From assembly GCF_004300825.1 (NCBI RefSeq), contig NZ_CP036250.1:2846001-2910000 (forward strand): a DNA stretch of 64,000 nucleotides, written 5' to 3'. Below are positions 1-64,000 of this stretch, in pieces. Both the position numbers and the translations under genes were made by a program. Each line of letters begins with the position of its first letter. Positions within the stretch are counted from its first letter, which is position 1. Source of the stretch: Egicoccus halophilus. Lineage in GTDB: Bacteria; Actinomycetota; Nitriliruptoria; Nitriliruptorales; Nitriliruptoraceae. The notes beneath the pieces are model-generated. The model saw only the letters and a program-made list of their open reading frames with translations. It searched no databases and was not told the DNA's origin.

Positions 1-33
1 TTGACTGCACGTGACCGTCCGGAGAAGGCCTTC

Positions 34-801
34 ATGCGCTCCCTGCAACGTCGCACCCGTTTCCGTTCCGTCGTCGCCGTCCTCGGCGCGGCGGGTCTGG
101 TGATCACTGGCTGCGAGCGAGGCGACGGTGGTGATGGCGCCGACGGGGCCACCCCCGAGGACACCGAGCCGATCGGCGAGGACCTCGACGCCGGCGGACC
201 CGGCGACGGCGACGCGGACGATGGCGTCGACCCGAGCGACGCCGACGGCGACCCGAGCGCGGACGACGGCGACCCGGGAGGCCCGTCCGACACCGACGAC
301 ACCGACCGCGACCCCGTCGGGGAGAACGCGGACGACGGCACCGACGACACCGACCGCGACCCGGTCGGGGGCGACGACGACGCGGCAGAGCGGGTCGTCG
401 AGGTGTTCTTCACCGACGACGAGCGTGGTGACCTCTCCGACGTCTTCCCGGTGCAGCGAACCGTCACCGGCCCCGACGTCCTGCACGGGGCGCTCGAGGA
501 GCTGCTCGCCGGGCCGAGCTCCGAGGAGGAGGCGGAGGGCTACGCAGGCTGGTTCTCCGAGGAGACCACCGGCATGCTGAACTCGGCCGCGATCGACGAC
601 GGCACCGCCACGGTCGACTTCGACGCCGAACTGCGCGAGGCGATCCCCAACGCCTCCACGTCGACCGGGTCACAGATCCTGCTGGCCCAGCTCGACGCGA
701 CCGTCACCCAGTTCCCCACCGTCGACGACGCCGTCTACTCGCTCGACGGCGACGTCGACGCCTTCTACACCTGGCTGCAGCTGGTCCCGCCGGAGCGCTG
801 A
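34..801 (+). CDS. GerMN-domain lipoprotein
   Basis: Predicted secreted lipoprotein of 255 residues. The first 26 residues form a positively charged, hydrophobic signal ending in a lipobox (VITGC, Cys27). Residues about 30-115 are a low-complexity Asp/Gly/Pro linker. Residues about 118-250 resemble a GerMN (sporulation/germination protein) domain, a fold common in actinobacterial envelope lipoproteins such as LpqB. The frame is open to base 1, but ATG 34 is preferred because GGAGAAGG lies just upstream. It converges on zwf with a 3 bp gap. The extreme Asp content of the linker fits surface exposure in a salty habitat; the actual function is unknown. Confidence 0.8.
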   Translation: MRSLQRRTRFRSVVAVLGAAGLVITGCERGDGGDGADGATPEDTEPIGEDLDAGGPGDGDADDGVDPSDADGDPSADDGDPGGPSDTDDTDRDPVGENADDGTDDTDRDPVGGDDDAAERVVEVFFTDDERGDLSDVFPVQRTVTGPDVLHGALEELLAGPSSEEEAEGYAGWFSEETTGMLNSAAIDDGTATVDFDAELREAIPNASTSTGSQILLAQLDATVTQFPTVDDAVYSLDGDVDAFYTWLQLVPPER

Positions 802-804
802 GCG

Positions 805-2166
805 TCAGGACCAGCCGTCGGGCCCGTCGCTGCCGGCCGGATACGTGTCCATCGGCACCTCGCCCCGCTCCCACGCCTGCAGCACCGGCTCCACGATCCG
901 CCAGGCCAACTCGGCCTCGTCGTCGCGGATCGACAGCGTCGGGTCCCCGGCAAGCGCCGAGCGCAGCACCCGGCCGTACGCCGGCACCTCGGGCGCGGGC
1001 AGTTCCTGGTCGAGATCGACGACCTCGAGCTCCTGTTCGGTGCCGCCACCGAAGACGTTGACGTGGACGTGCAGGTGCTCGGGCTCGAGCTCGATGCGGA
1101 TCTCGTTGGGCGCCGCGTCGGAGGCGAACGGCGAGTGCGGCACCGGTCGCAGCCGGACGACGACCTCCTGCCGATCGGCGCCGAGCGCCTTGCCCGCGCG
1201 CAACCGGAACGGCACGCCGGCCCAGCGCCAGCTGTCGATCGCCAGGGTCAGCTCGGCGAGCGTCTCGGTGTCGAGCTCGGGGTCGACGCCTTCCTCCTCG
1301 ACGTAGGCGGGCACGGACTCGCCGTCGAGCTCACCGGCCTCGTAGCGGGCCCGGCGGCTGTGCTCGACCGCCTCCTCGGGCGACAGGACCCGGACCTCGC
1401 GCAACACCTGGACCTTGCGGCCACGCAGCTCCTCGGCCTCCAGCGACGCGGGAGCGTCCATCGCCACCAGCGCGAGCACCTGCAGCAGGTGGTTCTGCAG
1501 CATGTCCTTCAGCGCGCCGGTGCCGTCGTAGTACCCGGCGCGGCCCTCGAGGGTCAGGGTCTCGTCCCAGACGATGTCGACCCGCTCGACGTGGTGGGCG
1601 TTCCACACGGGCTCGAGCAGGCGGTTGGCGAAGCGCAGGGCCAACAGGTTCTGCACCGTCTGCATGCCGAGGAAGTGGTCGACCCGGTGGATCGACTCCT
1701 CGGGGAAGGTCGCGTGCAGGACCCGGTTGAGCTCCTGCGCCGCCGCCAGATCCTCCCCGAACGGCTTCTCGACCACGATGCGGCTGCCGTCGGGCAGACC
1801 GACCTCGTCGAGTGCCTGCACCGTCGGTGCGAAGATCGTCGGCGGCAGCGCGAGATACACCGCCACCGGCTCGCCGTGGTCGACCAGGCCGCGCAGCTCG
1901 TCGACCTCGGTGGTGTCGGCGCGATGGAAGCTCGCCACCTCGAGCAGCGAGCGGACCGCGACGTCGTCGGCGTCGGGTGCGTGCTCCGCGAGCTCCTCCA
2001 GCAGGTGGTCGCGGAAGGCCTCGTCGTCCCAGTCCTGCCGGGCCACGCCGACGAGCGTGAACCCCTCGGGCAGCTCGTCCTCCTCGACCAGCTCCACGAT
2101 CGCCGGGATGACGTAGCGGCCCACGACGTCGCTGTTGGCGCCGCAGATGATCAGGTGTCGGATCAC
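805..2166 (-). CDS. zwf: Glucose-6-phosphate dehydrogenase, variant type
   Basis: Cytoplasmic oxidoreductase of 453 residues; the family oxidises glucose 6-phosphate to 6-phosphogluconolactone with NAD(P)+. The N-terminal Rossmann segment reads [10 protein letters not shown], where the usual form is GxxGDLA. The substrate loop reads RVDHFLGMQ instead of the canonical DHYLGK(E), so the phosphate-binding Lys is Met. The catalytic-His region (DMLQNHLLQ) and RAGKAL are kept, so an enzyme of this family is likely but kinetics or specificity may differ. The GTG start at 2166 overlaps the stop of the upstream glycosidase (GTGA), which implies translational coupling. Confidence 0.88.
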
Positions 2167-4022
2167 GCTGGTTCCTGTCGTCGTCGGGCGAGCTCCACGC
2201 TGCTGGCGATGACGCCGACGTGGCTGAACGCCTGCGGAAAGTTGCCGAGGAAGGCCCCGGTGGCCGGGTCGATCTGCTCGGGCAGCAGCCCGAGCGGGTT
2301 GGCGCGGGCACACAACGAGTCGTACAGCGCCTCGGCTTCGTCGAGCCGTCCCTGACCGGCCAGGTTGTCGACCAGCCAGAAGCTGCACAGAAGGAAGGCG
2401 CCCTCCTCCCCCTCCAGCCCATCGGGCGAGAGCTCGGGCAGGTAGCGGAACAGCAGCCCGTCGCCGGCGCCGAGCTCCCGCACCACCGCTTCGGTGGTCG
2501 CGACCATCCGCGGGTGGTCGGCGGGCACGACCCGCCGCAGCGGCAGGGCCAGCAGACTCGCGTCGAGGTGACCACCGCCGAGATGCTCGGTCAACGTCTG
2601 GCGTTCGTCGTCCCAGGCACGCTCGAGGATCTCGTCCCGGATGCGCTCGGCCGTCGTCCGCCACCCGTCGACGTCGCCGCCGTGACCGTTGTCCTCGGCC
2701 AGCCGGACGCCACGGTCGAGCGCGACGTGACACAGCGCGGCGGAATAGGTGAACACCCGACCCGGGGTGCGGACCTCCCAGATGCCGTGGTCGGGGGTGT
2801 CCCACTCCTCGGCGGCGTGCTCGACGAAGCCGCGCAGACGTTCCCACAGGTGCTCGTCGAGGTGTCCGTCCCCGTCGACCCACTGGTAGGCGCAGTCGAG
2901 CACCTCGCCGAACACGTCGTGCTGGTGCTGCTCGGCCGCGGCGTTGCCCCACCGCACCGGTGCGGATCCTCGGTAGCCCTCGAGTTCGTCGTCGAGTTCC
3001 TCGGGCACCGGCTGCCGGCCGTCGATGTCATACATCACCCGGGGACGATCCTCGGGCTCGACCCGGTCGAGGACCCAGCCGAGGAACGCCGACGCCTCCG
3101 CCCGCATGCCGACCCGTCGCAGGGCGTAGACCGAGAACGCGGCGTCGCGGATCCAGGCGTAGCGGTAGTCCCAGTTGCGCTCCCCCGCGATCGTCTCCGG
3201 CAGCGACGCGGTCGGGGCCGCCACCATCGCGCCGTTGGCGAAGTGGTCGAGCATCTTGAGCGTCAGCGCCGAGCGGCGCACCAGGGCGGTCTGCGGCCCG
3301 TCGTGGCGGAAGCAACCGATCCAGCGCCGCCACGCCTCGACGGTCTGCTCGACCGCCTCGGCCGGACGCACCGGATGGAACCGGTGGGCGCTGTCGCGCC
3401 AACCCAGCGACAGGGCCAGCGTGTCGCCCTCCTCGAGGTCGATGCCCGCCGTCAGGCCGACGCCGTCGCCACCGTCGTCGTCGGGCACGTCGAGTTCACG
3501 GTCGGCGAAGAGCTGCAGGTCGACGCTGCCCGGGCCGCTGCAACGCACGTACCACCCGCCGCTGCGCCGTTGCACCTCACCGGCGGAGCGCGGGGCGAGT
3601 ACGACGTCGAGCCGGACCCGGCCCTCGGTCACGCGCACGAGCCGGACGAGCTCCTGGCGGTCGCACGCCACGCCCTCGGCGAGGTCGGCCCCGCCCTGCA
3701 ACGTCAGCGCGTCGGTTATCTCGACCGTGCCGTCGGCGGCGCGCAGCTCGGTGACGAGCACGCCGGTGTCCTCGACGTAGCGCTGCCGGCCGGCCTCGAG
3801 CCCCTCGGGCTGGACGGTGAAGTGGCCCCCGCGTTCCCGGTCCAGCAGCGCCGCGAACGTCGCCGGGCTGTCGAACCGGGGCAGACACGCCCACGGGATG
3901 GACCCGTCGCGGGCGACCAGCGCGGTGGTCACGCCGTCCCCGATCAGCCCGTGATCCTCGATCGGCAGGTAGCCGTCGACGGGTTCGAACGGCGCGAACG
4001 GCGGGTTCGGGTCGAGCGGCAC
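2163..4022 (-). CDS. GH15 glucoamylase/trehalase-like glycosidase
   Basis: Protein of 619 residues with the layout of cytosolic GH15 enzymes: an N-terminal beta domain (residues about 1-240, beginning with the conserved [10 protein letters not shown]), then an alpha/alpha barrel. It has the [16 protein letters not shown] block near residue 277 and the C-terminal PEQIDPATG block near residue 580, which carries the general-base Glu. Actinobacterial members of this type include trehalases; glucan or trehalose hydrolysis to glucose is the likely role. No signal peptide is visible. The start chosen is GTG 4022, preceded by GAGGAGA. It is coupled to zwf, suggesting a sugar-to-pentose-phosphate unit. 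Confidence 0.85.
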
Positions 4023-4176
4023 GGCGGATCTCCTCGTCGGATGCCGAGGTACCAGCCGGTCCCGGCCGCCACCGGTCACCTGCACCGCCCGCCGACCGGG
4101 GGCCGCGCCGGGGCCGGTTCGGTGAGCGGCGGGTCGGGGGCCGGGGTGGGGATCTGCCCACCCGGATGCAGCGAGG

Positions 4177-4989
4177 TCAGGTCAAGCGGACCCCGAGCCG
4201 ACCGCGCGAGAGCGCCCGGGTCGCCGACCGCAGCAGTGCGGCGGCGATCGCGAGCGCGATGAGACCGGCACCGACGAGCAGCCACGTCGACAGCAGCAGC
4301 GCCCCGCTCGCCTGGCTGACCAGCATCACCACCACCGGGATCACCACCACGCCGCCGAGCTGGAACGCCTCCTGGGTGGTCTTCGCCCGCGCGGAGATCA
4401 ACGACACCGCCGCCATCGCCGCCGCCGCGAAGGTCGGACCGACCCACAGCGCCATCAGGGCGAACTCCGCGGTCGGCAGCACCAGCCGGCCGACCTGGGT
4501 GCCGACCGCCAGGTTGGCCACGGTCGCGTACAGCACCGCCCCGCCGACGCCCAGTACCGCGGCGGGGATCCAGGCCGCGACCAGCTTGGCGGTGGCCAGC
4601 TCGCGGTCGGTCAGCGGGGTGAGCAGCAGCCCCTCGAGGGTCCCGCGTTCCTTCTCCCCGGCGATGCCGTCGGCGGCGACGACCGCAGCGAACATCACGG
4701 GGACGAGCAGCACCAGCGGCGCGAGCAGCCAGGTCACCGCCACCTCGGCGACCATCAGCCCGGGATCGGCGGAGAGACCGGCGACGACCCCCGGCGGCAG
4801 TGCACGCAGCAACGCGTCGATGTCGTTGGTGCCCACCACGTCCACGAAGCGCGGGATCGCGCCGGCGAGCGCCGGCAGGACCACCAGCAGCAGCGCCGGC
4901 ACCACGATCGAGGGCACCACCACCGACTTGCTGCCCCACACCAGGCGCAGGTCGCGTCGCACGACCGCGCCGATCCCCCGCCAGTTCAT
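4177..4989 (-). CDS. ABC-2 type transporter permease
   Basis: Integral membrane protein of 270 residues with about six hydrophobic segments and the EKERGTLEGLLLTPLTDRE signature of ABC-2/NatB permeases (sodium or drug export, or envelope assembly). A larger extracytoplasmic loop follows the first membrane segment. ATG 4989 overlaps the stop of the ATPase gene by ATGA, so the two form one exporter. The substrate cannot be read from the sequence. Confidence 0.87.
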   Translation of the reverse strand: MNWRGIGAVVRRDLRLVWGSKSVVVPSIVVPALLLVVLPALAGAIPRFVDVVGTNDIDALLRALPPGVVAGLSADPGLMVAEVAVTWLLAPLVLLVPVMFAAVVAADGIAGEKERGTLEGLLLTPLTDRELATAKLVAAWIPAAVLGVGGAVLYATVANLAVGTQVGRLVLPTAEFALMALWVGPTFAAAAMAAVSLISARAKTTQEAFQLGGVVVIPVVVMLVSQASGALLLSTWLLVGAGLIALAIAAALLRSATRALSRGRLGVRLT

Positions 4990-5975
4990 CCGCCACCTCC
5001 GTCGTCGGTCCCGGGAGCCTCGGCACGGACCGGCGCACGGTCGTGCAGGGCGAGGTAGACCTCCTCGAGCGTCGGGTCGAGGCGGCGCACCTCGTACACG
5101 GCGAGCTCGGCGGCGGCGAGCGCCCACACCAGTCCAGGGATCTCGTCGCGTGGGACGCCACGGGCCCGCACGCGCCCGGCCGCGTCGATCTCGACGTCGC
5201 GGACGGCGGCCAGCCGCGACAGCCGACGGTGCACGATGTCGACCTGGTCGGGTGCGACCTCGAGCAGCAGGCCGCCGGTGCCATGGGCGGCGGCGAGTTC
5301 GGCGGGGCTGCCGTCGACCACGATCCGGCCACGTTCGAGCACGACCACGCGGTCGCACAGCAGTTCGGCCTCGGCGAGGTCGTGGGTCGCGACCACGACG
5401 GTGCGGCCCTCCTCGGCCGCGAGCATGGCGAGCTCCCGGCGGACCTGCCGGGCCGCGATCGGATCGAGGGCGGCGGTCGGCTCGTCGAGCAGGAGCACCT
5501 CGGGGTCCGGCAGCAGGACCCGGGCCAGCGACAGTCGCTGACGCATCCCGGTCGAGAAGCCGGCCACCTCGTCGTCCCCGCGGCCGGCGAGCCCGAACCG
5601 TTCCAGCGCCGCGTCGATGCGGGCGTCGAGCCCGGCCTCGGCCATACCGAACACGTCCGCCGCGAAGGCGAGGTTCTGCGCTGCGGTCATCCGTCGGTCC
5701 ACCACCGGATCCGCCGGCAGCACGCCCAGCCGGCGACGCACCGTCGCGCCGTCCACGGTCGGGTCGAGCCCGCCGACGCGCACGGTCCCCCCGTCGGCCG
5801 CGAGCAGCCCGGCGAGCAGGCGCACCGTGGTGGTCTTGCCGGCGCCGTTGTGTCCGAGCAGGCCGACGACCTCGCCACGGGCGATGGTCAGGTCGAGCCG
5901 GTCGAGGGCGACGACCTCACCGAAGCGGCGGGTGACGCCCACGAGCACCAGCTCGGGATCGGCAACAGGGGACAT
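4986..5975 (-). CDS. ABC transporter ATP-binding protein
   Basis: ATPase of 329 residues pairing with the downstream ABC-2 permease. Visible motifs: Walker A (GHNGAGKTT), Q-loop region, signature (FSTGMRQRLSLAR), Walker B (VLLLDEPTAALD) and the switch His (VATHDLAEAE). The C-terminal about 80 residues form an extra domain typical of CcmA/NatA drug-type ATPases. The ATG at 5975 (MSPVADPEL) is preferred over upstream in-frame starts because homology begins there. No strong ribosome-binding site is visible. It diverges from deoC. Confidence 0.87.
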   Translation of the reverse strand: MSPVADPELVLVGVTRRFGEVVALDRLDLTIARGEVVGLLGHNGAGKTTTVRLLAGLLAADGGTVRVGGLDPTVDGATVRRRLGVLPADPVVDRRMTAAQNLAFAADVFGMAEAGLDARIDAALERFGLAGRGDDEVAGFSTGMRQRLSLARVLLPDPEVLLLDEPTAALDPIAARQVRRELAMLAAEEGRTVVVATHDLAEAELLCDRVVVLERGRIVVDGSPAELAAAHGTGGLLLEVAPDQVDIVHRRLSRLAAVRDVEIDAAGRVRARGVPRDEIPGLVWALAAAELAVYEVRRLDPTLEEVYLALHDRAPVRAEAPGTDDGGGG

Positions 5976-6133
5976 CGGCGCTCGCGCGGTCGTGGACCCA
6001 TCAACCGTAGCGCCGGCGGCTCGCGTTCCCGCTGCGCCTCGGACGCACGAGTGCCCCCGTCGTCGGCAGGAGCGGGGTGCGACGCCGGTAGGCTGCGTCG
6101 GTCGTCCTGTCACCGAACGCGCGAGTCGTCGCC

Positions 6134-7099
6134 ATGACCTCCTCCCTCGTCCTGCCCGGTGACGAGACCGACCTGCGCGAGGTGACCGCCTCCGAGTCGG
6201 CGCTGCGCCGGTTCCTGCACGGGCTCCCCGGTGTCGACCAGGTTGGTGTCGAGAAGCGCGTCGCGCAGCTCGGGACGCGTTCGATCAAGACCGACGCCAA
6301 GGCATGGGCGCTCGACCTGGCGATCCGCGCGGTCGACCTCACCACGCTCGAGGGCGCCGACACGCCCGGCAAGGTCCGCTCGCTGTGCGCCAAGGCGCGC
6401 CGGCCGGACCCGGCCGACCCGGACTGCCCGCCCGTCGCCGCCGTGTGCGTCTACCCGGACCTGGTCGCGGTGGCCGTCGACGCGCTGCAGGGCACCGACA
6501 TCGACGTCGCCTCGGTCGCGACCGCGTTCCCGTCGGGGCGCTCGAGCCTGGACGTCAAGCTCGCCGACACGCGGATGGCGGTCGAGGCCGGCGCCACCGA
6601 GATCGACATGGTGATCGACCGGGGCGCGTTCCTGTCGGGCCGCTACGGGCAGGTCCTCGAGGAGATCGTGGCGGTCAAGGAGGCCTGCGGCGACGCCCAC
6701 CTCAAGGTGATCCTGGAGACCGGGGAGCTCGCGACCTACGACAACGTGCGCCGGGCGTCGTGGTTGGCGCTGGCCGGCGGTGGCGACTTCGTCAAGACCT
6801 CCACCGGCAAGGTGTCGCCCGCGTCGACGCTGCCCGTCACGCTGGTGATGCTCCAGGCCGTGCGGGACTTCGCCTCGGTCACCGGCGAGTTCCGCGGCGT
6901 GAAGTCCGCCGGCGGGATCCGCACCGCGAAGGACGCGCTGAAGTACCTGGTGCTGGTCAACGAGACCGCCGGCCCGGAGTGGCTGCGTCCCGACCGGTTC
7001 CGTTTCGGCGCCTCCAGCCTGCTCAACGACCTGCTGATGCAACGCAACAAGCAGCGCACCGGCCACTACTGGACCCCAGACCGCGTCACGATCGACTGA
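6134..7099 (+). CDS. deoC: Deoxyribose-phosphate aldolase
   Basis: Cytoplasmic class I aldolase of 321 residues that cleaves 2-deoxyribose 5-phosphate to glyceraldehyde 3-phosphate and acetaldehyde in deoxynucleoside salvage. The Schiff-base Lys lies in FVKTSTGK near residue 221, and the second Lys in GVKSAGGIR. A TAGGCT hexamer at 6089-6094, about 40 bases before ATG 6134, is a plausible -10. In many actinobacteria deoC is followed directly by two aldehyde dehydrogenases that consume the acetaldehyde. Here the same pair exists but starts 1.8 kb downstream, beyond a toxin-antitoxin pair and pseudogenes. Confidence 0.93.
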   Translation: MTSSLVLPGDETDLREVTASESALRRFLHGLPGVDQVGVEKRVAQLGTRSIKTDAKAWALDLAIRAVDLTTLEGADTPGKVRSLCAKARRPDPADPDCPPVAAVCVYPDLVAVAVDALQGTDIDVASVATAFPSGRSSLDVKLADTRMAVEAGATEIDMVIDRGAFLSGRYGQVLEEIVAVKEACGDAHLKVILETGELATYDNVRRASWLALAGGGDFVKTSTGKVSPASTLPVTLVMLQAVRDFASVTGEFRGVKSAGGIRTAKDALKYLVLVNETAGPEWLRPDRFRFGASSLLNDLLMQRNKQRTGHYWTPDRVTID

Positions 7100-7244
7100 A
7101 TTCGTCAGCGAGTGTCGTCGGATCGGCCAACGCTTCCGACCGGAGAAGACACGGCAGCGGCTGTACACGGGTTGGGATCCGTCCTGTCCGCCCCCTTCCG
7201 TTGTGGCTACGATGCATGCGAGAAGACGCCACATCGGAGACGGC

Positions 7245-7505
7245 ATGGCCGAGGCCGGGGTACGAGAGCTGCGTGACCATCTGAGTCGCTACCTCGAGCG
7301 CGTCAGGGCAGGCGAGGAGCTGACCGTCACGGATCGGGGCCGTCCGATCGCACGGCTGGTCCCCGTGGGAAGCACGAACACCTTCGATCGGCTGATCGAC
7401 GAGGGCCTCGTCGTGCCCGCGGCCTCCCGCCGCCGCGCACGACCGAGGACCCGCGTCCCCGCGACCGCGCCGATCAGTGGGCTGGTGGGCGAGCAACGTC
7501 GGTGA
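7245..7505 (+). CDS. Phd/YefM-family antitoxin
   Basis: Small protein of 86 residues. The N-terminal half (VRELRDHLSRYLERVRAGE...TVTDRGRPIARLVP) is the classic Phd/YefM DNA-binding fold, and the C-terminal tail is basic and probably binds the toxin. ATG 7245 is chosen because CGGAGA sits 5-6 bases upstream; an in-frame start at 7203 has no such support. A TACGAT -10-like hexamer at 7208-7213 overlaps a GCATGC palindrome, a likely autoregulatory site. The stop overlaps the toxin start by GTGA. The expected role is neutralising the PIN toxin and repressing the operon. Confidence 0.85.
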   Translation: MAEAGVRELRDHLSRYLERVRAGEELTVTDRGRPIARLVPVGSTNTFDRLIDEGLVVPAASRRRARPRTRVPATAPISGLVGEQRR

Positions 7506-7936
7506 TCGCCTACTTCGACACGTCCGCCCTGATCCCGCTCCTCATCGAGGAACCGGGCTCGGAACGGTCCGGACGGGTCTGGGACGCCGCGGAGCACGTC
7601 ACCTCGGTACGTCTGATCTACACCGAGGCCCGCGCCGCGCTCGCACAGGCAGCCCGACTGGGGCGCATGGCGGCGGACGACCTCGCCGTCGCGATCGAGG
7701 AACTCGGCAGGCTCTATGACCAACTCGACCTGCTGGAGGTCGACGACCTGCTGGTGCGCCGTGCCGGCGAACTCGCCCAGCGCCATGCCCTGCGTGGCTA
7801 CGACGCCGTTCACCTCGCCGCAGCCGAACGCGTCCAGAACAGCTCGGCGGTCATGGTCGCCGGCGATGGCGACCTGTGCGCAGCAGCCGAGGAGATCGGC
7901 TTGGCCGTCGCTCGAACCCACGGCGAGGGCGGGTGA
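7502..7936 (+). CDS. vapC: VapC-type PIN-domain toxin
   Basis: PIN-domain ribonuclease of 144 residues. Acidic metal ligands are visible: Asp6 (MIAYFDTSAL), the Glu in YTEARAAL, the Asp in GYDAVHLAAA and the Asp in AGDGDL. The GTG start at 7502 overlaps the antitoxin stop, a standard coupled toxin-antitoxin layout. VapC enzymes cleave structured RNAs such as tRNA or the rRNA sarcin loop when free of antitoxin; the target here is unknown. The gene stands between deoC and its aldehyde dehydrogenases, next to broken genes, suggesting arrival by insertion. Confidence 0.87.
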   Translation: MIAYFDTSALIPLLIEEPGSERSGRVWDAAEHVTSVRLIYTEARAALAQAARLGRMAADDLAVAIEELGRLYDQLDLLEVDDLLVRRAGELAQRHALRGYDAVHLAAAERVQNSSAVMVAGDGDLCAAAEEIGLAVARTHGEGG

Positions 7937-7955
7937 CCACAACGCACCACAACGC
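7936..7955 (+). repeat. 10 bp tandem duplication after vapC
   Basis: The decamer ACCACAACGC occurs twice back to back, starting at the vapC stop. It could be a replication slip or a scar at the edge of the inserted module. Confidence 0.5.
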
Positions 7956-8149
7956 CCGTAGGAGCTACCCCGGCAGGCATGCCAGCACCGTGATGTACGG
8001 GCAGGTCGGCCGTGCCTGCTCGACATGGATGGTTGCTGGGCCAGCATCAACGTTCCACGCGCCTCGGAAGGACGCGGGACGATACGGGCGGCAGAGCGGA
8101 TGTTCGCGGTCGCGACGAACGGACCACCATGAGCGTCAGGTGCCCCGCT
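7956..8149. other. Gap between vapC and sigma-partner remnant, no gene seen
   Basis: No frame here shows recognisable protein similarity or a convincing start. It probably represents decayed sequence from the broken operon on the minus strand. Confidence 0.5.
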
Positions 8150-8380
8150 GGGCGATGATCGCTCCATGCGGACGTGCCCCGGGGTCGACACGAGTCCGGT
8201 CGGCGCGCCGAGGCCCGCCACGGCCACCGCCGCGAGAGCGACCACGGCGAGCGGCACGCCGACGACGGTGGCACGCACGGCGCGCTGACGGCGCTGTCCG
8301 CGACGCACGATCGTGTCGATCGGTGTCGGGCCGTCGGCGTCCGAGGCGGCCTGGCCGAGCAGGTCGGTGATGTCAGGCAT
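8150..8380 (-). pseudogene. Truncated membrane partner of a sigma factor
   Basis: From ATG 8380 the frame encodes MPDITDLLGQAASDADGPTP, a basic stretch (RRGQRRQRAVRAT), then one membrane segment (VVGVPLAVVALAAVAVAGL). This is the usual N-terminus of the single-pass proteins encoded directly downstream of SigE-like sigma factors, which are probable anti-sigma factors. Beyond about residue 75 the frame runs on without family character through the back of the toxin-antitoxin pair, so the extracytoplasmic domain is missing. The 3' limit is approximate. The start overlaps the end of the sigma reading frame by 8 bases, the intact-operon arrangement. Confidence 0.6.
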
Positions 8381-8760
8381 GGGAGGCGCCCTCCTCGATC
8401 GCGGTGACCTCGTGGCCGAGCGTGCGGCGCAGGTTCTCGATGCCCTTGAACGCCGCCGACCTCGACCTCGGGTGCGGACGCCGGCCCCGTCCCGTGCCGC
8501 GTGTAGGCCCGGCGTTCCGCGGCCCGGCGACGGAACCGCGACCGGGCGAGGTTGAAGGCGACCGTGCGCAGCCAGGCGTCCGGACGGGCCATGCCCGACA
8601 CGCTGCTCCAGCGCTGGAAGGCCCGGGCGAAGGCGTCCTGCGCCAGCTCCTCGGCGACCGCGGCATCGCCGCAGTACAGCGCGAGGCCGCGGACAAGTGG
8701 GCGGTACTCGCGGTCCACGAAGGCCCGGAAGGCCTCGTCGTCGGTCGCCACCACTGCCAC
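8373..8760 (-). pseudogene. Sigma-70 family (SigE-like) factor lacking region 4
   Basis: Residues 1 to about 85 from GTG 8760 are a clear sigma region 2: FRAFVDREYRPLVRGLALYC, EELAQDAFARAFQRW and AWLRTVAFNLARSRFRRR. After PEVEV, near base 8460, the next codons switch to another frame that ends with GIENLRRTLGHEVTAIEEGA and stops at 8373. That tail is what normally follows the region 4 helix-turn-helix. About 60 codons of region 4 are therefore missing and the two pieces are out of frame. An intact factor would recognise -35 elements through the lost part, so the gene is judged inactive. Confidence 0.75.
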
Positions 8761-8942
8761 CTCGCCGTGCTCGTGTCGGGCATCTGACCCACCGACGCCC
8801 CGGGACGACGTTCGGTTACCCCGGCTCGCGGGGTTCCGGTCGGTACCCGCACCACGGGGAGGGCACCGACGCCGGCGACACTATGCTGGGACGGCTCGTG
8901 CCCGTCGCCGGGACGCGCCGCCGCCGAACCGAAGGAAGCGCC

Positions 8943-10415
8943 GTGGCCGACGCCACCGTTCCCGACCTGATCACGCCGACGTGGGACTACGCGCCCGCGC
9001 CCGAGGCGCGCGATCTCGCCACCGTCCGCGACGCCTACCGGTTGTTCGTCGACGGCGAGTTCGTCGACCCGGCCGAGGGCGGCAGCTTCGCCACCATCTC
9101 CCCGGCCACCGAGGAGCACCTCGCCGACGTCGCGCTCGCGACCGCCCCCGACGTCGACCGGGCGGTCGCCGCCGCCCGCACGGCGTTCGGGACGTGGTCG
9201 AGGCTGCCCGGCGCCGAACGGGGCAAGTACCTCTTCCGCATCGCCCGACTGCTGCAGGAACGTGCCCGCGAGCTGGCCGTGCTCGAGACGCTCGACAACG
9301 GCAAGCCGATCCGCGAGACCCGCGACGTCGACGTTCCCACCGCCGCGGCGCACTTCTTCTACCACGCCGGCTGGGCCGACAAGCTCGAGTGGGCCGGGCT
9401 CGGCCACGACCCGGCGCCCGTCGGCGTGTGTGGCCAGGTCATCCCGTGGAACTTCCCGTTGCTGATGCTGGCCTGGAAGGTCGCCCCGGCGCTGGCGTGC
9501 GGCAACACGGTCGTGCTCAAGCCGGCCGAGACCACCCCGCTGTCGGCGCTGCTGTTCGCCGAGATCTGCCAGCAGGCCGACCTGCCCCCGGGCGTCGTGA
9601 ACATCGTCACCGGCGCGGGGGACACCGGGGCGGCCCTGGTCGCGCACCCGGACGTCGACAAGGTCGCCTTCACCGGCTCGACCGCGGTCGGCAAGGCGAT
9701 CCAGCGCCAGCTCGCCGGCACCGGCAAGCGGCTGACGCTCGAGCTCGGCGGCAAGGCCGCCAACATCGTGTTCGACGACGCGCCGATCGACCAGGCGATC
9801 GAGGGCATCGTCGACGGGATCTTCTTCAACCAGGGCCACGTGTGCTGCGCCGGCTCGCGGCTGCTGGTGCAGGAGTCGATCCACGACCTCGTGATCGACA
9901 AGCTGCAGCAGCGGCTCGGCACCCTGCGCCTGGGGAACCCGCTGGACAAGAACACCGACATCGGCGCGATCAACTCCCGCGACCAGCTCGAGCGGATCAC
10001 CACGCTGGTCGACGCCGGCGAGGCCGAGGGTGCCCAGCGTTGGTCGCCGGCCTGCGAACTGCCCGAACGCGGGTTCTGGTTCGCGCCCACGGTGTTCACC
10101 GACGTGAGCCAGTCCTCGCGCATCGCCCAGGAGGAGGTCTTCGGCCCGGTGCTCAGCGTGCTGAGCTTCCGCACCGCCGAGGAGGCGGTCGCCAAGGCGA
10201 ACAACACCCCCTACGGGCTGTCGGCCGGCGTGTGGTCCGAGAAGGGCTCGCGCATCCTGTGGATGGCCGATCAGCTGCGCGCCGGCGTGGTGTGGGCCAA
10301 CACCTTCAACCGCTTCGACCCCACCAGCCCGTTCGGTGGCTACAAGGAGTCCGGGTTCGGCCGCGAGGGCGGCATCCACGGCCTGGCCGCCTACCTGCAG
10401 CAGGAGGACTACTGA
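8943..10415 (+). CDS. Aldehyde dehydrogenase
   Basis: NAD(P)+-dependent aldehyde dehydrogenase of 490 residues. It has the ELGGKAANIVF block with the general-base Glu, the catalytic Cys in FNQGHVCCAGSR, PWNFPL and the late EEVFGPVLSV motif. GTG 8943 is preferred: GAAGGA lies 5 bases upstream, and a TATGCT -10-like hexamer at 8882-8887 would give a leader of about 50 bases. By analogy with the common actinobacterial deoC-ALDH-ALDH order it probably oxidises acetaldehyde from DeoC. Its stop overlaps the start of the next gene (TGATG). Confidence 0.9.
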   Translation: MADATVPDLITPTWDYAPAPEARDLATVRDAYRLFVDGEFVDPAEGGSFATISPATEEHLADVALATAPDVDRAVAAARTAFGTWSRLPGAERGKYLFRIARLLQERARELAVLETLDNGKPIRETRDVDVPTAAAHFFYHAGWADKLEWAGLGHDPAPVGVCGQVIPWNFPLLMLAWKVAPALACGNTVVLKPAETTPLSALLFAEICQQADLPPGVVNIVTGAGDTGAALVAHPDVDKVAFTGSTAVGKAIQRQLAGTGKRLTLELGGKAANIVFDDAPIDQAIEGIVDGIFFNQGHVCCAGSRLLVQESIHDLVIDKLQQRLGTLRLGNPLDKNTDIGAINSRDQLERITTLVDAGEAEGAQRWSPACELPERGFWFAPTVFTDVSQSSRIAQEEVFGPVLSVLSFRTAEEAVAKANNTPYGLSAGVWSEKGSRILWMADQLRAGVVWANTFNRFDPTSPFGGYKESGFGREGGIHGLAAYLQQEDY

Positions 10416-11290
10416 TGGCCGCCGCCCCGCGACTCGACGTCCGCAAGACCTACAAGCTCTACGTCGGCGGCGCCTTCCCGCGTTCGGAGTCCGGCCGCGT
10501 CTACGAGGTCTCGACCGCCGACGGGACCTTCGTCGCCAACGCCGCCCGCGCGTCGCGCAAGGACGTGCGTGACGCCGTCGGCGCCGCCCGCAAGGCGCAG
10601 CCCGGCTGGGCGGGTGCCACCGCCTACAACCGTGGTCAGGTCCTGTACCGCGTCGCGGAGGTCCTCGAGGGCCGCCGGGCCCAGTTCGTCGACGAGGTCG
10701 CCCGCGCCGAGGGGGTCAAGGACAAGCAGGCGGAGACGCTGGTCGACGCCGCGATCGACCGTTGGGTCTGGTACGCGGGCTGGTCGGACAAGTTCCAGGC
10801 CGTGCACTCGACCGCCAACCCGGTCGCCGGACCGTACTTCGACCTGTCGGTGCCCGAGCCGACCGGCGTCGTCGGCGCGATCGCCCCGCAGGCGTCCTCG
10901 TTGCTCGGTCTGGTGTCAGTCGTCGCGCCGATCGTGGTCAGCGGCAACACCGTGGTGGTCGTCGCGAGCCAGGACCGCCCGTTGCCGGCGGTCACCCTCG
11001 GCGAGGTGCTCGCCACCTCCGACGTGCCCGGCGGGGTGATCAACGTGCTGACCGGCTTCGCCGACGAGCTCGCCCCGGTCCTGGCCGGCCACCTCGACGT
11101 CAACGCGCTCGACCTGTCCGGGTTCGCCGGCCGCGACACGACCGAACTGCAGGTCGCGGCGGCCGAGAACGTCAAGCGGGTGCTCAAGGTGCCGGACGCC
11201 GAACCGGACTGGACGCGCACGCCCTACGGCCCGCGTCGCATCGTGGCGTTCTGCGAGACCAAGACCGTCTGGCACCCCAAGGGCCGGTGA
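10415..11290 (+). CDS. Short aldehyde dehydrogenase-like protein without catalytic domain
   Basis: Protein of 291 residues, about 190 shorter than a full aldehyde dehydrogenase. It matches the N-terminal NAD-binding half (YVGGAFPRSESGR; PTGVVGAIAPQASSLLGL) and a stretch corresponding to the LTGFADEL coenzyme region, but then lacks the catalytic Cys block and the C-terminal oligomerisation part. Similar short partners commonly follow a full-length enzyme in actinobacterial deoC clusters, so this is probably a conserved subunit and not a broken gene. ATG 10415 overlaps the preceding stop. A structural or regulatory partner role is inferred. Confidence 0.8.
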   Translation: MAAAPRLDVRKTYKLYVGGAFPRSESGRVYEVSTADGTFVANAARASRKDVRDAVGAARKAQPGWAGATAYNRGQVLYRVAEVLEGRRAQFVDEVARAEGVKDKQAETLVDAAIDRWVWYAGWSDKFQAVHSTANPVAGPYFDLSVPEPTGVVGAIAPQASSLLGLVSVVAPIVVSGNTVVVVASQDRPLPAVTLGEVLATSDVPGGVINVLTGFADELAPVLAGHLDVNALDLSGFAGRDTTELQVAAAENVKRVLKVPDAEPDWTRTPYGPRRIVAFCETKTVWHPKGR

Positions 11291-11317
11291 CGGCCCCCGG
11301 GGCGACCCGGCGTCGGT

Positions 11318-11983
11318 TCAGACGGTCCGCCCGGTGGTGCGGGCGGCGGCCCAGTTGGTCAGGCGCTCCGACAGGCCGGGCAGCCCGACCAGCCGTGTCG
11401 CCTCGGCGCGGTCGCGGGTGAAGATGCGCACGACCTCGGCGACCGTCACGTCGGTCGGCGGCGCCTCCACGAGCAGGACCTGGTCACCGGCCTGGATCGG
11501 GCCGGGGACCAGCACGCGCAGGTAGGCACCCGGCCGACCGGCGGCGAGGAAGCGACGCACCAGGTCCGGCACGTCCCAGAAGGCCGCGAACGTGCGACAC
11601 GGCGTCCGCGGCGCGGTGACCTGCACCGTGCAGCCACCGATCCGCCACACCTCGCCGATGCGGGCGTGCGACACCTCGAGGCCGACCACCCGCAGGTTCT
11701 CCCCGAAGACGCCGGGTGGCAGGTCGCGGTCGAGCTCGGCCGCCCAGGCGTCGGCGTCCTCCTGTGCGTAGGCGTACAGGGCCTGGTCGAGGCCACCGTG
11801 GAACGTCCGGTCGGACTGTTCGTCACCGGCGAGCCCGGCGACGTCGGCGATGACCGGACCGTCGACGGGCCGCTTGTCGATCGCGGTGGCCCCGACGGTG
11901 CTGTGCGCGGTCGGGCGGGCCCGGCCGACGCACACGGCGAGCACGTGAGCGGTGGACGGGTTCACCGCGTGCGCGTCTCCCAT
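11318..11983 (-). CDS. MOSC domain protein
   Basis: Protein of 221 residues of the YiiM-like MOSC group. Visible features are the N-terminal beta strand, DRTFHGGLDQALYAYA (residues about 58-73), FGENLRVVGL and the candidate molybdenum-cofactor-binding Cys in TPRTPCRTFAAF. Relatives transfer or use sulfur or molybdenum cofactor, for example in reducing N-hydroxylated compounds. Its ATG lies 22 bases inside the end of the EamA gene, so it is the last gene of the PNPOx-EamA-MOSC operon. Confidence 0.85.
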   Translation of the reverse strand: MGDAHAVNPSTAHVLAVCVGRARPTAHSTVGATAIDKRPVDGPVIADVAGLAGDEQSDRTFHGGLDQALYAYAQEDADAWAAELDRDLPPGVFGENLRVVGLEVSHARIGEVWRIGGCTVQVTAPRTPCRTFAAFWDVPDLVRRFLAAGRPGAYLRVLVPGPIQAGDQVLLVEAPPTDVTVAEVVRIFTRDRAEATRLVGLPGLSERLTNWAAARTTGRTV

Positions 11984-13170
11984 GCCGGTTCCTGGTCGCG
12001 TCGGGCCGGGCGTGGCCCCTCCACGCCGGGACGGCGGTACAGCCGCGCGGCGGACGGTAGCTGGCCGACCCGGCGCTTGGCACGGTGCCAGCGCGCCTCA
12101 CCGGCGAACACGTCACCACCGGAGGTGGCCTGGGCGGGGACGGGCTCGCCGGGTCGGCCGGTGATCAGCAGCACCACCGACCCGAGGATGATCGCGCCCG
12201 CGACCACGGTGCGACCCGTGACGAGCTCCCCCGCGAACGCCCAGCCGAGCAGCACGGCGACCACCGGGTTGACGTAGGCGTAGGTCCCGACCAGCGTCGT
12301 CGAGGCGTTGCGCAGCAGCCAGCTGTAGGCCGTGAAGGCCAACAGCGAGCCCGCCGTGGTGAGGTAGACCAGCGCGAGGATCGCGTCGATCCCGATCGCA
12401 CTCCACACCACGCCCGAGGCCTCACCGGAGCCGACGGCGATGATCGAGAACACCAGCGCGGCGCCGAGCATCTCCATCGCCGCGGCCACCAACGGCCGTG
12501 ACGGGGCGTCGGCGGTGCGGCTGCGCATCGAGCCGGCCGCCCACGCGAGGGTGGCGACCAGCACCAGCAGCATGGCGCCGAGGTGACCGCCACCGCGGGG
12601 GTCGACCAGCGCGGCCACCCCGCCGAAGCCGATCAGCAGCCCCAGCCACGCCCGTGGCGAGAGCCGCTCGCCGAACATGCCGCGACCGAGCAGGGCCATC
12701 CACAGCGGCACCGTGGCGCACAGCAGCGCGGCGGTCCCCGACGAGATGCGGGTCTGCGCGAGCGACACCAGGCCGGTGCCGCCGACGAGCAGCAGCGCGC
12801 CGGTCGTCACCGCGTGACGCCACTGGCGCAGCGTGACCCGGTCGCCGGCCCGGTCCCCGCGCCGCACGGCCCACGCGAACAGGACGGACCCGGCGATCGC
12901 GAACCGGATCGCCATCATGGTGAACGGCGGGATGGTCTCGATCGCGACCTTGATGGCCAGGAACGTCGAGCCCCACACCACGTAGACGGCGAACAGCGCG
13001 AGCACGACCAGGACGGTGCGGCGCTCGAGTCGCGACCGTGTGCCGGTGCCCGAGCCCGAGCCCGAGTTCGAGCTTGAGTCCGGGCCGGAAGCGGAGGGCC
13101 CGTCGACGCGCGCGAGGGGGCGGGCCCGACGCAGGCGCTGCGTCAGGGCCCGGTTGCCGGTCCTGGTCAT
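11962..13170 (-). CDS. EamA/DMT-family transporter
   Basis: Integral membrane protein of 402 residues: a basic, Ser/Gly-rich cytosolic N-terminus of about 65 residues followed by ten predicted membrane segments in two EamA repeats, starting YVVWGSTFLAIK. Family members export amino acids, metabolites or vitamins. ATG 13170 overlaps the PNPOx stop by ATGA. The divergent MocR regulator and the flavin/PLP-type neighbour suggest a vitamin B6-like or amine substrate, but this is only contextual. Confidence 0.85.
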   Translation of the reverse strand: MTRTGNRALTQRLRRARPLARVDGPSASGPDSSSNSGSGSGTGTRSRLERRTVLVVLALFAVYVVWGSTFLAIKVAIETIPPFTMMAIRFAIAGSVLFAWAVRRGDRAGDRVTLRQWRHAVTTGALLLVGGTGLVSLAQTRISSGTAALLCATVPLWMALLGRGMFGERLSPRAWLGLLIGFGGVAALVDPRGGGHLGAMLLVLVATLAWAAGSMRSRTADAPSRPLVAAAMEMLGAALVFSIIAVGSGEASGVVWSAIGIDAILALVYLTTAGSLLAFTAYSWLLRNASTTLVGTYAYVNPVVAVLLGWAFAGELVTGRTVVAGAIILGSVVLLITGRPGEPVPAQATSGGDVFAGEARWHRAKRRVGQLPSAARLYRRPGVEGPRPARRDQEPAWETRTR

Positions 13171-13886
13171 GGGCGGTCCCCGGAGGTCAGGCTGGCGCTC
13201 AGGCCGGCCGGGACACCGGTCGCGGTGAGCGACGGGCGCGAGGCGGCAGCGACGACCGAGGCGGGCGGTACCAGGCCGTCGGCGAGTCCGGGCGTGGCGA
13301 CGGCCTCCCCCCAGCTGGTCGCGACCGGCACGACGCCCGCCCACACGGGCAGGTCGAGGTCGGCCTCGTCGTCGCCGACCCCGCCGGCCCGGACCTTGGC
13401 GACCGCACCGTCGAGCGACAGGCGCAGCACCGTGGTGGCGCGCAACTCCTGCGGCGTGGGCCAGCGGACCTCGGCCCAGCGGCCGGGCGTGGCGTGTTCG
13501 GTCAGGGTGCGCAGCGCCGCGGTCTTGTCGTCCGGGTCCTCGATCGCCTGCGCCTCACCGTGCACCACGACGGAGCGGTAGTTGAGCGAGTGGTGGAACG
13601 CCGAGCGGGCGAGCACCAGCGCGTCGAGCAGCATCACGGTGACGCACACGGGCAGGCCGGTGGCACCGGCGCGCATCGCCCGTGACGCGGCCGAGCCGTG
13701 CACGACGAGTTCGTCGCCGTCCCGGCCGTACAGCGTCGGTACGACGACGGGGCGGTCACCGTGCAGGTAGCCGAGGTGGCAGACCAGTCCGGCATCGAGG
13801 ATGGAGTGGACGACCTCGCGTGAGGTGGTGCCCCGTTCGGGGTGCCGACGCACGCGCAACAGGTCATCGGGAAGGAAGGCGGACAC
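13167..13886 (-). CDS. Pyridoxamine 5'-phosphate oxidase-family protein
   Basis: Protein of 239 residues with the split-barrel flavin-binding pattern: VHSILDAGLVCHLGYLHGD, PVVVPTLYGRDGD, LVVHGSAASR and SLNYRSVVVHGEA. Proteins of this group bind FMN, F420 or heme and often sit beside MocR regulators. GTG 13886 is chosen because homology begins at FLPDDLL and GAGG lies about 10 bases upstream. It heads a three-gene operon divergent from the MocR gene; the shared 120 bp holds TACAGTAC elements. Confidence 0.83.
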   Translation of the reverse strand: MSAFLPDDLLRVRRHPERGTTSREVVHSILDAGLVCHLGYLHGDRPVVVPTLYGRDGDELVVHGSAASRAMRAGATGLPVCVTVMLLDALVLARSAFHHSLNYRSVVVHGEAQAIEDPDDKTAALRTLTEHATPGRWAEVRWPTPQELRATTVLRLSLDGAVAKVRAGGVGDDEADLDLPVWAGVVPVATSWGEAVATPGLADGLVPPASVVAAASRPSLTATGVPAGLSASLTSGDRP

Positions 13887-13996
13887 GTGCAACGAACCTC
13901 GGCAGGACAGGGTCGGGGCGGCGTCTTGCGCCACGACCGGCGCTTCGAACCGCTCGCCACTACTGAACGGCGACAACGGCATCAACGGTGTTCTGT

Positions 13997-14032
13997 TACA
14001 GTACAGCTATGACGTCTGAGCCGGTACAGTAC
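13997..14032. promoter_or_regulatory. MocR leaderless promoter and repeated TACAGTAC element
   Basis: TACAGT (13997-14002) lies six bases before ATG 14009, the spacing expected for a leaderless transcript starting at the ATG. On the other strand the same bases read TACTGT and could serve the PNPOx operon. The octamer TACAGTAC is present at 13997-14004 and again at 14025-14032, 28 bp apart in direct orientation. MocR/PdxR proteins often bind direct repeats near their own start, so autoregulation is plausible. Confidence 0.5.
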
Positions 14033-15337
14033 TCGATCCGCGGCGACCGTGCCGCCACCATCGTCCGTTCCGTCGAGCGGGGGGTCGTCAGCGGTGCGCT
14101 CGCCGCCGGGGAGGCGGTGCCGTCGGTCCGTGTTCTCGCGCGTGAGCTCGGGGTGTCACCGACCACCGTCGCAGCCGCCTACCGCGACCTGCGCCAGCGC
14201 GGTGTCCTGGTCACGCACGACCGCTCGAGGACCGTGGTCGGCCACCGACCCTCGCTCACAAGCAGACTCGCGCCCGATCTTCCTCCCGGCACCCGCGACC
14301 TCACCACGGGCAATCCCGACCCGACGCTGTTGCCGGACCTGGGGCCGGCCCTCGCGGCGGTGGGACCGGTCCACCGCCTGTACGGCGACGAACCCGGCGT
14401 CGAGGCCCTGCTCGAGCTCGCGCGGGTCTCGTTGGAGGCCGACGGCGTGGCCACCGGCCATCTCGCCGTCGTCGGCGGCGGGCTCGACGGGATCGAACGG
14501 GTCCTCGAGGTGCACCTGCGCCTCGGTGACCGGATCGGCCTCGAGGATCCCGGCTACGCCGGTTCGCTCGACCTCGCCCGGGCGCTGGGCCTGACGCCGG
14601 TCGGGATCGCCGTCGACGACGAGGGACCGTTGCCCGACGCCCTCGAGGCGGCGCTGGCCGACGGCCTCGACGCGCTGGTCGTGGTGCCGCGCGCCGCCAA
14701 CCCGTCCGGTGCGGCGCTCTCCCCTGCCCGGGCCGAGCAACTGCGCCCACTGCTCGACGCCGCACCCGAGCTGCTGCTCATCGAGGACGACCACGCCAGT
14801 GCCGTCGCCGGGGTGCCGGCGGTCACGCTGAGCACCGGCCGCGAGCGGTGGGCGGTGGTGCGCTCGGTCGCCAAGGCCCTGGGACCCGACCTGCGGGTCG
14901 CGGTGCTGGCGGGGGACGAGGAGTCGGTGCAGCGGGTGCTCGGCCGACAGCGGCTCGGAACCGGCTGGGTCAGCCACCTGTTGCAGCACCTGACCGCCGA
15001 GGTGTGGCGCCGCGCCGACGCCGCCGGCACGCTCGCCACCGCCGCCGCCACCTACGCGCGTCGCCGCGACGCCCTGCGCGACGCGCTCGCCGACGCGGGC
15101 ATCGTCGCCCACGGCACCAGCGGGCTCAACCTGTGGGTGCCGGTCCCCGAGGAGGTCCCGGTCGTACAGGGCCTGCTCGCCCGCGGGTGGGGCGTGCAGG
15201 CCGGCGAGCCCTACCGCATCGACGCGCCCCCCGGTGTGCGCATCACGATCGCCACGCTGACCGGCGACGAGGCACCGTCGCTCGCCGACGATCTCGCCGA
15301 GGTCCTCGACCACCGGCTCGGTACGCGGCGCGGGTGA
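14009..15337 (+). CDS. MocR/PdxR-type GntR regulator with aminotransferase domain
   Basis: Protein of 442 residues: a GntR winged helix at residues 10-75 (VPSVRVLARELGVSPTTVAAAYRDL) fused to a fold-type I aminotransferase domain. Conserved blocks include GDEPGVEALLEL, LEDPGYAGS, RAANPSG and LIEDDHAS. The expected PLP-binding Lys lies in VRSVAKALGPDLRVA. Such proteins sense pyridoxal phosphate or an amine and regulate adjacent genes. The ATG is placed by the TACAGT element six bases upstream, giving a leaderless start. Its probable target is the divergent PNPOx-EamA-MOSC operon. Confidence 0.9.
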   Translation: MTSEPVQYSIRGDRAATIVRSVERGVVSGALAAGEAVPSVRVLARELGVSPTTVAAAYRDLRQRGVLVTHDRSRTVVGHRPSLTSRLAPDLPPGTRDLTTGNPDPTLLPDLGPALAAVGPVHRLYGDEPGVEALLELARVSLEADGVATGHLAVVGGGLDGIERVLEVHLRLGDRIGLEDPGYAGSLDLARALGLTPVGIAVDDEGPLPDALEAALADGLDALVVVPRAANPSGAALSPARAEQLRPLLDAAPELLLIEDDHASAVAGVPAVTLSTGRERWAVVRSVAKALGPDLRVAVLAGDEESVQRVLGRQRLGTGWVSHLLQHLTAEVWRRADAAGTLATAAATYARRRDALRDALADAGIVAHGTSGLNLWVPVPEEVPVVQGLLARGWGVQAGEPYRIDAPPGVRITIATLTGDEAPSLADDLAEVLDHRLGTRRG

Positions 15338-15366
15338 ACGCTGCCGGCACGGCCGGTCCTGCGCGT

Positions 15367-15372
15367 TACAGT
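15367..15372 (+). promoter_or_regulatory. -10 element deciding a leaderless start
   Basis: TACAGT lies seven bases before GTG 15380 and 9 bp before no Shine-Dalgarno sequence of any kind. This mirrors the MocR start at 14009 and supports GTG 15380 over GTG 15371, which would overlap the hexamer. Confidence 0.45.
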
Positions 15373-15379
15373 GCCGGCC

Positions 15380-16042
15380 GTGACCTCCCCGGCCTCTCCT
15401 CCCCCCGCCGACGCCCGCCTGCGCGCGCGCGTCGTGCTGCTGTCGGGACCATCCGGGTCGGGCAAGTCCTCGCTGGCGGCCCGGGTCGGGCTGCCCACGG
15501 TCTGCCTCGACGACTTCTACCGCGACGGTGACGACCCGGCGCTGCCGGTCGGTGAGCTGGGCATCGTCGACTGGGACGACCCGGCGTCGTGGAACGCCGA
15601 CCGGGCGGTCGCCGCGCTGGTCTCGCTCGCCCGGGAGGGACGCGCCGAGCTGCCGGTGTACGACATCCCGTCGAACCGGGCCGTCGACGTGCACACCGTG
15701 GCGCTCGGCGACGCGCCGCTGGTGGTCGCCGAGGGCATCTTCGCCGCCGAGCTCGTCGAGCGCTGCCGCACCGCCGGGATCCTCGCCGACGCGGTCTGCC
15801 TCACCAACCGCCCGCTGGTGACGTTCTGGCGCCGGCTCGGCCGCGACCTGCGCGAAGGGCGCAAGCCACCGCTCACGCTCGTGCGCCGGGGACTGCACCT
15901 GCTGCGTCGGGAACCGCGGATCGTCGCGCACCAGGTCACCCGGGGCGCGACGCCGCTGAGCACCACCGACGCCGTCGCACACCTGCGTCGCCTGATCGAC
16001 GAGACCGCCGTCGCCGCCGACCGAGGCGAGGACGCGGCATGA
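15380..16042 (+). CDS. Uridine kinase-like P-loop kinase
   Basis: Cytoplasmic P-loop protein of 220 residues. Walker A (LSGPSGSGKSSLA) lies near residue 25, followed by CLDDFYRDGDD and DWDDPASW, typical of uridine kinase/phosphoribulokinase relatives. ARKP-like basic segments are present (RRLGRDLREGRKPP). Nucleoside phosphorylation is the nearest known role; the exact substrate is uncertain. It is the first gene of a four-gene operon with GTGA/ATGA overlaps. Confidence 0.8.
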   Translation: MTSPASPPPADARLRARVVLLSGPSGSGKSSLAARVGLPTVCLDDFYRDGDDPALPVGELGIVDWDDPASWNADRAVAALVSLAREGRAELPVYDIPSNRAVDVHTVALGDAPLVVAEGIFAAELVERCRTAGILADAVCLTNRPLVTFWRRLGRDLREGRKPPLTLVRRGLHLLRREPRIVAHQVTRGATPLSTTDAVAHLRRLIDETAVAADRGEDAA

Positions 16043-16830
16043 GCGCCAACGGTGACCACGACGGGGTCCACGAGACCGCCACCGGCTTCGACGGCGTCGC
16101 GGCCACCTACGAGGCCGCCCGGCCCGACTACGAGCCCGGCGTGGTCTCCCGGCTCGTCGAGCGCCTGGCGTTGGCGCCCGGACGCCGGGTCGCCGACGTC
16201 GGGGCCGGCACGGGCAAGCTCACCCGGCGTCTGCTCGCCACGGGCGCCGAGGTGATCGCCGTCGAACCGATGGCGGGCATGCGCGAGCAGTTGGCGCACA
16301 GCGTCCGCGACGACCGGCTGCGCATCGTGGCCGGCACCGCCGAGTCCCTGCCGCTCGAGGACGCGAGCCTCGACGCGGTCACGGCCGCGCAGGCCTTCCA
16401 CTGGTTCGACGGGCCCCGTGCCCTGCGCGAGTTCGCCCGTGTCCTGCGTCCCGGTGGTTCGCTGGCCGTGCTGTTCAACCGACGGGATCTCACCACCCCG
16501 GTACAGGCCGCACTCGACGACCTGTTGCGCCCCCATCGTGGCGACACCCCCTCGTGGGCACGCCACGAATGGGTCGACTGGCTCGCGAAGAGCCCGGATT
16601 TCGGCGAACCCGGCACCACCTCGGCGCCCTGGCAGCAACAGCTCGACATCGAGGGGCTGGTCGGTCGCGTCGCGTCGGTCTCGTTCGTCGCCCGCCTCGA
16701 CGAGCGGACCCGTTCCCGGGTCCTCGCGGCGGTCCGCGACGTCCACGAGCGCAGCAGCCGCGACGACCACGGGCGCGTGGCGCTGCACTACACCACCGAA
16801 CTGTGGGTGCTGCCCCGCCGCGACCCGTGA
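16039..16830 (+). CDS. Class I SAM-dependent methyltransferase
   Basis: Protein of 263 residues with the Methyltransf_11 core: motif I (VADVGAGTGKLTRRL), the acidic end of beta 2 (VIAVEPMAGM), LPLEDASLDAVTAAQAFHW and VLRPGGSLAVLF. It resembles YcgJ/UbiE-like enzymes, but the substrate cannot be inferred. ATG 16039 overlaps the kinase stop (ATGA) and its own stop overlaps the NUDIX start. Confidence 0.88.
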   Translation: MSANGDHDGVHETATGFDGVAATYEAARPDYEPGVVSRLVERLALAPGRRVADVGAGTGKLTRRLLATGAEVIAVEPMAGMREQLAHSVRDDRLRIVAGTAESLPLEDASLDAVTAAQAFHWFDGPRALREFARVLRPGGSLAVLFNRRDLTTPVQAALDDLLRPHRGDTPSWARHEWVDWLAKSPDFGEPGTTSAPWQQQLDIEGLVGRVASVSFVARLDERTRSRVLAAVRDVHERSSRDDHGRVALHYTTELWVLPRRDP

Positions 16831-17414
16831 GCGCGCTGCCTTCACTCGACCGGATCCGCGACCTGGTCGCCCGGCACGTACCCGATGCCGCACCCGAACA
16901 CCTCGTCACCGAGGGCTGGCAGGCGGCGACCGCGCTGGTGGTGGCGCCGGGTGACGGTCCGGAGCTCGCCCTGATCGAACGGGTCGAGCGCACCGGCGAC
17001 CCCTGGTCCGGACACATGGCCCTGCCGGGAGGCAAGCGCGACCCGGACGACCCGGACCTGGCCGCCACCGCCGTGCGCGAGACCCGCGAGGAGGTCGGCC
17101 TCGCACTCGACGCCCCCGTCGGTCGCCTCGACGACCACCACGGCCACCACCGGGACGCGCGGGTGGCCACCTACGTGTTCGTGCTCGACGAGCGCCCCGT
17201 CATGACCCCGCATCCCGACGAGGTCGCCGACGCGCTGTGGGTGCCGTTGGGACGGCTGCTCGCGCCCGGGACCGCGACCGCCCACCGGGTCCCCGGCTAC
17301 GACGACGCCTTCCCCGGCCTGGACCTCGGCGGACGGGTCGTGTGGGGACTCACGCACGCGACCCTGACGCGGTTCGCCCGGGTGCTGGGCCTCGAACTGC
17401 CGGTCCCACGGTGA
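16827..17414 (+). CDS. NUDIX hydrolase, CoA pyrophosphatase-like
   Basis: Protein of 195 residues. The NUDIX box is GGKRDPDDPDL...RETREEVGL, preceded by GHMALP as in NudL/CoA diphosphatases, which cleave CoA and acyl-CoA to 4'-phosphopantetheine and 3',5'-ADP using Mg2+ or Mn2+. GTG 16827 overlaps the preceding stop (GTGA). The later HPDEVADALWVPL segment is the usual NUDIX strand following the catalytic helix. Confidence 0.87.
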   Translation: MSALPSLDRIRDLVARHVPDAAPEHLVTEGWQAATALVVAPGDGPELALIERVERTGDPWSGHMALPGGKRDPDDPDLAATAVRETREEVGLALDAPVGRLDDHHGHHRDARVATYVFVLDERPVMTPHPDEVADALWVPLGRLLAPGTATAHRVPGYDDAFPGLDLGGRVVWGLTHATLTRFARVLGLELPVPR

Positions 17415-18232
17415 GCGGGCCCGCCCGGACGGCCCTGGTGGTCCTCGCCGCGCTCGCCGCCCTGTGGCTCCTGCTGGTCCTCGCGGCCTGGTTCTTCCAA
17501 CGCCAGCTCATCTTCCTGCCCGACCGCACCACGCCGACACCCCCGGCCGGGGTCGAGACCGTCACGCTGCGCACCGGGGACGGGCTCGAGCTGAGCGCCT
17601 GGTACCTCGTGCCGTCCGAGGCGCCCGTCGCGACGGTGCTCGCCCTGCCCGGCAACGCCGGGAACCGGGAGTTGCGCCTGCCGCTGGCGCAGGGACTGGT
17701 CGCACGGGGACACGCGGTGCTGCTGGTCGACTACCGCGGGTACGGCGGAAACCCGGGTCGGCCCTCGGAGGCCGGGTTGCTCGCCGACGCACGGGCAGCC
17801 CGCGACCACCTCGAGGCTCGCGACGACGTCGAGCCGGACCGCCTGGTCCACCTCGGCGAGTCGATCGGCACCGGCGTCGCGGCCGCGCTCACGGCCGAGC
17901 GTCCGCCGGCGGCGCTGGTGCTGCGCTCACCGTTCCCGTCCCTGACCGAGGTGGGTGCCCGCCACTACCCGTTCCTGCCCGTCCGGTGGCTGTTGCGCGA
18001 CGAGTTCGCGACCGGACGTCATCTCGCCGGCTGGGACGGCCCGACGCTGGTCGTCGCCGGGGACGCCGACACCATCGTGGCGCCGGAGCTGTCGGCGCGG
18101 GTCGCCGAGGCCACCGACGCCCGGCGTCTCTGGCTGCCCGGGGTCGATCACAACGACCGTGCCCTGCTCGACGGCGACGCCTACCTCGACGCCGTCGACG
18201 CCTTCGTCCGCGACGCCGTCGACGGTCCGTGA
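17411..18232 (+). CDS. Membrane-anchored alpha/beta hydrolase
   Basis: Protein of 273 residues with one N-terminal membrane segment (residues about 8-28) followed by an alpha/beta hydrolase domain of the BEM46/YfhR type. The nucleophile elbow is GESIG, the oxyanion region LPGNAGN, the acid AGDADTIV and the catalytic His GVDHND. LVDYRGYGGNPGRPSE is characteristic of this family. The physiological ester or amide substrate is unknown. It is last in the operon and converges on the 75-residue gene with a 7 bp gap. Confidence 0.87.
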   Translation: MSGPARTALVVLAALAALWLLLVLAAWFFQRQLIFLPDRTTPTPPAGVETVTLRTGDGLELSAWYLVPSEAPVATVLALPGNAGNRELRLPLAQGLVARGHAVLLVDYRGYGGNPGRPSEAGLLADARAARDHLEARDDVEPDRLVHLGESIGTGVAAALTAERPPAALVLRSPFPSLTEVGARHYPFLPVRWLLRDEFATGRHLAGWDGPTLVVAGDADTIVAPELSARVAEATDARRLWLPGVDHNDRALLDGDAYLDAVDAFVRDAVDGP

Positions 18233-18239
18233 GCCCCGG

Positions 18240-18470
18240 TCAGTCCCACGACTCCCAGGTCCCCCAGTCGTCCTGCTCCTTGCGACGGCGGTCCTGCTCG
18301 TCGAGGTCGAACGGACCCTGTTCGAGGCGGTCGGCGTGGGCCTGCGCCTCGTCGCGGTCGGGGAAGCTCGCGACGGCGTGACCGCTCTGGGTGTCGACGA
18401 CCTCGTAGGCGATGTCACGCGGGTCGAACCGCTTGGGGTCGGTCTGGCGGACCTCGAAACGAGCCATCAT
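18240..18470 (-). CDS. Small conserved acidic protein downstream of uppS
   Basis: Hypothetical protein of about 76 residues (MMARFEVRQTDPKRFDPRD...), rich in Asp, Glu, Gln and Arg, with no signal peptide or membrane segment. ATG 18470 overlaps the uppS stop by ATGA; an adjacent ATG at 18467 has better spacing (7 bases) from AGGAG. Short N-terminal beta strands and a predicted helix (DRDEAQAHADRLEQG) suggest a compact fold. Function unknown; coupling to uppS suggests co-expression with cell-wall lipid synthesis. Confidence 0.7.
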   Translation of the reverse strand: MMARFEVRQTDPKRFDPRDIAYEVVDTQSGHAVASFPDRDEAQAHADRLEQGPFDLDEQDRRRKEQDDWGTWESWD

Positions 18471-19246
18471 GGTGCTCCTGGCGGCGGGAGGGTCGGGGCC
18501 GTCGACGCCGACGGACGGGGGCGGTCGACCGCTCCCCCGAACCGGCGGTCGCGTGACTGGTAGTCGTACACGGCCCGACGCAGCGCGACGCGGTCGAAGT
18601 CGGGCCACAACAGCTCGGTGAACACCAACTCGGCGTACGCGGCCTGCCACAGCAGGTAGTTCGACAGCCGCTGTTCACCCGAGGTCCGGATCAGCAGGTC
18701 GACGTCGGGCATCTCGGCGTCGTACAACCGCGCGGCGATCGCGTCCTCGTCGACCTTCCTGCGCCGTCCTGCGGCGGCCTCCTCGACCAGCTGTCGGGTG
18801 GCGTCGAGCAGTTCGGTGCGTCCGCCGTAGTTGAACGCGATCCGCAGGGTCATGCGCCGGTTGTCGCGGGTCAGCGCCTCGGTGTCCTCGATCAGGCGCA
18901 CCAGGCGACGGGGCACGGGTCGGTTGCGCCGGCCGAGGAAGCGGACCCGCACCTCGCGGTCGTCGAGTTCGTCGGCGCGGCGGACGAGCAGCGACTCGTT
19001 GAAGTTCATCAGGAAGCGGACCTCGTCGGGGGGGCGCTTCCAGTTCTCGGTCGAGAACGCGTAGACGGTCAGGTCCCGGATGCCGAGTTCGAGCGCTCCC
19101 TCGACGGTGTCGAACAGGGCCTGCTCCCCGGCCTCGTGCCCGGCGTTGCGCTTGAGGCCCTGCCGGTTGGCCCAGCGGCCGTTGCCGTCCATGATGATGG
19201 CGACGTGGCCGGGGATGCGGGCCGGGTCGAGCTGGTCGATCTCCAC
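18467..19246 (-). CDS. uppS: Isoprenyl diphosphate (undecaprenyl diphosphate) synthase
   Basis: Cis-prenyltransferase of 259 residues that extends farnesyl or geranyl diphosphate with isopentenyl diphosphate to make the lipid carrier for peptidoglycan. The first conserved region is IIMDGNGRWA with the Mg2+-binding Asp20. Other blocks are GHEAG, VYAFSTENWKRP, RIAFNYGGR and the C-terminal DLLIRTSGEQRLSNYLLWQ. GTG 19246 is chosen from the start of homology. Actinobacteria often encode several such enzymes, so chain length is uncertain. Confidence 0.9.
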   Translation of the reverse strand: MEIDQLDPARIPGHVAIIMDGNGRWANRQGLKRNAGHEAGEQALFDTVEGALELGIRDLTVYAFSTENWKRPPDEVRFLMNFNESLLVRRADELDDREVRVRFLGRRNRPVPRRLVRLIEDTEALTRDNRRMTLRIAFNYGGRTELLDATRQLVEEAAAGRRRKVDEDAIAARLYDAEMPDVDLLIRTSGEQRLSNYLLWQAAYAELVFTELLWPDFDRVALRRAVYDYQSRDRRFGGAVDRPRPSASTAPTLPPPGAP

Positions 19247-19293
19247 CCCGGGTCCTTGTCCGACGACGTGTGCGCTACGGGCGAGGCGCGAGC

Positions 19294-20031
19294 CTACTGG
19301 CGAGGCACCAGCTCGTAGCTGCGCAGCCGCCGGTCGAGGTGGTGCTCGACGAACGCGCGGACGTAGGAGGCGGCGACCCGGCCCGCGTCGGGCTGCTCGC
19401 GGCTCAGGGCGGGCAGCGCCGCCCACTCCCCCGGTGCCCCGAGGAGCCGGACGGCCTCGACCACGTCGCGGTCCACCGCGCGGGTCCCGGTCGGGGCGCA
19501 GTCGGCACACAGCGTGCCGCCGGCCTTGACGCTCAGGAACACGTGCCGGCCGGGCGTGCGGCACACCGCGCAGGCCTCGGTGAACGCGTGGAAGCCGACG
19601 ATCGACGCCAGCCGCAGCAGGAACGCGTCGACGAACACGGCCGGGTCCGGCGGCGCCGCCTCCAACGCCTGCAACCCGGCGCGCAGGAGCAGGAACAGCG
19701 CGTTGTCGCGTTCGCCCTCCTGCGCGACGGCGTCGGTCAGTTCCGTCATCGTCGCGGCGGAGGCCGACAGGGCGTAGTCGGCCCGGACGGCGGCGTGCGG
19801 CGCGATCAGCTCGGCCTGGTTGACGACGTCGAGGTTGCGGCCCTCGTACAGCTGCAGGTCGACATGACTGTAGGGCTCGAGGCGTCCGCCGAAGCGGGAG
19901 CCCGGACGTCGCACGCCCTTGGCGACGGCGCGGACCTTGCCGCGTCCCTGCGTGACCAGGTGCAGGATCCGGTCGGTCTCGCCGAGCTTGTGGGTCCGCA
20001 GGACGATGCCCTGCTCGCGGTAGGTCGCCAT
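19294..20031 (-). CDS. recO: DNA repair protein RecO
   Basis: Recombination mediator of 245 residues acting with RecR to load RecA on SSB-coated DNA. It has an N-terminal OB fold (EQGIVLRTHKLGETDRILHLVT, RRPGSRFGGRLEPY) and a helical domain with four Cys (CAVC near residue 150, CADC near 170) able to bind zinc. It lies 47 bp upstream of uppS, the usual actinobacterial neighbour. In most relatives recO directly follows era; here about 7 kb separates them. Confidence 0.92.
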   Translation of the reverse strand: MATYREQGIVLRTHKLGETDRILHLVTQGRGKVRAVAKGVRRPGSRFGGRLEPYSHVDLQLYEGRNLDVVNQAELIAPHAAVRADYALSASAATMTELTDAVAQEGERDNALFLLLRAGLQALEAAPPDPAVFVDAFLLRLASIVGFHAFTEACAVCRTPGRHVFLSVKAGGTLCADCAPTGTRAVDRDVVEAVRLLGAPGEWAALPALSREQPDAGRVAASYVRAFVEHHLDRRLRSYELVPRQ

Positions 20032-20038
20032 CAGCGGC

Positions 20039-20473
20039 TCAGCACGGCGAACCGTCCGTGTCGGTCGGGTCGAGGCGGCGGCTGAACAGCACCACGTCAG
20101 GGGCCTCGTCGTAGCCCAGGGCGGCCCAGAAGCCCCGACCGAGGTCGTTGCCGGCGTAGACGTACAGGCTCACGCGGCGACAACCACGCGCGGCCAGTCG
20201 GTCCTCGAGTTCAGCCACCAACGCCTGGGCGACGCCGCGTCGGCGCGCGGAGGCGTCCACGGCCAGGCGGCTGATCGCCCCCCGCCGGCCGTCGAAGCTG
20301 CCGAGCACCACCCCGACGAGCCGGCCGTCGTCGACGGCGCCGAGCACGAGCCCGCCGTCGTGGGCGCGCAACTGCTCGACCTCCTCGCGCGGCGCGGGGG
20401 CGAGCTGTTCGGTGCGTGCCCACAGGGCCAGCGCGTCGTCGAGCAGGTCGTCGCTCAGGGTGTCGATCTCCAT
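20039..20473 (-). CDS. GNAT-family N-acetyltransferase
   Basis: Protein of 144 residues with the acetyl-CoA loop in DASARRRGVAQALV (R/Q-x-x-G-x-A/G variant) and the downstream NDLGRGFWAALGY strand-helix typical of GNAT enzymes related to RimI/YpeA. The acceptor substrate is unknown. ATG 20473 marks the start of homology. It lies 7 bp upstream of recO and follows the SCO1664-family gene. Confidence 0.83.
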   Translation of the reverse strand: MEIDTLSDDLLDDALALWARTEQLAPAPREEVEQLRAHDGGLVLGAVDDGRLVGVVLGSFDGRRGAISRLAVDASARRRGVAQALVAELEDRLAARGCRRVSLYVYAGNDLGRGFWAALGYDEAPDVVLFSRRLDPTDTDGSPC

Positions 20474-20532
20474 GCCCGCCGTTGTACCCGACGGCGCCCG
20501 GCACGCCGACGCACCGGGTCCGCACACCGGGC

Positions 20533-21414
20533 TCACAACAGCGGCCAGGGGAACGGGCGCTCCCCCTGCGGGGAGGGGAACACCTCGAGCTCGGCCACGC
20601 GGCGCAACCGTTGCGCGAGCACCGCGAGTTCGGGGCCCTCCAGCAGGCCGTCGAGCCGGGGCGCGAGGTCCTCGTCGAACGCCGCCGCCAGCGCGGCCAC
20701 CTCGACGCGCAGGTGGTCGGGCACCGGCTCACCGGCGAAGTGCCACCCGACGGTGCGCAGCTTGGGCTCGACGTTGAGACTCACGCCGTGGTCGACCAGC
20801 CGGATGCGCGGCACCGCCGGATCCGCGGGTCGACCGTCGATCGGCTGTTCGAGCAGCACGTGGCCCCCCTTGCGGTCGGCGTTGTCGATGACCAGGTCGA
20901 ACACGACCATGGCGACCAACTGCGCGACGACGGCCGGTTCGGCCTGCTCGAGCAACCAGAAGTAGTGTTGCTCGGGATCGTGGGGCACGAACCGCTGCAG
21001 GCTGCCGACGCCGAAGGGCGCCTCGGTGCGCACGACGGTGGTCGGCACGAGTTCCCATCCCAGCGCGTCGGAGATCTCCCATGCCGCCACCTCGCGCCGG
21101 TGGAGGGTTCCCGACGGGAAGTCCCACAGCGGGGCCTCGCCGCGGCGCGGCTTGTAGACCGCCAGGTCGCGTGGGTCGAGCTCCTCGACGGTGGGCTCGT
21201 GCCCGAGGTCGGCGACCAGCTCGTCGAGGGTGCGCGGGTCGCGGTCGCGCAACCGGACCAGCAGGGTCGCGTTCGAGGCGTCGGCGAACTGTCCGACCGC
21301 CTCGAGCGGGGCCGTACGCAGGCGCCGTGCCATCGTGGCGTCGACCGCATCCGCGTCGGCCGCACCCGCGTCGGGTGCGTCAGCGGGCTCGCGCGCGTCG
21401 GCCGGGTCGGTCAC
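20533..21414 (-). CDS. SCO1664-family PI3/4-kinase-like protein
   Basis: Protein of 293 residues. After an acidic N-terminal tail of about 30 residues it matches the SCO1664 family, a small actinobacterial group related to phosphatidylinositol kinases: YKPRRGEAPLWDFP, REVAAWEISDALGWELVP, FDLVIDNADRKGGHVL and RLVDHGVSLN. The Lys, DNADRK and D(H)G positions resemble the kinase nucleotide site. It starts 1 bp after the DUF3090 stop. In mycobacteria the same three genes lie close to mshC (mycothiol synthesis); no mshC is in this window. A later ATG (MARRL) is a possible alternative start. Confidence 0.82.
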   Translation of the reverse strand: MTDPADAREPADAPDAGAADADAVDATMARRLRTAPLEAVGQFADASNATLLVRLRDRDPRTLDELVADLGHEPTVEELDPRDLAVYKPRRGEAPLWDFPSGTLHRREVAAWEISDALGWELVPTTVVRTEAPFGVGSLQRFVPHDPEQHYFWLLEQAEPAVVAQLVAMVVFDLVIDNADRKGGHVLLEQPIDGRPADPAVPRIRLVDHGVSLNVEPKLRTVGWHFAGEPVPDHLRVEVAALAAAFDEDLAPRLDGLLEGPELAVLAQRLRRVAELEVFPSPQGERPFPWPLL

Positions 21415-21415
21415 G

Positions 21416-21946
21416 TCAGCGGGTCAGGCGCCCGTGCCCGTTGGTCGAGGGGCACACGTGGGAGCCGTCGGCCGCCATCGGCCGGCCGCACAGCTGACAG
21501 CGCGGCCGCCCCTGGCCGACCAGCTCGTCGGCGTGGGCTGCCAGCCGCCGGGCCTGGTCCTGGTTGCACCAGACGCGCACCTCGCGGGGCTCGGGCAGCT
21601 CGTCGAGGTCCGCCTCGTCGTCCACGAGCAGCAACTCGGTGAACTCCAGCACGAAGCGCACGCCCTCGTCGTCGATGCCGACGCCGAGCTCCCCGACCCG
21701 CCAACGCGGTTCGACCGGGTCGCGCAGCGCCATGGCGGCGCGGTCCCAGTCGGTGGCCGGCCGGTCGTCGACGCGGGCGAGCAGCTGGGCGAGCAGGTCC
21801 CCGATCCCGCCGACCTGCTGCTTCTCCAGCACGAGGGTCACGAGCGCGTCCTCGTCCTGGGCCTGGACGAAGAAGGTGCGGTTGCCGGGTTCGCCGACGG
21901 TCCCCACGGTGACGTGGTGGGGCTCGGGAAGCTCGACGTCGATCAC
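21416..21946 (-). CDS. DUF3090 family protein
   Basis: Protein of 176 residues of the actinobacterial DUF3090 family: GEPGNRTFFVQAQDEDALVTLVLEKQQV, a central acidic region, VWCNQDQARRLAAHADELV and a C-terminal CQLCGRPM...HVCP, which looks like a zinc knuckle with CxxC pairs. Biochemical function unknown. GTG 21946 overlaps the phosphatase stop (GTGA), placing it in the conserved trio with the phosphomutase-like and SCO1664 proteins. Confidence 0.85.
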   Translation of the reverse strand: MIDVELPEPHHVTVGTVGEPGNRTFFVQAQDEDALVTLVLEKQQVGGIGDLLAQLLARVDDRPATDWDRAAMALRDPVEPRWRVGELGVGIDDEGVRFVLEFTELLLVDDEADLDELPEPREVRVWCNQDQARRLAAHADELVGQGRPRCQLCGRPMAADGSHVCPSTNGHGRLTR

Positions 21947-22671
21947 GGGGTGTCTCCCTGCTGCCGCTCGGTGGGGTCGGAGGATGCCGGGTCGGAGGAT
22001 GCCGGGTCGGAGGGTGCCGGGTCGGAGGATGCCGGGTCGGAGGATGCCGGGTCGGGGGGCGACGGGACGGTCGGTGCCTCGCCGGTGAGGTTCCCGGTCA
22101 GCAGCATCGGCGCGGCGTCCGGGGCCAGGTGCAGCATGCTCACCGACGCGGGAGCGACGTGCAGCCGCTGGAAGGTGTCGAGCGGCATGCCCAGGAAGTG
22201 CGCCAGCACCGCCTTGATGACGTCGGCGTGGCTGACGGCGACGACCGTCCGTCCGGTGTGCTCGGCCGCCAGGAACTCGACCGCCTCGACCGCGCGGGAC
22301 TGCATCCCGCGGATCGACTCGCCGCCCGGGAAGCGCACCCGCGAGGGCGTGTGCTGGATGACGGGCCACAGCGGACGCCCGCGCAGCTGCTCGAGCGGCT
22401 CGTCGGTCCACTCGCCGTAGTCGACCTCGCCGATGTCGCGCCGCGTCTGCACCGGCAACCCGTGCGGTTGGGCGACGATCCGGGCGGTTTCCTGGGTGCG
22501 CTCCAGCGGCGACGCGTACACCGCGGCCAGCTCCAGCCCCGACAGCAGCGCTGCGGTCCGCTCCGCCTGACCGCGCCCGGCCTCGTCGAGGTGGACGCCG
22601 GGCGTCCAGCCACCCAGGCGCTTGCCGGTGGCCGCGGTGGTGGCGTGCCGGACCAGGACGATCGTGGCCAC
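21943..22671 (-). CDS. MSMEG_4193-type histidine phosphatase (phosphomutase-like)
   Basis: Protein of 242 residues. The core (1-205) is a histidine phosphatase: LVRHATT with the phospho-acceptor His9 (RHA, not the usual RHG), SPLERTQETA, GEVDYGEW and the second His in VVAVSHADVIKAVL. The last about 30 residues are a DPASS repeat encoded by five 15-bp tandem units, an extension not expected for the family. GTG 22671 has GAGGAG six bases upstream. It is first of the trio with DUF3090 and SCO1664 proteins. Confidence 0.87.
   Translation of the reverse strand: MATIVLVRHATTAATGKRLGGWTPGVHLDEAGRGQAERTAALLSGLELAAVYASPLERTQETARIVAQPHGLPVQTRRDIGEVDYGEWTDEPLEQLRGRPLWPVIQHTPSRVRFPGGESIRGMQSRAVEAVEFLAAEHTGRTVVAVSHADVIKAVLAHFLGMPLDTFQRLHVAPASVSMLHLAPDAAPMLLTGNLTGEAPTVPSPPDPASSDPASSDPAPSDPASSDPASSDPTERQQGDTP
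21976..22050 (+). repeat. Five 15-bp tandem repeats inside a phosphatase gene
   Basis: The unit GTCGGAGGATGCCGG repeats five times (the third copy has one change), encoding DPASS units at the C-terminus of the phosphatase. Because the unit length is a multiple of three, copy-number changes would keep the frame. Confidence 0.9.
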
Positions 22672-22711
22672 GCGGGACTCCTCGGAGACGACGGCGAGGA
22701 CGGGGGGGCGA

Positions 22712-22733
22712 CGCTACTGCACGACCCGTAGCG
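22712..22733. promoter_or_regulatory. Inverted repeat CGCTAC-N10-GTAGCG
   Basis: A perfect 6-bp inverted repeat with a 10-bp spacer lies in the 195-bp divergent region between the phosphatase and peroxiredoxin genes. The spacing suits a dimeric regulator, for example one sensing oxidants, but no regulator is encoded nearby. Confidence 0.35.
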
Positions 22734-22866
22734 CAGCGGCGGCCGGCCGCGCCCGCCCGGTCAGGCTGCGCCCCCGTGGCGCGACCAGGCGGTACACCTC
22801 CCGCACGGCCCCGAACTCCTTCCTGCCGGGATCGGCCGGACCGGCGCCTCGACCAGGAGCGAACCC

Positions 22867-23328
22867 GTGCCCGTCGCCGTCGGAGACCACGTCCCGGACC
22901 TCGCCGTCCGCCTGAGTGACGGCACCACCACGAGCCTGCAGGCGCTCGCCGACGGCCGTGAGCTGGTCGTGTTCTTCTACCCGAAGGCCTTCACGCCCGG
23001 CTGTACCGCGCAGGCGTGTCACTTCCGGGATCTCGGCGCCGAGTTCGCCGAGGTCGGCGCCACCCGCGTCGGAGTGAGTCGTGACGATCTCGCGACCCAG
23101 CAACGGTTCGGCACCGAGCACGAGTTCGACTTCCCGCTCGTCGCCGACCCCGAGGGCGAGGTCGCCCGCGCGTTCGGCGCCAAGCGCGCCGGTCCGTTGC
23201 CGAGCCGACGCCAGACCTACGTGCTCGGCCCCGACCTGACGGTCCGGCTCGTCGTGGGCAGCGAGCTGAACATGCAGCGACACGCCGACGAGGCCCTGCA
23301 GTTCCTGCGCGAGGCGCCGACCGGCTGA
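22867..23328 (+). CDS. bcp: Peroxiredoxin, BCP/PrxQ type
   Basis: Thiol peroxidase of 153 residues reducing hydrogen and organic peroxides. The peroxidatic Cys46 is in FTPGCTAQAC and the resolving Cys51 is five residues later, the alpha2-helix arrangement of PrxQ. The QTYVLGPDL strand is conserved. GTG 22867 is preceded by AGGAG at 22854. Recycling is expected through thioredoxin or mycothiol-type systems. It converges on proS. Confidence 0.9.
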   Translation: MPVAVGDHVPDLAVRLSDGTTTSLQALADGRELVVFFYPKAFTPGCTAQACHFRDLGAEFAEVGATRVGVSRDDLATQQRFGTEHEFDFPLVADPEGEVARAFGAKRAGPLPSRRQTYVLGPDLTVRLVVGSELNMQRHADEALQFLREAPTG

Positions 23329-23352
23329 GGTCGTCGTCCCCGGTCTGGCGCA

Positions 23353-23379
23353 GCGGCCACCGCGGGGGTGTGGGGCCGC
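23353..23379. terminator. Weak hairpin between convergent genes
   Basis: GCGGCC (23353-23358) pairs with GGCCGC (23374-23379) across a 15-base loop between the peroxiredoxin and proS stops. There is no T-tract, so termination is only a possibility. Confidence 0.25.
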
Positions 23380-23394
23380 CGTTGGCTGCGGGGG

Positions 23395-25645
<2,251 letters not shown>

Positions 25646-25728
25646 GGGAGAACTCCTGCGGGGAAGGAAGGACGATGGGTCGTCGACTCCAGGGTCACCC
25701 ACCACCTGCGCACCCCCGACCACCTCCC

Positions 25729-25766
25729 CGTACGACCGTACGACGTACGAAACGAAGAACCGTTCG
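25729..25766. promoter_or_regulatory. CGTACG cluster upstream of lipoprotein gene
   Basis: CGTACG occurs at 25729, 25737 and 25744, with 8 and 7 bp periods. It is followed at 25751-25766 by AACGAAGAACCGTTCG, a 16-mer that recurs at 58838-58853 upstream of the acetoacetate-decarboxylase-like gene. Both copies lie on the same side of a minus-strand gene. A binding site is inferred from arrangement only. Confidence 0.4.
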
Positions 25767-25794
25767 ATACGCATCGGACGCTTGCGCGTGACGA

Positions 25795-26076
25795 TCAGCC
25801 GACCTGCACCCCGCCCCAGAACGCGATGTGGTCCTGGATCTGGGCCGCCTTGCGTTTGGGATCGCGGTAGGTCCAGGCAGCGCCGGAGTTCACCTGTCTG
25901 TCCACGACGACGTCGTAGTACGACGCGGTCCCCTTCCACGGGCAGACGGACGTCTTGTCGGCCTCCCGGAGCAGGCGCATGTCCACGCTCTGCGGCGGGA
26001 AGTAGTGGTTGCCCTCGACCATGACGGTCGCGTCACTGTCCGCGAGCACCGCCCCGTTCCAGACCGCCTTCGGCAT
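25795..26076 (-). CDS. DUF427 domain protein
   Basis: Protein of 93 residues matching DUF427: VWNGAVLADSDATVMVEGNHYFPP, SVCPWKGTASYYDV and AAWTYRDPKRKAAQIQDHIAFW. The CPWKG...YYD core is invariant in the family, whose role is unknown. ATG 26076 has AGGAG seven bases upstream. Its stop lies 149 bp upstream of the acidic lipoprotein gene. Confidence 0.88.
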   Translation of the reverse strand: MPKAVWNGAVLADSDATVMVEGNHYFPPQSVDMRLLREADKTSVCPWKGTASYYDVVVDRQVNSGAAWTYRDPKRKAAQIQDHIAFWGGVQVG

Positions 26077-26165
26077 CGAGTCGCTCCTGCTCGTGTCCGG
26101 GCGCCCGCCCAGATCCCGGGCGCGCCCGGAGAAGGTAGTGCCCGCTGGCAGGGCGAGCCGGCCGC

Positions 26166-26441
26166 TCACCCGAGTCGCGCCCGGATCTCCTCGACGAACT
26201 CCGGATGTCGGCCGGCGAGGGCCGCCAGGACGAGCGGTCCGTCGTCGTCGGGCAGACCGTCGCGTTCGAGCAGGAAGCGCACGATCTCGGTGGCGACCTG
26301 CACCGGCGGCACCCCGTGCAGCCCCAGACCGCGGCGGGTGTGGTGAGCGAGGGTCGCGTCGAGCCGCCGGCCGCCACCGAGCAGGACCTGGAACGTCTCC
26401 GGTCCGGTCTGCAGCACGACGGGTTCTCCCACGGCGCTCAT
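26166..26441 (-). CDS. Small hypothetical protein
   Basis: Protein of 91 residues with no recognised domain: an N-terminal beta-rich segment (VVLQTGPETFQVLLGGGRR), then helices (VQVATEIVRFLLERDGLP, VLAALAGRHPEFVEEIRARL). No Cys, signal or membrane segment. ATG 26441 overlaps the DUF1684 stop by ATGA, so the two are co-translated. Confidence 0.65.
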   Translation of the reverse strand: MSAVGEPVVLQTGPETFQVLLGGGRRLDATLAHHTRRGLGLHGVPPVQVATEIVRFLLERDGLPDDDGPLVLAALAGRHPEFVEEIRARLG

Positions 26442-27055
26442 CCTGCGGCCAGACGCTCGCCCGCGGCCACGGCCACGGGCAGGCGTTCGTCCACCGGCGC
26501 CAGCGGGCACGACCAGGTCGGGTCGTGCGCGCACGAGGGGTGGTAGACGAAGTTGAGGTCCACCACGAGCGCGGCGGGATCGCCGCCGAGGTCGGCCGAC
26601 TTCGCGGTGTCGAGCAGGTAGCGCCCGCCGCCGTAGGTGTCGCGCCCGTTGGACGCGTCGCGCAACGGCACGAACACCCCGCCGCCGTAGACGTCGAGCC
26701 AGTACACCGACACCCGGTGTTCCTGGTCGCCCAGGCGCAGCGGCAGCGTGGCGAAGCGTCGCGCCGGTGTGGTGCCCGACGCACTGTGGGCGACCTCGAA
26801 GACCGCATGAACGGCCGGTTCGAGCGTCACCGCCCCGAGGTGCAGCTCCGGGTCGTAGTCGCCGAACGGCAGTCCGTCGAAGGTCGCCCGGCGCGCCGGC
26901 GGGACCGGGCTCGCCGGATGGGCGGCGAACAGCTCGTCACGCTGTGCTCGCCACCACCGCCAGCCGTCCTCGTCGACCCCGCGTCGGCGCAGTCCGGCGT
27001 AGAGCGCGGCGACCCGCCGCCGGTAGTCGAGCAGGGCGAGTTCGTCGCGCACCAT
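26438..27055 (-). CDS. DUF1684 family protein
   Basis: Protein of 205 residues of the DUF1684 family, best recognised by FDGLPFGDYDP, YWLDVYGGGVFVPLRDASNG, YGGGRYLLDTAKSADLG and the signature NFVYHPSCAHDPTWSCPLAP. Function is unknown; the conserved His, Asp and Cys near the end could form a metal or catalytic site. Its start overlaps the last base of era (TGATG), so translation is probably coupled to era. Confidence 0.88.
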   Translation of the reverse strand: MVRDELALLDYRRRVAALYAGLRRRGVDEDGWRWWRAQRDELFAAHPASPVPPARRATFDGLPFGDYDPELHLGAVTLEPAVHAVFEVAHSASGTTPARRFATLPLRLGDQEHRVSVYWLDVYGGGVFVPLRDASNGRDTYGGGRYLLDTAKSADLGGDPAALVVDLNFVYHPSCAHDPTWSCPLAPVDERLPVAVAAGERLAAG

Positions 27056-28017
27056 CAGTAGCCGAGCCTGCCGAGCTGCTTGGCGTCACGCTGCCACTCC
27101 TTGGCGACCGTGACGTGCGTCGTCAGGAACACCTTCGCGCCCAGCAGCACCTCGAGCTCCTGCCGGGCGGCCGTGGCGGCCGCCTTCAGGTTGGCGCCCT
27201 TGCGCCCGATGACGATGCCCTTCTGGCTGTCCCGCTCGACGTGGATCACCGCATCGACCTCGAGCAGGTCCTCGCGCTCCTCGGAGGGGCGGATCTCGTC
27301 GACGGTGACGGCCACCGAGTGCGGCAGCTCGTGCTGCAGGTCCCGGATGAGCTTCTCCCGCAGGATCTCGGCGGCCAGCTGCGCCTCGGGCTGGTCCGAG
27401 ACGTGACCGCTGCCGAACAACCGCGGCCCCTCGGGCAGGTGCGACACCAGCACGTCGAGCAGCGCCGGCACGTTCTCGCCCGTCTCGGCCGACACCGGCA
27501 CGATGTCGGCGAACGAGCGGCCCTCGCCGAGCAACCCCTCGAGCCGCGCCAGGCGCGGCAGCAGCGACGCCTTGTCCCGAACGCGGTCCACCTTGTTCGC
27601 GACCGCCACCACCGGCGTGCGGATCCCCGCCAGCTCCGCGGCCAGGAACTCGTCACCGCGGCCGATGCCGTCGGCCACGTCGACCAGGAAGCAGACCGCG
27701 TCGACACCGGCCCAGGTGTCGCGCACCAGTTCGTTGAGCCGGCGGGTGAGCAGCGTGCGCGGCTTGGCCAGGCCGGGGGTGTCGAGGAACACCAGCTGGG
27801 CGTCGCTGCGGGTCACCACGCCGCGGATCGCGTTGCGGGTGGTCCCGGGCACCTGGGTGACGATGGCGACCTTCTCCCCGACCATCTGGTTGAGCAGCGT
27901 CGACTTGCCCACGTTGGGCCGGCCGACGAGGGCCAGCAGGCCCGAGCGGTGCCCCTCGGGCAGCGGCTCGTCCGCACCGGCGAGGATGGCGTCGAGGTCG
28001 AGCTCACGGCCGGACAC
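27055..28017 (-). CDS. era: GTPase Era
   Basis: GTPase of 320 residues that binds 16S rRNA during 30S subunit maturation. G1 is GRPNVGKST, G2 PGTTRN, G3 DTPG and G4 NKVD; the C-terminal KH domain carries GIVIGRKGANLK. GTG 28017 is the start; the first 25 residues are an extra N-terminal segment before the G domain. It follows cdd by 36 bp in the phoH-ybeY-CBS-cdd-era order. Confidence 0.95.
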   Translation of the reverse strand: MSGRELDLDAILAGADEPLPEGHRSGLLALVGRPNVGKSTLLNQMVGEKVAIVTQVPGTTRNAIRGVVTRSDAQLVFLDTPGLAKPRTLLTRRLNELVRDTWAGVDAVCFLVDVADGIGRGDEFLAAELAGIRTPVVAVANKVDRVRDKASLLPRLARLEGLLGEGRSFADIVPVSAETGENVPALLDVLVSHLPEGPRLFGSGHVSDQPEAQLAAEILREKLIRDLQHELPHSVAVTVDEIRPSEEREDLLEVDAVIHVERDSQKGIVIGRKGANLKAAATAARQELEVLLGAKVFLTTHVTVAKEWQRDAKQLGRLGY

Positions 28018-28053
28018 GGTGGTCTCCGAACTGCGCAGCGGGGGTGGGTGCGC

Positions 28054-28494
28054 TCAGGACTGGCCCTGCGCGAGGCGCCGGGGACCGAATCCGTGCGGCA
28101 GCAGGTCGGCGATCACGGTGACCAGCGGACGTCCCGCGTCCCCCGAGGCGTAGACGGTCGCCTGCGGACCGAACTCGAAGATGGTCTGCCGGCACGCACC
28201 GCACGGCGTGCAGGGGTCCTCACCGTCGCCGACCACCGCGACCGCCACGATCGGGCTGCGGACCCCGGCCGTCACCATCGTGGCGATCGCGCTCTGCTCG
28301 GCACAGGTGGTCATCCGGTACGAGGCGTTCTCGACGTTGACGCCCTCGAACAGCTGCCCGTCCTCGGTGAGCACCACCGCGCCGACGTGGAAGGACGAGT
28401 ACGGCGCGTACGCGCGGGCGCGCACCGTGCGGGCCCGCCGCAGCAGGTCCGCCTCGTCGTAGGTGACGCCACGGCGACGCGGCTCGGCCTTCAT
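28054..28494 (-). CDS. cdd: Cytidine deaminase
   Basis: Homotetrameric-type enzyme of 146 residues that deaminates cytidine and deoxycytidine. The catalytic Glu and first zinc Cys are in TTCAEQSAI, and the other zinc Cys residues in [20 protein letters not shown] and NVENASY form the nucleoside site. With deoC it supports pyrimidine deoxynucleoside salvage. Confidence 0.93.
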
Positions 28495-28511
28495 CGGTCA
28501 GCACTCCTGAT

Positions 28512-28536
28512 CTCGTGCGTCTCGTGCGTCTCGTGC
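28512..28536 (+). repeat. Short 9-bp tandem repeat between cdd and the CBS gene
   Basis: CTCGTGCGT is present 2.8 times in the 88-bp gap. No function is apparent. Confidence 0.6.
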
Positions 28537-28582
28537 CCGCAACCGGGCGGCCCCGCACGGCGGGCGCCGGCAGCGTACGTGC

Positions 28583-29866
28583 TCACGACCCGACCGACTC
28601 GGCCGCCTCGTCCTCGACCGGCGGCCGGCGGGCGACGAGCACCTTGCCCACCCGTCGCCCCTGCACGCGCTCGACGGTGATGCAAAGCCCTTCGAGCTCG
28701 AGCTGCTCGCCCTCCACCGGCACCCGGCCGAGCGTGCCGAACACCAGCCCGCCGACGCTGTCCCAACCCTCCTCGGGCAGGGCCGCGTCGAGCAGTTCGT
28801 TGAGGTCGTCGACCCCGAGCCGCGCGTCGACCCGCAGGACCTCGTCGTCGAGCAGCTCGACCAGCGGTTCCTCGTGGTCGTGCTCGTCGACGATCTCGCC
28901 GACGATCTCCTCGAGGATGTCCTCGATGGTGACCAGACCCACCGTCTCGCCGTACTCGTCGACGACGATGGCGAGGTGGACGGTCGCCTCCTGCAGTTCC
29001 CGCAGCAGCTCGTCGCAGCGCTTGGTCTCGGGCACGAAGGTGGGCCGTCGGACGAGGTCGCCCCAGCGTTCGCGTCGCTGCTCGGTCGCGACCCGTCGCA
29101 GCAGGTCCTTGGCGTAGACGACGCCGACGACGGTGTCGACGTCGTCGGCGGCGTGGACGGGGACCCGCGAGTAGCCCCGCTCGAGCACGACCTGCACCAC
29201 GTCGTGCAGCGCGGCGTCCTCGGCCACCAGGACCATGTCGGGGCGCGGCACCATGATCTCGCGGACGATGGTGTCGGCGAGCTCGAAGATCGAGCGGATC
29301 ATGGCCCGTTCCTCGGGCTCGAGCTCGTCGTCCTGCTCCTCCTCGTCCGCGTCGAGCTGCCGCAGCTCGTCGTCGGTCGCGTAGGGCCCGGACACCTCGT
29401 GGCGGCGCGGCACCAGCGCCCGGCCCAGGGTGACCACGCCGCGGGCCACCGGGTCCAGCACGCGCACGAGCACGCGGGCCGGTCCGGCCAGCCGCAGCCC
29501 GGCGGTCTCGAGGTGACGGAGCACGACCGTGCGGGGCGCGACCTCGCCGAGCACCAGCGTGGCCACGACCGCCACGGCCACCGCGACGGCCGCCCCGGGT
29601 CCGGCGTCGAGTTGCCAGCCGACCAGGCCGGCCACCGCACCGAGTGCGACCCGCAGCGTCAGCCCGACGGCGAGCAGCACGCTGAGACTGGTCGCCCGGT
29701 GCTCGGTCAGCCACAGCAGCGCCGGGGCGCCACGGCGCTCCTCCTCGCGCAGGCGCAGGGCGCGGACCACGTTGAGCCGGTCGACCACCGTCTCCACCGC
29801 GGCGGACGCCGCGGTGAGCACGAGCAGGACGATCCCGGTGACGACCAGCGGGAGCGAGAGGGTCAC
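28583..29866 (-). CDS. CNNM/CBS-domain (HlyC/CorC family) membrane protein
   Basis: Protein of 427 residues: an N-terminal CNNM domain with about four membrane segments (1-170), a linker with an acidic stretch, a CBS pair (about 195-320: [49 protein letters not shown]) and a C-terminal CorC/HlyC domain. Relatives are implicated in Mg2+/Co2+ efflux or homeostasis; the haemolysin name is historical. It stands between ybeY and cdd, the common actinobacterial order. Confidence 0.9.
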
Positions 29867-29943
29867 GGACGCGCCCCCGCTCGGTCGGCCGTGCGGGGGC
29901 GCACCGGTTCGTCGCCCTCACGCATCGGGCGCACGTCGCTCGC

Positions 29944-30399
29944 TCATCGGTCGACCTCGGACGCGGCCGCGTAGGAGGCGAGCAGGTCGTCGGTCAGACC
30001 GAACATGGCCCGCTCCTCCTCCGGGTCGGCGTGGTCCATGCCCAACAGGTGGAGGATGCCGTGGACGGTCAGCAACCGGATCTCGTCCTCCGGGGTCCGG
30101 CCGAGGTCGGGGGCCCGCGCGGCGGCGACCGCCGGGCACAGCACCACGTCGCCGAGCACCGCCGGTCCGCCGGGCGGGGCCTCGCCGGGTTCGTCGATCG
30201 GGAACGCGAGCACGTCGGTCGGCCCCGGCTTGCCCAGGTGCTGGGCGTTGAGCCCGGCGATGGTGGACTCGTCGACCAACAGCAGGGCGAGCTCCATGTC
30301 CTCGGGCACCCGCTGCGTGCGCAGCACGTGACGCGCGAGGGCAACGAGGTCGTCGGTGTCGACGGGCAGCGTCTGCTCGTCGGCGAGGAACACGGCCAC
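29944..30399 (-). CDS. ybeY: Endoribonuclease YbeY
   Basis: Zinc-dependent rRNA maturation and quality-control RNase of 151 residues. The metal motif is HGILHLLGMDH, with the supporting GKPGPTDVLAFP loop. GTG 30399 starts 3 bp after the phoH stop. It is rich in Asp and Glu compared with family members from non-halophiles. Confidence 0.93.
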   Translation of the reverse strand: MAVFLADEQTLPVDTDDLVALARHVLRTQRVPEDMELALLLVDESTIAGLNAQHLGKPGPTDVLAFPIDEPGEAPPGGPAVLGDVVLCPAVAAARAPDLGRTPEDEIRLLTVHGILHLLGMDHADPEEERAMFGLTDDLLASYAAASEVDR

Positions 30400-30402
30400 G
30401 AC

Positions 30403-31476
30403 TCAGTCCTCCTGGAAGCGACGGTCACGCTCGCCGCGTGCGCCACGGTCGCGGGCCTCCTGGGCCTCCTCCTGCGCCTGGTCCCACTCCGCGTAGGCCT
30501 CGACGATGCGCTGCACGATGTGGTGACGCACCACGTCACCGGCCTGCAGACGCGCGAAGGCGACGCCCTCGATGCCCTCGAGGATGTCCCCGACGATCCG
30601 CAGGCCCGATTTCCGCCCCGAGGGCAGGTCGACCTGACTCACGTCACCGGTCACGACCGCCTTGGAGTTGAACCCGATGCGGGTGAGGAACATCTTCATC
30701 TGCTCGGCGGTGGTGTTCTGCGCCTCGTCGAGCACGATGAACGCGTCGTTGAGCGTGCGCCCGCGCATGTAGGCCAACGGCGCCACCTCGATGGTCCCGC
30801 GGTCGACGTGGGCGATCAGCTCCTCGGCCTCCATCATGTCGTGCAGGGCGTCCCACAGCGGCTTGAGGTAGGGATCGATCTTCTCGTGCAGCGTCCCGGG
30901 CAGGAACCCCAGCCGCTCACCGGCCTCGACCGCCGGACGGGTGAGGATCAGGCGGTTGACCTGCTTGGCCCGCAGGGCCTGCACGGCGGCGCCCATGGCG
31001 AGGTAGGTCTTGCCCGTGCCGGCCGGCCCGATGCCGAAGGTGACGGTGTTGACCTTGATGGCGTCGAGGTAGCGCTTCTGCCCGAGGGTCTTGGGGCGGA
31101 TCGTGCGGCCGCGATGGGTGATCAGCGCCTCGGAGAGCACGTCGGAGGGGCGCTCTCCCTCGTCGGCACGGATCATGCGGATCGTCTGGCGCACGAGCGG
31201 CTTGTCGAGCAGCTGCCCGCGACCGAGCAGCAGCACGAGTTCCTCGAACAACCGCGCCACGCGCGCGGTCTCGACGGCGTCGGCGGTCGCGATCGTGATC
31301 TCGTTGCCGCGGACGTGGATGTCGGCGGGGAAGGCCTGTTCGATCAGCTTCAGCAGCTCGTCGTTGGTCCCGAGCAGGGAGACCATCGAGTGCTCACCGG
31401 GAACGAGGACCTTGACGGTGTCGGCGGGCACGGCGGCTGCGCCGGGGTCACCCAACGGTGACGGCGTACTACTCAC
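30403..31476 (-). CDS. phoH: PhoH family ATPase
   Basis: Protein of 357 residues with an N-terminal KH-like region (about 20-110) and a RecA-like ATPase domain: Walker [37 protein letters not shown] (Walker B) and [12 protein letters not shown]. PhoH proteins act with YbeY in RNA metabolism. The C-terminal about 30 residues are a charged tail rich in Gln, Glu and Arg. GTG 31476 is taken as the start. Confidence 0.92.
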
Positions 31477-31539
31477 GGAGGCTCTCTGGCTCCTGGGTCG
31501 GCGTCGCCGGACACGAGCGGCGGTCCCCCAGCGTATACC

Positions 31540-32043
31540 TCAGCGCACGATGCCGGCGGTGGACAACCGCGACCGCAGCGCCACCGGCGTGGTGTCCATG
31601 ACGGCGGCCAGCGTGTCGAGATCCGCGGCGCGGACGGTGAGCACCTGACCGTTGTAGTCGCCGCGACGCGACTTGATCGAGTCGACGTAGCGTGCCAGCA
31701 GGGCCTCGCGCTCGCGCTGTCGTTCGAGCGCGACCAGGTCGAGCACGACGTGTTCGCTCTCGACCACACCGGGACGACGCTCGCTCACCGGCTCCGGCAG
31801 CAGCTCGGCGACCGGGACCCGGAAGAACTGCGCCATGGCGTGCAGACGGGTGATCGACACCGCCCGTTCGCCGCGCTCGTAGGCACCCAGCACGCTCGCC
31901 TTGAGGTCGCCGTTGCTGCGCGCCTCGACGTCGTGCAGGGACAGGTGCTGCTGCTGGCGCACGCGCCGCAGCCGCTCCCCCAGCGCGACGGCGTAGGGAT
32001 CGTCGAGTGTCGGTGCCGCGTTGACGGTGCCGGACATGGCCAT
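31540..32043 (-). CDS. bldD: BldD-like c-di-GMP-responsive transcription regulator
   Basis: Protein of 167 residues. The N-terminal helix-turn-helix (residues 20-85: ALGERLRRVRQQQHLSLHDVE, ASVLGAYERGERAVSITRL) closely follows BldD. The C-terminal domain has R127-G-D129, eight residues, then R138-A-A-D141, exactly the RxD-X8-RxxD signature by which BldD binds a c-di-GMP tetramer to dimerise and repress development genes. ATG 32043 has GAGG five bases upstream; ATG 32037 is an alternative. The linker between the domains is about 40 residues. Targets in this organism are unknown. Confidence 0.87.
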   Translation of the reverse strand: MAMSGTVNAAPTLDDPYAVALGERLRRVRQQQHLSLHDVEARSNGDLKASVLGAYERGERAVSITRLHAMAQFFRVPVAELLPEPVSERRPGVVESEHVVLDLVALERQREREALLARYVDSIKSRRGDYNGQVLTVRAADLDTLAAVMDTTPVALRSRLSTAGIVR

Positions 32044-32123
32044 CCCCACCTCGGTCCCTCCGGAGGAGGAACGGTACCAAGCGGCCGATGCGCGAGGCGG
32101 CCGACCACACCGGGACCGCCGGC

Positions 32124-32867
32124 TCAGTCCGCGGGTCCGGCTGCCACGTCCCAGCGGCCCGTGCACGCCCCGAGCACCGCCAGGGCCGCCGCTGCGGCGT
32201 GTTCGGTACGCAGCACGTTCGGGCCGAGACCGACCGTCCGGGCGCCGCGGGCGAGCAGATCGCGCACCTCCGCGTCCGTCCAGCCGCCCTCGGGTCCGAC
32301 CGCGACGACGCACTGTTCCACGCCACGCAGTTCTGTGACCACGGTGGGTAACGGCGCGCCGCCGGGATGGGCGACCAACAGGCCCACCTGCTCCGCCAGC
32401 TCGGCGACCGTCCGGGGCGACGACACCTGGGGCCGGTGACGCCGACGCGACTGTTCGGCGGCCGCACGGGCGACCGCGTCCCAGCGCGCCACGACCCGAT
32501 CGGCCTTCCCCTCGAGCCGCACCACGCTGCGGGTCGCGACGACCGGCACGAAGGCGTCGGCGCCGAGCTCGGTCCCCGCGCGCACGACGTCGTCGAACCT
32601 GCGTCCCTTCGCCAGCGCCTGTGCCACCACCAGGCGCGGGGTCGGCGGGGGCTCGTAGGTCGCGTCGGCCCGCAGCCGGGCTCCCTCACCGAGCAGCACC
32701 GCCGGCGCCGAGGCACCGGCACCGTCGGCGACCCGGCACTCCGCCCCCTCCGCCAGGCGCAGAACCGTTCGCACGTGTCGGCGCACCTCGGCGTCGAGCA
32801 CGATCTCGTCCCCGGCACGACGCTCGCGCAGAGGGGTGTCGACGTGCAGGAACGGCGTGAGGCTCAC
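32124..32867 (-). CDS. rsmE: 16S rRNA (uracil1498-N3)-methyltransferase
   Basis: SPOUT-family methyltransferase of 247 residues with an N-terminal PUA-like domain (HVDTPLRERRAGDEIVL, RRHVRTVLRL) and the C-terminal knot motifs VVAVGPEGGWTDAEV and GLGPNVLRTEHAAAAAL. It methylates U1498 of 16S rRNA. GTG 32867 is chosen from homology; no strong ribosome-binding site is visible. It follows dnaJ in the usual order. Confidence 0.92.
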   Translation of the reverse strand: MSLTPFLHVDTPLRERRAGDEIVLDAEVRRHVRTVLRLAEGAECRVADGAGASAPAVLLGEGARLRADATYEPPPTPRLVVAQALAKGRRFDDVVRAGTELGADAFVPVVATRSVVRLEGKADRVVARWDAVARAAAEQSRRRHRPQVSSPRTVAELAEQVGLLVAHPGGAPLPTVVTELRGVEQCVVAVGPEGGWTDAEVRDLLARGARTVGLGPNVLRTEHAAAAALAVLGACTGRWDVAAGPAD

Positions 32868-32904
32868 GGTCGTACCGTCGCCCGGTGGATCCCGACGGCG
32901 GCGC

Positions 32905-34044
32905 TCACCGCTGGAACGCGTCGCGCAGCCGGGTGAACAGGGAACGTCCGTCCGCGGCGAGATCCTCGCCGCGCAGTTCGGCGAGCTCGGTGAGCAGTTG
33001 CCGCTGCTCGGCCGACAGGCCGGTGGGCGTCTCCACCCGCACGACCAGACGCAGGTCGCCGCGACGGCCGGAGGCGGAGCTCGGCAACCCGGCGCGTCGC
33101 ACGAGCAGTTCGTCGCCGGACTGGGTACCGGCGGGCACCTCGATCTCGACCTCGGCGCCGTCGACCGTCGGGACCCGCACGGTGCCGCCCAGCGCCGCCT
33201 GCGTGACCGGCACGGTGATCTCTGCCACCAGGTCGCGCCCCTCGCGCTCGAACCAGTCGTGCGGGGCGAGGCGCACCTCGACGTACAGGTCTCCGGCCGG
33301 TGCGCCGTGACGACCGGCCTCGCCGGCCCCGGCGACGCGCAGCCGGTCGCCCTCGTCGACCCCCGCCGGGACGTCGACCCCCAGGGTCCGGCGCTGCGCA
33401 CGGCGCCCCTCGCCCCCGCAGCCGGTGCAGGGGTCGGCCACCCGACGTCCGCTGCCCTCACAGGTGGTGCAGGGAGCCGCGGTCGCCAGCTGGCCGAAGG
33501 CGGTCCGCACGACGCGCTGCACCTGTCCGCTGCCGCCACAGGTCCCACAGGCGCCCGGCGGCCGCCCGCTGGCCGATCCCGACCCGCCGCACAGCTCGCA
33601 GGCCGAGGCGACCTCGACGACCACCTCGCGGTGCACGCCGGTCACCACGTCCTCGAGCTCGAGCTCGACGCCGACCAGCACGTCCCGGCCCGGCGTCTGC
33701 CGGTTGCGGCCGCCGCCCCCACCGGCGCTGGCGCCCCCGAAGGCGGAGCCGAAGAACGCGTCGATGACGTCGCCGATGCCACCGAAGCCCCCACCGGCGC
33801 CGAAGCCGAACGGGTCCTGGCCGGCGCCACGGGACTGCGGGGTGCCGTCGTCACCGAACCGGTCGTAGCGGGCCCGCTTCTGCGGGTCGGACAGGACCTG
33901 GTAGGCGTGGGTCAGCTGCTTGAAGGTCTCCTCGTCCCCACCCGCATCGGGGTGGTGCTGGCGCGCCTGGCGGCGGTACGCGCGCTTGATGTCCTCGGCG
34001 GAGGCATCGCGCGGGACGTCGAGCAGGTCGTAGAGGTCGGGCAC
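32905..34044 (-). CDS. dnaJ: Chaperone DnaJ
   Basis: Hsp40 co-chaperone of 379 residues stimulating DnaK ATPase. J domain residues 1-68 with HPD (QHHPDAGG); Gly/Phe-rich region to about residue 130; four zinc repeats [24 protein letters not shown] and CTGCGGEG; then the two C-terminal substrate-binding domains. It lies 63 bp after hrcA and before rsmE. dnaK and grpE are not in the window, so this is the hrcA-linked dnaJ2-type copy. Confidence 0.94.
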
Positions 34045-34107
34045 GGTTCGTCGACTCGTCTCGTTCGGAGGCAGGGTTCGGCGGGGCGGTCGTAGCGCCG
34101 CCGCGGG

Positions 34108-35223
34108 TCAGCGCGAGAGGTCGGACAGCGAGGCCTGCAGCTGGTCGGCCACGGCCCGCACGGTGGCGAGCACGCCCGCGTAGTCCATCCGGGTCGGACC
34201 CAGCACGCCCAGCGAGCCGGCGGTCACCAGCCGGTAGCGCTGGGCGACCAGCGAGGTGGCGCGCAGGTCCTCGACCTCGTTCTCGCGGCCGATGCGCACC
34301 ATCTGCTCGTCGGCGGCGGTGCCCTGGTGCAACAGGCGGGCCAGGGTGGCACGTTCCTCGAGCAGTTGCAGCACGCGGGAGAGCTGGTCGCGCTCGAAGG
34401 CCTCCTCCCCCGCCAGGGTCGCCTGGCCACCGACGAAGACGTGGTGCACGGTCTCCTCGGCGAGGTCCTCGGCCGTCGCGTCGGCCACCGCCTGCACCAG
34501 GTCACGCAGGTCGGCCGGCGCGTCCTCGACGATGCCCGTCAGGATGGCGTGCACGTCGCCGAGCCGCCGGCCGCGCACGTGCTCGCCGAGCACCACGCGC
34601 ACCCGGTCCAGCTGCGGCTCGGTGGTGCCGGGCGGCAGGTCGACGTTGCGCTTGTCGACCCGACCGGTGTCGGCGACCAGCAGCAGCAACGCCGAGGTCG
34701 GCCCGAGGCCGACGAGTTCGACCAGCTTGAGCGACGACGAGTCGATCGCCGGGGCGATCACCAACGACACCAGCCGGGTCAGTTGCGAGAGGACCGAGGT
34801 GGTGCGGGCGAGCAGGTCCTCGACGTCGCGCGCGGAACCGAGCAGCTCACCGATCAGCTCGCGACGCTGGTCGTCGAGGTCGGCGCGGTCGGCGAGGTCG
34901 TCGACGAAACACCGGTAGCCGCGGTCGGTCGGAACCCGGCCCGCCGAGGTGTGGGGCTGGCGGATGTAGCCGAGCTCCTCGAGCGCCGCCATCTCGTTGC
35001 GCACGGTGGCGGCCGACACCGACAGCTGTGCCACCTCGACGACCCGCTTGGAGCCGACCGGTTCACCGCTGGAGACGTACTCCGTGACCACGGCCCGCAG
35101 CACGGCGAGCTTGCGCTCGTCGAGGGCGTCGGACGGCGCGGCCGCGACGTCACCGACCGCGGCGCCGGGGCCACCCGGGACCGCGACCTCCACGTGCAGG
35201 GTCCGTTCGCGTCGCTCGCTCAT
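34108..35223 (-). CDS. hrcA: Heat-inducible transcription repressor HrcA
   Basis: Protein of 371 residues: a winged helix near residues 35-105 (LDERKLAVLRAVVTEYV, SKRVVEVAQLSVSAATVRNEM), then GYIRQPHTSAGRVPTDRGYR and a GAF-like C-terminal half. HrcA normally represses chaperone genes through CIRCE elements. ATG 35223 has AAGGAGGG at good spacing. No CIRCE (TTAGCACTC-N9-GAGTGCTAA) is seen upstream of hrcA or dnaJ, so targets probably lie elsewhere or the site is diverged. Confidence 0.92.
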   Translation of the reverse strand: MSERRERTLHVEVAVPGGPGAAVGDVAAAPSDALDERKLAVLRAVVTEYVSSGEPVGSKRVVEVAQLSVSAATVRNEMAALEELGYIRQPHTSAGRVPTDRGYRCFVDDLADRADLDDQRRELIGELLGSARDVEDLLARTTSVLSQLTRLVSLVIAPAIDSSSLKLVELVGLGPTSALLLLVADTGRVDKRNVDLPPGTTEPQLDRVRVVLGEHVRGRRLGDVHAILTGIVEDAPADLRDLVQAVADATAEDLAEETVHHVFVGGQATLAGEEAFERDQLSRVLQLLEERATLARLLHQGTAADEQMVRIGRENEVEDLRATSLVAQRYRLVTAGSLGVLGPTRMDYAGVLATVRAVADQLQASLSDLSR

Positions 35224-35380
35224 CCGCCCTCCTTCCTCGGTCGGGTGCCACGACGACGGGCTCGGGCACGGCTGACTGGGCAGGACGAGGGTAGCCCGGC
35301 TGGCAGTCGACACCGCGGGGTGCCAACGCTCGGCCCCGCCGAGGTCCGAGCGCCGGCGGCGGCCGGTTCGAGCGGTCGGT

Positions 35381-35430
35381 TTGCACACCACGGACCCAGG
35401 TGCCTAAGTTTGGCTAAGGTTTCCCTTAGC
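35381..35430 (+). promoter_or_regulatory. Iron-regulated promoter with IdeR/DtxR-like box
   Basis: TTGCAC (35381-35386) and TAAGTT (35405-35410), 18 bp apart, form a sigma-A-type promoter. Immediately downstream is the inverted repeat GCTAAGG-TTTC-CCTTAGC (35413-35430). Windows over this stretch match the 19-bp IdeR/DtxR consensus at about 12 positions. The box would cover the start point near 35417, the position expected for an iron-dependent repressor of siderophore uptake. Confidence 0.62.
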
Positions 35431-35502
35431 TTACTTCGGTGAGCCTTTCTTTCCGCGCCGTGTCCGCGCCCCGACCCACCCCGCCCGCACCAGGAGACAT
35501 CC

Positions 35503-36531
35503 GTGCACCGACGACGCCTGCCCGTCCGCTCCCTCGCACTCGCCGCCGTCGGCGCGCTGGCGCTCACCGCCTGCGGCGGTGCCGACGCCACCGCCCCCGC
35601 GGCCAGCACCGACCCCACCGACGAGGCCGCCACCGACGATCCCGCCGACGGGGCGGACACGGACGCGCCCGCCGCGGATGGCGCGGACACCCCCGACGAG
35701 GTGACCGTCGCCCACGCGCAGGGCGAGACCACGGTGCCGTTCGACCCGCAGACCGTCGTCACGTTCGACCTCGGAGCGCTCGACACCCTCGACGCGCTGG
35801 GCGTGGAGGTCGCCGGCCTGCCCGACACGCGGCTGCCCGAGCGGCTGAGCTCCTACGCCGACGACGCCTACGCCAAGGTCGGCACCCTGTTCGAGCCCGA
35901 CTACGAGGCCGTCAACGCCCTTGGGCCGGACCTGATCATCGTCGGCGGCCGTTCCGCGGAGACCTTGCCCGAGCTGGCGCAGATCGCCCCGACGATCGAC
36001 CTCAGCGTCGACAACACCGACTTCCTGACCAGCTTCGGCGACCGGCTCGAGGTGATCGGCGAGATCTTCGGCGAGCAGGACCGCGTCGCCGACGAGCTGG
36101 CAGCCATCGAGGCCCGCATCGAGGAGGTCGGCACGCTCGGGCAGCAGGCCGGCACGGGCCTGATCCTGCTGACCACCGGGGGCGAGGTCTCCGCGTACGG
36201 CCCCGGCTCGCGCTTCGGTCTGATCCACGACGAGCTCGGGGTCGCCCCGGCGGCCGAGGACCTCAGCGACGCCCCGCACGGTGATGCCGTCTCGTTCGAG
36301 TTCATCCTCGAGCAGGACCCCGACCACCTGTTCGTCCTCGACCGCGACGCCACCATCGGCGAGAGCGGCGACGCCGCCGAGGTCGTCCTCGACAACGAGC
36401 TGGTCGCCCGGACCACCGCGTGGCAGCAGGGCGAGGTCACCTACCTCGACGGGTTCGACTGGTACATCGTCCCGACCGGGCTGCGTTCGGTGCAGAACAT
36501 GATCGACACGGTCGAAGCCGCCGTTTCGTGA
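35503..36531 (+). CDS. Siderophore ABC transporter substrate-binding lipoprotein
   Basis: Lipoprotein of 342 residues: signal with lipobox ALTAC, an Ala/Asp/Thr-rich linker to about residue 60, then a helical-backbone periplasmic-binding fold (FDLGALDTLDALGVEVAGLP, NALGPDLIIVGGRSAE, FILEQDPDHLFVLDRD and the C-terminal GLRSVQNMID). It is closest in character to FatB/YclQ proteins that bind catecholate (petrobactin-type) siderophores. GTG 35503 has AGGAGA upstream. First gene of a four-gene importer under an IdeR-like box. Confidence 0.88.
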   Translation: MHRRRLPVRSLALAAVGALALTACGGADATAPAASTDPTDEAATDDPADGADTDAPAADGADTPDEVTVAHAQGETTVPFDPQTVVTFDLGALDTLDALGVEVAGLPDTRLPERLSSYADDAYAKVGTLFEPDYEAVNALGPDLIIVGGRSAETLPELAQIAPTIDLSVDNTDFLTSFGDRLEVIGEIFGEQDRVADELAAIEARIEEVGTLGQQAGTGLILLTTGGEVSAYGPGSRFGLIHDELGVAPAAEDLSDAPHGDAVSFEFILEQDPDHLFVLDRDATIGESGDAAEVVLDNELVARTTAWQQGEVTYLDGFDWYIVPTGLRSVQNMIDTVEAAVS

Positions 36532-37616
36532 CGCGCCAGCCCCCCTCCCCGGCGCCGGCCGGTCGTGCGGAGACCCGCACGACCGGTCGGCCGCCGCTGC
36601 CCGACCGCCGGGCGGTGCCGGCCGGGGACGCCCCGCCGCCGCTGCCACCCGTCGGCGGCGTGCAGCCGTGGCACCTGGGAGTCGCGCTCGCCGTGCTCGC
36701 CGTCGCGGGCACGGCCTCGTTGTTCGTCGGCGTCAGCTCGGTGACGCCCGGCGCACTCCTCCGGGCCGACGAGGAGCAGGTGCTGCTGTTCTTCGCCAGC
36801 CGACTGCCGCGGCTGGCGGCGATCCTGCTGTCGGGCGCGGCCATGAGCGTCGCCGGGCTCATCATGCAGCACCTGGCCCGCAACCGGTTCGTCGCGCCGT
36901 CCACCGCCGGCACGGTCGAGTCGGCCAGCCTCGGGATCCTGGTCGCGACCTTGTTCTTCACCGGCGCGCCGCTGGTCGGCAAGATGGCCATCGCCGTACT
37001 GTTCGCCCTCGCCGGCACGGCCGTGTTCCTCGGTCTGCTGCGACGCATCACCTTCCGCGACGTCCTGCTGGTCCCCCTGGTCGGACTGATGTTCGGCGGG
37101 GTCATCCGCGCGCTGACCACCTTCGTGGCCTACCGCTTCGACCTGCTGCAGACGCTGGGCTCGTGGACGACGGCCGACTACTCCGGCGTGCTGCGTGGCC
37201 GCTACGAGCTGTTGTGGCTCGCCCTGGCCGTCACCGCCGTCGCCTACGTCTACGCCGACCGCTTCACCGTCGCCGGCATGGGACGCGAGGTGGCCGTCAA
37301 CCTCGGGCTGTCCTACGAGCGCGTGCTCAACCTCGGCCTGGCCATCGTCGCCACGGTCACCGGGGTCGTCGTCGTGGTCGTCGGGGCCATCCCCTTCCTC
37401 GGACTGATCGTGCCCAACCTCGTCACCATGGCGATGGGCGACCACCTGCGGCGCGCCGTCCCGGTGACCGCGCTGGCCGGGGCCGGCTTCGTCCTGGCCT
37501 GCGACGTCGTCGGCCGCCTGATCCGTCACCCCTACGAGATCCCCGTCGGCACCGTGGCCGGTGTCGCCGGCAGCGGGATCTTCCTGGTGCTGCTGCTGCG
37601 GAGCCGCGAGGCATGA
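36528..37616 (+). CDS. Siderophore ABC transporter permease (FecCD type) 1
   Basis: Permease of 362 residues if it begins at GTG 36528, which overlaps the previous stop (GTGA). The first about 45 residues are a Pro/Arg-rich cytosolic tail whose DNA contains a perfect 12-bp stem-loop, so a later start is possible. The rest has 8-9 membrane segments with FecCD motifs (LPRLAAILLSGAAMSVAG, MQHLARNRFVAPSTAGTVESA, GAIPFLGLIVPNLV). It pairs with the next permease as in YclN/YclO. Confidence 0.86.
   Translation: MTRQPPSPAPAGRAETRTTGRPPLPDRRAVPAGDAPPPLPPVGGVQPWHLGVALAVLAVAGTASLFVGVSSVTPGALLRADEEQVLLFFASRLPRLAAILLSGAAMSVAGLIMQHLARNRFVAPSTAGTVESASLGILVATLFFTGAPLVGKMAIAVLFALAGTAVFLGLLRRITFRDVLLVPLVGLMFGGVIRALTTFVAYRFDLLQTLGSWTTADYSGVLRGRYELLWLALAVTAVAYVYADRFTVAGMGREVAVNLGLSYERVLNLGLAIVATVTGVVVVVVGAIPFLGLIVPNLVTMAMGDHLRRAVPVTALAGAGFVLACDVVGRLIRHPYEIPVGTVAGVAGSGIFLVLLLRSREA
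36559..36586 (+). other. Perfect 12-bp stem-loop at the first operon junction
   Basis: CCGGTCGTGCGG and its exact complement flank the loop AGAC, starting 31 bases after the permease GTG. No T-tract follows. It may block 3' exonucleases or attenuate translation, so that binding protein exceeds permease, a common need in such operons. Confidence 0.7.
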
Positions 37617-38632
37617 GCGCCCCCGTCCGTCTCGACACCCGCCCGACCGACACGGCGCCGCCCGTGGCGCCGACCTCCTCGCCGGCTCGACAACGGCGAC
37701 TGCTCGTCGGGCTCGCCCTCGCCGCCCTCGCGGCGGCCGCGGCGTTCCTGCTGGTCGACGTCACCGGCTCGTGGGAGTTCGCCGTGCGGCTGCGTGCCCG
37801 CAAGGTCGCGGCGATGACGCTGGTCGCCGTCGCGGTCGCGGTGTCCACCGTCTCGTTCCAGACGGTGACCAACAACCGCATCCTCACGCCCAGCATCATG
37901 GGGTTCGACAGCCTCTACGTGCTGTTGCAGTCGCTGGCCGTCTACGCCTTCGGCACCGTCGCGGTCGTCGCGGTCGGCGTCGAGGTGCGCTTCGTCGTCG
38001 AGACGGTGGTGCTGGTCGCCTTCGCGTTGGTGCTGCACCGCTGCCTGTTCGGGCGCTCGAGCCGCGACCTGTTCGCGCTCGTGCTCGCCGGCATCGTGTT
38101 CGGCACACTGTTCAGCAGTGGCAGCGACCTGATCAACCGGCTGATCGACCCCAACGAGTTCCAGACCCTGCAGGATCGGCTGTTCGCGAGCTTCAACACC
38201 GTCGACACCGGACTGCTGTGGATCTCGGCCGCCCTGGTGACGCTCGTCAGCGCCTACGTCTGGTCCACCCGCCGCAGCCTCGACGTGCTCGCGCTCGGCC
38301 GCGAACACGCCCTCAACCTCGGTGTCGACCACCGCCGCGCCGTCGACCGTCAGCTCGCCGCCGTCGCGGTCCTGGTCGCCGTCGCCACCGCGCTGGTGGG
38401 GCCCATCACCTTCTTCGGCCTGCTGGTCGCCAACCTCGCCCGGCAGCTGCTGGGAACCTCGGCGCACCGCTACACGCTGCCCGGCGCCGCCCTGCTCGGC
38501 GTGGTGGCCCTGCTCGTCGGGCAGCTCGTGCTCGAGCGGGTGCTCGGCTACGCGACCGCCATCAGCATCGTCGTCAACCTGATCGGGGGCGTGTACTTCC
38601 TCGCCCTGTTGCTGCGGGAGGCCCGCCGATGA
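37613..38632 (+). CDS. Siderophore ABC transporter permease (FecCD type) 2
   Basis: Permease of 339 residues with about nine membrane segments. It keeps FecCD blocks: RARKVAAMTLVAVAVAVSTVSFQTVTNN, RILTPSIMGFDSLY and VGPITFFGLLVANLAR. It corresponds to YclO. ATG 37613 overlaps the previous stop by ATGA. Together with permease 1 it should form the heterodimeric channel for ferric siderophore import. Confidence 0.88.
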   Translation: MSAPVRLDTRPTDTAPPVAPTSSPARQRRLLVGLALAALAAAAAFLLVDVTGSWEFAVRLRARKVAAMTLVAVAVAVSTVSFQTVTNNRILTPSIMGFDSLYVLLQSLAVYAFGTVAVVAVGVEVRFVVETVVLVAFALVLHRCLFGRSSRDLFALVLAGIVFGTLFSSGSDLINRLIDPNEFQTLQDRLFASFNTVDTGLLWISAALVTLVSAYVWSTRRSLDVLALGREHALNLGVDHRRAVDRQLAAVAVLVAVATALVGPITFFGLLVANLARQLLGTSAHRYTLPGAALLGVVALLVGQLVLERVLGYATAISIVVNLIGGVYFLALLLREARR

Positions 38633-39387
38633 TCGAGGTCCGCAACGTCACCAAGCGCTACGGCGACCAGACGGTCGTCGACGACGTGAGCCTGACGATC
38701 CCGCGCGGCGGCATCACCTCGATCATCGGGGCCAACGGCGCGGGCAAGTCCACGCTGCTGTCGATCGTCAGCCGACTGCTGGAGCCCGACGCCGGCGCGG
38801 TGCACGTCGACGGGCTCGACGTCGCCACCACCCCCGGCGAGACCCTCGCCCGGCGGCTCGCGATCCTTCGCCAGGACAACCACCTGTCGGTGCGGCTGAC
38901 CGTGCGGGAGCTGGTCACCTTCGGCCGCTACCCCCACAGCAAGGGACGCCTCACCGCCGACGACCACCGTGCCATCGAGCAGGCGATCGACTTCCTCGAG
39001 CTCGCGCCCTACGCCGACCGCCAGCTCGACCGGCTCTCGGGTGGACAGCGCCAGCGCGCCTTCGTGGCCATGATCCTGTGCCAGGAGACCGACTACCTGC
39101 TGCTCGACGAACCGCTGAACAACCTCGACCTGCGCCACGCCGTGCAGATGATGCGGCTGCTGCGCCGGACCGTGGACGAACTCGGACGCACCGTCGTGCT
39201 GGTCATCCACGACCTCAACTTCGCCTCGTGCCACTCCGACCGCATCGTGGCGATGCGCGACGGCGCGGTGGTCGCCGACGCGCCGCCCGCGGAGCTGATG
39301 CACCCGACGACGCTGCACGGGGTGTTCGACGTCGAGGTGGCCGTCCACGAGCTGGCCGGCGACCGCATCGGCGTGTACTACCGCTGA
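38629..39387 (+). CDS. Siderophore ABC transporter ATP-binding protein
   Basis: ATPase of 252 residues corresponding to YclP: Walker A GANGAGKSTLL, signature LSGGQRQRAF, Walker B YLLLDEPLNNLD and switch His in VIHDLNFA. HSDRIVAMRDG and the terminal VDVEVAVHE-like strand fit iron-siderophore ATPases. ATG 38629 overlaps permease 2 (ATGA). A small hairpin CGAGC-N6-GCTCG at 39396-39411 follows and may end the transcript. Confidence 0.9.
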   Translation: MIEVRNVTKRYGDQTVVDDVSLTIPRGGITSIIGANGAGKSTLLSIVSRLLEPDAGAVHVDGLDVATTPGETLARRLAILRQDNHLSVRLTVRELVTFGRYPHSKGRLTADDHRAIEQAIDFLELAPYADRQLDRLSGGQRQRAFVAMILCQETDYLLLDEPLNNLDLRHAVQMMRLLRRTVDELGRTVVLVIHDLNFASCHSDRIVAMRDGAVVADAPPAELMHPTTLHGVFDVEVAVHELAGDRIGVYYR

Positions 39388-39497
39388 CGGTCGCCCGAGC
39401 GGCTTGGCTCGCTCCCCGACCTTGTGCACGGGGTGGACAGTGCCGCAACGGCCGCCGGCTGACCTAGGGTTGCGGCCAACGCACGAGGAGATCCAGC

Positions 39498-39938
39498 GTG
39501 TCCCACGACTACGCGGCGGGCGGCAGCCCACCACCCCGACGGCCCGACCGGGACGACGACCCGCGCGCGACCTCGGAGGTCCTGCGCAACCTGACCGCCA
39601 ACGGACAGGCGCTGGTCACCAAGGAGATCGAGCTCGCGAAGCTCGAGATCACGGAGATCGTCGTCGCGCGGGTCACCGCCGTCGGCATGTTCGTCGGCGC
39701 CGGCGTGTTCGGGCTGTTCATCCTCGGCTTCGTCGGGGTGACCGGGGCCAAGGCACTCGAGCTCGTCCTGCCGGAGTGGGCAGCCTGGTTGATCGTGACC
39801 GGCGTGTACGTGCTGCTGGCCGCGATCCTGGGCATGATCGGCGTGCGCAAGCTCAAGAAGCCGTCCAACACGCCGGAACGGACCAAGACGTCGGTGGAGG
39901 AAACCGTGGCCTGGGCCAAGCAGAAGGTGCCGTCGTGA
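39498..39938 (+). CDS. Holin superfamily III-like membrane protein (Phage_holin_3_6)
   Basis: Protein of 146 residues. The sequence EVLRNLTANGQALVTKEIELAKLEI precedes two membrane hairpins (AVGMFVGAGVFGLFILGF and AAWLIVTGVYVLLAAILG), the standard pattern of actinobacterial Phage_holin_3_6 proteins. Despite the name these are chromosomal envelope proteins, and nothing phage-like is nearby. GTG 39498 has GAGGAGA upstream, and a TAGGGT -10-like hexamer precedes it. The stop overlaps the next start (GTGA). Confidence 0.85.
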   Translation: MSHDYAAGGSPPPRRPDRDDDPRATSEVLRNLTANGQALVTKEIELAKLEITEIVVARVTAVGMFVGAGVFGLFILGFVGVTGAKALELVLPEWAAWLIVTGVYVLLAAILGMIGVRKLKKPSNTPERTKTSVEETVAWAKQKVPS

Positions 39939-40681
39939 GCGCCGGGGACGCGGCACAGCGCGTCAAGCGGCAGGTGCAGGACGGTGTCGCCAAGGCACAG
40001 CACGAGTTCGAGGCCGCCAAGGCCGAGGCCCAGCGGGTCAACGAACGCGCGCAGCTGCCACCCGCGGAGGACGCCGACGACGCCCTGCGGCAGGTCCGCG
40101 AACTGCGCGAGAGCATCGACCGGGACCTCGCCACGCTCGAGGCTCGGGTACCGCCTCGCGACACCCTGATCGGCCAGGCCCGTGCGGTCGGCGGGGCTGC
40201 CGTCGGCGGTCTCGGACTGATCGGCGCGATCTCGACCCTGCAGCAGCAGCGCAAGCAGAAGAAGAAGTTCGAGCGGGAGGCGGACCGCATGGCCCGGGCC
40301 GTGGCCAGCCACCTGCCCGCCGCGGTCGCCGAGGTCTCCCCGCCGGTCCGCCCGCGCGTCGTGGAGCCCGACGACGGCGGTGGCGGCGGTCTCGGTCGCA
40401 AGCTCGCGATCGTCGTGCTGCTGGCATCCGCCACGTTCGCCGTGTGGAGCCAGCTGCGCAACCGGGCGGACGAGAACGACCTGTGGGGTCCGCCGCCCGC
40501 GCCGGAGGCCGAGGGCACGGTGCCACCGCCGACGCCCGCGTCGCCGCCGGACACGGGGCCCCCACCGACGCCGGGGAGCGGGACGCGACTGCAGACCCAC
40601 GCCGCCGACACCCCCAACCCGCCCAGCGGCGGCTCGACCGCCAGCGGCGAGGTGTCCGACGGCCGGCCCGCCTCCCCGTGA
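39935..40681 (+). CDS. DUF3618-like membrane protein
   Basis: Protein of 248 residues. Residues about 1-75 are charged and probably coiled coil; LRQVRELRESIDRDLATLEARV resembles the DUF3618 helix. A hydrophobic Gly-rich segment (about 85-105), a basic cluster (RKQKKKFERE), a second membrane segment (KLAIVVLLASATFAVW) and a Pro-rich tail follow. DUF3618 proteins usually accompany holin-III proteins, as here. GTG 39935 overlaps the preceding stop. Function unknown. Confidence 0.75.
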   Translation: MSAGDAAQRVKRQVQDGVAKAQHEFEAAKAEAQRVNERAQLPPAEDADDALRQVRELRESIDRDLATLEARVPPRDTLIGQARAVGGAAVGGLGLIGAISTLQQQRKQKKKFEREADRMARAVASHLPAAVAEVSPPVRPRVVEPDDGGGGGLGRKLAIVVLLASATFAVWSQLRNRADENDLWGPPPAPEAEGTVPPPTPASPPDTGPPPTPGSGTRLQTHAADTPNPPSGGSTASGEVSDGRPASP

Positions 40682-41763
40682 GCGACGCGGCACCGGGCCC
40701 GGTCCCGGTCGTCGTCGACGACACCCATCACCGCCACGACCCGCCGTTCGAGCTGAACGCGGGTCGGGCGGTGTCACCGGTGTGGGAACGACCCGCACGA
40801 CTCGAGGCGATCGGTGACGCGCTCGCCGCTGCCGGCCATCCGCGCCTGCCGGCCAGCGCCTGGGACGACGCTCCCCTGCTGGCCGTGCACGATCCTGACC
40901 TGGTGGCGTTCCTGCGCGACGGTCACGCCGCCTGGCGGGCCGCCGGCGGTCCGCCGGTCATGATCGCCGACACCTTCCGTCACCCGCGCATGGGCGGCGG
41001 CGGTCGGCGCCCGACCTCGCCGCTGGCCGAGCCCGGCTGGTGGTGCTTCGACACGGCCACACCGCTGGTCGAAGGCTCCTTCGCGGCCGGGCGGGCGGCC
41101 GTGGACGTCGCGCTGAGCGCCGCCGCGCTGGTGGCCGAGGGCGCCCCGGCGGTGTACGGCCTCACCCGCCCGCCCGGTCACCACGCCGGTGCCGACTACT
41201 TCGGTGGCTTCTGCCTGTTCAACCACGCTGCGGTGGCCGCCCGGTGGCTGACGGCCGCCGGCCGCGTCACGGTGCTCGACCTCGACGTGCATCACGGCAA
41301 CGGCACCCAGGACGTGTTCTGGGAGGACCCGCAGGTGCAGTACGTGTCCCTCCACGGGGATCCGGCCGAGCTGTTCCCGTACCTGACCGGGTTCGCGGAC
41401 GAACGCGGCGCCGGCCGGGGTCGGGGAACGACCCTCAACCTGCCGCTGCCGACCGGTACCGACGACGATGCCTACCTCGAGGCGCTGCGGCTGGCGCTGG
41501 AGGCCGTCGACGCGTTCGACCCCGCCACCGTCGTCGTCTCGCTCGGCCTGGACACCACCGCCGAGGACCCGATCGGCTCCCTGTCCCTCTCGGCCGACGC
41601 CTTTGCGCGCATCGGGGCCGCGCTCGCGGCGCTCGGACGTCCGACCGTCGTACTGCAGGAGGGCGGGTACGCGATCGACCGGCTCGGCCCGTCGGCGGTG
41701 GCGGTGCTGGCCGGACTGGGCGGCGGCGGCCCACGACCCGCCGGGGACGACCTCACCCGGTGA
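40678..41763 (+). CDS. Histone deacetylase/acetylpolyamine amidohydrolase family protein
   Basis: Zinc-dependent deacetylase of 361 residues. RPPGHHAG holds the charge-relay His pair; VTVLDLDVHHGNGTQDVFW holds the zinc Asp and His; GLDTTAEDP supplies the third ligand in place of the common GFDAHxxDP; LQEGGYAIDRLG closes the active site. Bacterial relatives deacetylate polyamines, acetoin-related or unknown small substrates. GTG 40678 overlaps the DUF3618-like stop (GTGA), an unexpected coupling. Its 3' end overlaps the opposing gene by 11 bp. Confidence 0.88.
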   Translation: MSDAAPGPVPVVVDDTHHRHDPPFELNAGRAVSPVWERPARLEAIGDALAAAGHPRLPASAWDDAPLLAVHDPDLVAFLRDGHAAWRAAGGPPVMIADTFRHPRMGGGGRRPTSPLAEPGWWCFDTATPLVEGSFAAGRAAVDVALSAAALVAEGAPAVYGLTRPPGHHAGADYFGGFCLFNHAAVAARWLTAAGRVTVLDLDVHHGNGTQDVFWEDPQVQYVSLHGDPAELFPYLTGFADERGAGRGRGTTLNLPLPTGTDDDAYLEALRLALEAVDAFDPATVVVSLGLDTTAEDPIGSLSLSADAFARIGAALAALGRPTVVLQEGGYAIDRLGPSAVAVLAGLGGGGPRPAGDDLTR

Positions 41764-42664
41764 TCCGGCGGGTGACGACGCCGGGCAGCAGGCCCGACGC
41801 GCACAGGCGCTCGACCAGCGGATCCAGCGCCTGCTCGAGCTGCCCGGTGATCGCCGTCCCCACGGCCGTCCAGGGCGCCGCGGCGAGCCGGTCCGTGCGC
41901 TGCTCGATCTCGGCGTGCAGTGCCGCACCGCGCGGGGTGGGCGCACCATCGGCGTCCAACAACCCGCGGGCCTGCAACCGCCGGAGCGCCGCGTCCCACT
42001 CCGGGTCGCGCCAGCCGCGACGCGGGCCGAGCACGGCGCGCAGACGTTCGCCGTCCCCGCGCGGCAGCAGGTGCGACTCGATGCCGCCCACGTCCGCGGC
42101 CACCAGGCAGGCGACGTGCCCGTCACCGCGCGCCTCACGGATGCGGGTGGCCGCCTCCCACAGCGCCGACACCGGCTCGTCGGGCCAGGCCAGCTCGCTG
42201 CGCGCCGCCGCCATCGGACGTCCGGCGAGCGGCTGCAGCTCTGCGGCCTGTCGCGCCAGCTCCGCCGCGCGGACGACCTCGTCCTCGAGGCCCTCGGCGA
42301 ACGGCGCCAACGTGCGGGTCACCGCGGCCCGGGTGGCCTCGACGACCTCGTCGGGGGTCGCCCACTCCCAGGCCGACGGCAGCACCTCGGCCAGCGCCGT
42401 CGGCGAGAACCCGTAGAACACCGCGGCGGCCGTCCGGGGACCGACCGGCCCCAGTGGCCCCACCCGCGCCGCCGTGTACGCCATCAGGCCCGGCTCGAGA
42501 CCGACCCGCGCGTGCGCGTCGGCGACGACCGGGGAGAAGTACACCACCGTGTGCACGACCTCGAGGCGGGCCCACAACCGGCGGGCGTCGGCGGCGTCCT
42601 GCGCCTCCGGCTGCTGGTCCGCGCCCGTCACCAGGTCCGCAGCCGGCGTCCTCGTTGCGTCCAT
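41753..42664 (-). CDS. SCO6745-like family protein
   Basis: Protein of 303 residues matching the actinobacterial SCO6745/SalK group: LEVVHTVVYFSPVVADAHARVGLEPGLMAYTAAR, GPLGPVGPRTAAAVFYGFSP, LWEAATRIREARGDGHVACLV and a C-terminal winged-helix-like half (WDAALRRLQARGLLDADGAPT). Biochemical role unknown. ATG 42664 has GGGAG upstream. It diverges from the J-domain gene, with a TAGGCT hexamer near 42710 serving that gene. Confidence 0.8.
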   Translation of the reverse strand: MDATRTPAADLVTGADQQPEAQDAADARRLWARLEVVHTVVYFSPVVADAHARVGLEPGLMAYTAARVGPLGPVGPRTAAAVFYGFSPTALAEVLPSAWEWATPDEVVEATRAAVTRTLAPFAEGLEDEVVRAAELARQAAELQPLAGRPMAAARSELAWPDEPVSALWEAATRIREARGDGHVACLVAADVGGIESHLLPRGDGERLRAVLGPRRGWRDPEWDAALRRLQARGLLDADGAPTPRGAALHAEIEQRTDRLAAAPWTAVGTAITGQLEQALDPLVERLCASGLLPGVVTRRITG

Positions 42665-42755
42665 CCCGCGCTCCCGAACCGATCTCTCCGCCACGCTAGT
42701 CGTAGGCTGCGGCCCGTCGACGTCGAACGTCCCCCGTGCCAACGAGGACCACCCC

Positions 42756-43541
42756 GTGACCCGCCCGACCCGCACCGAGGCGCTGCGCGTGCTGCAGTTG
42801 TCGGGGACGGCGGACGACGAGTCGATCAAGCGGGCCTACCGGCGGCTGGCACGCGAACACCACCCGGACCTCGGTGGCGATGCCGCCACCTTCCACCGGC
42901 TCCAGCAGGCCTACGAGCGTCTCTGCGACGGCGCCCCGCCACCACCTGCCCTCGTGCCGGGCCGGCCGTCCCGGCCGCAGGCGGCATGGAGCGATCCCGA
43001 CCGGGCCGATCTCGCCAGCGTGGTGTGGGACACCGACGTCGACGCGGGCGAGTGGCGTCTCGACCGCCATCGCGCCGCCGTGTGGCTCGTGGGCGGCCCC
43101 AGTGACGGCCGGAGTGACGGCCCGAGTGACGGCCCGAGTGACGGCCCGCGTGACGGCCCGCCGATCGTCGCCCCGTTGCGGCCCCTGGTGGCCACCAGCC
43201 GAGCACCGGGCGCCCGGACCAACGGCGTGGCGCGACTGCTCGCGGGCGACCTCACCGCCGAGCTGCGGGTCGCACCCGCCACCGACGACCGTGGCGTGCC
43301 GGTGGTCGCGCTCGCGGTCCGCGGCTCGACCCGCCGGGCCCGGCGGGCACTGGACGCGGCCGGACTCCGCGGCGTGTGGCAGCGCACCCGGAGCTCGAGT
43401 TCCACGGTGCTGCGCAGCGACGTGCCGGCCGGACGCGATCGCCGTGCCACGGCCGTGCAGGTCGTCGACCGACTCGAGGACCTGCTCGACGCCATCGGCT
43501 GGCCCCTGTCGGCCTGGACACGGACCGACGCCGCCGGTTGA
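42756..43541 (+). CDS. J-domain protein with long unknown C-terminal domain
   Basis: Protein of 261 residues. Residues 1-62 are a J domain with ADDESIKRAYRRLAREHHPDLGG (HPD present). It lacks the Gly/Phe and zinc regions of DnaJ, so it is a type III J protein that would recruit Hsp70 for a special task. Residues about 115-138 are SDGP-type repeats from 12-bp tandem DNA units. The rest (140-261) is an alpha/beta region of unknown role. GTG 42756 has GAGG upstream. Confidence 0.82.
   Translation: MTRPTRTEALRVLQLSGTADDESIKRAYRRLAREHHPDLGGDAATFHRLQQAYERLCDGAPPPPALVPGRPSRPQAAWSDPDRADLASVVWDTDVDAGEWRLDRHRAAVWLVGGPSDGRSDGPSDGPSDGPRDGPPIVAPLRPLVATSRAPGARTNGVARLLAGDLTAELRVAPATDDRGVPVVALAVRGSTRRARRALDAAGLRGVWQRTRSSSSTVLRSDVPAGRDRRATAVQVVDRLEDLLDAIGWPLSAWTRTDAAG
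43101..43160 (+). repeat. Five 12-bp tandem repeats inside a J-domain gene
   Basis: The unit AGTGACGGCCCG repeats five times with one change in the first and last copies, encoding a Ser-Asp-Gly-Pro-type hinge. Length changes would stay in frame. Confidence 0.9.
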
Positions 43542-43561
43542 GCCGCAGCGGTGGGCTCAGC

Positions 43562-43939
43562 TCAGGCCAGCAGGCGACCGACGTCGAACGCCATCACGAC
43601 CACGATCAGCACCAGGACGACCACCGCGAACGCGGTGTAGCCCCACTTGCCGCTCCAGTCGGCCATCCACACGCGCCGCAGACTCACGACGGCCATGACG
43701 CCGGCGACGGCCGAGAGCAGCAGCGACAACGGCGTGGCCAGCACGTTGATGCCGCTGATGAGGGGAGCGAGCGCCGGGATCAGCACGTAGGTGATCACGC
43801 AGCGGATCGCGGAGAGGACCAGCGAGCCCTTCATGGGCATCAGCGCCCGTGGCTCGGTGTTCTCGACCCGCAGGACGGCGCGGGCGATGCGCTCGGCCGA
43901 CGACCGCTGGCGCGGCTGCGGCTGTGCCTCGGTGCTCAC
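43562..43939 (-). CDS. Small membrane protein
   Basis: Protein of 125 residues with a basic/polar N-terminus and three hydrophobic segments (VITYVLIPALAPLISGI, LLLSAVAGVMAVVSL, AFAVVVLVLIVVVMA), the first two separated by a short loop. No family recognised. GTG 43939 follows the ROK kinase stop directly, so it is probably co-transcribed with it. Confidence 0.7.
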   Translation of the reverse strand: MSTEAQPQPRQRSSAERIARAVLRVENTEPRALMPMKGSLVLSAIRCVITYVLIPALAPLISGINVLATPLSLLLSAVAGVMAVVSLRRVWMADWSGKWGYTAFAVVVLVLIVVVMAFDVGRLLA

Positions 43940-44854
43940 CTACGGCTCCTGACGGGCCCCCTCGACGAGGGCGGACCCCGCGGAGGGTACGGCGTGCAGG
44001 GCGGCACCGACGACCCCGGCCGCGTCACCGAGTCGACCGGCGACGACCCGCGGGGCCCGCGAGGTCCGCTCGGCGAGTGCGGCGCCCACGGCAGCGACCA
44101 CCTCGGGTCGTCGTCCGATGCCGCCACCGAGCACGATCAGCGCCGGGTCGAGCACGGCCAGCAGGACCAGCACCCCCTCGGCGACCGTCGCGGCCCACCG
44201 GTCGAGACCGGCCACGGCCGACGCCTCGCCGGCCCCCGCCGCGTCGCACAACGCCGGGACACCCGGCAGACCGCTGCGTCGGGCGAGCTCGGTCAGCGCC
44301 GGCGTCCCCACGGCGGCCTCGAACCAGGCCCCGTCCCGGCCGGTCGCGGGAGCGGGCAGCGGGAGCTCGGCCACCTCGCCGGCCGCGCCCGTCGCCCCCC
44401 GCACCAGCCGACCACCGCTGACGATGCCGGCGCCGGCCCCGGTCCCCAGCGACAGCAGCACGACGTCGTCGACCCCGACGGCCGCACCACAGGCGCGCTC
44501 CCCCAGGACCGCCATCGCGACGTCGTTGTCGACCACCACCGGACGGTGCAGGCGACGGGTCAGCTCGGCCCCGACGTCCCTCCCGGCGAGACCGGGCACG
44601 TTGGGTGCCAGCGTGGCCACGCCGCTGCTCGGCGACACCGCGGCCGGGATCCCGACGCCCACGCCGGCCACCTGCGCCCACGCGTCACCCGCGACCGTGG
44701 CGACCATCACGCACAGTTGCGCCAGTACCGCCTCGGCGCCGCCCGGGTGGGTCGGTTCGGCCTCCAGCCGACGGACCCCGCCGTCGTGCCCGACGAGTCC
44801 GACCCGCAGGCTCGTACCACCGAGGTCGACGCCGACGGCGAGGGCAGGCTCCAT
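43940..44854 (-). CDS. ROK-family sugar kinase, no Cys cluster
   Basis: Protein of 304 residues of the ROK family, probably a glucokinase or similar. VGVDLGGTSLRVGLV is the phosphate loop, VVVDNDVAMAVLGE carries the catalytic Asp, and LLSLGTGAGAGIVSGGRLVRG is the second phosphate loop. Where most ROK proteins have a zinc site (GH...CxCGxxGCxE) this one reads GAAGEVAELPLPAPATGRDGAW, without Cys or His. Its own phosphofructokinase gene lies 4 kb away on the other strand. It diverges from the PEBP gene. Confidence 0.83.
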   Translation of the reverse strand: MEPALAVGVDLGGTSLRVGLVGHDGGVRRLEAEPTHPGGAEAVLAQLCVMVATVAGDAWAQVAGVGVGIPAAVSPSSGVATLAPNVPGLAGRDVGAELTRRLHRPVVVDNDVAMAVLGERACGAAVGVDDVVLLSLGTGAGAGIVSGGRLVRGATGAAGEVAELPLPAPATGRDGAWFEAAVGTPALTELARRSGLPGVPALCDAAGAGEASAVAGLDRWAATVAEGVLVLLAVLDPALIVLGGGIGRRPEVVAAVGAALAERTSRAPRVVAGRLGDAAGVVGAALHAVPSAGSALVEGARQEP

Positions 44855-45045
44855 GTCGGCCAGCCAACCAGCCCCGACTTCCGCCTGTCAAACGGCACAA
44901 GTCCGCCACGGCGTCGTCGGAACGGCCGGTCGGCTCGGCCGTACGTCCGGGACCGCCCGGCCGCCCCGCGTCGCGCCGAGCGGCCTAGCGTGGCGGTGTC
45001 CGTCCCGAGCCGACCCGTCCCCGACCCGACAGGAAGTCAGCCAGC

Positions 45046-45504
45046 ATGGGCCTCAACATCCAGGACCTCGCCGTCTCCAGCCCCGAGTTCGAGCACCTCG
45101 ACCGACTCGAGGACCGTCATGCCAACGACGGGGACAACCACCAACCGGCCCTGCACGTCAGCGGTGTCCCCGACGACGCCGTCGAGTTGGCGGTCGTCTG
45201 CCACGACCCGGACGCGCCGCTGCCGGACGGCTTCACCCACTGGACGCTGTACGGCATCCCGACCGACACCACCGAGATCGCACCCGGTGCCGACGAGCAG
45301 TACCGGCCCGGTCCCAACGACTTCGGTTCGACCGGGTACGGCGGCCCCCAGCCGCCCGCCGGTCACGGCCCGCACCACTACTACTTCTGGGTGTACGCGC
45401 TCACCCGCGCCGTCGAGGGCACGCCGAGCCGACGGGAGTTCCTCGACACCTACGGGGACGCGATCCTCGAGCAGAACCGCGTCGTCGGGATCTACGAGAA
45501 CTGA
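45046..45504 (+). CDS. YbhB/YbcL family PEBP protein
   Basis: Phosphatidylethanolamine-binding-protein fold of 152 residues: NHQPALHVSGVPDDAVELAVVCHDPDAP, FTHWTLYGIP and GPHHYYFWVYAL, with the conserved DPDAP and GxHxY pocket. Bacterial members are cytoplasmic with unknown ligands. AGGAAGTC precedes ATG 45046, and TAGCGT at 44986-44991 is a possible -10. Confidence 0.9.
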   Translation: MGLNIQDLAVSSPEFEHLDRLEDRHANDGDNHQPALHVSGVPDDAVELAVVCHDPDAPLPDGFTHWTLYGIPTDTTEIAPGADEQYRPGPNDFGSTGYGGPQPPAGHGPHHYYFWVYALTRAVEGTPSRREFLDTYGDAILEQNRVVGIYEN

Positions 45505-45516
45505 CGCGTCCCCGGA

Positions 45517-46281
45517 GTGGACACGCCACGCGTCGAGGTGCGCTGCTACGCCGGCCTCGTCGATCTCAGCGGCGAGGCCGAGCAGCCGGTGCCGATCGGT
45601 GCGCCGCGGTCGGTCAAGGACGTCGTCGAATCGATCGGTGTCCCGCACGTCGAAGTCGGGCTGCTCGTCGTCGACGGCACGCCGGTCGGCTTCGACCACC
45701 GCGTCCACGGTGGCGAGCGCCTCGCGGTCTACCCGCCGTTCGCGGCGCTGCGACCGCCCGCCGACCGCGACCTGTTCCCCGCGCCGCCGGAGCCGCGGCG
45801 GTTCGTCCTCGACGTGCACCTGGGCACACTGGCACGACGCCTGCGCTGGCTCGGCTTCGACACCTGGTGGCGCTCCGCGGCCGACGACCGCGAACTGGCC
45901 CGGATCTCGGCCACCGGACCGCGGATCCTGCTCAGCCGCGACCGTGGGCTGCTGATGCGTCGCGAGGTCGTGCACGGCTACGTGCCCCGCGCCCATGACC
46001 CCGAACTGCAGCTGCTCGAGGTCGTCGAACGCTACGCCCTCGCGCCGCGCGTGCGGGCGGGCACCCGGTGCATCCGTTGCAACGCGCCGCTCACGCCGGT
46101 CGACAAGGCCGAGGTGGCCGACCGGCTGCCCCCGCGCGTGCGCGAGGGCCAGGACCGCTTCACGCGGTGCACCGGCTGCGATCGGGTCTACTGGCCCGGG
46201 ACCCACCGGGACGCGCTCGACGCGGTGACCGCCCGCGCGCGCGATCGGCCGGTCCCCCGGTTGCTCCCCCGTGACGCCTAG
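45517..46281 (+). CDS. Ubiquitin-like plus Mut7-C RNase domain protein
   Basis: Protein of 254 residues with two parts. Residues 1-85 are a beta-grasp, ubiquitin/MoaD-like domain (VEVRCYAGLVDLSG, VGFDHRVHGGERLAVYPPFAAL). Residues about 90-245 are a Mut7-C domain: FVLDVHLGTLARRLRWLGFD and ILLSRDRGLLMRR (PIN-type acidic residues), then a zinc ribbon with CIRC and CTGC and WPGTH. The fusion is a known bacterial combination predicted to act on RNA; no substrate has been established. GTG 45517 lies 12 bp after the PEBP stop. Confidence 0.88.
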   Translation: MDTPRVEVRCYAGLVDLSGEAEQPVPIGAPRSVKDVVESIGVPHVEVGLLVVDGTPVGFDHRVHGGERLAVYPPFAALRPPADRDLFPAPPEPRRFVLDVHLGTLARRLRWLGFDTWWRSAADDRELARISATGPRILLSRDRGLLMRREVVHGYVPRAHDPELQLLEVVERYALAPRVRAGTRCIRCNAPLTPVDKAEVADRLPPRVREGQDRFTRCTGCDRVYWPGTHRDALDAVTARARDRPVPRLLPRDA

Positions 46282-46334
46282 GTGCCACACTGCGCCACCG
46301 TCCGACACCGCCGACGACGAAGGTCCCCACCGCC

Positions 46335-48485
46335 GTGCAGGTCCGCGCCCGCTACCGCCCCCACCCTCGAGGCTTCGGCTTCGCGACCCCCGTCGCCGCC
46401 GACGGCATCACCGCCGTCGAGCTCACCGGCACCGACGCCGACGGGGCCGCGCGCCCGTTCGACTCCGCCTTCGTCCCGCCCCCGGTCGCGTCCGGGTTCG
46501 TCGCCGACGATCTCGTCGAGGCCACGTTGGCGTTCGACGACAAGGGCGCGAGCGTCACGGAGATGTCCCTGGTCGCCAGGGCCCGTCGCATGCTCGTCGG
46601 ACGCGTCCAGCAGGGCCCCGGCCGGCTCGTCCTCGAACCCGACCCGTCGCTCGGTGGCGGCTGGATCCGCCTCGACCCGTCCCTGGCCCCCCGGCTGCAG
46701 ACCGCGCTCGGACGGCAGATCGTCGTGCTGCTCGTCGACGACGAGGACGGTGCACCCGTCGGCCGCGCCCTGGTCGCCGGCCCCCACGTCGTCGGCTCGC
46801 CGCAGGCGGTGCGGGCCGCCGCCGTGGTCGTCGCACTCGGACGCGCCGCTCCCGGACTCGTCCCCGGCGGCGCGTCCGCCGCCGGGCTCGACCCCGCCAC
46901 GACCGAGGCCACCCACACCCGCGTCGTCGGGTTGCTCGCCGGCGGCGGTCGTGGCGGCGCCGAAGGGCTCGCCGTCGACGGTCACGTGCCCGGCGCCGGT
47001 CTCGAGGTCGTCGACCGCACCGACGAGGTGTGCGTCACCATCGACGACGCCGGCGCCCGCGATCTCGACGACGCCGTCTCCGCCCGGTGGAACGGTGACG
47101 ACGCCCCCGTCGAGCTCGCGGTGCACATCGCCGACGCCGCCGGCACGGTCGCGATCGGCTCCCCGGCGGACCTCTACGCGCGCACGGTCGCGTCCAGCGC
47201 CTACCTCGCCTCCGGCGCGAACGCCCCGATGCTCGACCCGGCGCTGTCGGAGGACGCCCTCTCGCTGCTGCCCGGTGTCGAACGGCGCGTGCTCTCGGTG
47301 CGTTTCGACGTGTCGGCCGCGGGGGAACTCGGCGCACCACGGCTCGAACTGGCCACCATCCGCTCGGCCGCCAAGCTGACCTACGCCGCCGTGGAAGGCT
47401 GGCTCGACGGCGAGCGCGCCGGCGTCGACCGCCTCGCCGGTGACCGCACCGACGAGGTCGGCCCGGTCCTCGACGCCATCGTCGAGACCGCCCGACGGCT
47501 CGGCGTCGAACGCGACACCCGCACCACCTTCGAGGACCTGTTCGCCCCCGTCGAGGTCGGTCCCGCCGTCGTCGACGGCAAGCTCACCACCGTCGTCGCC
47601 GAACCCCACGCCGCCGCCTACCGGCTGATCGAGCGGCTGATGGTCGCCGCCAACGAACAGGTCGCCGGCTGGCTGGTCGCCAACGACGTCCCGGCGCTCT
47701 ATCGCGCCCACGTGGGCATCGACCCCGACCGGCGCGAGCGGTTGCGTGCCGCCGCACGACTGGCCGGCGCCGTCGTACCGTCACTCGGCGTGTCCGGTGC
47801 CGCGGACGACGCCGCCGAGGTCACCGCCGCCGAGGTCACCGCCGCCGACGAGAACGCCGTCGTCGCCGACGTGCTCGCCGAGGTCGACCGGCTCGCGGCC
47901 GAGGGCCGCACCGAGGACCGCGACCTGCTGGTCGCCGCCGCCACCTCCTCGACCGCCCGCGCCACCTACGAACCCGACCCCTCGGCCCACCAGGGCCTGG
48001 CCGCGGCCGCCTACTGCCACTTCACCTCACCGATCCGGCGGTACGCGGACCTGACCGTCCACCGGCAGATCCGGGCCGTGCTCGCGGGAGGACGGGCGCC
48101 GCTCACCGTCGACGACCTCCGCGGCCTGGCCGTCTGGATCGACCACCGTGCCGGGGCCATCAACTTCCTGCAGGCCCGCGAACGCGGTGACCTGTGGTCC
48201 CGCCTGCTCGACCGCGGCTTCCTCGACGGGCCCGAACCGGCCGTCGTCACGGGACTGACCACCAACGGCCTGCGTATCCGCCTGCCGCGGATCGGCGTGT
48301 CCGGCTTCGTCACCGCCGAGCGGGCGCTCGACCTCCCGCCACGCGAGCGCGGCCGCCTCGAGGTCGACGAACACGGACTGACCACCACCTCCGGGCCCTG
48401 GCGGCTCGGCACCGCCATCGAGGTCCGCTTCGTCGGCCTCGACGACACCGGACGCGCCAACTGGCGTCTCGGACACGCGAGATAG
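46335..48485 (+). CDS. RNase II/R family exoribonuclease
   Basis: 3'-5' exoribonuclease of 716 residues. An N-terminal OB-like region (1-75: RPHPRGFGFATPV) and a second about 80-160 precede the RNB domain. The catalytic Asp cluster is TIDDAGARDLDDAV near residue 236, and later RNB blocks are AHVGIDPDRRERL and YCHFTSPIRRYADLTVHRQI. A C-terminal S1-like segment ends the protein. There is an internal VTAAEVTAA duplication near residue 496. It has no basic C-terminal tail, unlike RNase R. Confidence 0.92.
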   Translation: MQVRARYRPHPRGFGFATPVAADGITAVELTGTDADGAARPFDSAFVPPPVASGFVADDLVEATLAFDDKGASVTEMSLVARARRMLVGRVQQGPGRLVLEPDPSLGGGWIRLDPSLAPRLQTALGRQIVVLLVDDEDGAPVGRALVAGPHVVGSPQAVRAAAVVVALGRAAPGLVPGGASAAGLDPATTEATHTRVVGLLAGGGRGGAEGLAVDGHVPGAGLEVVDRTDEVCVTIDDAGARDLDDAVSARWNGDDAPVELAVHIADAAGTVAIGSPADLYARTVASSAYLASGANAPMLDPALSEDALSLLPGVERRVLSVRFDVSAAGELGAPRLELATIRSAAKLTYAAVEGWLDGERAGVDRLAGDRTDEVGPVLDAIVETARRLGVERDTRTTFEDLFAPVEVGPAVVDGKLTTVVAEPHAAAYRLIERLMVAANEQVAGWLVANDVPALYRAHVGIDPDRRERLRAAARLAGAVVPSLGVSGAADDAAEVTAAEVTAADENAVVADVLAEVDRLAAEGRTEDRDLLVAAATSSTARATYEPDPSAHQGLAAAAYCHFTSPIRRYADLTVHRQIRAVLAGGRAPLTVDDLRGLAVWIDHRAGAINFLQARERGDLWSRLLDRGFLDGPEPAVVTGLTTNGLRIRLPRIGVSGFVTAERALDLPPRERGRLEVDEHGLTTTSGPWRLGTAIEVRFVGLDDTGRANWRLGHAR

Positions 48486-48493
48486 GGAGAGCC

Positions 48494-49021
48494 ATGGCAG
48501 CGCTCGTACTCGAGGTCAACGGCCACACCCCCCGCATCGACACCACGGCGTACGTGGCCGACACCGCCACCGTCGCCGGGGACGTCCGGGTCGGCGCGCG
48601 GTCGTCGATCTGGTTCGGCACGGTGGTCCGCTCGGAACTGGCGCCCATCACCATCGGCGAGGAGACCAACCTGCAGGATCTCACGGTGGTCCACGCCGAC
48701 CCGGCCTATCCCGTCACCCTCGGCGACCGCGTCACCGTCGGCCACCGCGTCGTCCTGCACGGCTGCACCGTCGAGGACGACGCCCTGATCGGCATGGGCG
48801 CCGTCGTGATGAACGGTGCGGTCATCGGCGAGGGTGCCGTCGTCGCCGCCGGTGCCGTCGTCACCGAGGGCACCTCGGTGCCGCCGCGCACGATCGCCAT
48901 GGGCATACCCGCCAAGGTCGTCGAACGCCCCGTCCCCGAGATCCCCCGACCGAACGTCGCCGGCTACGTCGCGCTCGCCGACGCCTACCGGGACGCGGTC
49001 CCCCCCACCGGCCGGGCCTGA
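48494..49021 (+). CDS. Gamma-carbonic anhydrase family protein
   Basis: Left-handed beta-helix hexapeptide-repeat protein of 175 residues. Zinc ligands are the His in LTVVHAD and two His in VTVGHRVVLHGC. GARSSIWFGTVVRSE and GMGAVVMNGAVIGEGAVVAAGAVV are typical of CaiE/YrdA-like members. Some are true carbonic anhydrases, others acyl- or cofactor-binding. AGGGAG precedes ATG 48494. Confidence 0.9.
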   Translation: MAALVLEVNGHTPRIDTTAYVADTATVAGDVRVGARSSIWFGTVVRSELAPITIGEETNLQDLTVVHADPAYPVTLGDRVTVGHRVVLHGCTVEDDALIGMGAVVMNGAVIGEGAVVAAGAVVTEGTSVPPRTIAMGIPAKVVERPVPEIPRPNVAGYVALADAYRDAVPPTGRA

Positions 49022-49049
49022 GCGCCACACGCGTCGAGGAGGTCTGCCC

Positions 49050-50186
49050 GTGCGGATCGGCATCCTGACCGGCGGGGGCGACGTCCCCGGCACCAACCGC
49101 TGCCTGAAGGCCTTCGTCGAACGGGTCGCGCACGACGGACACGAGGTCGTCGGCATCCGACGCGGCTGGGCCGGCCTGCTCGACTACGACCCCGACGAGC
49201 CCGACGCATCGGCCGAGCGCACCCTGGTGACGCTCGACCGCGAACGCGTCCGCACCATCGACCGCAGCGGCGGCACCGTCCTGCACACCTCGCGGGTCGA
49301 CCCTTCACGCGTCCAGGGCTTCGAGGTGCCGTGGTTCCTCGCCGGACGCCAGCTCGGCGACGGGCCCTACGACCTCACCCCCCACGTGCTGCGGGTCGTC
49401 GACGCGCTCCGGCTCGACGCGCTCGTCGCGATCGGCGGTCACGACACCCTCTCCTACGCGCTGCGCCTGCACCACGAAGGCGTCCCGATCGTCGGGGTGC
49501 CCAAGACCATGGACAACGACGTCCACGGCACCGACTACTGCCTCGGCTTCTCCACCGCCGTGACCCGGAGCGTCGAGTTCATCCACCAGCTGCGCACCTC
49601 GACCGGCTCCCACGAACACATCGCCGTGGTCGAACTGTTCGGCCGCCACTCCGGCGAGACCTCGCTGGTGTCCGCCTACCTCGCCAGCGTCGACCGCGCC
49701 CTGATCTGCGAGGTCCCCTTCGACCCCGAACGGCTCGCCGCACTGCTCGTCGAGGACCGACGACGCAACCCCAGCCGTTACGCGATGGTGACCGTCTCGG
49801 AAGGGGCCTACATGACCGGTGAGATCCCCGACGTCGCGGACCCGCTCGGCCCCCGCGAGACCATCGGCGCCGCCACCGGCGCGTTCATCACCCACCTCAC
49901 GGGCCAGGACGTCATCGTCCAGAGCCTCGGCTACCTCATGCGATCCGGCGGCCCCGACTCCCTCGACCTCATGGTCGCCACCAACTTCGCCGTCATGGCC
50001 GGCGACCTCACCCTCGACGAGGAACGCGGTCGCCTCGTCGGCCTGCAGTCGGGCACCTACGGTGACGTCCCCCTCGACGTCATCGACCGCGGTGTCAAAC
50101 GTGTCGACGTCGCCTCGCTCTACGACGCCGAGGCCTACCGCCCCACCGTCCGCACCGTCGTCGACAAGCCCATGTTCCTCTACTAG
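49050..50186 (+). CDS. 6-phosphofructokinase, atypical phosphate-donor site
   Basis: Protein of 378 residues phosphorylating fructose 6-phosphate. The N-terminal TGGGDVPGTN, VPKTMDND, and GRHSGETS blocks identify the PfkA/Pfp family. The donor site reads IGG-His131-Asp132-T: ATP enzymes have GGDGT. The residue after the second block Pro is Lys152, as in pyrophosphate-dependent enzymes, where ATP enzymes have Gly. PPi or an unusual donor is therefore plausible. GTG 49050 has GAGGAGG five bases upstream. A strong hairpin follows the stop. Confidence 0.88.
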   Translation: MRIGILTGGGDVPGTNRCLKAFVERVAHDGHEVVGIRRGWAGLLDYDPDEPDASAERTLVTLDRERVRTIDRSGGTVLHTSRVDPSRVQGFEVPWFLAGRQLGDGPYDLTPHVLRVVDALRLDALVAIGGHDTLSYALRLHHEGVPIVGVPKTMDNDVHGTDYCLGFSTAVTRSVEFIHQLRTSTGSHEHIAVVELFGRHSGETSLVSAYLASVDRALICEVPFDPERLAALLVEDRRRNPSRYAMVTVSEGAYMTGEIPDVADPLGPRETIGAATGAFITHLTGQDVIVQSLGYLMRSGGPDSLDLMVATNFAVMAGDLTLDEERGRLVGLQSGTYGDVPLDVIDRGVKRVDVASLYDAEAYRPTVRTVVDKPMFLY

Positions 50187-50220
50187 GGCTGCCGCCGGGT
50201 TCCTACGCTGACGAGCGATC

Positions 50221-50259
50221 CCGCCGGCAGGCCCCGGTCGAGGGCCGGCATCCCGGCGG
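50221..50259. terminator. Two-tier hairpin between convergent genes
   Basis: CCGCCGG (50221-50227) pairs with CCGGCGG (50253-50259), and inside it GGCCC pairs with GGGCC around a 7-base loop. It sits between the phosphofructokinase stop and the opposing gene's stop, so it could end transcription from both sides. Confidence 0.6.
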
Positions 50260-50262
50260 AGG

Positions 50263-50757
50263 TCAGCGAAGGAGGTCCGCCTGCTCGAGGTAGGCGAGCT
50301 CGGCCTCCAGCACCGTGGCGGCGTCACGTTCCAGGATGGTCGTGCGCATCCCGACGTCGCGGGCGACCCGCTCGGGATCCGCGACCGGCTCGCCGTCGGG
50401 CCCACGGCGGGCGACCGGCGGGTTGTACGGGTCGTAGATCCGGTAGTCGTGGGTGGCGGGCAGCTGCGCCAGACCGATCACGGACAGGTACTCGTTCCAG
50501 GCGTTGACGACCTCGTCGATGACCGGTCGCGGCGCATCGGTGCGCTCGGCGATGAACGCCGCCTGCTCCTCGACGTCGACCTCCGGATAGGCGGTGTCGG
50601 GCCGCTCCCCCTCCCGTTCGTGCTCGGGGGGACGCCAACTCGGGCCGAGTGCGACCGGTTCCAGCGACGCGTCGCGTCGACGGCGACCGCTGACGAGCGC
50701 CGCGATCGCGACGACCACGACGACCACGACGGCGACCAGCAGCAGCATCGGATCCAC
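50263..50757 (-). CDS. Single-pass membrane protein, unknown
   Basis: Protein of 164 residues with an N-terminal membrane segment (LLLVAVVVVVVVAIAALV), a basic stop-transfer (RRRR), then an acidic cytosolic or periplasmic domain containing VIDEVVNAWNEYLSVIGL and YDPYNPP. GTG 50757 is chosen (GAGGA five bases upstream); ATG 50748 is possible. No family recognised. Its 5' end lies 169 bp after the CPBP protease gene. Confidence 0.7.
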   Translation of the reverse strand: MDPMLLLVAVVVVVVVAIAALVSGRRRRDASLEPVALGPSWRPPEHEREGERPDTAYPEVDVEEQAAFIAERTDAPRPVIDEVVNAWNEYLSVIGLAQLPATHDYRIYDPYNPPVARRGPDGEPVADPERVARDVGMRTTILERDAATVLEAELAYLEQADLLR

Positions 50758-50926
50758 GACAGTCCTCGGGCAGGGGGCAGGTGCCGGGCAGGGGCAGGTG
50801 CCGGAGCGGGGCTCCGTTCGGTCCGGAGGGTTGCCGACCCGGCCGTCCCGCCGCCACGACACGTTGCCCGATGGACGGTGGCCGTTGCGGGAACCGGCGA
50901 GCCGCTCCACGTACGCCCGCGAACTC

Positions 50927-51712
50927 TCAGCCACCGCGGGACGCGGCGGCCGCCAACAGTCCCGCCCCGTTGGTGGCGCAATGGGCCAGGATCGGGGCCA
51001 GCAGCGAGTCGCCACCACGGCGGCGCAGCTCCGTGAACCCGAGTCCGGCCACCGTCGTGACCACCACCGCGCCGACCATGGCCGCCAGCCCGTCACCACC
51101 GAGCGGAGCGACGCCGTTGAGGCGCAACGTCGCCAGCGTCGGGGGCACGTGCCACAGCCCGAACACCACCGCGGCCCAGATCCAGGCGGCGCGTGCCGAC
51201 ATCGTGCGCAGCAGCAGGGCCAGCAGCAGTCCGCGGAAGAGGAACTCCTCGAACAGAGCCGTGCCGAACGGGATCCGCACCAGCACCGCGTACGCCAGGC
51301 GGCCGCCGTCGAGGTCGGCCCGGACGTCACCGAGCAGCATCGAGATCAGTGGCACCTGCTCGCGCACCGACACCCCCAGCGCCACGACCGCGGCGATCAC
51401 CGCCAGCGACACCAGCCCGACGCGCAGTCCGCGCACCGCTGCCGGCCCCGTGTGCACGCCCAACTCCGCGGCCCCGAACCCGCTCCGCCGGGCCACGAAC
51501 CACAGACCGAGCGTCAACACCAGGTTCCGCGACACGTACGCCCGGTCCCCGAGGACGAGGTTGGCGAACGCCGACCAGGCGAGGATCCCGCTCGACACCG
51601 CGATCGGGAGCCGAAGTGACGACGCCCCGCCACGCACACCGCCCAGCGGCCGGCGAGGCGCACGGCGCAGCGGCCGGCCGGGACGGCCGGCCGCTGCGCG
51701 TCGGCGAGACAT
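50927..51712 (-). CDS. CPBP family intramembrane metalloprotease
   Basis: Membrane protein of 261 residues with an Arg-rich N-terminus and about seven membrane segments. The Abi/CPBP motifs are present: FEEFLFRGLLLAL (EExxxR), VFGLWHVPPT (FxxxH) and LAHCATNGAG (HxxxN-like). Bacterial members process prenylated or secreted peptides or protect from bacteriocins; the substrate here is unknown. It lies 7 bp after the FAS1 lipoprotein, which reads in the same direction. Confidence 0.87.
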   Translation of the reverse strand: MSRRRAAAGRPGRPLRRAPRRPLGGVRGGASSLRLPIAVSSGILAWSAFANLVLGDRAYVSRNLVLTLGLWFVARRSGFGAAELGVHTGPAAVRGLRVGLVSLAVIAAVVALGVSVREQVPLISMLLGDVRADLDGGRLAYAVLVRIPFGTALFEEFLFRGLLLALLLRTMSARAAWIWAAVVFGLWHVPPTLATLRLNGVAPLGGDGLAAMVGAVVVTTVAGLGFTELRRRGGDSLLAPILAHCATNGAGLLAAAASRGG

Positions 51713-51719
51713 CGGTGGG

Positions 51720-53051
51720 TCAGCCCGTGACGCCGCTGTCGGTGTCGCCCTCGGTCACCCCGTCGACGCCGCTCTCGGTGCCGGGGTCGGAGGTGGTGCC
51801 GGTCTCGGCCTCGTCCTCGAGGTCGAGCCCGGTGTCGGCACCGGCGTCCGGCTCCGAGCCGAGTTCGGCCGCGTCCTGTCCCTCCGTGGCGTCGCCCTCG
51901 TCGTCGGCGCCGTCGGCGCCGTCGGCGGTGTCGGGCAGCAGGACCTCGTCGACCACGTGGATGATGCCGTCGGCGGTCTGGATGTTGGCGCACACGACCG
52001 TCGCACCGTTCTGGGCGGCTTCCACCGAGACGGTGTCGTCGACGGCCGTGACGGTCAACTCGTCGCCGGCTGCGGTCGTGTCGTCGTCGCCCGCGTCGTC
52101 GTCGCCGGCCTGGGCGTCGGCCTGGGTGCCCAGGACGGTGGAGACCGTCTCCTGCTCGACGAGGTCCTGGGCGCTCAGGGCACCCTCGTCGTGGACGTGG
52201 TAGCGCAGGATGTTCACGGTGTTGCCCGTCGTGGCCGCGTCGGGGTCCGTGCCGACCCCGGTGTCGTCGGTCACGCCGGTCTCCCCGGTGTCCGCGTCGT
52301 CCGGGTCGGTGCCGTCGTCGGCCGCGTCCGTCCCCGGATCCTCGGTGGCGACACCTGGCGAGTCGAAGCCGGTGAAGGCCTGGTCGTTGGGGGCGAACAG
52401 GGTGGCCTGAGCACCCTCGAGGTCGATGCCGAGATCCTGCGTGGTCAGCATGCCGGCCAGCTGCGACAGCGCCGGCAATGCCTGCACGACCTCGAGCAGG
52501 GTCATCTCGGCGAGCTGCTCCTCGCCGAACCCACCCGTCGCGCCGGGGTCGGGGTCCGCGCCCGTGCCGTCGTCGGTGTCGGCGGTCGCGTCCTCGTCCC
52601 CGGCGGTGCCACCCGGGTCGTCGGACTCGGTGTCCGCCTCGACCTCGAGGTCGTCGTCGGGGCCGGCCTCGTCGGTGCCGACGATGTCGTCACTGTCGGG
52701 ATCGGTGGCGTCGTCCGCTCCGGGCGCGTCGTCGGTGGTGTCGGCGTCGGCGTCCGTGCCGGCCTCGTCACCGGTCGCGTCGTCGGCCGCACCGTCCGGG
52801 TCGCCCTCGGTCGCGGCCCCGACGCCGCTCTCGGTGTCGGCCGCAGCCAGGATCTCCTGGCACTGGTCGCCGAACACGCCGTCGGGGAGCGCGACCTGCT
52901 CGCTGTCCTCGGGTTCGGTGGTGTCGTCCTGCTCGGTCGGCGTCGTGGTGGTGTCCTGCTCGGCGTCGTCCTGCCCACAGGCAGCCAGCACCAGCGCCGC
53001 GGCGGCACCCGCGGCCAGAGCACGGTGGCCGGATCGGTGGAACGGTCTCAC
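51720..53051 (-). CDS. FAS1 (fasciclin) domain lipoprotein with acidic insertions
   Basis: Lipoprotein of 443 residues: lipobox LVLAAC, then a long Asp/Thr/Gly low-complexity region (to about 165). A fasciclin domain follows: EMTLLEVVQALPALSQLAGML, ATLFAPNDQAFTGF, NILRYHVHDEGALSAQDL, VVCANIQTADGIIHVVDEVLLP. Two Asp-rich stretches interrupt it (after AFTGF and between TQADAQ and ELTVTA), and an acidic tail ends the protein. FAS1 domains mediate adhesion. The insertions look like salt adaptation or calcium-binding loops. Confidence 0.87.
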   Translation of the reverse strand: MRPFHRSGHRALAAGAAAALVLAACGQDDAEQDTTTTPTEQDDTTEPEDSEQVALPDGVFGDQCQEILAAADTESGVGAATEGDPDGAADDATGDEAGTDADADTTDDAPGADDATDPDSDDIVGTDEAGPDDDLEVEADTESDDPGGTAGDEDATADTDDGTGADPDPGATGGFGEEQLAEMTLLEVVQALPALSQLAGMLTTQDLGIDLEGAQATLFAPNDQAFTGFDSPGVATEDPGTDAADDGTDPDDADTGETGVTDDTGVGTDPDAATTGNTVNILRYHVHDEGALSAQDLVEQETVSTVLGTQADAQAGDDDAGDDDTTAAGDELTVTAVDDTVSVEAAQNGATVVCANIQTADGIIHVVDEVLLPDTADGADGADDEGDATEGQDAAELGSEPDAGADTGLDLEDEAETGTTSDPGTESGVDGVTEGDTDSGVTG

Positions 53052-53370
53052 GTGCGGGTCCTCCCGTAGGGTTCGCGCGCCCTGCCGTCTGCAGCGGGAC
53101 GTCGCAGGGGCACCGTTGGCGGCGTCGCTCCAGCGTGGAAGCCCGGCGGTCCCGGCGCCACGCGCCGGACCGACCGGCCGGACGCCGGTCGGCGAGCCGC
53201 CCCGTCCCGGCTACCGTGCCCATGCCGCCGGGCGGGCGCTGTCCCAAGGGTCCGCTTCGCCCGGTTGGACCGGACACCGTCGCCATCGCCCGTCGCCCGT
53301 CGTCACGGTCGACGCCCCGGCGCCGACGTCCGGCATCTCGACCGACACCCGAGCGAACGGGGAGCTGCCC
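53052..53370. other. Divergent intergenic region, no gene seen
   Basis: This stretch separates the FAS1 gene (minus) and the NUDIX-like gene (plus). TACCGT at 53212-53217 is a possible -10 for the plus gene. No reading frame with protein-like character is seen apart from shadow frames. Confidence 0.5.
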
Positions 53371-53910
53371 ATGTCGACGTCGGATCTCACCGAGACCGAT
53401 CCCGCCTGGCTCGACGAGGACACCCTGCAGGACGTGCGCCGCCAGGTCCCGATGGTCTACGTCGAAGCCGTACCGGTGCGCGTCGATCACCTCGGGCGGG
53501 TGCTCAAGGTCGGGCTGCTGCTGCGCGCCCAGCCCGACGGTCAGGTCTCGCGCGCCGTGGTCTCCGGCCGGGTGATGTACGGCGAGACCCTGCGCGACGC
53601 GCTGTGGCGGCACCTCACCAAGGACCTCGGCGCGGAGTCGGCACCGCAACTGCCGCCCGGGATCGCGCCGTTCACGGTCGCCGAGTACTTCCCCGAGGAG
53701 GGCCGGGGGTTCCACGACCCACGCCAGCACGCGGTCGCGCTCGGCTACGTGGTGCCGTGCGACGGCGAGTGCGCACCCGCCCAGGACGCGCTCGACCTCG
53801 CGTGGCTCTCGCCGGCGGAGGCGGCCAGTCCGCACATCGCCGACGAGATGTCCGAGGGCCACGGCCGGCTCGTCCGCCGCGCCCTCGCCTGGTGCGGCCA
53901 GCTTCCCTGA
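53371..53910 (+). CDS. DUF4916-type NUDIX-like protein
   Basis: Protein of 179 residues with the NUDIX fold order: VYVEAVPVRVDHLGRVLKVGLLLRAQ, GRVMYGETLRDALWRHLTKDLG at the NUDIX-box position, FTVAEYFPEEGRGFHDPRQHAVALGYVVP and ALDLAWLSPAEA. The box lacks the REUxEE acids (it reads RHLTKD), so NUDIX-type metal catalysis is doubtful; this matches the DUF4916 group. ATG 53371 has GGGGAG seven bases upstream. Confidence 0.83.
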   Translation: MSTSDLTETDPAWLDEDTLQDVRRQVPMVYVEAVPVRVDHLGRVLKVGLLLRAQPDGQVSRAVVSGRVMYGETLRDALWRHLTKDLGAESAPQLPPGIAPFTVAEYFPEEGRGFHDPRQHAVALGYVVPCDGECAPAQDALDLAWLSPAEAASPHIADEMSEGHGRLVRRALAWCGQLP

Positions 53911-53961
53911 ACCGGGGGTTCGGCGGCGGACCCGCGCGCGGGCGCCCCGGCCGGCCGTGGC

Positions 53962-54240
53962 TCAGCGACGGACGACGAAACCGTCGAGACCGGCCGGGTC
54001 GACCGGCTCGACCTCGACCTCGGTGACCTCGGCCGCCGGCGGCCCCCCGGTACGGACCCAGGCCTCGATGGCGTCGACCGCGTCGGGCGGACCCTCGAGC
54101 CAGGCCTCGACCGCGCCGTCGGGCCGGTTGGCGACCCAGCCCCGCACGCCCGCGCCGCGGGCTCGACGCTGCGTGCTGACCCGGAAGAACACCCCCTGTA
54201 CCCGGCCGTGGACGGTGAGCCGTCGGGCGACGTCCGCCAT
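53962..54240 (-). CDS. acyP: Acylphosphatase
   Basis: Enzyme of 92 residues hydrolysing carboxyl-phosphate bonds. The phosphate loop and catalytic Arg are in HGRVQGVFFRVSTQ and the catalytic Asn in GWVANRPDGAVEAWLEG. ATG 54240 shares one base with the aldehyde dehydrogenase stop (TGATG), so it is the last gene of the catabolic operon reading leftward. Confidence 0.92.
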   Translation of the reverse strand: MADVARRLTVHGRVQGVFFRVSTQRRARGAGVRGWVANRPDGAVEAWLEGPPDAVDAIEAWVRTGGPPAAEVTEVEVEPVDPAGLDGFVVRR

Positions 54241-55667
54241 CAGCTCAGGATGGCGGAGCGGATCTCGGTCATCTCCAGCACGCTGTAGAGCGGCCCCTCG
54301 CGCGTGTTGCCCGAGTCGCGCGAGCCGCCGTAGGGCATCTGGTCGGCGCGCCAGGTCGGCACGTCGTTGACCACCACCCCGCCGAAGTCGAGCTCCTCGA
54401 TCGCCCGTCGCGCGAGCGCGAGGTCGGTGGTGAAGATGCCGGCGTGCAGGCCGTACCTGGTGTCGTTGGCCGCCTGCAGCGCGTCGTCGACGTCGGCGTA
54501 GGTGGCGACGGCGAGGACCGGGCCGAACACCTCTTCGGCGCAGACCTTCATGTCGCCGGTGACGTCGGTGAGCACGGTGGGGCGCAGCACCCCGGCGTCG
54601 TCGACCTTGCCGCCGGTGACGACCGTGGCACCGGCCTCGACGGCCTCGTCGACCCAGCCCGTCACCCGGTCGCGGGCGTCCTGGTCGATCAGCGCCGACA
54701 CCTGCGTGGTGTCGTCGAGCGGGTCGCCGACCACCAGCGCCTCGACCGCCTCGACCAGCGTGCGCACGAAGTCCGCGGCGACGTCGGCATGCACGAACAC
54801 CCGCTGGGCCGAGATGCACGACTGGCCCGCGTGGGTGTTGCCCGCGGCCGCGATCTTCTTCGCCGCCGCCGCCCAGTCCGCGTCGGGCTGGACGATGACC
54901 GGCGAGTTGTTGCCGAGCTCGAGCGAGACCTTCTTGCGCGGGGCGGCCTGCCGGATGCCCCAGCCCACCCCGGGCGAGCCGGTGAAGGTGATCATCGCGA
55001 CGTCGGGATGCTCGACGAGCTCCGCGCCGACCTCCGAGCCCGAGCCGGTCACCACGTGCAGCCACGAGGCCGGCAGACCGCAACGGGCGAGCAGCAGCTC
55101 GGCGAGCTTGATCCCGGTCAGCGGGGTCTGGTGGGCCGGCTTGAGCACCACCGGGCAACCGGCGGCGATGGCCGGGGCGAGCTTGTGGGCGACGAGGTTG
55201 AGCGGGAAGTTGAACGGCGTGATGGCACCCACGACCCCGATCGGGACCCGCAGACCGAACCCGAGCCGTCCCTCGCCGGCCTCCGAGGCGTCGAGCGGCA
55301 GCACCTCGCCCGAGACGGTGCGACAGGTGGCGGCGGCGAACCGGAACGTCGACACCGCACGGGTCACCTCGACGCGGGCCGTGGTGATCGGCTTGGCCGC
55401 CTCGAGCGCGATGGTGCGGGCGAGGTCGTCGGCGACCTCGTCGTCGGCGAGCAGCTCCGCGGCACGGTCGAGGATCTCCGCACGCCGCCAGGCCGGCAGC
55501 CGGTCCTCCCGTAGCGCCCGCCTGGCCGCCGCCACGGCGCGGTCGACGTGCTCGGCCGTGCAGGCGGGGACCTCGCCGAGCAGTTGCCCGTCGTAGGGCG
55601 CACGGATCTGCATGCCCTGCTCGGCGGTGACGGCCTCGCCGTCGATGCGGACGGGGGTCTGGCTCAT
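54240..55667 (-). CDS. Aldehyde dehydrogenase
   Basis: NAD(P)+-dependent aldehyde dehydrogenase of 475 residues: FNFPLNLVAHK, GSPGVGWGI (coenzyme loop), LELGNNSPVIV with the general base Glu, and catalytic Cys in AGQSCISAQR. It is overlapped by the aminotransferase stop (ATGA) and is probably the partner that oxidises the aldehyde formed by the aminotransferase. Because the operon starts with ring-cleavage genes, an arylacetaldehyde or semialdehyde substrate is inferred. Confidence 0.9.
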   Translation of the reverse strand: MSQTPVRIDGEAVTAEQGMQIRAPYDGQLLGEVPACTAEHVDRAVAAARRALREDRLPAWRRAEILDRAAELLADDEVADDLARTIALEAAKPITTARVEVTRAVSTFRFAAATCRTVSGEVLPLDASEAGEGRLGFGLRVPIGVVGAITPFNFPLNLVAHKLAPAIAAGCPVVLKPAHQTPLTGIKLAELLLARCGLPASWLHVVTGSGSEVGAELVEHPDVAMITFTGSPGVGWGIRQAAPRKKVSLELGNNSPVIVQPDADWAAAAKKIAAAGNTHAGQSCISAQRVFVHADVAADFVRTLVEAVEALVVGDPLDDTTQVSALIDQDARDRVTGWVDEAVEAGATVVTGGKVDDAGVLRPTVLTDVTGDMKVCAEEVFGPVLAVATYADVDDALQAANDTRYGLHAGIFTTDLALARRAIEELDFGGVVVNDVPTWRADQMPYGGSRDSGNTREGPLYSVLEMTEIRSAILS

Positions 55668-56938
55668 GCGGAGTCCTCCACGTCGGTGGTGGCGGTCAGC
55701 GCCCGGTCGAACGCCGCCAGCGCATCGGCGACCTGATCCTCGCTGACCACCAGCGGCGGGATCCACCGGACGGTGCTGCCGAACGGTCCACAGCTCATCA
55801 CGACCACCCGCTCCTCGCGCAACAGGTGCGACAGCAGCGCAGCCGTGCGCACCGGGTCCGGCCGCCCCCCGGCGTCGACGATCTCGGTCGCGAGCATCAG
55901 ACCGACGCCACGGTTCTCGGCGATGGCGGCATGCCGCCCGCGCAGCTGCTCGAGCCCGTCGAGGAACTGCCGGCCACGGGCACGCACGTCGTCGAGGAAA
56001 CCGGGGCCGCTCAGCACGTCGATGGTGGCCAGCGCGGCCGCGCAGCCCATCGGGTTGCCGCCGTAGGTGCCGCCGTGGGACCCGACCGGCCAACGCGCCA
56101 TCAGCTCGGCCGACGCGCCGATGGCGGACATCGGGAACCCCGACGCGATGCCCTTGGCCATCACGAGCACGTCGGGCTGCACGTCGGTGTGCTCGATCGC
56201 GAACAGCGCACCGGTCCGACCGAAGCCGGTCTGCACCTCGTCGGCGACGAACAGGATCCCGTGCGCCCGGCAGCGTTCCGCCAGGCCCTCGAGGAACGCC
56301 CGCGGCGCGGGGACGTAGCCACCCTCGCCGAGCACCGGCTCGATCACGACCGCGGCGACCTCCGACGGGGCGGTCTGCGTCGTGAGCAACAGGTCGAACT
56401 CGCGCAGACAGCGGGCCACCGAGGTGTCGAGGTCCTCACCGGTCACGAACGTGTACGGGAACGGCGCCACCAGCACCCCCGACGGCAGCGGCGCGTGACC
56501 GGCCCGGTAGACCGCCTTGGAGGTCGTCATGGCCATCGTCAGGTGCGAGCGGCCGTGGAAGCTGCCCTGGAACACGACCACGTTGGGCTTCCCGGTCGCC
56601 TGCTTGGCCAGCTTGACCGCCGCCTCGGTGGCCTCCGCACCGGAGTTGGCGAAGAAGAACTGCTCGATGCCAGCCGGCGTGACCTCGGCCAGCCGCGCCG
56701 CGAGCGGCTCGAGCCGGTCGTGCCGGTAACAGTTGACCTGGGCGTGCAGGAACCGGCCCGCCTGCTCCCGGACCGCCTCGACGACCGCCGGATGACAGTG
56801 GCCGGTGTTGGCCACCCCGATCCCGGAGGTGAGGTCGAGGTGGTCGACGCCGTCGACGGTGGTGATCGTCGCGCCCGAGCCGCTGACGACCTGCAGGTCG
56901 GTCAGCTCGAACCAGACGTCGGCCAGATGCGAGTCCAT
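55664..56938 (-). CDS. Class III aminotransferase
   Basis: PLP enzyme of 424 residues. Motifs: ANSGAEATEAAVKLAKQAT, FHGRSHLTMAMT, VVIEPVLGEGGY, ILFVADEVQTGFGRTG and the PLP Lys in VMAKGIASGFP; GSHGGTYGGNP closes the site. Relatives act on 4-aminobutyrate, omega-amino acids or amines with pyruvate or 2-oxoglutarate. ATG 56938 has GGGAG six bases upstream. Linked to an aldehyde dehydrogenase and to ring-cleavage genes, an aromatic amine such as dopamine is a possible donor. Confidence 0.88.
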   Translation of the reverse strand: MDSHLADVWFELTDLQVVSGSGATITTVDGVDHLDLTSGIGVANTGHCHPAVVEAVREQAGRFLHAQVNCYRHDRLEPLAARLAEVTPAGIEQFFFANSGAEATEAAVKLAKQATGKPNVVVFQGSFHGRSHLTMAMTTSKAVYRAGHAPLPSGVLVAPFPYTFVTGEDLDTSVARCLREFDLLLTTQTAPSEVAAVVIEPVLGEGGYVPAPRAFLEGLAERCRAHGILFVADEVQTGFGRTGALFAIEHTDVQPDVLVMAKGIASGFPMSAIGASAELMARWPVGSHGGTYGGNPMGCAAALATIDVLSGPGFLDDVRARGRQFLDGLEQLRGRHAAIAENRGVGLMLATEIVDAGGRPDPVRTAALLSHLLREERVVVMSCGPFGSTVRWIPPLVVSEDQVADALAAFDRALTATTDVEDSA

Positions 56939-56967
56939 GGCGTGCTCCCGGAACACGAGGGGTCCGC

Positions 56968-56987
56968 GTCCCGCCGGCTGGCGGGAC
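56968..56987. other. Perfect 8-bp stem-loop upstream of the aminotransferase
   Basis: GTCCCGCC and GGCGGGAC flank a 4-base loop in the 171-bp gap between the dioxygenase and aminotransferase genes, about 30 bases before the ATG. There is no T-tract. It may mark RNA processing or attenuation inside the operon. Confidence 0.6.
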
Positions 56988-57109
56988 GTGCCGGTTCGGC
57001 CGCCCGCCCGCAGCCAACCGGTCCGGTCGGCGTTCGGCATCGTGCAGGTGGCCAAGGACGGTGCCCGGGACCGCGCCGGATGGCGCAGACGGCCCGGACC
57101 GCGACGCCC

Positions 57110-57985
57110 TCAGGCGGTCCAGCCACCCTCGGGGCGGTCGAACCAGACGTGGACCTGACCGGTGCCGGTCGCGTTCTCGTAGTCGGAGAACCGACGACCG
57201 GGGGCGGTGCAGTCGCGACCGCCGATGGCCGCCGCCATCGCGAGGTAGTGCCCGAAGCCGCCCTCGGGACTGTGGGGGTGGTAGGCGTCCATGCCGTCGA
57301 TCACCCGGGCGTGGTCGCCCGCCTCCATCCAGGCGACGCGCTCCTCGTCGGCCGCCCGCGCCTCGGGCGTGACGATGTGCTTCGGGTCGCTGGCCTCGTG
57401 GTCGGGCAGCGCCTTCAGGCGGTGGAAGGTGTGGCTCATCCCGCCGCTGGCGAGCACCACCACCCGACGGTCGCTGGCGGCGACCGCGTCGCCGATCGCC
57501 TTGCCGAGCGTGAGGAAGTCGTCGTCGTCCCCGGTCTGCACGATCGAGACCGACACGAACTTCTCGCCCCGGTGCAGGTAGTGCACGAGGTTGACGGTCG
57601 CGTAGTAGACCGGCAGGTAGGGGTCGTCGATCGCCGTCGTCGGCGTGCCGTGCTCGTTGCCGTGCTTCTCGATCAGCCGGGCGAGATCGGGGTCGCCGTC
57701 GTAGGCGTAGGGCACCTGGCACATGCCGCGCGGCAGCTCCGACGAGGTCATCTTGCCCTCGCGGTGGTCGTGCGCGGACACCACGTGCTCGACGGTGGTG
57801 AACCAGTGGGTGTCGAGCACCACGATCGTGTCCGGCCGCAACGCGTCGAGCACCTCGTCGCGCAGCCGCACGAGGCCGGGGACCAGCGAGATCTCCTTGC
57901 CCTCGTTGAGCTCCCGCCGCGTCGGCTCGTCGAACATGATGGTGGGGGCGTGCGAGATCAGGCCCGCTCCGACGATCTCACCCAT
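57110..57985 (-). CDS. hpaD: LigB-type extradiol ring-cleavage dioxygenase
   Basis: Non-heme iron(II) dioxygenase of 291 residues, closest in character to class III extradiol enzymes cleaving 3,4-dihydroxyphenylacetate (HpaD type). Metal and acid/base candidates are His12 (LISHAPTIMFDE), the His in VVLDTHWFTTVEH and the His pair in GGMSHTFHRLK. DPYLPVYYATVNL is also conserved in the group. AAGGAGA lies seven bases before ATG 57985. It follows the decarboxylase-like gene by 18 bp. Confidence 0.86.
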   Translation of the reverse strand: MGEIVGAGLISHAPTIMFDEPTRRELNEGKEISLVPGLVRLRDEVLDALRPDTIVVLDTHWFTTVEHVVSAHDHREGKMTSSELPRGMCQVPYAYDGDPDLARLIEKHGNEHGTPTTAIDDPYLPVYYATVNLVHYLHRGEKFVSVSIVQTGDDDDFLTLGKAIGDAVAASDRRVVVLASGGMSHTFHRLKALPDHEASDPKHIVTPEARAADEERVAWMEAGDHARVIDGMDAYHPHSPEGGFGHYLAMAAAIGGRDCTAPGRRFSDYENATGTGQVHVWFDRPEGGWTA

Positions 57986-58003
57986 GGCACGGTCTCCTTG
58001 ACG

Positions 58004-58804
58004 TCAGTCCTGGTAACGGTGGACGGTGGTGCCGCCGGCGAACGTGGCGCCCACCTGGCGGTAGTAGGCACCGAGGATCTCGCGCGGCTGCAGCAGTCCG
58101 AACTCCTCGCCGGGCACGTCGAACAACGTCAGCTCCGCGTTCCCGGTGTAGATCGGGCCGGCTTCGACGGCCACGGTCTTCATCGTGACCAGTTCGTGGA
58201 GCGAGGGCGGGGCGTCGGCGCCCTCGATCGCCGGCAGGAAGCGGCTGTGCAGCATCGCGTGGCTGTTGACGAACCCGCCGGTCTCGGTCGTTCCGGTGAT
58301 GGTGAACCGGGCCTCCGCCAGCCGCCGGTCGTAGGCGGCCAGCGTCGCGCCGAACCGGCCACCGGACTCCAGCCGCGGTCCGGCCTTGCCGTACGCCACC
58401 GGGCGGGTCATGTGGATGGAGCCGAGTTTCTTCGGATAGCCCTGGTAGTGGCCACGCACCATCGAGAAGTCCGAGTCGACCCAGATGTAGGCGCACCGGG
58501 AGTAGTGCTCACCCTGGTGGCGGCCCCGGATGACGAAGAAGACCTCGCGATACTGCGAGCGCACCGGGTCGAGCAGCTCGTCGAACGAGTCCGAGCACGA
58601 CTGCCAGTCGGCCCACACCAGCGCCACCGCGCCGGGGTCGTCGGCCGGCTCGATCGGGTCGGGCAGCAGCTCGACCACCCGGTCGGGATCGGTGCGGTAC
58701 TCGATGGTCAGCAACTCACCGCTGTAGTGCCACGGCGGTGCCGGCAGGATCGACGACCTGCCGGTCGCGGTCCGCGGAAAGACGAAACCCTGCAACTCGG
58801 CCAC
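58004..58804 (-). CDS. Acetoacetate decarboxylase-superfamily protein
   Basis: Protein of 266 residues with the acetoacetate-decarboxylase fold pattern: PPWHYSGELLTIEYRTDP, YREVFFVIRGRHQGEHYSRCAYIWVDSDFSMVRG, YPKKLGSIHMTRP and ETGGFVNSHAML. The Lys in GYPKKLGS is the expected Schiff-base position. The superfamily includes decarboxylases, cyclases and lactonase-like enzymes. First gene of the leftward operon; GTG 58804 has GGGAG five bases upstream. It could perform the decarboxylation or hydration that follows ring cleavage. Confidence 0.82.
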   Translation of the reverse strand: MAELQGFVFPRTATGRSSILPAPPWHYSGELLTIEYRTDPDRVVELLPDPIEPADDPGAVALVWADWQSCSDSFDELLDPVRSQYREVFFVIRGRHQGEHYSRCAYIWVDSDFSMVRGHYQGYPKKLGSIHMTRPVAYGKAGPRLESGGRFGATLAAYDRRLAEARFTITGTTETGGFVNSHAMLHSRFLPAIEGADAPPSLHELVTMKTVAVEAGPIYTGNAELTLFDVPGEEFGLLQPREILGAYYRQVGATFAGGTTVHRYQD

Positions 58805-58847
58805 GAGTGCTCCCTCACGCTCCCGGTGCGTGCCACGAACGAAGAAC

Positions 58848-58863
58848 CGTTCGGCTCCGAACG
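58848..58863. promoter_or_regulatory. Operator-like palindrome 1 (catabolic cluster)
   Basis: CGTTCGG-CT-CCGAACG: 7-bp perfect arms with a 2-bp spacer, 44 bp upstream of the decarboxylase-like gene start on the minus strand. It overlaps a 16-mer shared with 25751-25766. Confidence 0.62.
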
Positions 58864-59004
58864 ATAACCGAAGCACGGGGCCGACCGCCACTGCGCCGTA
58901 CACCGCCTCGGCCCAGGGCGCGCGCCCGGACCCGCGGGTACCTCGTCGGGTCCCCGCCGCACCGCGTGGACGATGCGACAGCCCGACGGCCGCTCAGCGA
59001 CTAC

Positions 59005-59020
59005 CGTTCGGCGCCGAACG
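59005..59020. promoter_or_regulatory. Operator-like palindrome 2 (catabolic cluster)
   Basis: CGTTCGGCGCCGAACG is a perfect 16-bp palindrome with the same arms as palindrome 1. It overlaps a TACCGT -10-like hexamer for the FAH-family gene and runs into a second palindrome, CCGAACGTTCGG (59013-59024). Repression by a dimeric regulator at both divergent promoters is inferred. Confidence 0.65.
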
Positions 59021-59058
59021 TTCGGACGCGCGTGCCGTCGAGGGAGAGCGAGACACCA

Positions 59059-59913
59059 ATGGAGACCCGCCGGATCCTGCTGGAGGGCGCTGCGGTCACG
59101 GCCGTTCGCGACGGCGACGACCTGGTCGCCGGTGACGGTCGGCGCGTCGCGATCGACGACGCGCTGCACCTGCCGCCGGTGGTCCCGGGCAAGATCCTGT
59201 GCGTGCACCTCAACTACCGCTCGCGCGTGGAGGAGTTCGGCACCACCCTGCCTGCCGCGCCGACCTACTTCTCCAAGCCGGTGTCGGCCCTCAACGCCCA
59301 CGAGGGCGCGATCGTGCGCCCCGAACGCTGCCAGTGGCTCAACTACGAGGGCGAGATCGGGATCGTCATCGGCCGCCACACCCGCAACGTGACCCAGGCC
59401 CAGGCCTGGGACGCCATCGCCGGCTACACGGTCGCCAACGACTACGGCCTGCACGACTTCCGCGACACCGACGCCGGGTCGATGCTGCGGGTCAAGGGCT
59501 CCGACACGCTCTGCCCGCTCGGCCCGGGTCTCGTCTCGGCCGACCACTGGGACCCGCGCGACGGCATGCGCATCCGCACGCTGGTCAACGGCGAGGTCCG
59601 CCAGGACGGCAACACCGCCGAGATGGAGTGGGACATGGCCTACCTCGTGGCCGACCTCGCCCGCACCATCAGTCTCGAACCCGGCGACGTGATCCTGTCC
59701 GGCACGCCCGCCAACTCCCGCCCGGTCGGACCCGGCGACGTCGTCGAGGTCGAGGTCGAGGGGCTCGGAACACTGCGCAACCGGATCGTCGCTGGCCCGA
59801 CGGCCATCCGTGAGGACGTCGGCGCCCAACCGACCGAGTCCGAGGAGGTGCGCTCGACCGCTCTGGGTGGAGACTGGGAGTACCGCGGCATCCGCGCCCC
59901 CCGCCGGGACTGA
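59059..59913 (+). CDS. Fumarylacetoacetate hydrolase-family protein
   Basis: Enzyme of 284 residues of the FAH family, with the metal-binding pattern LNYEGEIGIVIGRHTRNV and VANDYGLHDFRD. PTYFSKPVSALNAHEGAIV and VILSGTPANSRPVGPGDVVEVE complete the fold. HpaG/HpcE-type members decarboxylate or isomerise the homoprotocatechuate ring-cleavage product; others act in tyrosine or gentisate degradation. Transcribed away from the decarboxylase/dioxygenase operon, with shared palindromes between them. Confidence 0.88.
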   Translation: METRRILLEGAAVTAVRDGDDLVAGDGRRVAIDDALHLPPVVPGKILCVHLNYRSRVEEFGTTLPAAPTYFSKPVSALNAHEGAIVRPERCQWLNYEGEIGIVIGRHTRNVTQAQAWDAIAGYTVANDYGLHDFRDTDAGSMLRVKGSDTLCPLGPGLVSADHWDPRDGMRIRTLVNGEVRQDGNTAEMEWDMAYLVADLARTISLEPGDVILSGTPANSRPVGPGDVVEVEVEGLGTLRNRIVAGPTAIREDVGAQPTESEEVRSTALGGDWEYRGIRAPRRD

Positions 59914-59920
59914 CGACGTC

Positions 59921-59950
59921 GCGCCGCAACGGGGCCGCCCCCTGCGGCGC
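59921..59950 (+). terminator. Strong hairpin after the FAH-family gene
   Basis: GCGCCGCA pairs exactly with TGCGGCGC, with an inner GGGG-CCG-CCCC stem, eight bases after the stop. It fits an intrinsic-type terminator lacking a T-tract, as is usual in GC-rich actinobacteria. Confidence 0.68.
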
Positions 59951-60000
59951 ACGCATCCGGCGACGACGCGCCCCCACCGGCCGCGGTGGCAGGAGCCAAC

Positions 60001-60804
60001 GTGTTGATCCGACGCTGGACCGTCGTCGGCCACCGGGTGCTGCACTCCCGCGAGACCACCGACGCCAGCCGACCCGGACGACCTCCGCTCGTGCTCGTCC
60101 ACGGATCGGGCACCACCAGCCGGTACTTCCGTCCGCTGCTGCAGGCCCTCGACGGGACCGTCCCCGCCGCCGCCGTGGAACTCCCCGGCATCGGGTCGAG
60201 CTCGGCCGACGACATCCCCACCGACGTGGCCGGACTCGCCGACGTCCTGGCCGACTGGCTACGCACGACCCGCCGCCACCCCACCACGCTCGTCGGCAAC
60301 TCGATGGGGTGTCAGGTCGTCACCGACGTCGCGATCCGCCACCCCGAACTCGTCGAACGTCTCGTGCTCATCGGTCCCACCGTCGACCGGCACCGTCACG
60401 GGTTCTTCCGCCAGGCCGCACTGCTGCTCGCCGACGCCTTCCGCGAGCGCCCCTCGCTGATCGCGACCGTGCTCACCGACAGCGCGCTGACCAACCGCAG
60501 CGCCGCGCTCAAGTACATGCGTGCGGCGCTGCGCCACCGCATCGACCAGCGGCTACCGCTCGTGCGCCAACCGGTGCTGATCGTCCGGGGTGAGCGCGAC
60601 CCCATGGTCACCCAACCCTGGGTCGAGGAACTGCGCGACCTGACCCGCGACGTGCGCCTCGAGGTCGTCCGGGGTGCCGGGCACGGCACCCACCACGGTC
60701 ACCCCCACGTCGTGGCCGGACTGCTCGAACCCCTGGCCCCCACCCACAGCGATCAGGAGGATCCCGGTGACGACTTCGGACGACGAGCGGCGACCAGCGC
60801 CTGA
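60001..60804 (+). CDS. Alpha/beta hydrolase
   Basis: Cytoplasmic alpha/beta hydrolase of 267 residues. Nucleophile elbow GNSMG, oxyanion region VHGSGTTSRYF, acid in VRGERDPMV and catalytic His in GAGHGTHHG. It resembles C-C hydrolases and esterases such as MhpC. GTG 60001 is preferred over GTG 59986 because AGGAG is five bases upstream. Its last 38 bases overlap the ppk2 start. A role in the neighbouring aromatic pathway is possible but not required. Confidence 0.85.
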   Translation: MLIRRWTVVGHRVLHSRETTDASRPGRPPLVLVHGSGTTSRYFRPLLQALDGTVPAAAVELPGIGSSSADDIPTDVAGLADVLADWLRTTRRHPTTLVGNSMGCQVVTDVAIRHPELVERLVLIGPTVDRHRHGFFRQAALLLADAFRERPSLIATVLTDSALTNRSAALKYMRAALRHRIDQRLPLVRQPVLIVRGERDPMVTQPWVEELRDLTRDVRLEVVRGAGHGTHHGHPHVVAGLLEPLAPTHSDQEDPGDDFGRRAATSA

Positions 60805-61594
60805 GGACTACCGGGACGGCAAGCTGCGCAAGAAGGTCTATGAACGCGAGCTCTCCCGGCTCCAGGTCGAGCTGGTCAAACTCCAGCAGTGGATCAAGGA
60901 CACCGGCCACCGCGCCGTCGTGCTGTTCGAAGGTCGCGACGCCGCCGGCAAGGGCGGGGCGATCGAACGCATCACCTCCAAGACCAACCCCCGGGTCGTG
61001 CGCACCGTCGCGCTGGGTGTTCCCAGTGACCGGCAGAAGACCCAGTGGTACTTCCAGCGCTACGTCGAGCAGCTGCCCGCGGCGGGCGAGCTCGTCCTGT
61101 TCGACCGCTCCTGGTACAACCGCGCCGGTGTCGAGCGCGTCATGGGCTTCGCCACCGAGGACGAGGTCGCCGAGTTCTTCCGCTCGGTCCCCGAGTTCGA
61201 GCGCCTGCTGCAGCGCGCCGGCATCCAACTGGTCAAGTACTGGTTCTCCGTCAGCGACGAGGAGCAGGAGCGACGCTTCCGGGCCCGCGCCGAGGACCCC
61301 ACCAAGCGGTGGAAGCTGTCCCCGATGGACCTCGCGTCGTGGGAACGATGGGAGGAGTACTCGCGCGCGAAGGACGACATGTTCGCCCACACCGACACCG
61401 ACGACTCCCCGTGGTGGGTCATCGACGCCGAGGTCAAGCGTCACGCACGACTCAACTGCATCGCCCACCTGCTCGACCAGTTCCCCTACACCGACGTCAC
61501 GCCCGAACGCATCGAGCTCCCACCCCGACCGCCCGCCCCGAACGTCGACCGCCCGCCGATCGAACACCAGCGGTTCGTCCCACGCCGGTACTGA
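60767..61594 (+). CDS. ppk2: Polyphosphate kinase 2
   Basis: Enzyme of 275 residues transferring phosphate between polyphosphate and nucleotides. Walker A is GRDAAGKGG (residues 56-64) and Walker B is LFDRSWYNRAGVERVMGF; the length fits one-domain, class I PPK2. GTG 60767 has CAGGAGG six bases upstream and lies 38 bases inside the upstream hydrolase, so the ribosome site is embedded in the preceding gene. Confidence 0.92.
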   Translation: MTTSDDERRPAPEDYRDGKLRKKVYERELSRLQVELVKLQQWIKDTGHRAVVLFEGRDAAGKGGAIERITSKTNPRVVRTVALGVPSDRQKTQWYFQRYVEQLPAAGELVLFDRSWYNRAGVERVMGFATEDEVAEFFRSVPEFERLLQRAGIQLVKYWFSVSDEEQERRFRARAEDPTKRWKLSPMDLASWERWEEYSRAKDDMFAHTDTDDSPWWVIDAEVKRHARLNCIAHLLDQFPYTDVTPERIELPPRPPAPNVDRPPIEHQRFVPRRY

Positions 61595-61708
61595 GTCGGT
61601 TCGCCGCCGGTCCTCGCCGCCGCGGCGCGGGTGCCGGACGTAGGGCGTGTCGATGCGTGCTCCCGGGGGAGGTGGTGCACGTCCGGGGGCGAGTCCGCGC
61701 GGTACGGG

Positions 61709-63160
61709 TCAGGTGGTGGCAGCGCGGGCGGCGTCGATGGTGCGGTCGTTGATGGTGCCCACCGCGGCGAGCAACGCGATCGCCATGACCACGGCGGCCG
61801 CGATCCACGGCGCCCGCAGCCCCAGGCCGCTCGCGATCACCCCGCCGAGCAGTGAGCCGACCGGGATCGCCCCCCAACCGAGGAAGCGGTAGACGCTGTT
61901 GACCCGGCCGAGCAGGTCGTCGGGGATGATGGACTGGCGCAGCGAGACGGTGATCACGTTCCACAGCACCGCGGCGAACCCGTACAGCACCTGGGCCGCG
62001 ACCACCACGCCCACGCGCGAGGTCAGGCCGATCCCCAACGGGACGACGACCGCGGACAGGAGCGTCATCCACAGGGCACGGGACCGGCCGAAGCGTGCCA
62101 CGACCCGCTCCGCCACGAAACTGGCGGCGAAGGAGCCGGCGGCGCCGGCGGTCAGCAGCAACCCCCAGCCGAACGCGTCGAGACCGAGCACCGATCCCTC
62201 ACCCACGGCGTACAGCGCCAGGATGGCCGCGCCGAACGCGCCGGTGCCGTTCATCGCCGCCAGCAGGATCGCGAGCGTGCGCAGCAACCGGTGCTGCCAC
62301 AGCCAGCGCAGCCCCTCGGCGATCTCCGTGCGCATCCTCGGCGATGCGCTGGCCTCCACCGGCCCGGGCGCGACGTCGGACGCCGAGGGTCCCTCCCTCG
62401 TCCCGGCGTCCGCGTCGGTCCGGGCGTCGAGGGGGAGGCTCGGGTCCGCGCCCGGCGCGAGTTCCGTCGGGGACGCGACGGGGTCCCCGTCGGTCACACC
62501 GGCGCCGGCGACCGGACGGGGCGGGACGGCACGGCGGCGGCGGTGGAAGTCGCCGCTCATCATCGCGATCAACGTGGCGGACACCAGGAACGTGCCGGCG
62601 TCGAGCAGGATCGGCAGCGACGCCGCGACGCCGAACAGCAGCGCTCCCAGTGGCGGACCGGCGAACTGGTTGGTGACGATCTCCCCGGCGAACAGCCGCC
62701 CGTTCGCCTTCTCCAGTTGCTCCCGCGACACGACGGCCGGCATCAGCGCCTGCGCGGCGTTGTCGAACAACACCTCGAAGGTCCCGAGCCCCAGCGCGAC
62801 GAGGTACAGCAGCCAGATCGAGGCGGTGTCGGTCAGCACGGCCAGGCCCAACGCGCCCATCAGCACGAAGCGGATCGCGTTGGACACCACCATGAGCTTG
62901 CGGCGGTCGACCCGGTCGGCGATCGCCCCGGCATGGAGGCTGAACAGCAGCCATGGCAGACGGTTCGCCGTCGCCACCCCGGCGAACAGCAGCGGATCGC
63001 GGGTCAGCGCCTCGGCGAGCAGCGGCAGGGCCGCGTTGTCGATGCCGTCACCGAGGTTCGAGACGGTCGACGCGGTCCACAGCTTGAGGTAGTTCCGCCC
63101 GAGCGGGCCCGTCGCGACCTCTGGGGCGGGCGGGGTCTGTCCGGTGGTCTGTGGTGACAC
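61709..63160 (-). CDS. MFS transporter (EntS/MFS_3-like exporter)
   Basis: Membrane protein of 483 residues with twelve predicted segments. Motif A-like loops (GAIADRVDRRKLMV, ERVVARFGRSRALWM) and TASTVSNLGDGI at the start match enterobactin-exporter-like MFS_3 proteins. The central loop (about 205-285) is unusually long and rich in Pro, Ala and Asp. GTG 63160 is taken from the homology start; longer versions are possible. Substrate unknown; it lies between ppk2 and the last dehydrogenase, which it does not overlap. Confidence 0.83.
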   Translation of the reverse strand: MSPQTTGQTPPAPEVATGPLGRNYLKLWTASTVSNLGDGIDNAALPLLAEALTRDPLLFAGVATANRLPWLLFSLHAGAIADRVDRRKLMVVSNAIRFVLMGALGLAVLTDTASIWLLYLVALGLGTFEVLFDNAAQALMPAVVSREQLEKANGRLFAGEIVTNQFAGPPLGALLFGVAASLPILLDAGTFLVSATLIAMMSGDFHRRRRAVPPRPVAGAGVTDGDPVASPTELAPGADPSLPLDARTDADAGTREGPSASDVAPGPVEASASPRMRTEIAEGLRWLWQHRLLRTLAILLAAMNGTGAFGAAILALYAVGEGSVLGLDAFGWGLLLTAGAAGSFAASFVAERVVARFGRSRALWMTLLSAVVVPLGIGLTSRVGVVVAAQVLYGFAAVLWNVITVSLRQSIIPDDLLGRVNSVYRFLGWGAIPVGSLLGGVIASGLGLRAPWIAAAVVMAIALLAAVGTINDRTIDAARAATT

Positions 63161-63254
63161 GTTCGATCCCGGTTCGGTGAACGACGCGGGAGTCTCGCAC
63201 AACGACCTCCCGTCGGCGTCGACGCCGAGGCCGGGACCGGGACCGGGACCGGAC

Positions 63255-64000
63255 TCAGTCGGTCGAGTCGTCCAGGATCTGCAGGGTCTGGAGATCGGCC
63301 TGGAACTCGAGCGCGAAGTCGCCGCCCTCGCGGCCGATGCCCGAGATGCCGCAGCCACCGAACGGGGCGGTGAGGTCGCGCACCAGGAAGGTGTTGACCC
63401 ACACGGTGCCGGCCCGCACCGCGCGCCCGACGCGTTCGGCGCGCTCACGCGAGGTGGTGTAGACGATGCCCGACAGTCCGTAGGGAGTGGAGTTGGCCAG
63501 CCGTACCGCCTCGGACTCGTCGGCGAAGGTCTGGAAGGTGAGCACGGGACCGAAGACCTCGCGCTGGACGATCTCCGCGTCGTTGGAGGCCGGCTCGATC
63601 AGCGTCGGCTCGTAGAACAGCCCGCCCCCGGCGTGGACGGCGCCTCCGCGCACGATCGTGTCGCCGGCCTCGCGGGCACGCTGCACGAAGCCGTCGACGC
63701 GTGCGAGGTGGTCGGGGTGGATCATCGGCGTGATGGTGGTGTCGTCGGCCCGACTGTCACCGAGCACGTGGGTGTCGGCATGGGCGTGGAACCGTTCGAG
63801 GAAGGCGTCGCGGAGCGACTCGTGCACCAGCAGGCGGGTCCCGGCCAGGCACACCTGACCCGAGTCGTCGTACTGCCACGCCGCCTTCTTCGCGGCGGCG
63901 TCGAGATCGGCGTCCTCGAACACGATCAGCGGGCCCTTGCCCCCGAGTTCGGCCGTGAAGGGCACGATGTTCTCGGCGGCCGCGCGTCCGATGTGACGGG
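63255..64000 (-). CDS. Aldehyde dehydrogenase, 5' end beyond the window
   Basis: C-terminal 248 residues of an aldehyde dehydrogenase; the frame is open to the last base, so the N-terminal half is outside the window. RHIGRAAAENIVPFTAELGG leads into the general-base Glu, GQVCLAGTRLLV holds the catalytic Cys, and REVFGPVLTFQTF the late motif. Together with the ring-cleavage dioxygenase and FAH-family enzyme nearby it is a candidate 5-carboxymethyl-2-hydroxymuconate semialdehyde dehydrogenase (HpaE), but the family is broad. Confidence 0.88.
   Translation of the reverse strand, partial: RHIGRAAAENIVPFTAELGGKGPLIVFEDADLDAAAKKAAWQYDDSGQVCLAGTRLLVHESLRDAFLERFHAHADTHVLGDSRADDTTITPMIHPDHLARVDGFVQRAREAGDTIVRGGAVHAGGGLFYEPTLIEPASNDAEIVQREVFGPVLTFQTFADESEAVRLANSTPYGLSGIVYTTSRERAERVGRAVRAGTVWVNTFLVRDLTAPFGGCGISGIGREGGDFALEFQADLQTLQILDDSTD

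Follow-up and report, generated by a model that had tools for sequence, protein, structure and literature searches.

Two copies of the palindrome CGTTCGG-N2-CCGAACG lie in the 251-bp gap between a leftward ADC/MppR-like gene and a rightward FAH-family gene, which raises the question of whether they are operators and, if they are, which regulator reads them. The evidence set out below predicts that they are almost certainly a genuine operator pair and part of a five-site, six-operon MarR regulon, which would be an ordinary type of bacterial control circuit. The stretch analysed, here called the window, is 64 kb long and comprises bases 2846001–2910000 of a single 3.98-Mb contig; its numbering is also used for features that lie beyond its end.

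The palindrome pair and its copies in the genome

Both copies are exact (Table 1), as the first-pass annotation had stated, and its view of them as paired operator palindromes overlapping −10 elements between divergent catabolic genes is supported by the comparison among species. Two of its details needed amendment. The second copy does run into CCGAACGTTCGG, although the end given for this feature was one base short, and the extra half-site, which relatives do not conserve, is probably incidental. The −10-like element that had been reported for copy 2 alone is present there, and copy 1 has one as well.

Table 1. Features at the palindrome pair and in the proposed regulon, in window numbering
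Feature	Position	Strand	Remarks
Operator 1 (putative), CGTTCGGCTCCGAACG	58848..58863		ADC promoter (− strand); exact motif; kept in relatives' ADC promoters, −10 register constant
Operator 2 (putative), CGTTCGGCGCCGAACG	59005..59020		FAH promoter (+ strand); exact motif; kept in relatives' FAH promoters
−10 box TATCGT, ADC operon promoter (predicted)	58861..58866	−	3-base overlap with operator 1; TANNNT register −3 in 12/12 ADC sites
−10 box TACCGT, FAH promoter (predicted)	59002..59007	+	3-base overlap with operator 2; TANNNT register −3 in 11/11 FAH sites
Extra palindrome CCGAACGTTCGG	59014..59025		Uses right arm of operator 2; present here, not kept in relatives
ADC-superfamily (MppR-like), GTG start, gene 1 of leftward operon	58004..58807	−	Pfam ADC 3.6e-53; MppR 4jm3 1.7e-58; below NCBIfam MppR cut-off
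LigB-family extradiol dioxygenase, HpaD-like	57110..57985	−	Pfam LigB 1.4e-24; nearest solved structure 3,4-dihydroxyphenylacetate 2,3-dioxygenase
Class III aminotransferase	55664..56938	−	Pfam Aminotran_3 1.7e-115, scored on longer reading 55664-57055
Aldehyde dehydrogenase, end of leftward operon	54240..55667	−	Pfam Aldedh 1.1e-148
FAH-family hydrolase/isomerase, HpaG-C-like, under operator 2	59059..59913	+	Pfam FAA_hydrolase 1.8e-62; HpaG-C 205 bits vs cut-off 276
HpaE-like ALDH, end of P450-GS-ALDH set (operator 67579)	63255..64000, continues to 64778	−	Pfam Aldedh 7.3e-144; NCBIfam best HpaE, below cut-off
Candidate MarR regulator	79492-80043 (G000:C1:2925492-2926043)	−	Outside window; downstream of PuuD-like gene

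Exact matches in the window are limited to these two copies, and matches with up to three mismatches are mildly above chance (25 seen vs 16 expected). The whole genome holds three exact matches, all within 15 kb, the third at 73701, slightly beyond the window's end, together with eight one-mismatch matches; among the latter, the copy at 67579 lies in the gap that separates the P450 gene from a divergent glutamine-amidotransferase-like gene, and the copy at 80848 stands ahead of a PuuD-like gene that is followed by a MarR gene. Five of the 11 sites with at most one mismatch thus fall in one 22-kb stretch, all of them intergenic, and the remaining six, all one-mismatch, are in coding sequence. 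An order-2 Markov chance estimate, with composition taken from 114 kb, gives 0.47 exact and 13.5 one-mismatch copies per genome and P ∼0.012 for three or more exact. Copy number alone is mildly unusual and weak evidence; the clustering is strong, at a nominal P ∼2e-9 for an interval that was chosen after the data had been seen. Random occurrence throughout the genome, named beforehand as the outcome that would speak against an operator, is not what the scan found. A literature search for CGTTCGG-N2-CCGAACG returned no description, a weak negative that agrees with the earlier supposition that the site is probably undescribed. The actinobacterial LexA-type SOS box has outward-ordered GAAC-N4-GTTC half-sites, unlike this motif.

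The five sites would serve a split regulon of six operons: ADC–LigB–aminotransferase–ALDH; FAH; P450–GS-like–HpaE-like ALDH; GATase; DUF3156–ALDH; and PuuD-like–MarR. Genes outside the window were called by codon usage, and the GATase1 region and the P450 frame were separated by hand. The closest match of the GS-like protein is glutamate-methylamine ligase, and for the LigB protein the 2-aminophenol dioxygenases come next after the structure given in Table 1. The P450 (L023:2229-3491) scores 422 bits against a structure named CYP125MRCA and 260 bits against natural CYP125. Between DUF3156–ALDH and the PuuD–MarR operon lies an rRNA operon (5S and 23S found; 73899-76523), whose shortened 23S match and missing 16S are due to a 2500-base run of N at 76501-79000 (operon and run together, L023:9899-15000). 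Elsewhere in the window, at 51720-52991, there is a very acidic, Asp-rich predicted secreted protein with a possible fasciclin-like region, as judged by eye.

Conservation at the promoters of one gene set

Across 61 related genomes there are 30 exact matches to the motif and none to the reversed pattern, and 25 of the 30, once their flanks were read, proved to be positioned at promoters of the cluster's gene set. The way in which the cluster is split varies among genomes, and the motif tracks the genes ADC, FAH, P450/GATase1 and PuuD–MarR, and in two cases the HpaE-like ALDH. The ADC gene is found in 17 of the 61 genomes, with FAH distributed nearly in the same way, and the MarR gene is found in 15 of those 17 vs 0 of the other 44 (Fisher 1.9e-12); the exact motif occurs in 13 of the 17 vs 2 of the 44 (3.2e-8), the last two being coding matches. 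In the remaining four ADC genomes, which lack an exact site, ADC or ADC/FAH is accompanied by sites that depart from the motif at one or two bases. In two genomes (G001 and G006), both drafts, 77% and 88% complete, the motif is present and a MarR match is absent. In distant Actinomycetota, MarR orthologues lie inside compact clusters with the same enzymes; these loci were retrieved by searching with MarR, such that its presence there is by design and the neighbouring genes are the informative part. Their upstream regions include 11 with the motif at up to two mismatches, whereas 150 permuted palindromes averaged 0.26 and never exceeded 3, and many of the motif sites take the degenerate form TAT-CGTT-N8-AACG.

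The register of the motif with the predicted −10 is also kept. All 48 sites at matching promoters in 15 related genomes, chosen by gene position and not by −10, have TANNNT, against a mean of 3.8 and a maximum of 13 with shuffled flanks, and since related species are not independent this shows conservation and not 48 separate proofs. Counted from the palindrome's first base with sites oriented to gene direction, the register is mostly fixed for each promoter, at −3 for ADC, FAH and HpaE, +22 to +24 for P450, and +17/+18 or −3 for PuuD. With TANNNT three bases ahead, as at ADC, FAH and HpaE, the palindrome shares bases with the −10 and is expected to cover the start site; with TANNNT 22–24 bases (P450) or 17–18 bases (most PuuD) after its first base, it fills the spacer, and most P450 sites also border a −10 for GATase1 on the opposite strand. 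The motif is therefore held in register with the core promoters of matching genes across species, as would be expected of an operator. No −35 elements were recognizable, a point against the operator reading, and a sigma-70 consensus scan gave no full promoter, an outcome to be expected of those actinobacterial promoters that lack a clear −35.

Each of the two copies looks like an operator in its own right, serving one promoter, rather than half of a cooperative pair. A cooperative or looping arrangement is disfavoured because the spacings between centres (61, 66, 70, 77, 79, 81, 84, 85 and 157 bp) have no helical phase, and because each palindrome stays with its own promoter despite an intervening gene: two genomes of one genus (G001 and G002; L067:994-1752 and L068:8383-9129) have a GNAT-like acetyltransferase gene, absent here, in the ADC–FAH gap, and there ADC and FAH each retain a palindrome of their own, the two being ∼885 bp apart.

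The same comparative data bear on two other readings. It might be argued that palindromes of this kind arise by chance in GC-rich DNA, and the one-mismatch copies do occur genome-wide near the chance rate (8 seen vs 13.5 expected); the clustering, the intergenic placement and the conservation at matching promoters contradict this, and chance, rejected on the comparative data, is left with next to no probability. That the palindromes act as RNA, whether as a terminator, an attenuator or another structured element, is just as improbable. The minus-strand reading of copy 1 was flagged as terminator-like by a pattern scan, yet the palindrome precedes the predicted −10 at most PuuD promoters and at those of P450 and GATase1, and would not be transcribed there, the ground on which this reading was rejected. 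Moreover, Rfam gave no match, and base composition and arms alike are kept as sequence, with no compensatory change seen.

A candidate MarR-family regulator

The regulator had been placed outside the window by the first-pass annotation, a surmise that is borne out, and a candidate can now be named: a MarR protein encoded 21 kb from the pair. There is good reason to believe, from the comparative evidence, that a MarR-family homodimeric repressor, most likely this one, uses the palindromes as its operators. It carries the MarR winged-helix domain (Pfam MarR 56.6 bits vs a cut-off of 24.6; 2.4e-15), and the monomer model (pLDDT 90) has the MarR fold with N- and C-terminal dimer helices and matches many MarR structures, DNA complexes included, the best structural match of the predicted fold being the HpaR–DNA complex 7el3. 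The putative DNA-reading helix TKGTLTGVLDTL is nearly invariant over 16 orthologues whose overall identity is 48–74%, and across those 16 the same holds for TKGTL and most of the helix that comes after TKGTL. The promoter of the MarR operon has the motif with one mismatch here (CGTCCGG) and has it in relatives also, a position that suggests autoregulation. Counting against this particular protein are its distance from the pair, the rRNA operon between its gene and the other sites in this genome, the mismatch in its own site, the two draft genomes that have the motif and no MarR match, and the presence of an Lrp/AsnC gene in the region.

That Lrp/AsnC protein (69998-70456), beside a decarboxylase gene, is the most obvious other regulator for which the palindromes could be operators, since its gene is situated among the sites and many close relatives keep it linked to the cluster. 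We consider this unlikely. At 1e-12, tblastn finds no Lrp match in the distant clusters, in which MarR (the probe, by design) and motif variants persist, and although Lrp autoregulation predicts a motif copy in the decarboxylase–Lrp intergenic region, none is found there in this genome, whereas the PuuD–MarR promoter has one. It is also quite improbable that the same MarR acts from these sites as an activator or dual regulator. In Yersinia pseudotuberculosis, HpaR acts as a repressor at the hpa operon and, from a distant site, as an activator of another promoter (PMC7180172), and at P450, PuuD and GATase1 the −10 follows shortly after the site; however, at ADC, FAH and HpaE the site shares bases with both the −10 and the expected start site, which is a repressor position, and a repressing HpaR site is likewise centred at −8 (PMC7180172).

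With the candidate MarR as a repressor, we infer that a dimer at the palindrome would sit over either the −10 or the spacer with the start site, and so block RNA polymerase, with one operator per promoter at the ADC/FAH pair and with the MarR gene repressing itself. An aromatic or amine pathway intermediate may bind the protein and release it from DNA, which would turn on P450 oxidation, gamma-glutamylation and deglutamylation, aldehyde oxidation, and homoprotocatechuate-like meta-cleavage jointly. The catechol inducers suggested earlier are only a guess.

Relation to known systems and the proposed pathway

The regulator is predicted to work like HpaR, but the curated family model does not count it as HpaR. 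HpaR is the MarR-family repressor of homoprotocatechuate (4-hydroxyphenylacetate) meta-cleavage operons in E. coli W and Yersinia pseudotuberculosis, and it has two operators, one on the −10, the known site having its centre at −8 in the promoter of hpaG1 (PMC7180172). By analogy that site would be a close functional parallel to the ADC and FAH operators, and the likeness extends to the MarR fold, with 7el3 as the closest solved match, and to predicted targets that include HpaD-, HpaE- and HpaG-like enzymes, all of which score below equivalog cut-offs. The candidate, however, reaches 42.5 bits vs the TIGR02337 cut-off of 121.2, its proposed operator is CGTTCGG-N2-CCGAACG where that of HpaR is TTAA-N4-TTAA, and its predicted regulon, divided among several promoters, also takes in P450, GS-like, glutamine-amidotransferase-like and PuuD-like genes. 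PcaV, CouR, HosA and DesR, regulators of aromatic catabolism, belong to the same family, and the first three are among the sequence or fold matches, but identity to them is low and they control other genes.

The Puu pathway (the gamma-glutamylputrescine route) offers the same kinds of enzyme in its GS-like ligase, aldehyde dehydrogenases, PuuD-like hydrolase and class III aminotransferase. The scores are nevertheless far apart (204 bits for the GS-like protein vs 650 for the putrescine enzyme, and 117 vs 266 for the PuuD-like protein), and LigB, FAH and ADC have no place in that route. The E. coli regulator PuuR is not known to belong to the MarR family. Because the pathway enzymes all fall below curated equivalog cut-offs, family membership does not fix the substrate, and an aromatic amine is the best guess. 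In some relatives an amino-acid/amine permease-like gene lies near MarR (L076:9471-10955, the only one of these that was Pfam-tested; L080:693-2192; L091:5281-6726), which fits an amine substrate; none was seen in the cluster of this genome.

In Saccharolobus, MppR-like ADC proteins are co-induced with a phenol meta-cleavage pathway and have been proposed as its aldolase (PMC7820114). Tentatively, and with somewhat more doubt than confidence, the genes here may constitute an undescribed Actinomycetota regulon in which an aromatic amine would be gamma-glutamylated, oxidised by the P450 and ALDHs, ring-opened by LigB and processed by the FAH and MppR-like proteins, with a single MarR sensing an intermediate. 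A literature search for the combination of P450, GS-like, amidotransferase-like, extradiol dioxygenase, FAH and MppR-like genes gave nothing relevant, and the conserved gene set thus points to a degradation route for which no description was found. For a catabolic regulon found repeatedly in Actinomycetota, poorly studied lineages included, the locus provides a specific predicted operator, the identity of a candidate regulator and a list of genes. The operator would make members of the regulon findable by sequence, and the MarR protein is a possible biosensor for the substrate of the pathway.
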